From assembly GCA_002393195.1 (NCBI GenBank), contig DGIK01000209.1, forward strand, positions 1 through 34,800: 34,800 nucleotides of DNA, given 5' to 3'. A program made the translations under genes and the position numbers. This DNA is from Bacteroidales bacterium UBA3824. Lineage in GTDB: Bacteria; Bacteroidota; Bacteroidia; Bacteroidales; UBA3824. The notes below the pieces were generated by a model that was not told the origin of the DNA, did no database searches, and saw only the letters and a list, made by a program, of their open reading frames with translations. Of the stretch, positions 1 to 34,800 are shown piece by piece; positions within the stretch are counted from its first letter, which is position 1, and every line of letters begins with the position of its first letter.

Positions 1-835
1 AGTCGAAGCCAAACTCGTTGTTGGTACCAAAAGTAATGTCTGAATAATAAGCCTTGCGTCTTGCGGCGGAGTTGGGCTGATGCTTGTCGATGCAATCCAC
101 GGTGAGACCCTGGAACATGTACAACATACCCATCCATTCGCTATCACGTTTTGCCAAGTAGTCATTGACGGTAACTACGTGTACGCCCCTGCCTGTCAAT
201 GCGTTGAGGAATACCGGGAGGGTGGCGACGAGGGTCTTGCCTTCGCCTGTTGCCATCTCGGCTATCTTGCCTTGATGGAGAGCGATACCGCCTAGGAGCT
301 GCACGTCGTAATGTACCATATTCCATGTCAACATGTTGCCGCCAGCCATCCAAGTGTTGGAGTAGATGGCCTTGTCGCCGTTGATGGTTATGTTTTCAAA
401 ACGGGTGGCGAGTTCGCGGTCCATGTCGGAGGCTGTTACTTCCACGGTTTCGTGCTCGGCAAAACGGTGCGCAGTCTCTTTGATAATCGCAAATGCTTGT
501 GGCAGCATTTCGTCGAGTTGCCCTTTGAGGATTTCCTGGATGTTTTTTTCCGACTTTTCGATGTCGTTGTAAAGTTGCTCCTGCTCCTTAATGGAGAGAG
601 GGTCATGGCCGTTGAGTTTGTCCTTGAAGCCTTGTAATTGCGCCTCTTCCTCTTTTATTGAGTCCTTGAGCTGCTGCCTAAGGCTTGTTGTAAGTGCCCT
701 AAGCTCGTCGTTGCTGATGCTGGCGAGTTTGGCGTATTCCGCCTTGATTTTTTCCACCGTCGGCATCATTTTTTTGATGTCCTTGCTTGACTTGTCGCCA
801 AAAATGGACCTCAAAATATTTTGAATTATGCTCAT
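1..835 (-). CDS. secA: Preprotein translocase subunit SecA, N-terminal part (cut by window start)
   Basis: SecA is the ATPase motor that drives unfolded preproteins through SecYEG at the inner membrane. The window holds only about the first 278 residues; the rest lies to the left of base 1. The minus-strand reading begins [19 protein letters not shown] at base 835. It contains the Walker A segment MATGEGKT, followed by the [12 protein letters not shown] segment and [10 protein letters not shown] at the window edge, all hallmark SecA nucleotide-binding-domain sequences. Before the Walker A there is the usual helical lead with '[13 protein letters not shown]'. The gene is divergent from the phosphatase gene at 1036, with a 200-base AT-rich intergenic region between them. 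Family assignment is essentially certain; nothing can be said about the missing C-terminal part. Confidence 0.97.
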
Positions 836-907
836 TATTTTTGTTGTTTTTTATTAATTGCTTGATTTATAAATAGTTGACCGTTTTCGCCTACTATTTT
901 GGCAGTA

Positions 908-915
908 CAAAGATA
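908..915 (-). promoter_or_regulatory. Candidate Bacteroidota -7 box for secA
   Basis: The plus strand reads CAAAGATA, which is TATCTTTG on the minus strand and fits the Bacteroidota -7 consensus TAnnTTTG. It would give a leader of about 65 bases before the secA ATG. No clear TTTG -33 element sits at the expected 19-21 bases upstream, so this rests on one box only. Confidence 0.35.
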
Positions 916-990
916 ATTTTTTTTTTCTTTATTATTAGGGTTTCCTGCAAAAAAATATTTGTTGGCATGGTTTTTTCGCAAAATGTTTTT

Positions 991-998
991 TAAATTTG
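991..998 (+). promoter_or_regulatory. Candidate -7 box for the CHASE4-SpoIIE gene
   Basis: TAAATTTG matches TAnnTTTG and ends 37 bases before the ATG at 1036. No TTTG is seen at the right distance upstream; the nearest TTG is 26 bases away. The rest of 836-1035 is AT-rich and shows no gene. Confidence 0.35.
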
Positions 999-1035
999 TA
1001 GTGCGAAAAACAGTGCTAACATTAACCATAAGAAT

Positions 1036-3051
1036 ATGAAATACCGTTCAGTACAATTGGGCGTGATAGCAATATCGATAGCGAGCATCAGCATACTGCT
1101 GCTGATGTTGGTCTTTTTTTATCGTGTGCAACAGCGCGAGAACGAGAATATCAAGCGCATCACCAATGAGCAGCGCAATTCCATTGTGGACAATATCTAC
1201 GAGATAAAAACCAATCAGGAGCAGACCCCGGTGTTCGACAATTCCGCGTGGGACGAGTTGCAGTCTTCGATGGCTAACAACGATATGGAGTGGATTGATG
1301 TCAATATTGGCTATATGTCGGAGCATTATTTGGCTGCCACAGTGGCGTTGTTTGACACCAACAACAAGCTTTTTTATGACAATGTGATGCCCAGTGGCAA
1401 AGGAATCGATTTTTATGAAGACCTGAGGCTTCCGGCTATGTTCCGCAATAAGTACAAGAACATATTCTATGCCGTGAAAGAAAACAGGCTGTTTGCCTAT
1501 TATATTTATAAGATAGTGTCGTCCGACGATATTATCACGCGCCAGGAGCAGGAGACGGGCTACCTCATGCTCGTAAAGGAATATACCGACTCATTGGTGA
1601 CGGAGATGTCGCGTATGCTTGGCTCTGTGGAGATGCACATCGCGCTCAATCAAAACACGCTCGACCAGGCAGAACTCGATAATAAGGACAATTATTTTTA
1701 TCGTCTCGTCCTCAACAATCAGTACGGCAACCCCGTGGCATACTTATATTTTACAGCCGAAAACGAGGTGGAGAGCATTTTCCAAAAGTTGTTGAAGGTA
1801 ATGCTCGCTGTATTTGGACTTGTATTGTTGATGCTGCTGTCGCTCATCTTGTACACACAATTGAAAATCGTAAGGCCTCTGCATTTGATAGCCGATGTGT
1901 TTTATACCAACGACGTCGGGAAAATCGACAAACTGATGGGCAGCAAGTCAGAATTTGGCGTGCTGAGCAACAATATCGACAAATTTTTCAAGCAGAAGTA
2001 CGTTGCCGACGAGATGCACAAGGAGATGGTGGAGCGCAATAAGAAACTCACCGACCAGCAAGACACCATCAAAAGGCTTGAGCACCAAGTGGCGGCGCAT
2101 GAGGACACCATCGACACCCTCAATAAGCACATTGCCGACACCAACCGCGAAAGAGAGCTCAAGGAGGCGCAGCTTTCAATCAATGAACAGATGCTCGATG
2201 AGCAGATGGACAATATCTACAGGCTCGGCGAACAGATTGAAAACCTCAAAGTCTCGCTGAAGACGTATGAGAAGCAGCTTGTGGAGGTCAACGGGGTGGT
2301 GAGCGAAAACCAAAACTACGCCGTCCGCCTGAGGAACGTGATGCAGGTGATGGTAACGCCCACAAAGCACGTGTTCCGAGAGTTTTTCCTGTTGGAGAAG
2401 CCCAAAGACCGCATCGGCGGCGACTTCCCCTTTGCGCTCAAAATCGAAAATTGGGTGATTGCCGGCGTCGGCGATTGCAACATGCAGGGCATTTCGGGCG
2501 CGATGCTTTCGTCGATAGACATCTACCTTCTCAACGAAATATTGAGGATGAAGCGTCTGTCTGAATTGAGGTCAGACATCGTGCTCAACGACCTCAACCG
2601 CAAGATACAATCCACAATGGGCGAGGTGCTCGAATCCGACATCATGCGCGACGGTCTCCACATGTCCCTGTTTATGTACGACACGGAGACTCTTAAAGGC
2701 TATTACTCCGGGTCTAAGCGTACAATGGTGTTGATGAGGCGTGGCGAAGTGTCGGAACTCTTTGGCGACAACCTCGCAATTGGCAAGGTGCACGGCAACA
2801 AGACTTTCAATTGTGTGGAAACCCAGCTCGAGCCTGATGATGTCATCTATCTATACTCCGACGGCTGTACCGAGGTGGAGGGCGGCCCATATTGCAAGAA
2901 GTTGCTTGCAATCAATTTCAAGAAGGAGATAGCCCGCAGACAGTCGTTGCAGATTGCCGATCAGAAAAATTCGTTCCGAGAGTTTTACGAAGGTTGGATT
3001 GGCGACCTCACGCAGAGCGACGACATCACGCTCTTGGGATTCAGGGTTTAG
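1036..3051 (+). CDS. Membrane sensor with CHASE4, HAMP, coiled coil and SpoIIE-type PP2C phosphatase
   Basis: A predicted inner-membrane receptor that converts an extracytoplasmic signal into Ser/Thr dephosphorylation. A membrane helix lies at residues 7-29. A periplasmic domain of about 220 residues follows, with a CHASE4-like start (NIYEIK, then VFDNSAWDEL at 66-75). A second helix is at 254-274, a HAMP-like linker at 275-325, and a long coiled coil at 325-425. The C-terminal 230 residues are a SpoIIE/PP2C domain with the metal-ligand aspartates intact: GGDF (D463), GVGD (D480), SDG (D609) and SDD (662-663). The usual CTGHGVPG loop reads CNMQGISG here, a divergent form. The gene converges on the transporter gene with 16 bases between stop codons. 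Target and signal are unknown. It belongs with the three other SpoIIE genes of the window, but it is the only one that senses through CHASE4 rather than TPR repeats. Confidence 0.88.
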   Translation: MKYRSVQLGVIAISIASISILLLMLVFFYRVQQRENENIKRITNEQRNSIVDNIYEIKTNQEQTPVFDNSAWDELQSSMANNDMEWIDVNIGYMSEHYLAATVALFDTNNKLFYDNVMPSGKGIDFYEDLRLPAMFRNKYKNIFYAVKENRLFAYYIYKIVSSDDIITRQEQETGYLMLVKEYTDSLVTEMSRMLGSVEMHIALNQNTLDQAELDNKDNYFYRLVLNNQYGNPVAYLYFTAENEVESIFQKLLKVMLAVFGLVLLMLLSLILYTQLKIVRPLHLIADVFYTNDVGKIDKLMGSKSEFGVLSNNIDKFFKQKYVADEMHKEMVERNKKLTDQQDTIKRLEHQVAAHEDTIDTLNKHIADTNRERELKEAQLSINEQMLDEQMDNIYRLGEQIENLKVSLKTYEKQLVEVNGVVSENQNYAVRLRNVMQVMVTPTKHVFREFFLLEKPKDRIGGDFPFALKIENWVIAGVGDCNMQGISGAMLSSIDIYLLNEILRMKRLSELRSDIVLNDLNRKIQSTMGEVLESDIMRDGLHMSLFMYDTETLKGYYSGSKRTMVLMRRGEVSELFGDNLAIGKVHGNKTFNCVETQLEPDDVIYLYSDGCTEVEGGPYCKKLLAINFKKEIARRQSLQIADQKNSFREFYEGWIGDLTQSDDITLLGFRV

Positions 3052-3067
3052 GGATCAATTACTATCG

Positions 3068-3964
3068 TTAGTCTTTGCCTTTGCCCAAGATGTCTTTAAT
3101 TTTTATGTCGCTGTGAATCAGGCAAAATACAACCGCCGTGAAGAATGTCAACATTGCATAGACCAAGGCAGGTTTTTCGATTTCGCAGGAGTGGGGCAGG
3201 GTAGTGGCTACCGAGAGAGCCATCGCGGTGTTTTGGAGGCCGGTCTCGATTGCAACTGTGAGTTGCGACGGCTTTTCGAAGCGGCTGAGTTTTGCAATGA
3301 AAAATCCGCCGTACATTCCTAAGATGTTGAGTCCTATTACAAAAGGTGTCAGCAAAAGAGACTCGTCCATCGAGAGTGCGCCGCAGGAATTGGCATTGTT
3401 GCCGCCGCCCCAGAATATCTTGATGCTGAACACTATAAGCAACATCAACGGCAGTATCCATTTCAACGGACGCTCTAAGGCGTTGGCGATTTTTGGAATG
3501 AAACGCCTTATTAATAATCCGCACATCGCGGGCAGTATCACGGTCAATAATATGTGTGTAAAACTCTCCGCAAACGACATCTCCACGCTTGCGTCGTTGT
3601 CAGTGAAAAACGTTGATGCCAAGGCGATTACGGTTGGGATTGTGAACGGACTGAGGATGCTGTTTACGATTGTCATGGAGATAGAGAGGGCGGTGTTGCC
3701 CTTGAAGATATGCACAAGAATGTTGCTTGTAGTACCCACGGGACACAATGCAATGAGTACGATGCCGAGTTTTGCATATACTGACACGGGTGCAATCCAT
3801 GCCAACGAGAACGCCAGAAGCGGCAGCACAAGAAGTTGGCTTCCGATGCCGGTAAAAATGTTTTTGGGATATACAAAGACATTTTTGAAGTCGGTGAACG
3901 TCAGCGACATACCGATGCCCACCATTATGATTATAAGTGTGATGTTTACTAAAATATCAGCCAT
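3068..3964 (-). CDS. Bile acid:sodium symporter (BASS/SBF) family transporter
   Basis: A 298-residue inner-membrane protein made of about nine to ten hydrophobic helices. It resembles bacterial members of the bile acid:sodium symporter family (the ASBT fold), which cotransport organic anions with Na+. Family-typical stretches are the first helices with GIGMSLTFTDF, the segment ALCPVGTTSNILVHIFKGN (residues about 72-90) and, near the C-terminus, AIETGLQNTAMALSVATT, which corresponds to the conserved crossover region (E-x-G-x-Q-N). These crossover motifs include the expected sodium-site residues. The substrate cannot be read from sequence, and bacterial homologues move varied organic anions such as pantoate or bile salts. 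The start ATG lies 24 bases downstream of a good -7 box. The gene is divergent from the toxin-antitoxin pair. Confidence 0.88.
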   Translation of the reverse strand: MADILVNITLIIIMVGIGMSLTFTDFKNVFVYPKNIFTGIGSQLLVLPLLAFSLAWIAPVSVYAKLGIVLIALCPVGTTSNILVHIFKGNTALSISMTIVNSILSPFTIPTVIALASTFFTDNDASVEMSFAESFTHILLTVILPAMCGLLIRRFIPKIANALERPLKWILPLMLLIVFSIKIFWGGGNNANSCGALSMDESLLLTPFVIGLNILGMYGGFFIAKLSRFEKPSQLTVAIETGLQNTAMALSVATTLPHSCEIEKPALVYAMLTFFTAVVFCLIHSDIKIKDILGKGKD

Positions 3965-3987
3965 AATTTTATGTATTTTTCGCCGTG

Positions 3988-3995
3988 CAAATTTA
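3988..3995 (-). promoter_or_regulatory. Candidate -7 box for the BASS transporter
   Basis: CAAATTTA on the plus strand is TAAATTTG on the minus strand, a full TAnnTTTG match, 23 bases before the ATG. A convincing TTTG -33 element was not found. Confidence 0.4.
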
Positions 3996-4003
3996 CGAAA
4001 ATT

Positions 4004-4035
4004 TTTGCTGTATTGTAAAAAGTTTTGTAATATTG
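4004..4035 (+). promoter_or_regulatory. Promoter of the PIN toxin-antitoxin pair
   Basis: TTTG at 4004-4007 is followed after 20 bases by TAATATTG at 4028-4035. This agrees with the Bacteroidota pattern except for one mismatch in the -7 box. The first gene begins 39 bases further on, at 4075. Confidence 0.5.
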
Positions 4036-4074
4036 CAGGCGGAAAACATTGTTTAACTTAAAAAGTCAAATACT

Positions 4075-4293
4075 ATGGAAATATTGTATGGATTTACAGA
4101 ACAAGAGATTCTGGAGAACAAGGACATGGACAATTTCATTTGCGACCATGTAGATTGGGATTTGATACCTGTTGTCATCAAGAAAAGGGTGGCGGCAAGA
4201 CGTGATTATTACTCTCAGAAGTATCAAGGACAGCTGGGCATTGCGCAGTATTTTTACAAAGATTCTGAACCTGTAGTTGCAAAAGCAAGTTAG
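4075..4293 (+). CDS. Putative antitoxin of a PIN-domain toxin-antitoxin pair
   Basis: A 72-residue acidic-to-mixed protein that I do not recognise as a standard antitoxin class (no clear AbrB, Phd, RHH or HTH motif by eye). The call comes from position: it is a small gene directly upstream of a PIN toxin, seven bases apart, behind a shared promoter, which is the classic VapBC order. It contains ENKDMDNFICDHVDWDLIP and a basic stretch, VIKKRVAARRDYYSQKY. The latter could form an amphipathic helix for DNA or toxin contact. The C-terminal tail (SEPVVAKAS) looks unstructured. An alternative is an unrelated small protein that happens to precede the toxin. Confidence 0.62.
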   Translation: MEILYGFTEQEILENKDMDNFICDHVDWDLIPVVIKKRVAARRDYYSQKYQGQLGIAQYFYKDSEPVVAKAS

Positions 4294-4299
4294 TGTATT

Positions 4300-4728
4300 A
4301 TGGCACGTTACATGTTAGATGCAAATATCTTCGCATTTTATGTTGAAGAAAGGGATAGATTGAGTGGAGATGTATTGGCAATTCTGAGTGATTATGGAAA
4401 TTTGCTCTATATGAGTTCAGAATCTGTCAAGGAACTTGTGTGGATACATAGAAACAAAAAGGTACTGGCTAAATCATGGAAAACTCAGATAGACATGATT
4501 AATGCGATAGAAGATGAGTATAGAATTTCGATTGTGCCTGTTGACGCCAATGTTGTAAAAAAAATGTCGCAACTTGAACCCAACACCGCCGAATCCCATA
4601 ACGACCCATCCGACCTCATTATCATTGCCCATTCGATGGTGATGAAGATGCCATTGATTTCGAGTGATAGAAAATTTCCTTTTTACCGTAATCAAGGATT
4701 GGATTTGATAACAAATTTTGTAGAATGA
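4300..4728 (+). CDS. VapC-like PIN-domain ribonuclease (toxin)
   Basis: A 142-residue PIN-domain protein, the usual size for VapC toxins, which are Mg2+-dependent endoribonucleases that cut tRNA or rRNA. The acidic active-site residues are visible: D7 in MLDANIF, E45 in SVKELV, D102/D105 in HNDPSDLIIIAHS, and D123 in SSDRKFPFY. The HNDPxD-IIAHS block is typical of the family. It follows the small putative antitoxin by seven bases. Its stop codon overlaps the start codon of the SDR gene (ATGA at 4725-4728), so the oxidoreductase is probably translated from the same mRNA. The chain looks complete and catalytically competent. Cleavage specificity cannot be judged. Confidence 0.85.
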   Translation: MARYMLDANIFAFYVEERDRLSGDVLAILSDYGNLLYMSSESVKELVWIHRNKKVLAKSWKTQIDMINAIEDEYRISIVPVDANVVKKMSQLEPNTAESHNDPSDLIIIAHSMVMKMPLISSDRKFPFYRNQGLDLITNFVE

Positions 4729-5510
4729 ATTTCACAGACAAAAAAGTATGGATTACAGGCGCGTCGTCGGGGATTGGCGAGGCGTTGACTTATAAATTTT
4801 CTGAACTTGGCGCACACCTTATAATATCGTCGCGCCGCGAATCTGAATTGCAGCGCGTGAAAGCCGCCTGCAAGCATTCCGACAAGGTTACAATCGTTCC
4901 CCTCGACCTCGAAAAATACCACGAAATTGCCTCCATCGCCACACCAATTGTTGAAAAGTTTGGTGCGATTGACATCCTGGTCAATAATGGAGGGGCAAGT
5001 CAGCGTGCGTTAGTTTTGGAGGAGGATTTGACCGTCGTAGAAAAGATGATGAAAATCAATTTTATGGGTGCTGTTGCGCTTACAAAAGTGATTCTGCCGG
5101 GCATGGTGGCTCAAAAATTTGGTCATATCGTTTGTATGAGTAGTCTTGCGGGCAAGTTTGGAATACCGTTGCGCTCAGGATACGCCGCTGCAAAACACGC
5201 TTTGCACGGTTTTTTTGAAACTCTCCGCGCTGAAAATTATGACAACGGCATTCGTGTGCTTATGGTTTGTCCGGGCTACATTAATACTAATGTCGCCATC
5301 AATGCCCTTGATGCAAACGCCAACAAGCGCAACCAAAATGACCCGGGACAAGAGAAGGGACTTGCCCCGTCCGTACTCGCCGATAAGATAATCAAGGGCA
5401 TAGAGAAAGAGAAACTCGAAATCACTGCCGGCGGCGGCGAAACCAATGGAATTTGGGTAAGTCGCTTTTTCCCAAGGCTTTTCGCAAAGATAATCAGAAA
5501 AAAGAAGTAA
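4725..5510 (+). CDS. Short-chain dehydrogenase/reductase (classical SDR)
   Basis: A 261-residue NAD(P)-dependent oxidoreductase of the classical SDR family. The Rossmann cofactor loop is TGASSGIG (11-18). The SSRR at 35-38 after strand 2 suggests NADP(H) preference. NNGG (87-90) replaces the more common NNAG. The catalytic set is S139/S140, Y153 and K157 (YAAAK). After the PGY motif comes a variable substrate lid. A C-terminal hydrophobic and basic tail (FFPRLFAKIIRKKK) may touch the membrane. This resembles DHRS7-like SDRs common in Bacteroidota. The substrate is unknown. The start overlaps the PIN toxin stop by ATGA, so translation is probably coupled. The repeat array begins three bases after its stop codon. 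Confidence 0.9.
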   Translation: MNFTDKKVWITGASSGIGEALTYKFSELGAHLIISSRRESELQRVKAACKHSDKVTIVPLDLEKYHEIASIATPIVEKFGAIDILVNNGGASQRALVLEEDLTVVEKMMKINFMGAVALTKVILPGMVAQKFGHIVCMSSLAGKFGIPLRSGYAAAKHALHGFFETLRAENYDNGIRVLMVCPGYINTNVAINALDANANKRNQNDPGQEKGLAPSVLADKIIKGIEKEKLEITAGGGETNGIWVSRFFPRLFAKIIRKKK

Positions 5511-5512
5511 TG

Positions 5513-5743
5513 AAATTGCACTTTTGAAAGTACAATTTTGAGTTGAAATTGACTTTTCCAAAGTACAATTTTATGTAGAATTTGACTTTTTAAAAGTGCA
5601 ATTTTGGGTTTAAATTGACTTTTCTAAAGTGCAATTTTGTGTTTAAATTGACTTTTACAAAGTACAATTTTGGGTTTAAATTGACTTTTCTAAAGTGCAA
5701 TTTTTAATGATTATTAACTTTTTGAAAAGGCAATTTATGCATA
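5513..5743. repeat. 33-bp palindromic tandem repeat array upstream of the AAA_14 ATPase
   Basis: Six units in exact 33-base register start at 5513, 5546, 5579, 5612, 5645 and 5678. A decayed seventh, also in register, lies at 5711-5743. Each unit has a left arm AAATTG-ACTTTT, a two-base centre, a right arm AAAGT[A/G]CAATTTT and a six-base linker (often GGGTTT or GTGTTT). The arms pair as a hairpin or DNA palindrome with a single unpaired base (the A/G) in the right arm. That base is A in units 1, 2 and 5 and G in units 3, 4 and 6. Units 4 and 6 share the same 27-base core. Unit 1 has an extra C in its left arm opposite the A, and unit 3 has one arm mismatch. There are no unique spacers, so it is not CRISPR. 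It fits an operator or iteron-like binding array, or a chain of RNA hairpins. Confidence 0.93.
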
Positions 5744-5749
5744 TATTTG
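5721..5749 (+). promoter_or_regulatory. Promoter of the AAA_14 ATPase, inside the last repeat
   Basis: TTTG at 5721-5724, 17 bases, then TATATTTG at 5742-5749, a full -7 consensus. The ATG lies 28 bases after the -7 box, at 5777. The -33 element falls in the centre of the decayed seventh repeat, so any protein bound to the array would lie next to or on the polymerase. Confidence 0.6.
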
Positions 5750-5776
5750 CGTTGTAGAATATAAAACAACAATGCT

Positions 5777-6982
5777 ATGCAACAGTCTGATATAATGCCT
5801 CTTGTAAATGTTTACCGCAGAAAGGTAGATGATGTCAATATGGATTTCAAGCGTTACTTATTCGACGAAATCGATTGGGAAGACCGTCTTATCGGCATCA
5901 TGGGCGCAAGAGGCGTCGGAAAAACAACCTTGATTCTGCAATACATCAAGGAAAAAGTCAAAGACAAAAGCAAGGCTCTATGGGTCTCGCTAGACAATCT
6001 GTGGTTCAAGACCAACAGCCTGCTCGACCTTGTGGAATACCTTTACACGCAGGGCGTCACTCATTTGTTTTTTGACGAGGTACACAAGTTTCCGGACTGG
6101 GCGTTGTACTTAAAAAACTTTTACGACAACTATCCCGACCTCAAGATAGTCTATACGGGTTCGTCGATGCTCAAGATAGACAATTCGAAAGCCGACCTTT
6201 CGCGCCGGCAGATAATCTACACCCTCGGCAACCTGTCGTTCAGGGAATACCTTGAGTTCAACAAGATACTGAAATTAGACGCAGTATCGCTTCCCGAACT
6301 GCTTAAAAGACATGTGGACATAGCATCAGAGATCGTCCCTAAAATAAAGGTGTTGAAATATTTTGGCGACTATCTCCAAAGAGGATGCTACCCATTTTCG
6401 CGCGAGGTAAGACGCGGGTACGACGCACGGCTCAGCACCGTCGTGCAGCTCGTAATGGAAAGCGACATGCCGGCTTCAAACGACATATCGTACCAGACGG
6501 TGGAAAAAACCAAAAAACTGCTGATGCTCATAGTGAGCAACGTGCCATTTGAAGCCAACATCTCCAAGCTTGCCGAAGCGATAAGCTCCACCCGCGACAG
6601 CTGCCTCAAGATGCTCTACACGCTCGACAAGGGCAATATCATCTCCATACTCAACAAGGACATGAAAAATTACAAGCACCTGGTCGCGCCAAGCAAGGTA
6701 TATCTCTACAACACCAACCTGATGTATGCCCTCTCGGGAAAGATAGATACCGGCAACATCCGCGAGACATTCTTCCTAAACCAGATGCAGTTGTTGTTTG
6801 ATGTGCGATACCCCAAGCAGGGAGACTTCCTTGTGGACAACAAATACCTCTTTGAGGTAGGCGGACCAAACAAGACCTACGACCAGATAAAGAACATCCC
6901 TCAGAGCTATCTCGCCGTCGATGGCATAGAATATGGCTTCGGCAACAGGATTCCGCTGTGGATGTTTGGAATTTTGTATTGA
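5777..6982 (+). CDS. AAA_14/DUF4143 family ATPase
   Basis: A 401-residue P-loop ATPase of the AAA_14 plus DUF4143 type. Walker A is GARGVGKTT (43-51) and Walker B is HLFFDEVHK (96-104). A sensor-like YTGSS follows at 126-130, then the family-typical LSRRQIIYTLGNLSFREYLE region (141-160). Residues about 235-300 look like a winged helix. The C-terminal DUF4143 part ends in a degenerate restriction-endonuclease-like core: D350 in GDF, E360 in FEVGG, and K366, instead of the usual E-V-K. The role of this family is unknown in most cases; nucleic-acid-linked or defence roles have been suspected. It stands alone behind the 33-bp repeat array, and a new promoter for glycosyltransferases begins just after its stop. 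An internal ATG at codon 7 is an alternative start. Confidence 0.88.
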   Translation: MQQSDIMPLVNVYRRKVDDVNMDFKRYLFDEIDWEDRLIGIMGARGVGKTTLILQYIKEKVKDKSKALWVSLDNLWFKTNSLLDLVEYLYTQGVTHLFFDEVHKFPDWALYLKNFYDNYPDLKIVYTGSSMLKIDNSKADLSRRQIIYTLGNLSFREYLEFNKILKLDAVSLPELLKRHVDIASEIVPKIKVLKYFGDYLQRGCYPFSREVRRGYDARLSTVVQLVMESDMPASNDISYQTVEKTKKLLMLIVSNVPFEANISKLAEAISSTRDSCLKMLYTLDKGNIISILNKDMKNYKHLVAPSKVYLYNTNLMYALSGKIDTGNIRETFFLNQMQLLFDVRYPKQGDFLVDNKYLFEVGGPNKTYDQIKNIPQSYLAVDGIEYGFGNRIPLWMFGILY

Positions 6983-6987
6983 AAAAG

Positions 6988-7019
6988 TTGGGTTTGTATG
7001 GGAATATTCATTATCTTTG
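6988..7019 (+). promoter_or_regulatory. Promoter of the glycosyltransferase operon
   Basis: TTG at 6988-6990, 21 bases, then TATCTTTG at 7012-7019 (full TAnnTTTG). The ATG at 7046 lies 26 bases beyond. It begins five bases after the ATPase stop codon, so the ATPase and the glycan operon are probably separate transcription units. Confidence 0.5.
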
Positions 7020-7045
7020 TGTCCTGATAATCAGATAGACATTTT

Positions 7046-8194
7046 ATGAAGGATTTGACCATAACGTTTGATGGTAAGCGCGCCTCAAACAACAGAACGG
7101 GGCTCGGAAATTATAGCCGACATATCATTGGATTGTTGGCTAAGTTTTTTCCGAGCAATCGTTATGTGATTTTCTTGACAAAACCAAACAAAAATGAGCA
7201 GTTGAGGGAGATTCTGGAACAAAATCCAAAAATAGAAACCGTTTTGCCGAAAAAAGGGTTGTGGAAAAAGTTTTCGTCATTGTGGAGAGTTTTTGAAATT
7301 AGGAATGAAATTGCGGAGTACGAAAATATTATATATCACGGACTTAGCAATGAATTGCCGTTAACTATAAAAAAGACTAATGCTAAGAGCGTGGTAACGA
7401 TTCACGACCTGATTTTCCTGAAATTTCCGAAATACTACAAGTTTTTTGACCGCAAAATTTACGCCTACAAATTTCGTAAGGCGTGCGAAAATGCCGACAA
7501 AATTATTGCTGTAAGCGAATGTACAAAAAGGGATGTTGTCGATATTTTCAACATAAATCCCGACAAAATCAAGGTGATTTATCAGGGGTGCGACAAGGTT
7601 TTCAAGACCGATGTCCCTGATGATGTATTGCGTGATGTAAGGCAAAAATATAATCTTCCCGACCGATTTTTGCTTAATGTTGGCAGCATCGAGGAGCGCA
7701 AAAATGCACTTTTGATTGTCAAGGCATTGCCACTTTTGAAAGAAAAAATGCCGCTTGTAATTGTCGGCAAGAGAACTAAATACACTTCGGAAATCGAAAA
7801 AGCAGCCGAAAATTTGGGTGTCAGCAATTTGTTGCATATTTTGGACAAAGTGCCTTTTGAAGACCTTGCGCCGATTTATCATTTGTGCGATGTTTTCATC
7901 TATCCGTCGCGGTATGAGGGGTTTGGTATTCCGATAATTGAGGCCATCTGCTGCGGTGTGCCTGTGATTGCGGCTACGGGATCTTGTCTTGAAGAGGCGG
8001 GCGGACCGGATTGCATTTATGTAGATCCTGATGATGAAGATGCATTGTCGGCAGCAATAGAAAAATTTTCCACTGACACTGCCTTCCGCCAGAATTCAAT
8101 CGAAAATAGTAAAAAATATGTGGAAAAATTTTCGGAAGAAATTCAGGCTAAACAATTAATGGAATGTTATAAAGAAATTTGTGATGAAAGATAA
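7046..8194 (+). CDS. Glycosyltransferase family 4 (GT-B fold)
   Basis: A 382-residue retaining glycosyltransferase that moves a sugar from a nucleotide-sugar donor, probably at the cytoplasmic face during surface-glycan assembly. The N-terminal half has the acceptor domain start DGKRASNNRTGLGNYSRH (a GxGxY pattern typical of mannosyl- or rhamnosyl-like GT4 enzymes) and VTIHDLIFLKFPKYY. The C-terminal donor domain shows AVSECTKRDVV, LNVGSIEERKN, and the E-x7-E motif in RYEGFGIPIIEA. Length is normal for the family. Its last 11 bases overlap the next gene's ATG (8184), showing translational coupling. Donor and acceptor are not predictable from sequence. Confidence 0.92.
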   Translation: MKDLTITFDGKRASNNRTGLGNYSRHIIGLLAKFFPSNRYVIFLTKPNKNEQLREILEQNPKIETVLPKKGLWKKFSSLWRVFEIRNEIAEYENIIYHGLSNELPLTIKKTNAKSVVTIHDLIFLKFPKYYKFFDRKIYAYKFRKACENADKIIAVSECTKRDVVDIFNINPDKIKVIYQGCDKVFKTDVPDDVLRDVRQKYNLPDRFLLNVGSIEERKNALLIVKALPLLKEKMPLVIVGKRTKYTSEIEKAAENLGVSNLLHILDKVPFEDLAPIYHLCDVFIYPSRYEGFGIPIIEAICCGVPVIAATGSCLEEAGGPDCIYVDPDDEDALSAAIEKFSTDTAFRQNSIENSKKYVEKFSEEIQAKQLMECYKEICDER

Positions 8195-8942
8195 AATATC
8201 AGTAGTAATCAACACCTACAACGCCGAAAGGCATTTGGAGAAAGTATTGCAAGCGGCAAAGAATTTCGACGAAATTGTGGTCTGCGATATGGAAAGCACC
8301 GACCACACAGTTGAAATCGCCCAACGGTATGGTTGTAAGGTTGTTACGTTTCCCAAGAAAGATTATGTTAGCGCGGAGCCTGCACGCAATTTTGCTATTC
8401 AATCGGCTTCGTCATATTGGGTTTTGGTGGTGGATGCAGATGAACTTATCACTGAGGATTTGCGCAAATATCTGTATGACAGGATAAAAGATGAAAACTG
8501 TCCGGCAGGTTTGTACATTCCACGCAAAAATTATGTAATGAACAAGTTTATCAAACAGACCTATCCCGACCCGCAACTGAGGTTTTTTAAGCGTGAAGGC
8601 TCCAATTGGCCGCCATACGTCCACACTTTTCCCTCGGTGGACGGCGCGACCGAAAAAATACCTTTTCAGCGTATGGAACTCGCCCTCATTCATATCAGCG
8701 ATACGGTGTATGATCAATTATACAAAATGAATCAATACACTGAAAACGAAGTAGTTAAGAAACAGGGCGACAAAGTGGGAATGTTCAAGATTTTCATAAA
8801 ATGCACCCACAGGTTCATCAAGAGTTTCATATTAAAAGGTGGCTTCAGGTATGGCATCCGTGGTCTTGTGTACGCTATCAACGCCGCTAATTACAAGTTT
8901 TACACGATGGTGAAAATTTGGGAGCGGCAGAATACGGTGTAA
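8184..8942 (+). CDS. Glycosyltransferase family 2, LPS-core type
   Basis: A 252-residue GT-A fold glycosyltransferase resembling the WaaE/KdtX group that adds glucose or similar sugars to LPS core. The nucleotide-binding start is SVVINTYNAERHLEKVL. CDMESTDHTVEIA follows, and the metal-binding DxD is VVDADE. The block GLYIPRKNYVMNKF with PDPQLRFFKR is typical of this subgroup. The reading frame also allows a GTG at 8181, but ATG at 8184 is preferred; it overlaps the end of the GT4 gene. No membrane segment is seen. A 69-base gap without an obvious promoter separates it from the next gene. Confidence 0.88.
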   Translation: MKDKISVVINTYNAERHLEKVLQAAKNFDEIVVCDMESTDHTVEIAQRYGCKVVTFPKKDYVSAEPARNFAIQSASSYWVLVVDADELITEDLRKYLYDRIKDENCPAGLYIPRKNYVMNKFIKQTYPDPQLRFFKREGSNWPPYVHTFPSVDGATEKIPFQRMELALIHISDTVYDQLYKMNQYTENEVVKKQGDKVGMFKIFIKCTHRFIKSFILKGGFRYGIRGLVYAINAANYKFYTMVKIWERQNTV

Positions 8943-9011
8943 GTGTATAATCGTTAGAAAAGCCATGAAACAATTAGATTTTTTGCTCAATTTATAAAAC
9001 ATTTTTGAATT

Positions 9012-9881
9012 ATGACGATAATGTATTTCACTATTGGTGACAGTCTCGATATGTATGTCCAGGCGTTTTTGTCTATTGAGAGTTTCAAAAGGCAGATTGG
9101 CGAAAGTGACGTGATTGTTGCCGTAACGACCAATCCGGATTTTTTCAAAGGGTTAGATTACGTGAAGACCGTTGTAATAGACTGCGATACAGTGACGGAG
9201 TGGCGTGGCGAACACGATTTTTTCTGGAGGACAAAAATTAAGGCGATGGAGCGGGTTTTGGCGTTGTATCATGACGACGATTTGGTCTATCTCGACTGCG
9301 ACACCTTTTTGTACGGCGACGTCAACGAAATGAAACGCCTTCTCAATTCGGGTTGCGGATTAATGGATGGCAACGATGGTCACCCGAGCAGGATTAAATA
9401 CAAGCCCCAAAAGATGTACAAAAAAGTAGGCGGATGCTCGTATGCGGGCATTACAATTTCCGAAAAACACGATATGTGGTGCGCGGGCGTGGTTGCAATT
9501 CCGCGTGAAAAAAGCCGCGCTGTGTTAGAAATGGCACTTTCAATCTGCGACGGCATGCTTGACGATGGCGCAGAACCGATAGTGGTGGAGCAATATTCGC
9601 TCAGCGTCGCCATGTACGAGAACACACGACTGACATCTTCCAAGCCGTATGTGGCGCACTACTGGAGCAACAAATCGCAGTGGATTGAAATCGCGAAAGA
9701 CATGATGGCGAAGTCGATATTGACAAAGGCGAATTTTGTGGACGAAATTGATGCGTTCATAGCTTCCTCGATAAAGAGCGTCCCTGTTTATGTAAAAAAA
9801 CATAACACAAACCGCAAGTTGAAAAGCCTTGTGGACAAGTACTTTGGGGACGACAGCCAGCAATATGTGGAAGGTGTATAA
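9012..9881 (+). CDS. GT-A fold glycosyltransferase (GT8-like)
   Basis: A 289-residue protein that resembles GT8-type or nucleotide-diphospho-sugar transferases rather than the GT2 family. Support comes from the start YFTIGDSLDMYVQAFLSIESF and the metal-binding D-x-D in LVYLDCDTFLYGDV (D95/D97). The spacing before the DxD is also typical, with WRTKIKAME for substrate positioning. Downstream motifs include MWCAGVVAIPREKS and EQYSLSVAMYE, matching the acceptor or catalytic regions of galactosyl- or glucosyltransferase-like enzymes. It sits between two other glycosyltransferases on the same strand, so a role in the same glycan is likely. The exact family number is uncertain. Confidence 0.78.
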   Translation: MTIMYFTIGDSLDMYVQAFLSIESFKRQIGESDVIVAVTTNPDFFKGLDYVKTVVIDCDTVTEWRGEHDFFWRTKIKAMERVLALYHDDDLVYLDCDTFLYGDVNEMKRLLNSGCGLMDGNDGHPSRIKYKPQKMYKKVGGCSYAGITISEKHDMWCAGVVAIPREKSRAVLEMALSICDGMLDDGAEPIVVEQYSLSVAMYENTRLTSSKPYVAHYWSNKSQWIEIAKDMMAKSILTKANFVDEIDAFIASSIKSVPVYVKKHNTNRKLKSLVDKYFGDDSQQYVEGV

Positions 9882-9899
9882 CTTTAAAAAAAAACATAT

Positions 9900-11045
9900 A
9901 TGAAGATTCTTTATGATTATCAGGGCTTTAGTGGAAAATATTCTGGCATCTCGAAATGTTTTGTCGAGTTGATTGCTAATTTACCACGAGAAACAGAGTT
10001 CCATGTTTCCATAAAAGATAGCGAAAACTATCATCTTTTGGATAAAAAAATTTGTGATGTCAACACAGAAATATCTGATATGAGGAATTTTATATCGGAT
10101 AAGAACTTCTTTCTAAAGCGTAAGCTTTACAAGATGTATGCTAAATGTTTTCCGAGCCATACAAGTGATGGCAGGAATAAACTCTATTCTGTTGAGTGCC
10201 TGAAGAAAGGTGATTTTGACGTCTTTCATCCGACCTATTTCAATCCCTATTTCCTTGATTACATTGGCAATAAGCCTTTTGTAATCACTATTCATGACAT
10301 GATTCCTGAGACCTTTCCCGATATGTTCAAGCATGATTGGCAGGTACGAGAAAAGGCTCGTCTTGCCAAATTGGCAGCCCATATCGTTGCTGTTTCAGAA
10401 TGTACGAAGCGCGACATCGTTAAGTTTTTGAATATTCCAGAGGAGAAGATTTCTGTTATTTACCATGGTGCGCCAGAGGTTGTGGATTATCCAAAAGCTC
10501 CTGTATTTGACTTCAAATACCTTCTTTATGTAGGTGTTCGTAGCGGCTACAAGAATTTTCAGCCGATGTTGAGTAATATTGGTGGCTTTTTGAAACAAAA
10601 TGACATTAAATTGGTCTGCACTCACTGTGATTTTGACAAGTCCGAGCAAATGCTTATTAAGAAGCTTGGTCTTGAAAATCATGTCGTTCATGTATTCGCC
10701 GATGATAATGAGTTGAAAAATCTTTATCATAATGCGCTTGCCTTTGTTCAACCATCTTTGTATGAGGGTTTTGGCATTCCGATATTGGAGGCATATCAGT
10801 ATGATTGTCCCGTTTTCCTAAACGACAAGAGTGTTTTTCCGGAGATTGCCAAAGAGGCTGCGGTATTTTTCACACTTGATGAATCCGTACACGATTTGGA
10901 TTCAAAGCTTGAGATGTTTCTTGCTTATAGCGACGGACAGAAGCGTGAGCTAATCGAAAGGCAAAGAAATCGGCTTATGGATTTTTCGTGGAAGAAGTCG
11001 GCTGAGAAGCTCAATGATGTATATCTTTCTGTTGCAGGACGATAG
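9900..11045 (+). CDS. Glycosyltransferase family 4 (GT-B fold), AT-rich
   Basis: A 381-residue GT4 enzyme. The N-terminal domain has YDYQGFSGKYSGISKCFVEL and TIHDMIPETFPDMFKHDW. The donor domain has AVSECTKRDIVKFLNIPEEK, LLYVGVRSGYKN and the E-x7-E motif LYEGFGIPILEAYQYDCPVF. This is the pattern of mannosyltransferase-like proteins. It starts 18 bases after the preceding gene and ends 9 bases from the oppositely directed GT2 gene. Base use is clearly more AT-rich than in neighbours such as nadC: my hand count of the line 10021-10080 is 17 G/C of 60. This hints at acquisition from elsewhere, as is common for glycan genes. Donor and acceptor unknown. Confidence 0.92.
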   Translation: MKILYDYQGFSGKYSGISKCFVELIANLPRETEFHVSIKDSENYHLLDKKICDVNTEISDMRNFISDKNFFLKRKLYKMYAKCFPSHTSDGRNKLYSVECLKKGDFDVFHPTYFNPYFLDYIGNKPFVITIHDMIPETFPDMFKHDWQVREKARLAKLAAHIVAVSECTKRDIVKFLNIPEEKISVIYHGAPEVVDYPKAPVFDFKYLLYVGVRSGYKNFQPMLSNIGGFLKQNDIKLVCTHCDFDKSEQMLIKKLGLENHVVHVFADDNELKNLYHNALAFVQPSLYEGFGIPILEAYQYDCPVFLNDKSVFPEIAKEAAVFFTLDESVHDLDSKLEMFLAYSDGQKRELIERQRNRLMDFSWKKSAEKLNDVYLSVAGR

Positions 11046-11054
11046 TTGTAGTCG

Positions 11055-11768
11055 CTATTTGCCCCTCAGTTTGGCGTACAAATATACGAAATAAAGGCGT
11101 GGAAGAAGTCTCACTTTGTTTATGATGTTATCATGCTCATTAACAACGTTGATGTTTTCTTTCAGGCCTTTTGAGCGCTTGGTGTTGGAGACGCCAGTTG
11201 TGTCGAATATTGCGATTGGTATATTCAATTGTTTGAATGTCTTATTGTTGAGAGTCAATATTTTAAAGAAATTGAAGTCTGCAGACATTTTGTATTTCGT
11301 GTCGAAAGGGAATTGTCTCAGACATGTGAGTTTTGTAAAACAGCTTTGATGACAAAAATACATTTTGTGGGCGTTGTGCGGTTTTTCAGCTGGTTTTATT
11401 TTACCGTTTTTGATGACATCGCCGTATATGACGTCCGAATCGTATATTTTGTCTTTGAATATTTTTTCAAGAGTTGTAGCATCTGCAAACAGGTCTCCTG
11501 CATTCAAAAAGATGACGTAATCACCTGACGACATTTTCACGCCCTTGTTCATAGCGTCATAAATTCCTTGGTCTGACTCTGAAACGTATTTTGTAAGTTT
11601 CCCCTCATAGTTTTTCAGGAAATCTAGTGTGCCGTCCGTAGAATTGCCATCAATGACAATATATTCATAATTTGTATACGTTTGGGAGTCAACGCTTTGC
11701 ATAGTTTTTTTTAACATTTCCAAAGAGTTGAAACATACGGTAATCACTGATATTTTTTGTTCTGTCAT
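11055..11768 (-). CDS. Glycosyltransferase family 2 (WcaA-like)
   Basis: A 237-residue GT2 family transferase. It opens with ISVITVCFNSLEMLKKTMQS, then YEYIVIDGNSTDGT, VSESDQGIYDAMNKG, and the modified DxD region VIFLNAGDLF. The GIYDAMNKG and FLNAGD pair is typical of colanic-acid/exopolysaccharide-type GT2 enzymes. KMSADFNFFKIL follows, matching the acceptor-side motif. It is the last gene of a minus-strand operon, starting seven bases after the GT9 stop. It is AT-rich like the GT4 gene it converges on (9 bases apart), so both may have arrived together. No terminator is visible in the nine-base gap. Confidence 0.92.
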   Translation of the reverse strand: MTEQKISVITVCFNSLEMLKKTMQSVDSQTYTNYEYIVIDGNSTDGTLDFLKNYEGKLTKYVSESDQGIYDAMNKGVKMSSGDYVIFLNAGDLFADATTLEKIFKDKIYDSDVIYGDVIKNGKIKPAEKPHNAHKMYFCHQSCFTKLTCLRQFPFDTKYKMSADFNFFKILTLNNKTFKQLNIPIAIFDTTGVSNTKRSKGLKENINVVNEHDNIINKVRLLPRLYFVYLYAKLRGK

Positions 11769-11775
11769 TTTTTTG

Positions 11776-12804
11776 TTATTGAGCGAGGGTTTTTTCTACA
11801 ACTTTCTGTATGTCAATATCATTCAGACACTTATATTTTTCTTTGATGCGACATTCCTTATTGCCGTAGATTGAGCATGGGCGGCAGGGCAAGTCGATTT
11901 GCATGGCGTCGTCGAGGCTTTGACCGTAGCCGAGGAAACCGGCGGCGGGATGCGTCGCGCCCCAAATTGACACTGTGCGTGTGCCAACGAGGGATGCCAA
12001 GTGCATATTTGCGCTGTCCATGGAGACCATGCAGTCGAGGTTTGAGATGAGGATGAGTTCGTTTGAAAGTCCGCCAAGTTTGCCAGCCGTGCTGATGGTC
12101 TGTGGATATTTGGTTTGCCAATTTTCAAGGATCGCCTTCTCCTTGTCGCCTGCGCCAAACAGGAACACTTTTGCGCCTTGTTCAGTGAGCGATTTTACGA
12201 GGGCTTCGGTCTTTTCCAATGGCATGATTTTGCCTTTGTGGGCGGCGAAGGGCGCGATTCCAATCCAACGGCAAGATTTTTCGCCGGTGATTGCAGAGAC
12301 TTCCGCCGGTAATGTTGTGTCGCTGAGGATTGAATGAAAATCTATCTCGAAATCAAATCCCAATTGCTTCAATACGGCTTTGTAACGCTCTATTGTCGTA
12401 GTCAAGGCTTCGCATTTCATCGCGCCTTTATTGATGAGGCGGCGTTTTTCGGAGCGGCCTTTGTCGATTTTTATAGTTTTAATCGAACTGAACAAACTCC
12501 TGAACCTCAGATACTTGGTGCGCAGGACGTCGTGGAAGTCGGCGTATGCGTCGATTTTCCAAGAACGGATTTCTTTGTAGAGGCGATTGAGCCCGGCGAT
12601 GCCTTTGTAGTCTTTTTTGAGGTCGATGCCAACGAAACGCACGTTGCTGGGGCAGGTCGCAAACATAGGCGCAAAATTTTTGCGGCTTAGAAATGTGATT
12701 TCCAAGTCGTTATATTTTTTCGCCAACGACCACACCACCGGCACGCACATAGCCACGTCGCCCATCGCCGAGAATCGTGTTATCAATAGCCTTTTGATTT
12801 CCAT
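11776..12804 (-). CDS. Glycosyltransferase family 9 (heptosyltransferase-like)
   Basis: A 342-residue GT9 enzyme, the family of LPS heptosyltransferases (WaaC/WaaF). Supporting motifs are ITRFSAMGDVAMCVPVVW at the N-terminus (nucleotide-sugar fold) and, in the donor-binding half, WIGIAPFAAHKGKIMPLE, LFGAGDKEK and MVSMDSANMHLASLVGTRTV. A Bacteroidota-type tail follows, with four cysteines (CRPC, then CRIKEKYKC) that could bind a metal or form disulfides. Its start overlaps the stop of the DUF4254 gene by one base (TAATG), so translation is coupled. It is probably involved in LPS inner-core synthesis, but whether it transfers heptose or another sugar cannot be decided. Confidence 0.9.
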   Translation of the reverse strand: MEIKRLLITRFSAMGDVAMCVPVVWSLAKKYNDLEITFLSRKNFAPMFATCPSNVRFVGIDLKKDYKGIAGLNRLYKEIRSWKIDAYADFHDVLRTKYLRFRSLFSSIKTIKIDKGRSEKRRLINKGAMKCEALTTTIERYKAVLKQLGFDFEIDFHSILSDTTLPAEVSAITGEKSCRWIGIAPFAAHKGKIMPLEKTEALVKSLTEQGAKVFLFGAGDKEKAILENWQTKYPQTISTAGKLGGLSNELILISNLDCMVSMDSANMHLASLVGTRTVSIWGATHPAAGFLGYGQSLDDAMQIDLPCRPCSIYGNKECRIKEKYKCLNDIDIQKVVEKTLAQ

Positions 12805-13409
12805 TACTTTGTGCCGTAGAGTACGGGGTTGAGGTTGGGGTCGTTGTACATTTTCATCTGTTTATAGACCTTCATGTACTTGCGTCCGGCTTTTATGTCG
12901 TCGAGAAGTTGGTCGATGGCAGTGCCGAGGTCTTTTTTCTGTTCGAGGAGCACGTCGAGTTTTTTCTGACATTGAGCCTTGTGTTCTGGCGTGGTGTCGG
13001 TGCGGTCTGCCTGTTCCTTCATGTGATAAATCTTGAGCGCGAGGATGCTGTAACGATCCATAGCCCAAGCCGGCGATTCGGTGTTGATTGTTGCGCCGTC
13101 TGCGGGCTTCACGTCCTTGTATGTGTCGAGGAAATAACTGTCGATGAGTTCCACGAGGTCGGTGCGATCCTGGTTGCTCTTGTCGATGCGGCGTTTGATT
13201 TTCAAAGCCTCCACGGGGTCTATCTGCGGGTCGCGGATGATGTCTTCCAAGTGCCACTGAACGGTGTCTATCCAGTTTTTGAGATAGAGATAGTATTCAA
13301 TGGTCTTTGTCTCGTATGGATTAGAGATTGGCGTGTCCACGTCGTCGTGCTTGTGATAGTCGGCGATGGATTGCTCAAATATTTTCCAAGATTTTTCTGT
13401 GAGTGTCAT
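12804..13409 (-). CDS. DUF4254 family protein
   Basis: A 201-residue soluble, largely helical protein matching the DUF4254 family, which in Bacteroidota commonly lies directly upstream of a GT9 transferase. Recognisable blocks are the N-terminal WKIFEQSIADYHKHDDVD and the central LKNWIDTVQWHLEDIIRDP. The latter is followed by a conserved IDKSNQDRTDLVELIDSYF and SPAWAMDRYSILALKIYHM. The function is not established, and a role in LPS assembly is inferred only from context. It is the first gene of the three-gene minus-strand operon (DUF4254, GT9, GT2). Its stop overlaps the GT9 start. Confidence 0.88.
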   Translation of the reverse strand: MTLTEKSWKIFEQSIADYHKHDDVDTPISNPYETKTIEYYLYLKNWIDTVQWHLEDIIRDPQIDPVEALKIKRRIDKSNQDRTDLVELIDSYFLDTYKDVKPADGATINTESPAWAMDRYSILALKIYHMKEQADRTDTTPEHKAQCQKKLDVLLEQKKDLGTAIDQLLDDIKAGRKYMKVYKQMKMYNDPNLNPVLYGTK

Positions 13410-13437
13410 GCTTTTCGTTTTTTTATTGTTGACGGCG

Positions 13438-13470
13438 CAAATTTAATAATTATTTGGCAAATTTAATCAA
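13438..13470 (-). promoter_or_regulatory. Candidate promoter of the DUF4254-GT9-GT2 operon
   Basis: CAAATTTA at 13438-13445 is TAAATTTG on the minus strand. A CAA at 13468-13470 (TTG on the minus strand) lies 22 bases upstream. A second identical CAAATTTA lies at 13458-13465, so the exact start is ambiguous. The 80-base gap behind the sulfatase-like gene supports an independent start here. Confidence 0.45.
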
Positions 13471-13489
13471 TAAATGTCTAAAAAAAATC

Positions 13490-15424
13490 TCACTCTTTTA
13501 TTGTCAGGTTGTTTTCAATCATTCTGACGTGATATTGTTGGATTTCAGCCTTTAAGAGGTCGAGCATTTTGGTTTCAATGTCGGGAAATTTGCCGATGAG
13601 GTTGTTTTCCAACATGATGTCGTCGTCGGGGATAAAAAATCCTGTTTCCTTCGTTCCGTCAAATTGCAGGAAATATTTGTCCATGGAAATTTGGTACAGC
13701 GGCTCACTGAAATTGACCACGTAACCCGTTGTGTCAGAGTTATTAAAGTATGAATTTCCAAACGCAATGTATGGCTTGTCGTAATTCAAATAATCCAAAA
13801 TTGTAGGCGTGATGTCTGCCTGACAAAACAGTTTTTCTGACATTTTTTTGATGCCGCCCGGCTGGTAAATCAAAATTGGCACTTTGAAAACGTTGCGGTC
13901 GGTCGTGTATTCACGGCTGAGGGTTTGGTTGGTGTGGTCGGCGGTGATGACGAAAAGTGTGTTTTCATACCACGGATATTGTTTCATCCTGTCAAAAAAC
14001 AGCCGCAGAGCGTTGTCGGTGTATTGTATGCACTTTGTGATTGGCTGAGGCCCTTCGGGAAAACGCTCTTTGTATTTTTCAGGTATGCGGAACGGGTTGT
14101 GTGAAGTGGCTGTGAAACAAGCGGTTACAAATGGCTGTGGTATTTCGCCCATGCTCTTGGCGTAATATTGCAAAAATTCTTCGTCCCATATTGCCCAGTG
14201 TCCATCAAAATCGTCCATTGCATTGAAACTCTGGTCGTTGCAATATTCTGTCATGCCATAATAATCGTCGAAACCTGCCAACCTCGAAAAATGCAAAAAT
14301 CCCATGCTGCCATTTGGTGCACCGTGGTAAAACGCTGAGTAATAGCCTTTTGACTTCAACAACGATGCCACGCTGTTTACCTTGTTGTTGGAGTACATGC
14401 TCATGAAAAAATGGTCGGTCAGGTACGGTATGCCAGCCAAAATGCTCGGCATTGCGTCGATGGATTTTCTGCCTGTTGCAAATGAATTGGTGAATGTAAG
14501 TCCCTGTTTATAAAGCGAATCGAGGAACGGCGTGTAGCCTTCATTGCCATTGAAAAGTCCCGAATATTCCTTGCCGAAACTTTCTAAGATGATGATTACG
14601 ACGTTCATTTTCTTAAACTCGCCGCGTGGGGTAGGGTAGTGGACGGGCGTGTAGATGCGCTCCAATTCGTCCGCCGAAAAATATTCTGGGTTAGAGAACG
14701 AAATCTTGCCCATCGTGCGCAGGATGCAGTAGGGCGTGTTGAGGACGATGGCGGATTCGTTGCTCTTGCGGATGTATTCATTGGCGTTGTTCATGTTCAT
14801 CGGGCGGTGGTCGTTGTCAATAATCAGGCTGCCGCGCAATCCCGCCATGAAAAAATAAATGCACAACAATGTCGCCGGAAGTGTTTTCAGGGCGTATTTC
14901 CGCACAGGAAAGTCTTCCGCGCTTACTTTGGGATTGTAATAAAATTTTATAAGCACAAATATCAACGCCGCCGCTGCAAGCACCAAATACCAATAGTCAA
15001 CCAATCCGCCGAAAAATATGCCGACGAGGTTGTTTTCATTCTGAAACTCACTGAAAAACGAGAAGTTTGTGCGCCGTCCGTTGAATGGAAAAAACGCTGT
15101 ATCAAACATATTTGCAAAAATTCCAATCGCAACTGGAATTATAAAAAAATATTTGGCTATTTTGCGGTATGTCGCGTTCAATGAAAATTTGAATGGCATT
15201 ATCATCATGAAAAACGCCACAGCCGTGAGGTAAAAAATCGCCGCAAAGTCGTATTTCATGCCGCCTTTGAAGAGCGTCAGGTAGTGCGAAGGCTCTATGT
15301 CGCCGTAAAAATTGGAGTTGGCGGCTATGAAAATTATCCTGCATATCATCATCAACGCAAAGGCTATCAAGTAGTTGACGGCATATTGCGCGATGGGGTG
15401 TTTGATTATTTGTTTTATTGTCAT
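13490..15424 (-). CDS. LTA synthase/sulfatase-family membrane transferase
   Basis: A 644-residue membrane enzyme of the alkaline-phosphatase superfamily, like LtaS or OpgB-type phosphoglycerol transferases and related phosphoethanolamine transferases. Five hydrophobic helices occupy about residues 14-197. The extracytoplasmic catalytic domain begins near 275: VVIIILESFGKEYSG carries the metal-ligand E281. FATGRKSIDAMPSILAGIP carries the nucleophile region (T318/S321). FYHGAPNGSMGF and ITADHTNQTL supply further metal or substrate residues (D and H). In Gram-negatives such enzymes decorate lipids or glycans with phosphoglycerol or phosphoethanolamine, which fits the adjacent glycosyltransferase operon. 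The start ATG has a good Bacteroidota promoter 20 bases away. Exact donor unknown. Confidence 0.88.
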   Translation of the reverse strand: MTIKQIIKHPIAQYAVNYLIAFALMMICRIIFIAANSNFYGDIEPSHYLTLFKGGMKYDFAAIFYLTAVAFFMMIMPFKFSLNATYRKIAKYFFIIPVAIGIFANMFDTAFFPFNGRRTNFSFFSEFQNENNLVGIFFGGLVDYWYLVLAAAALIFVLIKFYYNPKVSAEDFPVRKYALKTLPATLLCIYFFMAGLRGSLIIDNDHRPMNMNNANEYIRKSNESAIVLNTPYCILRTMGKISFSNPEYFSADELERIYTPVHYPTPRGEFKKMNVVIIILESFGKEYSGLFNGNEGYTPFLDSLYKQGLTFTNSFATGRKSIDAMPSILAGIPYLTDHFFMSMYSNNKVNSVASLLKSKGYYSAFYHGAPNGSMGFLHFSRLAGFDDYYGMTEYCNDQSFNAMDDFDGHWAIWDEEFLQYYAKSMGEIPQPFVTACFTATSHNPFRIPEKYKERFPEGPQPITKCIQYTDNALRLFFDRMKQYPWYENTLFVITADHTNQTLSREYTTDRNVFKVPILIYQPGGIKKMSEKLFCQADITPTILDYLNYDKPYIAFGNSYFNNSDTTGYVVNFSEPLYQISMDKYFLQFDGTKETGFFIPDDDIMLENNLIGKFPDIETKMLDLLKAEIQQYHVRMIENNLTIKE

Positions 15425-15444
15425 TGTTAGAAGATTTTGTCGTG

Positions 15445-15476
15445 CAAAATTAATGAAAATTTCGATTTAGTACAAA
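15445..15476 (-). promoter_or_regulatory. Promoter of the sulfatase/LtaS-like gene
   Basis: On the minus strand TTTG (plus-strand CAAA at 15473-15476) is followed after exactly 20 bases by TAATTTTG (plus-strand CAAAATTA, 15445-15452). Both boxes and the spacing fit the Bacteroidota consensus. The leader would be only about 15 bases. Confidence 0.65.
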
Positions 15477-15567
15477 TAATCATTTTGGAGTTGATATGTT
15501 GATTTTGTGTAGTTTAAGGCACGTTTTTTGTATTATAAAACCATGAACTAATTGCAACTAAAACGTA

Positions 15568-15948
15568 ATGAAACGCCTTATATATATATTAATCATCGGA
15601 CTTGTTGTGTTGCTGTGCAGCTATTCGCTGTTTGGCACCGGGGAGGAGGTGTCCAAAAAAATCAACCAGTCCATCTGTCTCGGGCAGAGCGGCGCCATCG
15701 CCGAATATTTTGCGCCGGAGGTGTCGCTTGATTACCTCGGGTCAGAATCTATGTGTTCCAAGGGACAGACAGAGGTGGTTTTGCGTGAATTTTTCAGGCA
15801 AAATCGCCCCTCGCAATTCCTTTCCACCACTGGTAGCGGTCTCATCACAGGAAATTTGACCACCACCAGCGGTAAGTCGTATAGGGTGCGTTACATCCTA
15901 AAAAATGTTGATAATAAAGAAGTTATAACATATTTTTGTATTAATTAG
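15568..15948 (+). CDS. DUF4783 family exported protein
   Basis: A 126-residue protein of the DUF4783 family, frequently found beside nadC in Bacteroidota, as here. Residues 1-22 form a hydrophobic signal peptide or membrane anchor (MKRLIYILIIGLVVLLCSY). The remainder is a small cystatin/NTF2-like alpha-beta domain: VSKKINQSICLGQSGAIAEYF, then VSLDYLGSES, TEVVLREFFRQNRPSQF and SYRVRYILKN. Function is unknown. It probably acts in the periplasm. It has its own terminator downstream (15979-16011), so it is not simply co-transcribed with nadC. I found no convincing -7/-33 pair upstream in 15481-15567. Confidence 0.82.
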   Translation: MKRLIYILIIGLVVLLCSYSLFGTGEEVSKKINQSICLGQSGAIAEYFAPEVSLDYLGSESMCSKGQTEVVLREFFRQNRPSQFLSTTGSGLITGNLTTTSGKSYRVRYILKNVDNKEVITYFCIN

Positions 15949-15978
15949 GGATTCTTTTATTTTTATATTTGGGCTACA

Positions 15979-16011
15979 CCGGGACATTAAAATTGATGTT
16001 CTGGTTTTTTT
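15979..16011 (+). terminator. Rho-independent terminator after the DUF4783 gene
   Basis: Stem CCGGGACAT (15979-15987) pairs with ATGTTCTGG (15996-16004) with two G-T wobbles and an eight-base loop. A run of seven T follows at 16005-16011. It lies 30 bases after the stop codon. Confidence 0.75.
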
Positions 16012-16027
16012 ATTCGGCAATTTGTGT

Positions 16028-16035
16028 TATATTTG
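16028..16035 (+). promoter_or_regulatory. Candidate -7 box for nadC
   Basis: TATATTTG, a full TAnnTTTG match, 39 bases before the nadC ATG. The -33 position coincides with the T-run of the preceding terminator (GTTT/TTTT), so terminator and promoter abut. Confidence 0.5.
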
Positions 16036-16074
16036 CATCTTGAATAAAATACTTTTTTTAATACCGAAAACAAT

Positions 16075-16929
16075 ATGGAAAATCTCGAATATCTCGTTGA
16101 CGACCTCATCAAGATTGCCATTGCCGAAGACCTCGGCGACGGCGACCATACGTCGCTCTCCACAATCCCCGCCGACGAACAGGGCGCGGCTCAGCTCATC
16201 ATCAAACAGGACGGCATCCTCGCCGGCATCTGGGTTGCCCTCAAAGTCTTCAATGCCGTTGACCCCGACCTCAAGGTTGAACTCTTTCTCAAGGACGGCG
16301 CACAGGTCAAGAAGGGCGACATCGCCTTCAAAGTCCGTGGCAAGGTCATCTCAATCTTGCAGGCAGAAAGGCTGGTGCTCAACTTCATGCAGAGGCTTAG
16401 CGGTGTTGCGACGCAGACCCACATCTACGCTTCCAAAATCGCCGACCTTCATACAAAGGTGCTCGACACGCGCAAGACCACGCCGGGCATGAGGCTCCTC
16501 GAAAAACAGGCTGTCAAGATAGGCGGCGGCGTAAATCACCGCATCGGCCTTTTCGACATGATTCTCATAAAGGACAACCATGTCGATTTTGCCGGCGGCA
16601 TCGAGAATGCAATCCGTGCGGCTCAAAACTATTGCAAGGCAAAGGGCAAGAATCTTGACATCGAGATCGAGACCCGCAACCTCGATGAAATCCGTCAGGC
16701 GATGGCTGTTGGCGGCATCCGCAGGATTATGCTCGACAACTTCGACGTTGAACAGACCCGCAAGGCTGTTGAACTCATCGGCGGCAAGTATGAAACTGAA
16801 TCCTCGGGCGGCATCACTCTCGACACCCTCCGCGACTACGCCATGACAGGCGTTGATTACATCTCCGTAGGCGCATTGACCCACCAAATCAAGAGCCTCG
16901 ACATGAGTTTGAAGGCGATTGAGGAGTAA
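16075..16929 (+). CDS. nadC: Nicotinate-nucleotide pyrophosphorylase (quinolinate phosphoribosyltransferase)
   Basis: NadC makes nicotinic acid mononucleotide, CO2 and pyrophosphate from quinolinate and PRPP, the third step of de novo NAD synthesis in the cytoplasm. The 284-residue chain has the complete family signature. The N-terminal AEDLGDGDHTS is present, then the AERLVLNFMQRLSGVAT helix and the PRPP/quinolinate-binding DTRKTTPGMRLLEKQAVKIGG segments. The HRIGLFDMILIKDNH block carries the conserved K and H. IEIETRN, MLDNF, ESSGGIT and DYISVGALTH complete the barrel. Length is normal. No nadA or nadB is next to it here. Codon use is GC-rich and looks native. Confidence 0.97.
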   Translation: MENLEYLVDDLIKIAIAEDLGDGDHTSLSTIPADEQGAAQLIIKQDGILAGIWVALKVFNAVDPDLKVELFLKDGAQVKKGDIAFKVRGKVISILQAERLVLNFMQRLSGVATQTHIYASKIADLHTKVLDTRKTTPGMRLLEKQAVKIGGGVNHRIGLFDMILIKDNHVDFAGGIENAIRAAQNYCKAKGKNLDIEIETRNLDEIRQAMAVGGIRRIMLDNFDVEQTRKAVELIGGKYETESSGGITLDTLRDYAMTGVDYISVGALTHQIKSLDMSLKAIEE

Positions 16930-16976
16930 ATTAACATTTTTTAGATTCATCTACACAATAATTTGCACACTATACT

Positions 16977-17005
16977 AACGAGCGGCACACAAAAACGCCC
17001 TCGTT
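16977..17005 (+). repeat. Stem-loop downstream of nadC
   Basis: AACGAGCGGC (16977-16986) pairs with GCCCTCGTT (16997-17005), with one bulged C and a ten-base A-rich loop. No T-run follows, so it is either a weak terminator or an mRNA end-protecting hairpin. The rest of 16930-17062 shows no gene. Confidence 0.5.
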
Positions 17006-17062
17006 GTACGTTATAATATAATTGCAATATTGTAGAACAAACTAATTTTGGAGGAAATTGAA

Positions 17063-18385
17063 ATGAAAACATTCATAAACACACTGAAGGGACTTGTAGC
17101 ATTTGCCGTTGTTGCGACCTCCTTCGGCTCCTGCACAATCCTTCTCGCGCCCACTGCACCGAGCGTCTATATCGACGACGTTTATGGCATGAGGCCTGCC
17201 GCACAGGTTGTTACAGTGCAGCGCACCACAGCCCCCGCAAACAACAATGCGGACAACTCGCAGGGCTACTCCGACAATTCGCAGGGGTATTCAGACACCG
17301 ATGTGTCGTCCTACGACAATAGCGGCGATACCTACGTTGACAACGGCAACGTAGAGGACATCATCATCGACGACAGCTACACGGCTCGTATCTACCGTTT
17401 CCACCGTCCGTCCTACTGCCGCAGCTACTACGATGTATCCATCATTGATCCTTGGTACAGCGACTGGTATTGGAGTTTTGGCTACCATTACTATTCACCC
17501 TACTGGTCATTCAGCTTTGGTATGCCTTACCACTATTCTTATTGGGGCACACCTTATTATGGATACTCTTGGTGGGGTTATCATCATCACTACTACTCGC
17601 CGTATTATTACAGCGACTATTACTACTCGCCCTACCACCACCACAGCCACTACTACCGTCATTTTGATGACTTCGACCGTTCATACGCCCGCACATACGA
17701 GCGCATTAACCGCAACAATGTGCCTTACTCCTACGGACATCGAGGTAGTAGTACAGGTAGTTACAACAGCCGTTATTACACAGGCAACAATGGCAGCAGT
17801 CATTCGAGCAGCCGTTCAGGTAGTGCAAACAACAACAATGGTCAGAGCAAGTCGCAGGGCAGCACGGCAGGCACTTCGAGCAGTCGTTCCGGCAATCATC
17901 AGACCGGCAGCTATTCTTCGTCGAGCCGTTCTTCTTCCAACAACAATGCAGCTACATCGTCCAGCAGTTCGTCGTCGCACAGGAGCGGCAGCTATTCGAG
18001 CAACGGTTCTTCCACCTCCAAGAGCAGCAACTCCTCTACGTCATCATCTTCTCGCAGCGGCAGCAGCAATTCTTCCCGTAGCGGCAGTTCGTCGTCCTAT
18101 TCTTCCACTCCGTCGTATAGCAGCGGCAGCAGCACATCTTCACGCAGCGGCAGCGGCTCTTCATCTCGCAGTGGCAGTTATTCGTCAGGCAGCAGCACTT
18201 CCAAGTCGTCGTCGAGCAGTAGTTCGTCTTATTCGGGCGGCAGCAGGAGTGGCAGCAGTTCGTCGGGACGTTCATCGAGCGGCAGCTATTCCTCGGGTTC
18301 TTCGAGCAGGGGCGGCAGTTCGTCGTCATCGAGCAGGGGCAGCAGTTCGTCTTCGAGCAGCCGTGGTGGTAGTAGCCATAGGTAA
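17063..18385 (+). CDS. Putative lipoprotein, Tyr/His-rich middle and Ser/Gly-rich low-complexity tail
   Basis: A 440-residue protein of unknown function, presumably exported. The ATG at 17063 is chosen over an upstream TTG (17048) because a clear GGAGG (17050-17054) sits eight bases before it, unusual for this genome. Residues 1-24 form a signal with a possible lipobox (TSFGSC, Cys24). About residues 60-90 hold a duplicated NSQGYSD. A segment of about 70 residues then is packed with Tyr, Trp and His (for example YWSFGYHYYSPYWS and WGYHHHYYSPYYYSDYYYS). The last 200 residues are almost only Ser, Gly, Arg, Thr and Asn. No enzymatic motif is visible. The His/Tyr block could bind metal or haem, and the tail could be a flexible surface linker. 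Both are guesses. A strong hairpin follows the stop. Confidence 0.75.
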   Translation: MKTFINTLKGLVAFAVVATSFGSCTILLAPTAPSVYIDDVYGMRPAAQVVTVQRTTAPANNNADNSQGYSDNSQGYSDTDVSSYDNSGDTYVDNGNVEDIIIDDSYTARIYRFHRPSYCRSYYDVSIIDPWYSDWYWSFGYHYYSPYWSFSFGMPYHYSYWGTPYYGYSWWGYHHHYYSPYYYSDYYYSPYHHHSHYYRHFDDFDRSYARTYERINRNNVPYSYGHRGSSTGSYNSRYYTGNNGSSHSSSRSGSANNNNGQSKSQGSTAGTSSSRSGNHQTGSYSSSSRSSSNNNAATSSSSSSSHRSGSYSSNGSSTSKSSNSSTSSSSRSGSSNSSRSGSSSSYSSTPSYSSGSSTSSRSGSGSSSRSGSYSSGSSTSKSSSSSSSSYSGGSRSGSSSSGRSSSGSYSSGSSSRGGSSSSSSRGSSSSSSSRGGSSHR

Positions 18386-18392
18386 ATATTCA

Positions 18393-18432
18393 TTTAACAA
18401 CGGAAGATATGAAAAATTCTTCCGTTGTTAAA
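18393..18432 (+). terminator. Strong inverted repeat after the Ser-rich gene
   Basis: A perfect 15-bp stem (18393-18407 with 18418-18432, core ACAACGGAAGA) with a ten-base loop, starting eight bases after the stop codon. The 3' side is followed by AAAATATAAT rather than a T-run, so termination efficiency on the plus strand is uncertain. It lies 33 bases before the next ATG. Confidence 0.6.
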
Positions 18433-18465
18433 AATATAATAAACAATTAAAGAAATAGAAAAGCT

Positions 18466-19959
18466 ATGAAAAAGTTTATAATTGCCGTTGGCTTTATGAT
18501 GTTGGCGATGGTGGTACAAGCGCAGAATGAATACGATGCTGTACGTTTTTCGCAGACATTTCAGCAAGGCACAGCGCGGTCGGCGGCGATGGGTGGTGCG
18601 TTTGGCGCACTTGGCGGCGACATTTCAGTTACTGCCATCAACCCAGCCGGCATGAGCATTTATCGTGGTGCGGATATTTGCCTTACCCCGATGGTTTACA
18701 ACAACACTGTAAAGTCCACCCTCAACGGACGTGATGACGAGGACAGCAAGTTTGGAATGAAATTCGCGAGCATTGGCATTGTGATGGGCAACGACCGTGT
18801 CAAGACCACTGGCTTTACCAATTTTGCTTGGGGCATCACTTATAATATGCTCAATGATTTCAGTGCAAACGAAAAGCTTGGAGCATTCAACTATTCAAGT
18901 TCAATGCTTGATGCTTGGCAAAGGCGGTCTAATGACAGGGATTTTAGTTATTTTACTAATGAACTTGCTTTGAGTTGCGATACTAACGATAATAGGTATA
19001 ATGCTCAATTGTTGAGGTGGGATGATTTTGGTGATAGGTGTTACTCTCCTCATGATGTGGAGTGGGATGATGGTGCGACAGGTGAATATGGAGAATATCA
19101 GAGTCGTTCTGTTACACAAAAAGGTGGCATTGGTACATGGGACTTTGCATTTTCGGGTGCTTACAATGACATTTTTTTCTTCGGTGCGTCTCTTGGTGTG
19201 CAACACGTTAGATATAAATACACATCGCATTATCATGAGGATGATAAGAATAATATTGCGCCATACCAATATTGGGATTTTATTGAAAAACGTAAAGTGA
19301 ACGGGAATGGTATCAATTTGAAAGTTGGATTAGTTGTGAAGCCAATTAATTTCTTGCGTTTTGGTGCAGCGTTCCATACTCCGACTGTATATACCCTTTC
19401 TGAAAAGTATGGTACTACGATTAAAGATCAATTTGATAACGGATTCTATGGGGAGGCAGAAAAAAAAGACAATGAGCCATACGAGTATACCCTTGCAACA
19501 CCTATGAAGGGGATTTTGTCTGCCGCGTTCATCGTTCCTGGATATGGTCTTGTAAGTTTCGATTATGAGTCTGTTAATTACACCAAAGCAAAGTTTCAAA
19601 TGGATGACTTTGACAATGACGATTTGTTGACTCAGAAGAATGATTACATCAAAGCCAAATTCCAGAAGACCAATAATTTCCGTGTAGGGTTGGAAGGTTT
19701 GGCAGGTCCTGTGTCCATTCGCGCAGGATACGCAATGTATGGCAATCCCTACAAGTTTGTCTCCGGCAACAAGCAGCGTCAGATACTCTCGTTTGGTCTT
19801 GGATTGAAGGGTTCGGAAGATTTTTACATCGACCTCACCGCCACTTATCACATCTATCAGACTGACGCGGTGCTTTACGAGTGGGCAGACCGGATGCAGA
19901 TGTATAATTATGACAACCGCTATTTGAATGTCTTGCTTACGGTTGGTGTAAGGCTGTAA
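18466..19959 (+). CDS. OmpP1/FadL/TodX-family outer-membrane porin
   Basis: A 497-residue predicted outer-membrane beta-barrel of the OmpP1/FadL/TodX family, which lets hydrophobic compounds such as fatty acids pass the outer membrane. In Bacteroidota such proteins are often labelled 'hemin receptor', without strong proof. A signal peptide is clear (MKKFIIAVGFMMLAMVVQAQ). The FadL-type N-terminal hatch follows: GTARSAAMGGAFGALGGD and AINPAGMSIYRG, containing the signature NPAG. Alternating beta strands continue to the C-terminal VLLTVGVRL. Base composition changes inside the gene: 18541-18600 has 37 G/C of 60 and 19201-19260 only 19 of 60, recovering to 27 of 60 at 19801-19860. This suggests an exchanged, loop-coding central segment. 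A terminator hairpin follows. Confidence 0.87.
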   Translation: MKKFIIAVGFMMLAMVVQAQNEYDAVRFSQTFQQGTARSAAMGGAFGALGGDISVTAINPAGMSIYRGADICLTPMVYNNTVKSTLNGRDDEDSKFGMKFASIGIVMGNDRVKTTGFTNFAWGITYNMLNDFSANEKLGAFNYSSSMLDAWQRRSNDRDFSYFTNELALSCDTNDNRYNAQLLRWDDFGDRCYSPHDVEWDDGATGEYGEYQSRSVTQKGGIGTWDFAFSGAYNDIFFFGASLGVQHVRYKYTSHYHEDDKNNIAPYQYWDFIEKRKVNGNGINLKVGLVVKPINFLRFGAAFHTPTVYTLSEKYGTTIKDQFDNGFYGEAEKKDNEPYEYTLATPMKGILSAAFIVPGYGLVSFDYESVNYTKAKFQMDDFDNDDLLTQKNDYIKAKFQKTNNFRVGLEGLAGPVSIRAGYAMYGNPYKFVSGNKQRQILSFGLGLKGSEDFYIDLTATYHIYQTDAVLYEWADRMQMYNYDNRYLNVLLTVGVRL

Positions 19960-19987
19960 AAAATTGGTTGAGTTTTTTTATAATATT

Positions 19988-20026
19988 CTACGTGGTTTTA
20001 TGTTGCATAAAGCCACGTAGGTTTTT
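19988..20026 (+). terminator. Rho-independent terminator after the FadL-like gene
   Basis: CTACGTGGTTTTATG (19988-20002) pairs with CATAAAGCCACGTAG (20006-20020) over 15 bp with a single wobble and a three-base loop. A short T-run follows at 20022-20026. It lies only 19 bases before the nucleotidyltransferase ATG. Confidence 0.85.
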
Positions 20027-20044
20027 GAATATTAGGTGTTTGAT

Positions 20045-20359
20045 ATGAGAAGAACGGACATTGTAGAAAAGATTAGCAAGACCATCCATCGGGAGGAGCC
20101 TGATTCTTTGGCGATTCTCTATGGGTCGGAGGCGCGTGGCGATGCCCGCAGTGACAGTGATATTGATGTGTTGATTTTGCTCGATGGCGACAGACGTGAT
20201 TTGAAACGTGAGGACAGGCTTTCGGGTAAACTATACGAAATTGAACTTGAAAGCGGCGTTGTCATTAGTCCTCTGATTATGCTTCGCAAACAGTGGGAGA
20301 AACGACCGTTCAAGACGCCTTTTTATGTCAATGTTGTTAATGAGGGGGTAAGGATATGA
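20045..20359 (+). CDS. MNT-domain nucleotidyltransferase (antitoxin of a HEPN/MNT pair)
   Basis: A 104-residue minimal nucleotidyltransferase. The signature is GSEARGDARSDSDIDV: GS at 27-28 and the metal-binding D39 and D41. In HEPN/MNT toxin-antitoxin pairs the MNT protein can neutralise the HEPN toxin by AMPylation, and the intact GS and DxD suggest this activity is possible. The ATG at 20045 is preferred; an in-frame GTG lies three codons earlier. The stop overlaps the ATG of the HEPN gene by four bases (ATGA at 20356-20359), so translation is coupled. No clear promoter is seen between the upstream terminator and the start, which may mean that the pair relies on read-through or an atypical promoter. 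Confidence 0.85.
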   Translation: MRRTDIVEKISKTIHREEPDSLAILYGSEARGDARSDSDIDVLILLDGDRRDLKREDRLSGKLYEIELESGVVISPLIMLRKQWEKRPFKTPFYVNVVNEGVRI

Positions 20360-20760
20360 AAGAAACACTTGATGACCAGAGCCGCGCCGAACTTGTAAAA
20401 TATCGGATAAGCCGTGCAGATGAAACTATAAAAGAAGCTATGCTCCTGACAAATGAAGGTTATTATAATGCAGCAATCAACAGGTTGTATTATGCGTGTT
20501 TTTATGCAGTTCAGGCTTTGTTGGTTAAAAACGGAATTTCATCTGCCTCTCATGCCGGAGTTAAGACAATGTTAAGTCTGAATTTTGTGTCAAAAGGCTT
20601 GTTAGATGTGGAATATGGCAAAACTTTCAGTCGGTTGTTTGAAATAAGGCATAGTGGAGATTATGATGATTTTGCGTATTGTGACCAGTCGATGACCGAC
20701 GAATATACTCCCAAAGCCGTTGATTTTATCAACCAAATAAAAGAATTGTTGTATAAATAA
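20356..20760 (+). CDS. HEPN-domain protein (putative RNase toxin)
   Basis: A 134-residue HEPN protein, mostly helical. The family block YYNAAINRLYYACFYAVQALL (residues 36-56) is typical. The R-x4-6-H motif, needed for RNase activity in active HEPN toxins, is found as RLFEIRH (R93-x5-H99), followed by SGDYDDF. Together with the upstream MNT gene it forms a HEPN/MNT two-gene module. Some such modules in this subclass act as toxin-antitoxin systems, but others may serve different roles, so 'toxin' is inference. The gene is followed by a strong terminator (20789-20825). Confidence 0.83.
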   Translation: MKETLDDQSRAELVKYRISRADETIKEAMLLTNEGYYNAAINRLYYACFYAVQALLVKNGISSASHAGVKTMLSLNFVSKGLLDVEYGKTFSRLFEIRHSGDYDDFAYCDQSMTDEYTPKAVDFINQIKELLYK

Positions 20761-20766
20761 AACAAG

Positions 20767-20780
20767 AAATTGCGCAATTT
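20767..20780. repeat. Perfect 14-bp palindrome downstream of the HEPN gene
   Basis: AAATTGCGCAATTT, directly after the stop codon. Its halves resemble the arm ends (AAATTG and CAATTT) of the 33-bp repeats at 5513-5743. Confidence 0.55.
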
Positions 20781-20788
20781 AATACGTT

Positions 20789-20825
20789 GCCAAATCTTTT
20801 TTGAAAAAAAGGTTTGGCTTTTTTT
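20789..20825 (+). terminator. Rho-independent terminator of the MNT/HEPN operon
   Basis: GCCAAATCTTTTTT (20789-20802) pairs with AAAAAAGGTTTGGC (20805-20818), with one wobble and a very short loop. It is followed by T-run 20819-20825. It ends 85 bases before the sensor gene; I saw no consensus promoter in that gap. Confidence 0.85.
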
Positions 20826-20910
20826 GTTTATTTACGCGAATTGATGTAATTTTATAGCGTGGAAAATAGGCACAAAGATTGCATTAAAAGTAAGAAAAAA
20901 TACTTGCGAA

Positions 20911-23265
20911 ATGAAACTAAAATTACAGTCAAAACTACTGATATACATACTTTCGGTGGCATTTGTGGTATTCCTGTTGTCGATAGGATACATCAATTAC
21001 AGGTCGAGCAGTGTTACCGAGATGTCGCTTACGCGTGCACTCCTCGAGACGCAGAAAAGTTCTGCCATCAAGATAAAGACCGCCATCGACTGTGACGTAA
21101 GCGCGCTCAAATCGCTTGCCGCGTCTATCTCCGGCACCGACGAACTTAGCGACGAGCAGAAGCTCCGCGTGTACAAGACGGCTGTGGGCAAGTTTCTCGA
21201 CGACAATTTAACTTTCTCGTCATTGAGCATTTCCTGGGAGTTGGGCGTCATCAATCCTGCGTGGACCAAGGCGTATGGACGCCGAGTGTACAAATTTGAG
21301 AGGGGCGACGGCGGTCTCAGGGTCGTGGTGTCCAATGTCAATCTTGAAGGCGACGATTTTGCCAGCGATTATTACCGTGTGAAGGTAAACGGTCGCGATA
21401 TGATAACGGGCATCGTGAGCAACGACACTGAAAATCCCAATGTGCGCCCGATTTACAAATCTTCGATATTGATACCTGTATTCGACGCCGAAAATACATT
21501 CTGCGCCCTTGTGAGTGCTGATTTGGAGTCTGACTTCTTTCATCAGGCAGTCAAAAATGCCGCAGGGTACAGGAGTTTTGCATCGTTTCTCATCACAGAC
21601 GAAGGTAATTTTGCTGGCATGACCAATAGCGGCGATTTTGCGGATGGGAGCGATGTATTGCGTATAATATCGCGTTCATTTTACGATATTCGCACCAAGA
21701 TAGATTCGTCAGGATTTGCCAACTATCCCGTCGTGGATTCCACTGGACGCGAGTTGAGGGTGTGCGGCGTCAATATAGAAGACAATATTTTCAATTCGAG
21801 TTGGATGCTCGTGTCTGCAATTGAGGAGGATCTCATCAGCCGTCAGCACACATCACAGACAATGGTTTCGATATTTGTGTTGATGTTGGGCATCATCATT
21901 ATTGGGCTTGTGTTTTATCATCAGACATCCAATCTCTCGCGTTTCCTTGACAAGTCGGGTAGCGTGCTTGAACTTTTGGCGCATGGCAATATCAAGGATG
22001 CCGACGATATGGAACATGAAAACATTGTGGAGCTCGATACGATATCATCTTCGCTCAACAATTTGAAAGCGGGTCTCGATCGCGCCGTGGATTTTGCCGA
22101 GGAAATCGGACGTGGCAACCTCACATCCACATTCTCCGCGCTAAGCAACAAGGACGAACTTGGCATATCGCTCCTAAGTATGCGCGACAGCCTCGTAAAG
22201 GCCAACAAGGAGGCTACTGAGCGTCAAGAACTCGACCGCAAGCAAAACTGGATTACGGAAGGCGCGGCAAAGTTTGGCGACATTCTCCGCGAGTACAACA
22301 ACGACATGTACGACTTCTCCTTCAATATTATCAGCAATCTTGTTAAGTATGTGGGAGCCAATCAGGGTGGTCTTTTCGTTATCAACGACGACAATAAGGA
22401 CGACATCTACTTTGAACTTGCCGCTGGATACGCCTACGACATCCGCAAGATTTTGAAGAAGACCGTAAAACCAGGCGTCGGACTTGTGGGACGTTGCATC
22501 CTCGAATCGGAGAGCATCTACATCAGCAATCTTCCCGAAGACTACATCAACATCACTTCTGGCCTCGGCGAAAAGAGTCCGCAGAGGTTGTTGATTGTAC
22601 CTTTCAAATTCAACAATCAAATCTACGCCGTGGCGGAGATTGCGTCCTTCAATGAGATCGAACCTTACAAACAGCAGTTTGTGGAGGAGGTGGGCAATAG
22701 TATCGCGTCCACGATTGCAACAGTGAAAATCAACATCCGCACCAACAAACTCCTCCAGGAACTCAAGGTGCAGTCGGAGGAGCTCTCGTCTCAGGAAGAG
22801 GAGATGCGCCAGAATATGGAAGTGATGAAATCTTCGCAGGAGGAGATGTCGCACAAGGTTGACGAATGGGGACAGACCGTAGAATCGCTCAATCAGTTGA
22901 TAATGCTTGTGGAATTTGCATCCAATGGCAAGTACCTGAATATCAACTCCAAGGTGCTTGAGTTCTTTAAGAAGGAAAAACCGCTTGTAATCAACGGAGT
23001 AACACCGCTGTACGAGACCATCCATACGAGCGAAAGAACCGATACCGACGAATTTTGGCTCCAGATTAGACTTGGCAGGCAGAAGGTGGTCTCCAAGACT
23101 GTGTCGGTGGATGGCATCCACTACAACATCATCGAGACATACAACCCCGTGCAAAATTATTACGGAAAGATATACAAGGCGATTTGCCTTATAGATGTTA
23201 AAGATGAAGGCGTGCTCAAGAAAGAAGACGCCTCGTCCAATAATTCCGAGGGCGAATGGTTTTAG
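20911..23265 (+). CDS. Membrane sensor protein: Cache-like, HAMP, GAF, coiled coil, PAS-like; no output domain
   Basis: A 784-residue membrane receptor. A helix at 10-29 anchors it, followed by a periplasmic double-Cache-like domain (about 35-310) with ISWELGVINPAW and the later FDAENTFCALVSADL strand. The second membrane helix is at 317-337, a HAMP-type region spans 338-430, and a GAF domain lies at about 465-605 (GANQGGLFVIND, then PGVGLVGRCI and LLIVPFKFNNQIYAVAEIA). A coiled coil (608-650, EELSSQEEEMRQ) leads to a last PAS-like segment (about 655-765). No histidine-kinase, GGDEF, MCP or phosphatase domain is present. It probably signals through a partner, perhaps one of the SpoIIE proteins of this region. 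The acyltransferase gene starts inside its last ten bases. Confidence 0.83.
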   Translation: MKLKLQSKLLIYILSVAFVVFLLSIGYINYRSSSVTEMSLTRALLETQKSSAIKIKTAIDCDVSALKSLAASISGTDELSDEQKLRVYKTAVGKFLDDNLTFSSLSISWELGVINPAWTKAYGRRVYKFERGDGGLRVVVSNVNLEGDDFASDYYRVKVNGRDMITGIVSNDTENPNVRPIYKSSILIPVFDAENTFCALVSADLESDFFHQAVKNAAGYRSFASFLITDEGNFAGMTNSGDFADGSDVLRIISRSFYDIRTKIDSSGFANYPVVDSTGRELRVCGVNIEDNIFNSSWMLVSAIEEDLISRQHTSQTMVSIFVLMLGIIIIGLVFYHQTSNLSRFLDKSGSVLELLAHGNIKDADDMEHENIVELDTISSSLNNLKAGLDRAVDFAEEIGRGNLTSTFSALSNKDELGISLLSMRDSLVKANKEATERQELDRKQNWITEGAAKFGDILREYNNDMYDFSFNIISNLVKYVGANQGGLFVINDDNKDDIYFELAAGYAYDIRKILKKTVKPGVGLVGRCILESESIYISNLPEDYINITSGLGEKSPQRLLIVPFKFNNQIYAVAEIASFNEIEPYKQQFVEEVGNSIASTIATVKINIRTNKLLQELKVQSEELSSQEEEMRQNMEVMKSSQEEMSHKVDEWGQTVESLNQLIMLVEFASNGKYLNINSKVLEFFKKEKPLVINGVTPLYETIHTSERTDTDEFWLQIRLGRQKVVSKTVSVDGIHYNIIETYNPVQNYYGKIYKAICLIDVKDEGVLKKEDASSNNSEGEWF

Positions 23266-24431
23266 ATAAATCGCAGGATAATAATGGCCAGTCATATCGC
23301 AACCGCCTTGTAATTAGCGAGGAGCAAATTGAAAACAATCGCGAGGAATACAAGCGTCATTTTTCGTTGCCGTATATGGAGGCTTTTTGCCGGCATGTGC
23401 TAAATCATATTAGCGATGTTTGGTACAGACCGAGGTTTGTGGGTTTTGACAATCTGCCGCCGCGCAACAATCCTGCCGCCCCGCTCATCTTTGCCACCAA
23501 CCATTCTGGCATGGCTTTCCCGTGGGATGCTATTATTTTCATCTCGCAGATTGCGGCGCGTGAGATGCCGATGCACGACGGCATCAGGGCTTTGATTTCT
23601 CCGATGCTCACCAAATATCCCTACATGTGTCCCTTCCTGATTGACGACCTTTGGTTTAAGGCGGGGTGCATCAATGCCACTTTGCTCAATTTTGAGACCG
23701 CAATGAGCCTCAATGAGAGCAATGTTTTGATATTTCCAGAGGGCATCGACGGCATTGGCAAGGGCTTCGACAAGAGGTATCAGTTGCAGCCGTTCAAGAC
23801 CTCGTTTCTCAGGATGAGCATCCGCTATAAGACAGACATTATACCTTTTATGACTGTCAACGGCGAATACAACAATCCAATTGCGTACAATTGGAAACCG
23901 CTCACAAAACTTGTGAGAAAATTTGGAATGCCGTTTTTTCCGTTGGGAGTGCTGGCGTGTCTTGCGGCGTTTCAGCCGTGGATTTTCTACATATCGTTGC
24001 CGTCGCGCCTTACCTTTGTCATCGGTGAACCAATTCACGTATATGAAATGGTTGACAAGCCATACGAGCAACTCACGCAGCAGGAATTGAAGGTGTTAGG
24101 CGAAAAAATCCGTCAGCAGTGGCAGCAGCAACTTCTCGACGCCCGTAAGACCTACGGCAAAAAATATTATGACATTCGCTCGCTTTTGAAGGCTATGTGG
24201 CGGCACAAGAGATATTTCCTAAGGTATTTTCCGCCGTTTTGGCCATTTGTGATGACGTATTTTGATGTTAATTATGATGCTAATATTGGCGACGAAAGTC
24301 TCCGCATTACTTTGCGCAAATGCCTGAAAACCATCATAAAACGTCCGTGGGTATTGGCGATGTATATGCCTATATTGGGCTGGGTGATTATCGCGCTGAG
24401 AAGTTGGTGGAAGATGAGGCACCGTTCTTAA
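23256..24431 (+). CDS. Lysophospholipid acyltransferase (LPLAT/PlsC-like)
   Basis: A 391-residue acyltransferase of the PlsC-like superfamily, which esterifies lysophospholipids or related lipids. The catalytic block is NHSGMAFPWD (H83, D91), a wider spacing than the usual H-x4-D but like the NHSG-x-x-P-x-D form of some acyltransferase subgroups. The phosphate-binding block is FPEGIDG (160-166). A hydrophobic stretch around residues 225-250 (FFPLGVLACLAAFQPWIFYI) and another near the C-terminus may associate with the membrane. The chain is longer than E. coli PlsC (245 residues). Its ATG overlaps the upstream sensor gene by ten bases, which implies joint expression and perhaps a link between envelope lipids and sensing. 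It converges on a SpoIIE gene 25 bases away. Confidence 0.82.
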   Translation: MVLDKSQDNNGQSYRNRLVISEEQIENNREEYKRHFSLPYMEAFCRHVLNHISDVWYRPRFVGFDNLPPRNNPAAPLIFATNHSGMAFPWDAIIFISQIAAREMPMHDGIRALISPMLTKYPYMCPFLIDDLWFKAGCINATLLNFETAMSLNESNVLIFPEGIDGIGKGFDKRYQLQPFKTSFLRMSIRYKTDIIPFMTVNGEYNNPIAYNWKPLTKLVRKFGMPFFPLGVLACLAAFQPWIFYISLPSRLTFVIGEPIHVYEMVDKPYEQLTQQELKVLGEKIRQQWQQQLLDARKTYGKKYYDIRSLLKAMWRHKRYFLRYFPPFWPFVMTYFDVNYDANIGDESLRITLRKCLKTIIKRPWVLAMYMPILGWVIIALRSWWKMRHRS

Positions 24432-24456
24432 TATTTCCTCTTTCCTCTCTCCTCAA

Positions 24457-26415
24457 TCAAATCCTAACGCCCACCATTGTCATATCGTCCAATTGCAGCG
24501 AGCCGGCGCGCCACGATTCCATTTTTTCGGCGAGGCGTGTGCCCAATTCCGACATGGGAAGGTTGATGTTTTGTAGCAGGAAGTCGTCGAGGCGCGGGCC
24601 TTTGAGTTTTTCCATTTGAGGGTTGGTCTGATCCTTGATGCCGTCGCTCATAAAAAATAGCACGTCGCCTTTTTGGAGTTGGATTTCCTGACTTGTAAAC
24701 GCTTTTTCGCGGATGTAATTGCCGATGGGTTGTCGGTCGCCTTTTAGCTTGATGCTCTCGCCGTTGCGGATTAGGATAGCCATTTGATATGCCGAGCCAA
24801 AGCGCATAATATTGGTTTTTGGATCGATGATGGCTATTGTCATATCCATGCCGTCGTTGATTGAAAGTCCATCGTCGGAATGTTGCAGGAGCATTGTCTT
24901 TACCATCACGCGCATACGTTCGAGTATGACAGCGGGATCAAAATCCGCGCCGGTATTTTCCATGTCGTTGAGAATATCCTTCAATGCGCTTATGCCCATC
25001 ATCGACAGCAACGAACCTGGCACGCCGTGTCCTGTGCAGTCGGCTTCCACAACAATATTGAGTCCTCGGCGGCTCTCCACCCTGTACCAGTCGCCCGAAA
25101 CTATTTCCCTCGGCTGATAAAACACCATGCTGTCGGGGAAAATTTCTGCCACTTTTTCTGGCTCGCTTACAGCCGATTGCTGGATGTACTGGGCGTAATT
25201 CAATGATGCAGTAATCTTGCTATTGGATTCGTCGAGGCTGCGCTTCTGAATATCGAGTTTTTGATTGAGTTTGCGGGTCTTGCGGTTGTAAACTATAAAG
25301 ACGATAAGCATCGCTATAATCATCGATAGCATTATCCCAAACACGATGTTGAGGCGTTGCTGCACACGTTTTTCCTCGTTGAGTCGTGCAATTTCCGCAT
25401 CTTTCAGTGTCTTTTCGGCTGTGGATTTGGCAGATACGAGGTTGTGGTTGAGTTCGGCGTCATAGACGTTGTTGCTAAGATCTATTTTGAGCCCAAACCA
25501 TTCTGCGGCTTCTTTGTATTTTTTCTGATGGTAAAGCACCATGCCCACTGTGCCGGCTACTCGCTCCATTTTCTGTTTGGCAGCGATGTTTTGCGCGATT
25601 GCATACGCACCGCGAGCATAATATTCTGCGCTGTCGTATTGTGCGCGGTTGAGGTAGATGTTTGCCATCGAATTATAAACGTCGGTAAACATCGGCCTGT
25701 CTATCTGCGCCGAATCTCTGATGATAGTCTGGTAGTTGGCAACAGCAGATGCTGTGTCGCCGCTAAGTACCTGCAATTCAGCAATTAACCTCAATGTGGA
25801 GAGTATTGAACTCCTTGCTACTTTGAGTTCCTGACGCAGGCGCAGGGCTTCGTTGAGTTCCACGTAGGCAGTGTCGTAAATGCCTTTCATCGTGCAGATG
25901 CGTCCGTAGTTGAGGTGGTAATATGCGAGTAGGTCTTTTTTGTTGATTGTTGGGAGATCCTTGCGGATATTCTCCACGTATTCCATAGCCTTGTCGGGGT
26001 CGTTGATGTTGATGTAGATGTTGGCAAGGTTGATGTTGGAGTACGCGAGTTCCTCCTTGTTGCCGAGCATTACCCTCACATGGTGCGCCTCTTCATAACA
26101 TTTGACAGCCTCGCCGTATTCGCCAAGATTTTTGTAGCAGATGCCGATAATGGTGTTGGCACGTGCCTCCTCCGATAGGTTATGTATCGTAGGCTCTTTG
26201 GTTGTTTCCAAAGCAGTTTTGGCATATTTGATAGCCAATTTCGGGTCTGCATAACGGAGTTTCCACGCGATGTCGTTGTATAGCCGTGGGCGTATGGAGT
26301 CGTGGGCGAGCCGCGCCACTTTCACAAGGCTGTCGATTTCGGGTGGCACAGCCTTGGCCGTCAGCGTCATTGCTGCGGCTACCATAATTGCCAATAATGT
26401 CAACAATCGTTTCAT
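24457..26415 (-). CDS. TPR-repeat, membrane-anchored SpoIIE-type phosphatase
   Basis: A 652-residue protein (start ATG at 26415; a TTG five codons upstream is rejected because a good signal peptide begins at this ATG). Signal peptide 1-22 (MKRLLTLLAIMVAAAMTLTA), then TPR repeats over about 40-340 in the periplasm. A membrane helix is at about 356-376, a short coiled coil follows, and a SpoIIE/PP2C domain covers 423-652. The metal ligands are intact: GDW (EIVSGDWYRVE), EADCTGHGVPGSLLSMMG, MSDGIKD and DDMTMVGVRI. TPR repeats outside and a phosphatase inside suggest sensing of a periplasmic protein partner. It follows the neighbouring paralogue (26440-28440) by 24 bases and is probably co-transcribed. 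The substrate is unknown; no STAS-domain gene is nearby. Confidence 0.87.
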   Translation of the reverse strand: MKRLLTLLAIMVAAAMTLTAKAVPPEIDSLVKVARLAHDSIRPRLYNDIAWKLRYADPKLAIKYAKTALETTKEPTIHNLSEEARANTIIGICYKNLGEYGEAVKCYEEAHHVRVMLGNKEELAYSNINLANIYININDPDKAMEYVENIRKDLPTINKKDLLAYYHLNYGRICTMKGIYDTAYVELNEALRLRQELKVARSSILSTLRLIAELQVLSGDTASAVANYQTIIRDSAQIDRPMFTDVYNSMANIYLNRAQYDSAEYYARGAYAIAQNIAAKQKMERVAGTVGMVLYHQKKYKEAAEWFGLKIDLSNNVYDAELNHNLVSAKSTAEKTLKDAEIARLNEEKRVQQRLNIVFGIMLSMIIAMLIVFIVYNRKTRKLNQKLDIQKRSLDESNSKITASLNYAQYIQQSAVSEPEKVAEIFPDSMVFYQPREIVSGDWYRVESRRGLNIVVEADCTGHGVPGSLLSMMGISALKDILNDMENTGADFDPAVILERMRVMVKTMLLQHSDDGLSINDGMDMTIAIIDPKTNIMRFGSAYQMAILIRNGESIKLKGDRQPIGNYIREKAFTSQEIQLQKGDVLFFMSDGIKDQTNPQMEKLKGPRLDDFLLQNINLPMSELGTRLAEKMESWRAGSLQLDDMTMVGVRI

Positions 26416-26439
26416 TGCGTTGAATATCAATTATTTACA

Positions 26440-28440
26440 TTAACTAATTCTAAATCCAATCATCGTCATATCATCGCTGGCGGATGATTGGCTCCATGCG
26501 AGGATTTCGTTGTGGAGTATCACTCTTATTTCCGACATGGGCTTGTCGCTGCTCTCGGCAAGCAATTCTGCCAACCGCGAGCTGCCAAACCTCTCGCCCG
26601 ACGGGCTTTTGAGGTCGCGTATGCCGTTGTTCATCAGGAAGATAGCGTCGCCGTGTTGTAGCTGTATGTCCTGCTCGGTAAAATCGTCTTCCCTTATAAA
26701 ATTGCCCACAGGCATCGAGTCGCCTTTCAGTTGTGTTACTTCGCCGTTGCGTACTATCAACGCCGTCTGACACGCCGCCGCAAAGCTCATACGCATATTC
26801 TCCTTGTCTATCACTGCCAGCGACGCATCCATGCCGCCATCAAACGGCGATTTGTTTTCTGCATTGTGGCTGAACATTTTTTTCACTTGCTGGCGCATTT
26901 TTTCGAGCATAACGGACGCTTTCATCGGTATTGTCGAATTGACGGCACTATTGACGGTATCCTTGAAAATGCTCATACCCATCATACTGAGCAGTGAGCC
27001 AGGTACACCGTCTCCCGCGCAGTCGGCTTCCATTACAATGATTTGCCCTTTTACGTTTTCCACGCGGTACCAGTCGCCCGATACGATTTCCTTGGGAACG
27101 TAGTAAACCATGCTGTCGTCAAAAAGTTCTGTAAAATTTTCGGTGGTGCTTAGCGCGGATTTTTGTATGCGCCGCGCGTAATTGATTGACGACGTAATCT
27201 CGTAGTTGGCGGCTTCGAGCGATTGGTTTTGGGTTTCAATCAACGTGTTGAGCCTCTTCACTTTGCGGATGTTGGTGATGATGAATATCAATACCGCCGC
27301 CACTATCAGCAAGATTATGAGAGACATCATGTTGATGCTCGAACGCAAACTTTTCTCGTTGTTGAGGCTCTCTATTTCGAGCTGCTTGGTGTAGGTGTCG
27401 GCACTATATTTAATATTGTATGTCTGTTGCTCCACCTGTTTCTTAAAAAGGCTGTCGTAACATTCCATTTGCCGTATGTAGCAGTCGTTGAGACCCTTGT
27501 AGTCTTTCTTTTTCTTGTATATTTCCGCCAGGATGCCGTATGATTCCGAAATCGCCTTTTTGCTACCAATGTTGCGGGCGTATTTGAGGCTTTGGTTGGC
27601 GTAATTGAATGCGCTGTCGTAATTTTTGAGCGCATTGTCGCTAAAATAAATCTGCGATATGCAAAAAGACAGTTCGCCTAATAGGTCGTAATCTCCAAAG
27701 GCATCGAGAGTTGAGAGCGTTTGCTTGTACTCTTTCAGGGCGAGTTGCTTGAGACCAGCGGCGGAGTGGCAGTCGGCAAGATATTTTTTGGGAACGCTCA
27801 CCGACTTGTTGAGTTTTTTACATTCGGTGCGGATGCTGATTGCCTTTTGAAAAAACTCCTCCGACTTGTCGAAATCCTTGATGCCGAGCCTTGCGCGTCC
27901 GAGATTGAGGTACACGTAGGCAAGCACCGACGAGTCGCCGATTTTTTGAGCTATCGGCAGTGCCATCTTCAATTGGTTTTCTGCCTCTGCGAATTTGTTT
28001 TGGTATATCAGCAAGTTGCCAAGGTTGACGTAGCCGTATCCGAGTTGGTCTTCCACATTGAATTTTACGGCTTTTTCGATGCCGAGTTTGTAATATTTGA
28101 GAGCCTCGTCAAAATTGTCCAAGTTTCTCTGGCACACGCCCAAAAATGCATACGCTTTCACCTCCTGTAGTATGTTGTTGGTACGCTTGGCAAAATCGAG
28201 GCCTTTCATACCGTATTGGATTGCGATTTCGGGATTGATGTTGCGGAGTTTCCAGCAGATGTCGTTGTTGAGTTCGGCGGCGAGCGAGTCGGGGGCTTGC
28301 ATAGCAACGTTGATAAGGCTGTCAATCTTCTTATCCACAACAGATTGCGCAACCACCCTTTCCGGTGTCAATGTTGACATCAGTACAATCAACGCGACTA
28401 TTATCGCCCTAAATAATGTGTATGATATTACTCGTTGCAT
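26440..28440 (-). CDS. TPR-repeat SpoIIE-like protein, probably a degenerate phosphatase
   Basis: A 666-residue paralogue of the downstream gene. The ATG at 28440 is preferred over an earlier TTG (28503), since a signal peptide (MQRVISYTLFRAIIVALIVLM) begins there and its promoter is only nine bases away. TPR repeats cover about 60-345, a membrane helix 371-391, and a SpoIIE-type domain 440-666. The domain keeps EIVSGDWYRVE (D456) and EADCAGDGVPG (D473), and DDMTMIGF near the end. However, the SDG motif reads MNNG, so the expected ligand aspartate is N605, and the usual H of CTGHG is D477. These changes suggest reduced or lost catalysis, so it may regulate or compete with the neighbouring intact phosphatase. 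First gene of a two-gene operon. Confidence 0.87.
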   Translation of the reverse strand: MQRVISYTLFRAIIVALIVLMSTLTPERVVAQSVVDKKIDSLINVAMQAPDSLAAELNNDICWKLRNINPEIAIQYGMKGLDFAKRTNNILQEVKAYAFLGVCQRNLDNFDEALKYYKLGIEKAVKFNVEDQLGYGYVNLGNLLIYQNKFAEAENQLKMALPIAQKIGDSSVLAYVYLNLGRARLGIKDFDKSEEFFQKAISIRTECKKLNKSVSVPKKYLADCHSAAGLKQLALKEYKQTLSTLDAFGDYDLLGELSFCISQIYFSDNALKNYDSAFNYANQSLKYARNIGSKKAISESYGILAEIYKKKKDYKGLNDCYIRQMECYDSLFKKQVEQQTYNIKYSADTYTKQLEIESLNNEKSLRSSINMMSLIILLIVAAVLIFIITNIRKVKRLNTLIETQNQSLEAANYEITSSINYARRIQKSALSTTENFTELFDDSMVYYVPKEIVSGDWYRVENVKGQIIVMEADCAGDGVPGSLLSMMGMSIFKDTVNSAVNSTIPMKASVMLEKMRQQVKKMFSHNAENKSPFDGGMDASLAVIDKENMRMSFAAACQTALIVRNGEVTQLKGDSMPVGNFIREDDFTEQDIQLQHGDAIFLMNNGIRDLKSPSGERFGSSRLAELLAESSDKPMSEIRVILHNEILAWSQSSASDDMTMIGFRIS

Positions 28441-28448
28441 TATAACCG

Positions 28449-28480
28449 CAAAGTTAATTGTTTTTTTTCGTTTCAACAAA
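28449..28480 (-). promoter_or_regulatory. Promoter of the two-gene TPR-SpoIIE operon
   Basis: Minus-strand TTTG (plus-strand CAAA 28477-28480), exactly 20 bases, then TAACTTTG (plus-strand CAAAGTTA 28449-28456). The -7 box ends only eight bases before the ATG, so the transcript would have almost no leader. Confidence 0.65.
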
Positions 28481-28565
28481 ATCCAAACGCAAAAATCTTG
28501 CAAATTTTTTTTATAATTATGTCAAAAAAAACGTGTTGTGCAAAAAAAATAATAATCACTTAACA

Positions 28566-28594
28566 TTGCCCTATCCAAAAATTCTTTATTTTTG
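28566..28594 (+). promoter_or_regulatory. Promoter of the phosphotransacylase gene
   Basis: TTG at 28566-28568, 18 bases, then TATTTTTG at 28587-28594 (full TAnnTTTG). The ATG at 28627 follows 32 bases later. The upstream gap (28441-28626) otherwise shows only AT-rich sequence and the opposite-strand promoter. Confidence 0.5.
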
Positions 28595-28626
28595 TATGGT
28601 TGAAATTTCAAGACAATTTGTAGCAA

Positions 28627-29532
28627 ATGATAACTAATTTGGAACAATTGGTGGAGCATGCCTCCAAGGTGGGTCGCAAAAAACTCTCTGTGGCGTGTCC
28701 GTATGACGGGCATACTATGGCAGCAGTGGAACGCGCTCGTAGTCAGGGTTTTGTGGATGTAGTTTTTACGGGCGACTTGGAGCGTATCAAGATTGCCGCC
28801 GCAGAATCCGACATCGATTTGTCCAATTATGAAGTTTGCGACATTCCTTTTGATGATGCTGCGTTGCAGACTGCCTGCCGCAAGGTTTCCGTAGGCGAGA
28901 CGGATATTTTGATGAAGGGCTTGATTAGTTCGGAAAAATACCTTAAAGCCGTGCTCAACCGCAACACAGGTCTCCTGACGCTTGGCAGCACCATCAATCA
29001 CGTTGCCGTGATGCAAAATCCCAATATTGATAGGCTGATTATTTTTGGTGATTCGGCGGTGATGCCCACTCCCGATTTCAAACAAAAATTGCAGATACTC
29101 AATGCGTTGACCTCAATGGCAAGAATCCTCGGCAATGAAAATCCAAAAGTTGCTTTTGTGGCGGCGACGGAGTTGATTAGCCCTGCAATTACTGCGGGTC
29201 AGGACGCTGCAATTATTTCAAAAATGAGCGAGCGCGGGCAGTTGGATTGCATTGTGGACGGTCCGCTCGGTCTTGATGTCGCCATCAATAAGGAAGCCGC
29301 TGATATTAAGAATGTTAGAGGTTCAATCCACGGCGATGCAGATTGTCTTGTGTTCCCCGAAATTGAGGCTGGCAACGCCTTTTATAAAGCCAACACCAAA
29401 CTCGCAAATTCCACAATCGCCGCTGTCCTCGCTGGTACAAAATCTCCCGTCGTAATGACCTCACGTGCAGATAGCATTGATTCTAAATATTATTCAATTT
29501 TGTTGGCGTTGATTGCCGGAACGGTGGTTTAA
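28627..29532 (+). CDS. Phosphate acetyl/butyryltransferase family protein
   Basis: A 301-residue enzyme of the phosphate acetyl/butyryltransferase family (length as for Ptb, about 300). It would swap CoA for phosphate on an acyl group, giving acyl phosphate for ATP formation by a kinase. Recognised blocks are the N-terminal [21 protein letters not shown], then [19 protein letters not shown] and [12 protein letters not shown], and the C-terminal [15 protein letters not shown], followed by [12 protein letters not shown] and [16 protein letters not shown]. These match Ptb-type rather than the long Pta-type proteins. A partner butyrate or acetate kinase gene is usually adjacent, but none is present here. 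Its stop overlaps that of recR by three bases on the opposite strand. Confidence 0.87.
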
Positions 29533-30140
29533 GCATTGTAAACCGTTCTTGTCTCCAATGACCTTGCCAATGTAACTTCGTCGGTGTATTCCAAGTCGCC
29601 GCCGAAAGCCACGCCGCGTGCTATCTGGCTGATTTTGTTTACTTTATCGGAGAACAATCGTGAAAGATAAAAACACGTTGTGTCGCCTTCCATGTTTGCG
29701 CTCAATGCAAAAATAAGTTCATTTACATTGCCGCCGTCGCCGATGCGGTCGGAGAGTTGTTGGATGTTGAGGTCGCCGGGGCCGATGCCGTCGATAGGGG
29801 AGATGAGCCCTCCCAAAATGTGGTAAGTGCCTTTGTAAGTGCTGGTTTGCTCGATTGCAATGACGTCGCGGATGTTTTCAACTACGCATACAGTGGCGCG
29901 GTCGCGACGCGGATTTGCACAGATGCTGCACGTTTCTTCATCTGAAAGATTGCCGCAAACCTTGCAGGTTTTGATGTTTTTTTTGAGGTTGACGAGCGAT
30001 TCCGCCAAAGCGTTTACGGTGTTGGTGTCGCGCTTCAGAAGGTCGAGGACGAGTCGGAGCGCGGTCTTGCGCCCGATGCCGGGGAGTTTGGAGAAATTAT
30101 CTACCGCCGTTGTCAACAGTTTTGAGGGAATGTATTCCAT
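29529..30140 (-). CDS. recR: Recombination protein RecR
   Basis: RecR works with RecF/RecO to load RecA at single-strand gaps. The ATG at 30140 is chosen (203 residues, the usual length); an in-frame TTG 16 codons upstream adds an unrelated N-terminus. The chain has the helix-hairpin-helix region [20 protein letters not shown]. The zinc finger is formed by CKVC (about 56-59) and CSIC (about 70-73). The Toprim domain starts [15 protein letters not shown] and carries [20 protein letters not shown]-terminal [25 protein letters not shown] is also typical. It is convergent with the phosphotransacylase gene, with overlapping stop codons. Confidence 0.97.
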
Positions 30141-30200
30141 TTTCCTTGTGAACGTTAGGTTGCCGCCTTGCAGCGGCGTTTTTTTCAACGTGAATTTTGG

Positions 30201-30266
30201 CGAATTATAACGAATTAAAACGAATTTCTTTTTAATAATTCGTTTTAATTCTTTTAAATTCGTTTC
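30201..30266. repeat. CGAATT direct and inverted repeats between recR and the membrane gene
   Basis: CGAATT occurs three times at 30201, 30211 and 30221 (ten-base period). On the other side ATTCG recurs, including AATTCGTTTTAATT at 30237-30250. That forms a perfect 14-bp inverted repeat with AATTAAAACGAATT (30213-30226), separated by ten bases. It could act as a terminator for the membrane-protein gene, although the T-run is only partial, or as a protein-binding site. Confidence 0.7.
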
Positions 30267-31020
30267 AATTTTTGTTTAAAAAAGAAGCCGTCGTAGGCGG
30301 CGTTGATAATGTTATCGTTGCGGATTTGTAGAAGATGAACATCGAGGTTGCTATCAGGATGTGCGAAATGTCGTTGTGATTGAACCACGGCGAGAATTGG
30401 AATTTTGTTGCCATCACGGGTCCTGAAAAAAGCATCACGCCCGCGCCAATGAGCAACAATTTTTGTTCTGCTCCAAATTGGTGTTTCTTTACCATCAATT
30501 GCAACGGCACGAGCACTGCGTATAGTGTAAACGCAATGTGTGCGGCGGCGACGTTGTAGTCAACATAAATAATCATCAATATCAATACCAAAATCGACTC
30601 TGCCGTGATGACTGCAAGCCAACGTTTGCGCGAAATGTCGGGCGCAAGGTCGGAGGCGCGGTCAACGAGCGAGAGTTCAAAGAGGGACGCGGATGTTATG
30701 TTGAAAAGCCAATTGGGCATATTGTGGATGTGGTAGGCGAATTTATCAGACCAATCGAGGAGCGCGATTTGAGGCTTGGTGAGTAGAGGCTCCACAAAAT
30801 AATATGCGAATGCGTGGCTCATCAACCCTGCAAACAATGTGCAAAGTCCCATCGTCAGGAAAAAATGCGGATAATGCGGCATATATCCGCCGTTTGCCTT
30901 TGATGTGCGGCGGAGTTTGATGTATGCGGAGATGCACACTGCTGTTATGATGAAGTCGGTGAGGGCAGTCATTGGTTCCAACACTGACACGCCGCCCAAA
31001 AGCCATTCTGTTCTTTCCAT
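30265..31020 (-). CDS. Uncharacterised multi-pass (about seven-helix) membrane protein
   Basis: A 251-residue integral membrane protein of unknown function. Roughly seven hydrophobic segments are visible, with helices beginning near residues 13, 50, 110, 133, 157, 188 and 217. Polar residues within or next to helices include [31 protein letters not shown] and [15 protein letters not shown]. Several membrane-located histidines plus Ser and Asp might mark a hydrolase-like or metal-binding membrane protein (for example ceramidase-like/CREST), but this is a weak guess. The start ATG has a consensus promoter at 31044-31075. Nothing connects its function with recR or the adjacent signalling gene. 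Confidence 0.7.
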
Positions 31021-31043
31021 TTTGTAAGTATTGTTTCGGACGG

Positions 31044-31075
31044 CAAAGTTAGTGTTTTTTTGTGTGATTCACAAA
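31044..31075 (-). promoter_or_regulatory. Promoter of the multi-pass membrane protein gene
   Basis: Minus-strand TTTG (plus-strand CAAA 31072-31075), 20 bases, then TAACTTTG (plus-strand CAAAGTTA 31044-31051). The -33 element sits inside the hairpin that ends the upstream gene. Confidence 0.65.
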
Positions 31076-31079
31076 AAAA
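31055..31079 (-). terminator. Hairpin terminator of the 1170-residue SpoIIE gene
   Basis: TTTTTTTGTG (31055-31064) and CACAAAAAAA (31070-31079) form a perfect ten-bp stem with a five-base loop, immediately behind the stop codon at 31080. It overlaps the next gene's promoter. Confidence 0.55.
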
Positions 31080-34000
31080 TCAGAGTACGATGCCAAGCAC
31101 GTGTACATCGTCGGTCTGTTCGTAGTCGCCCTTCCACTCCAAGAATGTGCGTTCCAATTCTACGCGCTGTTGTTCCATTGGGAGTTTGTAGTATTGTAGC
31201 AGCAATTTTTCAAAAGTGGCGATGTAAAACCTCTTTTGCTTGTCGCCGCCAAATTGGTCTGGGTAGCCGTCTGTGGTGGCGTAGGCAATGTCGCCGTGGT
31301 TTACTTTGAATTGTGTGCTTTTGAATGGAACGGTGTCGCGTCTGTCGATGCCAATGGTCATGCGGTTTGGCTTGAGGCGGATGAGGTATGCGTCTTTTTG
31401 GTCGTTGATAATAATCTTGCTGCCCGAAGCCTCGCATACAGCCTCGGTCTCCGCGTCTGGCGTTCCAAACCTTAATATATATGCGTGTGAATATGCGCCG
31501 GCGTAGTCGATGATGCAGTTGTTGCGGTCATATACAAACATACTTGCATCCATGCTGTCGCTCAGTACGCCGTCCTTGTCGCGCTGGTGGAGCTGGTGGA
31601 TGATGCCGGTGCGCACGATGTTGAGTATGTTGGCGGCGGTGATGTCGTCGAGTTTGTAGAGAGTTTGGTTGAGCATCACCTGACCAAGCATACTGATGAA
31701 AGCACCCGGCACGCCGTGGCCTGTGCAGTCGGCGACGGTGAATACAGATAGTCCGTTTTTGTAGCCGACCCAATGAAAATCGCCGCTCACGATGTTGCGT
31801 GGCATATTGATGACAAAATGGTCTCCCAAAATCTCGTCAGAGAATATCTTCATCGGTTGTATTGCGTCTTGTATGCGTCGGGCGTAAGTGATGGAAGCGT
31901 TGATTTCCTTGTTTTGGTCGTCGATTTTTTCGTATGCCCGGTGTAGTTCGGTGATATTGGTGCTCACCCATACAATCATCATTATTTCACCGTTGTCGTC
32001 CAATACCGGCGTAACCGACGATTGCACCCAAAATGGCTTGCCTTCCAGGTGTTTCATCTCGGCGGTGTAAGTCTGAGTCTCTTTGGTGGCGATTACTTTT
32101 TCGAACACGTTCCTTGTCTCTGGCGTCATTGCCGACGCTTTGAGGGCAGGATGAGTGTTTAACTGCGAAATGGGGATGTGAGTTTCGCGGGAGAAGGCGT
32201 CGTTGAACCAAATCATTTTGCCTTCCTTGCTTGTGATATAGATGGAGTTGCTTGTAGTAGAGGCTACGGCAGAGAGCATCTGGAGTTCGTGGTTGCTTTC
32301 TTCGAGTTTTTGTGTGGTATTGTGGAGTTCTGTGATGTCGGTATTTACCCACACAATCATAGAAATCTCGCCGTCGTCGTCAAGCACGGGAGTTACAGCC
32401 ACTTGCACCCACATCGACATACCTTCTATGTGCGTGATTTGGGTGGTGTATTCTTGCGGCTGTTTTGTGGCGATTACTTTTTCGTAAATTTTTCTTGTTT
32501 CGGGCGGCATCGCTACCTTCTTGGTCGCGGGATTTGTGCCTATTTGGTCTAATGTAATGCCCGTGTCCCGTGTGAAAGCGTCGTTGAACCAAATGAAATC
32601 GCCTTCATAATTGGTGATGAAGATGGAGTTGCTGGTCATTGCCGCCACAGCGGAGAGCATTTTGAGTTCGCGGTTGCTCTTTTCGAGTTTTTGGGTGGTC
32701 TTGCGCAGTTCGGTGATGTCGCTGCACACAAGCACCATCATTGAGATTTCGTTGTTATGGTCGAATATGGGCGTCAATGTTGTCTGCATCCAAACGTCGC
32801 CTTTTTCGGGTGCAAACAATTTCATATTGAATACGAAATCGGTGGATTGCTTTGTTTCCAGCACTTTGGCGTATGCCTCCTTTGCCTGTGCCGGCATCAG
32901 CGAGCCCCTGAGCTCGGGATTGGTGTGGAGATCCTCGAATGGTATGCCCGAATATTTGGAAAACGACTCGTTGAACCACGTGAAATCGCCTGTGATGTCG
33001 GTGATGAAGATGGCGTTGACAGTGGCGGCGGCCACTGTGGAGAGAATACGCAATTCCTTGTTGCTCTCTTCGAGCATCTCGGTTGTGGCGCGGAGTTCTT
33101 GGTTTTTCTGCGAAATCTCCTCTTGTTGCACTATGAGTTCCTGCGAACGTTCTTCCAAAGCGTCGCGTTGTTCGCGTAGCAGTTGGTTTTTCTTTTTCTT
33201 TTTGATGAATAGCAACACAATCACCGATAGCGACAACGCCGACATTGCGACAAATGCTATCGCCCACCTGATGATTTTTTCGTCGCGCTCCAATTCTTGT
33301 TCCTTGATTTGTTCTGCGAGGTTGCGCTCCTGGTCAAACAAATATTCCATCTCCTCGCGGGTGGCTTCCTTGATTTTGTCCAAGTCGGAGACGGCAAAAT
33401 ACGATTGCTGAGCGATTTGGAGATAGTTGAGAGCCTTTTTGTAATTTTTTTTGTGGTCGTAAATACGCGAAAGTGAATGTGCAGAATGTGTCATAAGCGG
33501 GAAGGCGCGTATTTCGCGTGCCAGGTCAAAGCCTTTTTCCATATAATATGCTGCCGAATCCTCCATGTTTTTGTAGTTGTAATACTCGCCGAGAGTGATG
33601 TATGAATCGGCAATTTTATCCTTGTGAGCGAGTTGGCGGCGGATGCGCAATGCGAGGAATATATTGACAACGGCGGCAGAGTCGTTGTTTTTTTTCATGT
33701 ATGCGATGCCGAGTCCATTGTGTCCGTCGCTGAGGTATTTGAGCGAATTGCGCGCCGAATTGTCAAGCCCGGTTTCTATGAAATTGTTGATGCCGTCCTT
33801 GTAAAGTTGTATCGCTTCGTCGAATTGGTTGGAGGCGAGTTTGAGGTCGCCGTCCACTATCAACGAAGTGTTGTAAAAATTGCGGTACATGTTGTTCTTG
33901 GAGTTTTTGTCGCGTTTGAAAATCGACAATGCCCCTGCAATATATCCTGCTGCTTTTTTGTAGTCGGCTTGGTTTTTATAGATGATAGCTGTGTGCAGAT

Positions 34001-34592
34001 ACACCTCGCCGGTCAAGAGTGGGTCGTTGGTGCACTCGTTTTCCACAATAGAAACCGCTTTGAGAATGTTGCGGATGCATAGCACTTCGTTGTGGATTTC
34101 GTTGTAAGCGTATGCAAGAAAACAATGCATTTTTGCAATCTGTTTGTAAGCCTTTTTGGGCGTTAGGTATTTGATGGCGTATTGATAGCAACTGATTGCA
34201 GAATCAATCCGCCGCTCACGTATAAGGCTGTGTGCCTGTAGAATTTGGGCACGTATGTAAATCTCATTGTCGCCGGATATTTCGGCGAGATGCTGCATTT
34301 TTTGAATGCAGCGGTTTTTGCCGTTTTGACTGTTGATGACATCGTACATCAGGTATATGCGAGCCAGGGAGCCGGTAGCCTTCAATGGGTCCTCCTCCTT
34401 TGCAACGGCGTTTTCGGCTTTCATCAACGTATTGTTCCACAATTGTTTGTTGCTTGGGTCGATGGTGTACAGCGACGCGGTAATCTCTTGTTCTTCTTCG
34501 CAAAGAATATCGCTGTATATGTATTCCACCTGTCCCAAACAATTGCTGACAATCGTTGTCGTTAATAATATGACGAGCAATAATAATTTCAT
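31080..34592 (-). CDS. TPR-PAS-PAS-PAS-SpoIIE membrane phosphatase
   Basis: A 1170-residue signalling protein. A signal peptide (1-20) is followed by TPR repeats (about 60-400), a membrane helix at 443-463, and a coiled coil (465-515). Three PAS domains lie at about 515-630, 640-755 and 768-882, and a SpoIIE/PP2C phosphatase at about 900-1170. The second and third PAS domains are close copies (SIFITNYEGDFIWFNDAF against SIYITSKEGKMIWFNDAF), which indicates tandem duplication. Metal ligands are intact: VSGDFHWV (D938), ADCTGHGVPGAF (D955), TTDGYPD (D1108) and TDDVHVLG (about D1161/D1162). The architecture suggests integration of a periplasmic signal and cytoplasmic PAS input. No promoter was resolved in the 41 bases upstream, so it may be co-transcribed with the DNA alkylation repair gene. 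Confidence 0.88.
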   Translation of the reverse strand: MKLLLLVILLTTTIVSNCLGQVEYIYSDILCEEEQEITASLYTIDPSNKQLWNNTLMKAENAVAKEEDPLKATGSLARIYLMYDVINSQNGKNRCIQKMQHLAEISGDNEIYIRAQILQAHSLIRERRIDSAISCYQYAIKYLTPKKAYKQIAKMHCFLAYAYNEIHNEVLCIRNILKAVSIVENECTNDPLLTGEVYLHTAIIYKNQADYKKAAGYIAGALSIFKRDKNSKNNMYRNFYNTSLIVDGDLKLASNQFDEAIQLYKDGINNFIETGLDNSARNSLKYLSDGHNGLGIAYMKKNNDSAAVVNIFLALRIRRQLAHKDKIADSYITLGEYYNYKNMEDSAAYYMEKGFDLAREIRAFPLMTHSAHSLSRIYDHKKNYKKALNYLQIAQQSYFAVSDLDKIKEATREEMEYLFDQERNLAEQIKEQELERDEKIIRWAIAFVAMSALSLSVIVLLFIKKKKKNQLLREQRDALEERSQELIVQQEEISQKNQELRATTEMLEESNKELRILSTVAAATVNAIFITDITGDFTWFNESFSKYSGIPFEDLHTNPELRGSLMPAQAKEAYAKVLETKQSTDFVFNMKLFAPEKGDVWMQTTLTPIFDHNNEISMMVLVCSDITELRKTTQKLEKSNRELKMLSAVAAMTSNSIFITNYEGDFIWFNDAFTRDTGITLDQIGTNPATKKVAMPPETRKIYEKVIATKQPQEYTTQITHIEGMSMWVQVAVTPVLDDDGEISMIVWVNTDITELHNTTQKLEESNHELQMLSAVASTTSNSIYITSKEGKMIWFNDAFSRETHIPISQLNTHPALKASAMTPETRNVFEKVIATKETQTYTAEMKHLEGKPFWVQSSVTPVLDDNGEIMMIVWVSTNITELHRAYEKIDDQNKEINASITYARRIQDAIQPMKIFSDEILGDHFVINMPRNIVSGDFHWVGYKNGLSVFTVADCTGHGVPGAFISMLGQVMLNQTLYKLDDITAANILNIVRTGIIHQLHQRDKDGVLSDSMDASMFVYDRNNCIIDYAGAYSHAYILRFGTPDAETEAVCEASGSKIIINDQKDAYLIRLKPNRMTIGIDRRDTVPFKSTQFKVNHGDIAYATTDGYPDQFGGDKQKRFYIATFEKLLLQYYKLPMEQQRVELERTFLEWKGDYEQTDDVHVLGIVL

Positions 34593-34633
34593 GGCGTAGT
34601 TTTGTCAATAATAAACTACATCAAATTCTGTTC

Positions 34634-34800
34634 CTAATTCATCCAATATTGACGTTCTTTTTCATCCATTTTTTCGATGGCGTATCTGAGTGTCGTGCGG
34701 TGCATTTCATTGCGGTAGTCGGCGAGGAAGTCGCGCAGGATTTCCATGCCGCAACATTTGCCAAGTTCGCGCAACATCCAGCCCACAGCCTTGTGCATCA
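34634..34800 (-). CDS. DNA alkylation repair protein, C-terminal end (cut by window end)
   Basis: Only the last 55 codons lie in the window. The minus-strand reading includes HKAVGWMLRELGK, LRDFLADY and MHRTTLRYAIEKMDEKERQ, then a stop at 34634. HKAVGWMLRE followed by LRYAIEK is characteristic of AlkD-like HEAT-repeat DNA glycosylases, which remove alkylated bases. Most of the gene, including the catalytic region, is beyond the right edge. It precedes the SpoIIE gene by 41 bases on the same strand. Confidence 0.87.
   Translation of the reverse strand, partial: MHKAVGWMLRELGKCCGMEILRDFLADYRNEMHRTTLRYAIEKMDEKERQYWMN

Follow-up and report, generated by a model that had tools for sequence, protein, structure and literature searches.

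Tandem palindromic repeats upstream of an AAA_14 ATPase gene as a candidate private operator array

The ATPase gene and its upstream array

The window analysed here is a stretch of 34,800 nucleotides from the genome of Bacteroidales bacterium UBA3824 (contig DGIK01000209.1). It contains a gene for an AAA_14 ATPase of 401 aa (5777-6982, forward strand), whose AAA domain spans residues 37-159, and a tandem repeat array upstream of this gene. The cassette of array and ATPase gene is flanked by genes that lie outside it, namely an SDR dehydrogenase gene (4725-5510, forward strand), whose stop codon lies 2 bp before the array, and a downstream glycosyltransferase gene (7046-8194, forward strand), which shares its last 14 bp with the next gene (8181-8942). 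A PIN-domain protein (E 6.8e-12) is encoded at 4300-4728, and the 3' end of its gene overlaps the start of the dehydrogenase gene by 4 bp.

AAA_14 is the sole Pfam match of the whole protein (E 6.7e-28), and this search gave neither a Rep initiator domain nor a PD-(D/E)XK match. An initial reading made from the letters of the window (the sequence-only reading) had named the protein an AAA_14/DUF4143 ATPase. The first part of that name stands and the second does not, as DUF4143 is absent from the whole-protein list at E 0.001 and scores 21.2 bits in a fragment, under the Pfam curated cut-off of 28.1.

A winged helix is predicted at residues 256-300 (6542-6676, forward strand), a segment that includes residues 266 (6572-6574) and 274 (6596-6598). 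In the structure model of the protein (mean pLDDT 79.6) residue 266 lies within a helix at 262-268, and residue 274 opens a helix at 273-285 that is followed by a strand at 289-292; the order of these predicted elements is that of a winged helix. A model of the winged-helix fragment by itself was poor (pLDDT 65); its structure matches, many of the 50 listed being winged-helix regulators, were weak at E 0.65 or worse, and a sequence search gave E values of 0.12 or worse. The whole-protein model resembles AAA+ ATPases (Apaf-1, DnaA, ORC, clamp loaders) with low TM-scores, and a second structural comparison covered residues 1-144 only.

The array consists of six in-phase 33-bp units (5513-5710, forward strand), each made of a 27-bp near-palindrome and a 6-bp linker, which on direct comparison start at 5513, 5546, 5579, 5612, 5645 and 5678. 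They are followed by a decayed seventh unit (core 5711-5737, forward strand), which shares no more than 18-21 of 33 positions with any of the other six. TRF recovers the array at 5511-5704 with a period of 33, 5.9 copies and a score of 246, so that both approaches bear out the six units and decayed seventh of the sequence-only reading. Twelve of the 33 columns vary among the six units and the remaining 21 are invariant. Variable columns are found in the loop (13, 14), at an A/G bulge (20) and in the linker (28, 29, 30, 32, 33), and also at column 3, in unit 3 alone, and at columns 7, 8 and 9, which reflect an inserted C in unit 1; the variation is therefore placed as first described, mostly in bulge, loop and linker save for the exceptions in units 3 and 1.

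The seventh unit overlies the predicted -33 region, with TTTG at 5721-5724. Its core ends 4 bp before a -7-like box, TATATTTG (5742-5749, forward strand), which is separated by 27 bp from the ATG of the ATPase gene. We take TATATTTG, in general form TAnnTTTG, to be the -7-like box that accompanies the -33 element in the Bacteroidota promoter consensus.

Arrays at other ATPase genes

The genome to which the window belongs (4.18 Mb in 232 contigs, 96.7% complete, 6.4% contamination) yielded 59 AAA_14 matches, and the 50 above the cut-off were examined. TRF detected an array within 400 bp upstream of 29 of these 50 AAA_14-type genes, compared with 1 of 69 other genes located in the window or in 20 of the examined stretches; in the sole positive control the array lies inside the preceding open reading frame. 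Genes that share the upstream region of an ATPase gene had an array in 2 of 11 cases, and TRF found none in the 300 bp that follow each of the 50 ATPase genes. In a lag scan of the same loci, 32 of the 50 exceeded dinucleotide shuffles at z≥4, with lags of 32 or 33 in 21 and of 51-54 in 11.

Two length classes are present among these genes. The short class (about 380-455 aa) mostly has the 33-bp kind of array, and its three tested members (L006, L027 and L028) encode AAA_14 with DUF4143, while the long class (about 470-490 aa) has long palindromes, and both members tested (L029 and L032) belong to PF01637. An upstream palindrome score of at least 10, assessed against shuffles rather than control genes and with the 469-aa L053 placed in the short class, was obtained for 17 of 23 long-class and 12 of 27 short-class genes. 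Downstream of five long-class genes (L032, L033, L036, L045 and L048) the arm of the upstream palindrome recurs with 13 or more of its 14 bases. By eye, the arrays of DUF4143-type ATPases (L189-L200, L020-L027) seem to combine a variable part with a shared partial motif resembling AAAA(G/A)TGTA.

Unit sequences vary between the ATPase genes of this genome, and three arrays (those of the window, L028 and L031) were searched against it. The L031 array matched its own locus only. The whole window array matched itself, on both strands, and one 35-bp stretch (C85:16859-16893) that directly precedes another AAA_14 gene. A relative of the L028 array, made of two units with a lag of 32, lies at C7:28862-28932 (L355) between a ketoacyl synthase gene and a TonB-receptor-type gene, with no adjoining ATPase gene; this pair may be left over from a lost cassette or may be a distant operator. 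Arrays standing free of an ATPase, which the sequence-only reading regarded as evidence against a pairing, are represented by this two-unit pair, the other array searches having given no such case. Dispersed REP-like repeats were considered and rejected, as the three arrays searched gave only their own locus or a single other place.

Our scan of named genomes recovered at least 498 relatives, and the best 80 (43-76% identical) were kept. On these 80 loci TRF alone reported 27 arrays, compared with 14 in 294 controls; since TRF is weak for two-copy arrays, we used a lag scan, which takes the best self-match at lags of 20-60 within 220 bp upstream. The best lag was 32 or 33 at 73 of these best 80 of at least 498 relatives, compared with 27 of 303 other genes from the same loci, and z≥4 was reached at 53 of the best 80. 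Among the strong outliers in the controls, those with a lag of 33 (L127, L109) are themselves AAA_14 genes and one with a lag of 55 (L175) is a PF01637 ATPase, the remainder being non-ATPases. In two further, more distant sets the lag was 32 or 33 at 45 of 82 loci (counted without the duplicates L201, L202 and L231) and 42 of 59 loci. Exact duplicate proteins and loci with less than 120 or 150 bp of upstream sequence were also left out. Upstream repeats of 32-33 bp, which the sequence-only reading led one to expect at related ATPases, are thus present at most of the named-genome loci, yet ATPases without this lag also occur (7 of 80, 37 of 82 and 17 of 59).

The arrangement extends to plasmids. 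A relative of the DUF4143-type L027 was found in 59 plasmid records, and in 8 of the 12 that were fetched the best lag was 32 or 33 with z>6 (Collinsella, one Fusobacterium, Vibrio, Agathobacter, Acinetobacter, Prevotella and two Segatella). Vescimonas has a lag of 42 (z 11), and Ruminococcus, Bacteroides and a second Fusobacterium have none. Taken together, plasmid and genome loci place the arrangement in Bacteroidota, Bacillota, Actinomycetota, Fusobacteriota and Pseudomonadota. A phage origin was rejected as a rule, given one match among 50,697 phage records and one locus on a viral contig.

Promoter phase and covariation with the predicted winged helix

The promoter phase seen in the window recurs in its subfamily, for which counts were made after leaving out L063 (wrong start) and L109 and L122 (the same loci as L058 and L057). 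TAnnTTTG is present in the last 110 bp at 87 of 105 loci, and in 61 of these 87, compared with about 24 expected by chance, the box lies 0-8 bp past the array end, modulo the period. Since the box is phased to the array, the last unit covers the expected -33 region. Placed upstream of the -7-like box, the array is outside the leader of that promoter, which favours a DNA site.

A usable consensus unit was available for 71 of the 105 loci, and at these loci unit similarity follows protein identity (Mantel r 0.58; 0 of 2000 permutations), units being near background at less than 55% protein identity, slightly similar at 55-60% and clearly so above 60%. Single units are weakly palindromic compared with shuffles (z≥2 in 15 of 71). 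Because linked inheritance alone could explain the Mantel result, we examined covariation between protein residues and half-site bases within the window's subfamily, as distinct from the DUF4143 and PF01637 classes, using alignment columns filled in at least 90%. Units with a lag score below 14 were excluded from the discovery set. The hold-out set, whose units were aligned using the discovery-set motif, was confined to units that scored at least 9 and had no more than 12 undetermined positions.

In the discovery set (71 loci) the highest of 4752 pairs is residue 274 with half-site position 6, and the next is residue 266 with half-site position 8. In the hold-out set (88 loci, none used in discovery) they rank sixth and first, respectively, and high scorers are enriched in residues 256-300 (8/45 versus 9/351, p 1.7e-4). 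When the occupancy filter is removed from the hold-out analysis, gappy N-terminal columns come out on top and the winged-helix enrichment is not significant (p 0.14). Residues that score beyond the winged helix are Y111, M7 and A139.

The pairings can be read from the hold-out half-sites, which number two per locus and, like the loci, are mutually non-independent. At position 6, Asn274 occurs with T in 52 of 57 half-sites, Gln274 with T in 7 of 9, Thr274 with T in 6 of 6 and Asp274 with C in 18 of 25, and Glu274 is mixed (T 9, C 4, A 4). At position 8 of the same non-independent half-sites, Trp266 occurs with T (7/7), Tyr266 with A (16/21), Ser266 with G (49/73) and Ala266 with G (24/39), and Cys266 with T in 5 and C in 6. 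Asp contacting cytosine is familiar from textbooks, as is Asn or Gln contacting adenine, the base opposite T. Tree-aware contrasts gave 10 concordant and 0 opposite of 14 for Asp274 with C6 (p 0.002), and 8 concordant and 2 opposite of 21 for Asn/Gln274 with T6 (p 0.11); for residue 266 the contrasts are too few, with 4 to 8 per class, 1 to 3 of them concordant and none opposite. At position 6 the two halves of the window's own unit are unlike, the left carrying C and the right A, because its half-sites differ by one base.

We propose, at a probability of about 0.78, that the array is a private operator array of the downstream ATPase, which would regulate itself. In the window's subfamily each unit would be a palindrome of about 24-27 bp that is read by the winged helix of the ATPase, probably as a dimer, and the 33-bp period (about three helical turns) would place bound ATPases on one face of the DNA. 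With the last unit on the promoter, the ATPase would coat its own promoter and most likely repress it. Each lineage would have changed residues of its winged helix along with its repeat, such that the many paralogs within a genome would each leave the arrays of the others unbound. Counting against this reading are the loci lacking a lag of 32 or 33, the ATPase-free pair at L355, the weak palindromes of single units, the high palindrome scores in no more than 12 of 27 short-class genes, the scoring residues beyond the winged helix and the presence of C6 in just one half of the window unit.

Cassette behaviour, alternative explanations and defence candidates

The surroundings of the window ATPase were compared with those in other genomes. 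In G011 the same glycosyltransferase (90%) is preceded, at the same site, by the end of the ATPase (86% identity in the final 78 residues). G006, which is 72% complete, has the end of the dehydrogenase (97%) about 100 bp from the glycosyltransferase (75%), and this gap, as read in the sequence, contains neither a unit nor the ATPase. In G017 (dehydrogenase 92%; L351:255-335) one array-like unit lies directly past the dehydrogenase stop, followed by the last dozen ATPase codons, read by eye, and then by other genes; read in this way, the site would be a remnant of cassette loss. G016 carries array and ATPase (76%) between a pair of glycosyltransferase genes whose window counterparts overlap, and in G001 the ATPase (75%) lies near the dehydrogenase with another gene intervening. 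The empty site, the second site and the scar indicate that array and gene come, move and go together, as would be expected if both form a single cassette in inheritance, movement and loss. The linked gain and loss anticipated by the sequence-only reading is thereby seen in presence, relocation and loss, and its functional pairing of array and ATPase is supported by this linkage and by the repeats upstream in related loci. Its further suggestion that the module may be mobile finds partial support.

These observations bear on a different explanation, in which the array is a recombination or homing site, the ATPase mobilises the cassette through a nuclease-like end and promoter control is secondary. 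We consider this improbable: the empty site in G006 has no unit, no TRF array follows any of the 50 ATPase genes within 300 bp and promoter phase is kept across loci. In its favour are the empty site, the second insertion site, the scar and the palindromes found on both sides in the five long-class loci. Homing and operator function are compatible with each other. Slightly less probable again is that the array serves as operator for another, trans-acting regulator of which the ATPase is merely a target gene. The link between ATPase and array does depend on covariation, in which some residues outside the winged helix also take part; against this, paralog arrays differ within a genome and as many separate regulators would be needed, neighbour genes vary between loci, and the top covarying residues, hold-out included, lie in the ATPase's own winged helix. 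A role for the units at the transcript level, as hairpins of an attenuator or small RNA, is very improbable, for although the array stretch as RNA is better folded than 200 of 200 dinucleotide shuffles (z -5.5, a result that is unspecific and expected of any tandem palindrome) and the co-directional upstream gene makes read-through possible, the array lies upstream of, and in phase with, the -7-like box, nothing in the window reaches an Rfam gathering score, no terminator-like site was found and variation follows the DNA-binding domain. Between the DNA sites and RNA hairpins that were initially offered as alternatives, the position of the array upstream of the box and the winged-helix covariation favour a DNA site.

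As a private operator array, the repeats would have two known counterparts. Iterons and Rep initiators act in plasmid replication, and toxin-antitoxin modules have autoregulated operators. The likeness to iterons would lie in autoregulation and in tandem repeats that are spaced at whole helical turns and adjoin the gene of a putative binder; in contrast to them, the arrays described here are chromosomal, form many different pairs per genome and accompany a protein in which Pfam finds no Rep domain. Toxin-antitoxin operators would be similar as self-specific operators at their own promoter, with paralogs separated by co-evolved specificity, whereas here ATPase and predicted DNA-binding domain reside in one protein and the window neighbours are an SDR dehydrogenase and a glycosyltransferase.

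In PADLOC, where no cut-off is given for them, seven PDC-S01 models match the window ATPase at E≤0.01 (best 8.2e-26, residues 35-329), and the long-class L032 matches PDC-S27 at E 9e-201. From this database match alone the family may be labelled defensive. PDC-S01 and PDC-S27 are described as ATPases fused to PD-(D/E)XK members, PDC-S01 is reported to rank fourth in frequency among the (candidate) defences of prokaryotes, and validation of most PDCs is pending (PMC12988326); a survey of rumen genomes reports PDC-S01 as their most frequent individual locus (PMC13356809). The window ATPase and L032 resemble these candidates in matching their models and in being single-gene ATPases. They differ in their upstream repeat arrays, unmentioned in the accessible text of PMC12988326, and the window protein further differs from PDC-S01 in that the best match spans only residues 35-329 and DUF4143 falls below the Pfam cut-off. 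No description of arrays at these ATPase genes was found in the literature within reach, which excludes many subscription papers and bioRxiv-only preprints.

A tentative extension, which we think rather unlikely, is that PDC-S01 and PDC-S27, among the most abundant single-gene defence candidates, are self-contained switches. The ATPase would be silenced in register, at three or about five helical turns, on its own array, and infection would free it by stripping or titrating it. If so, the array would act as the sensor, and each unit would be marked by the array sequence as by a private identity tag; the residues of the winged helix would represent a readable protein-DNA code over thousands of natural pairs. 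Should the ATPases bind private promoter arrays, every locus brings its own DNA ligand, and binding, regulation and activation are therefore directly testable; the family would then constitute a large natural set of winged-helix/operator pairs from which a recognition code could be learned.

Two further features were seen elsewhere in the window. At 30201-30270 two runs of 10-bp repeats, CGAATTAAAA and TAATTCGTTT, adjoin each other and look like mutual reverse complements, and the region 1036-3051 encodes a protein of 671 aa in which a SpoIIE domain exceeds its cut-off and a CHASE4 match falls short of its own.
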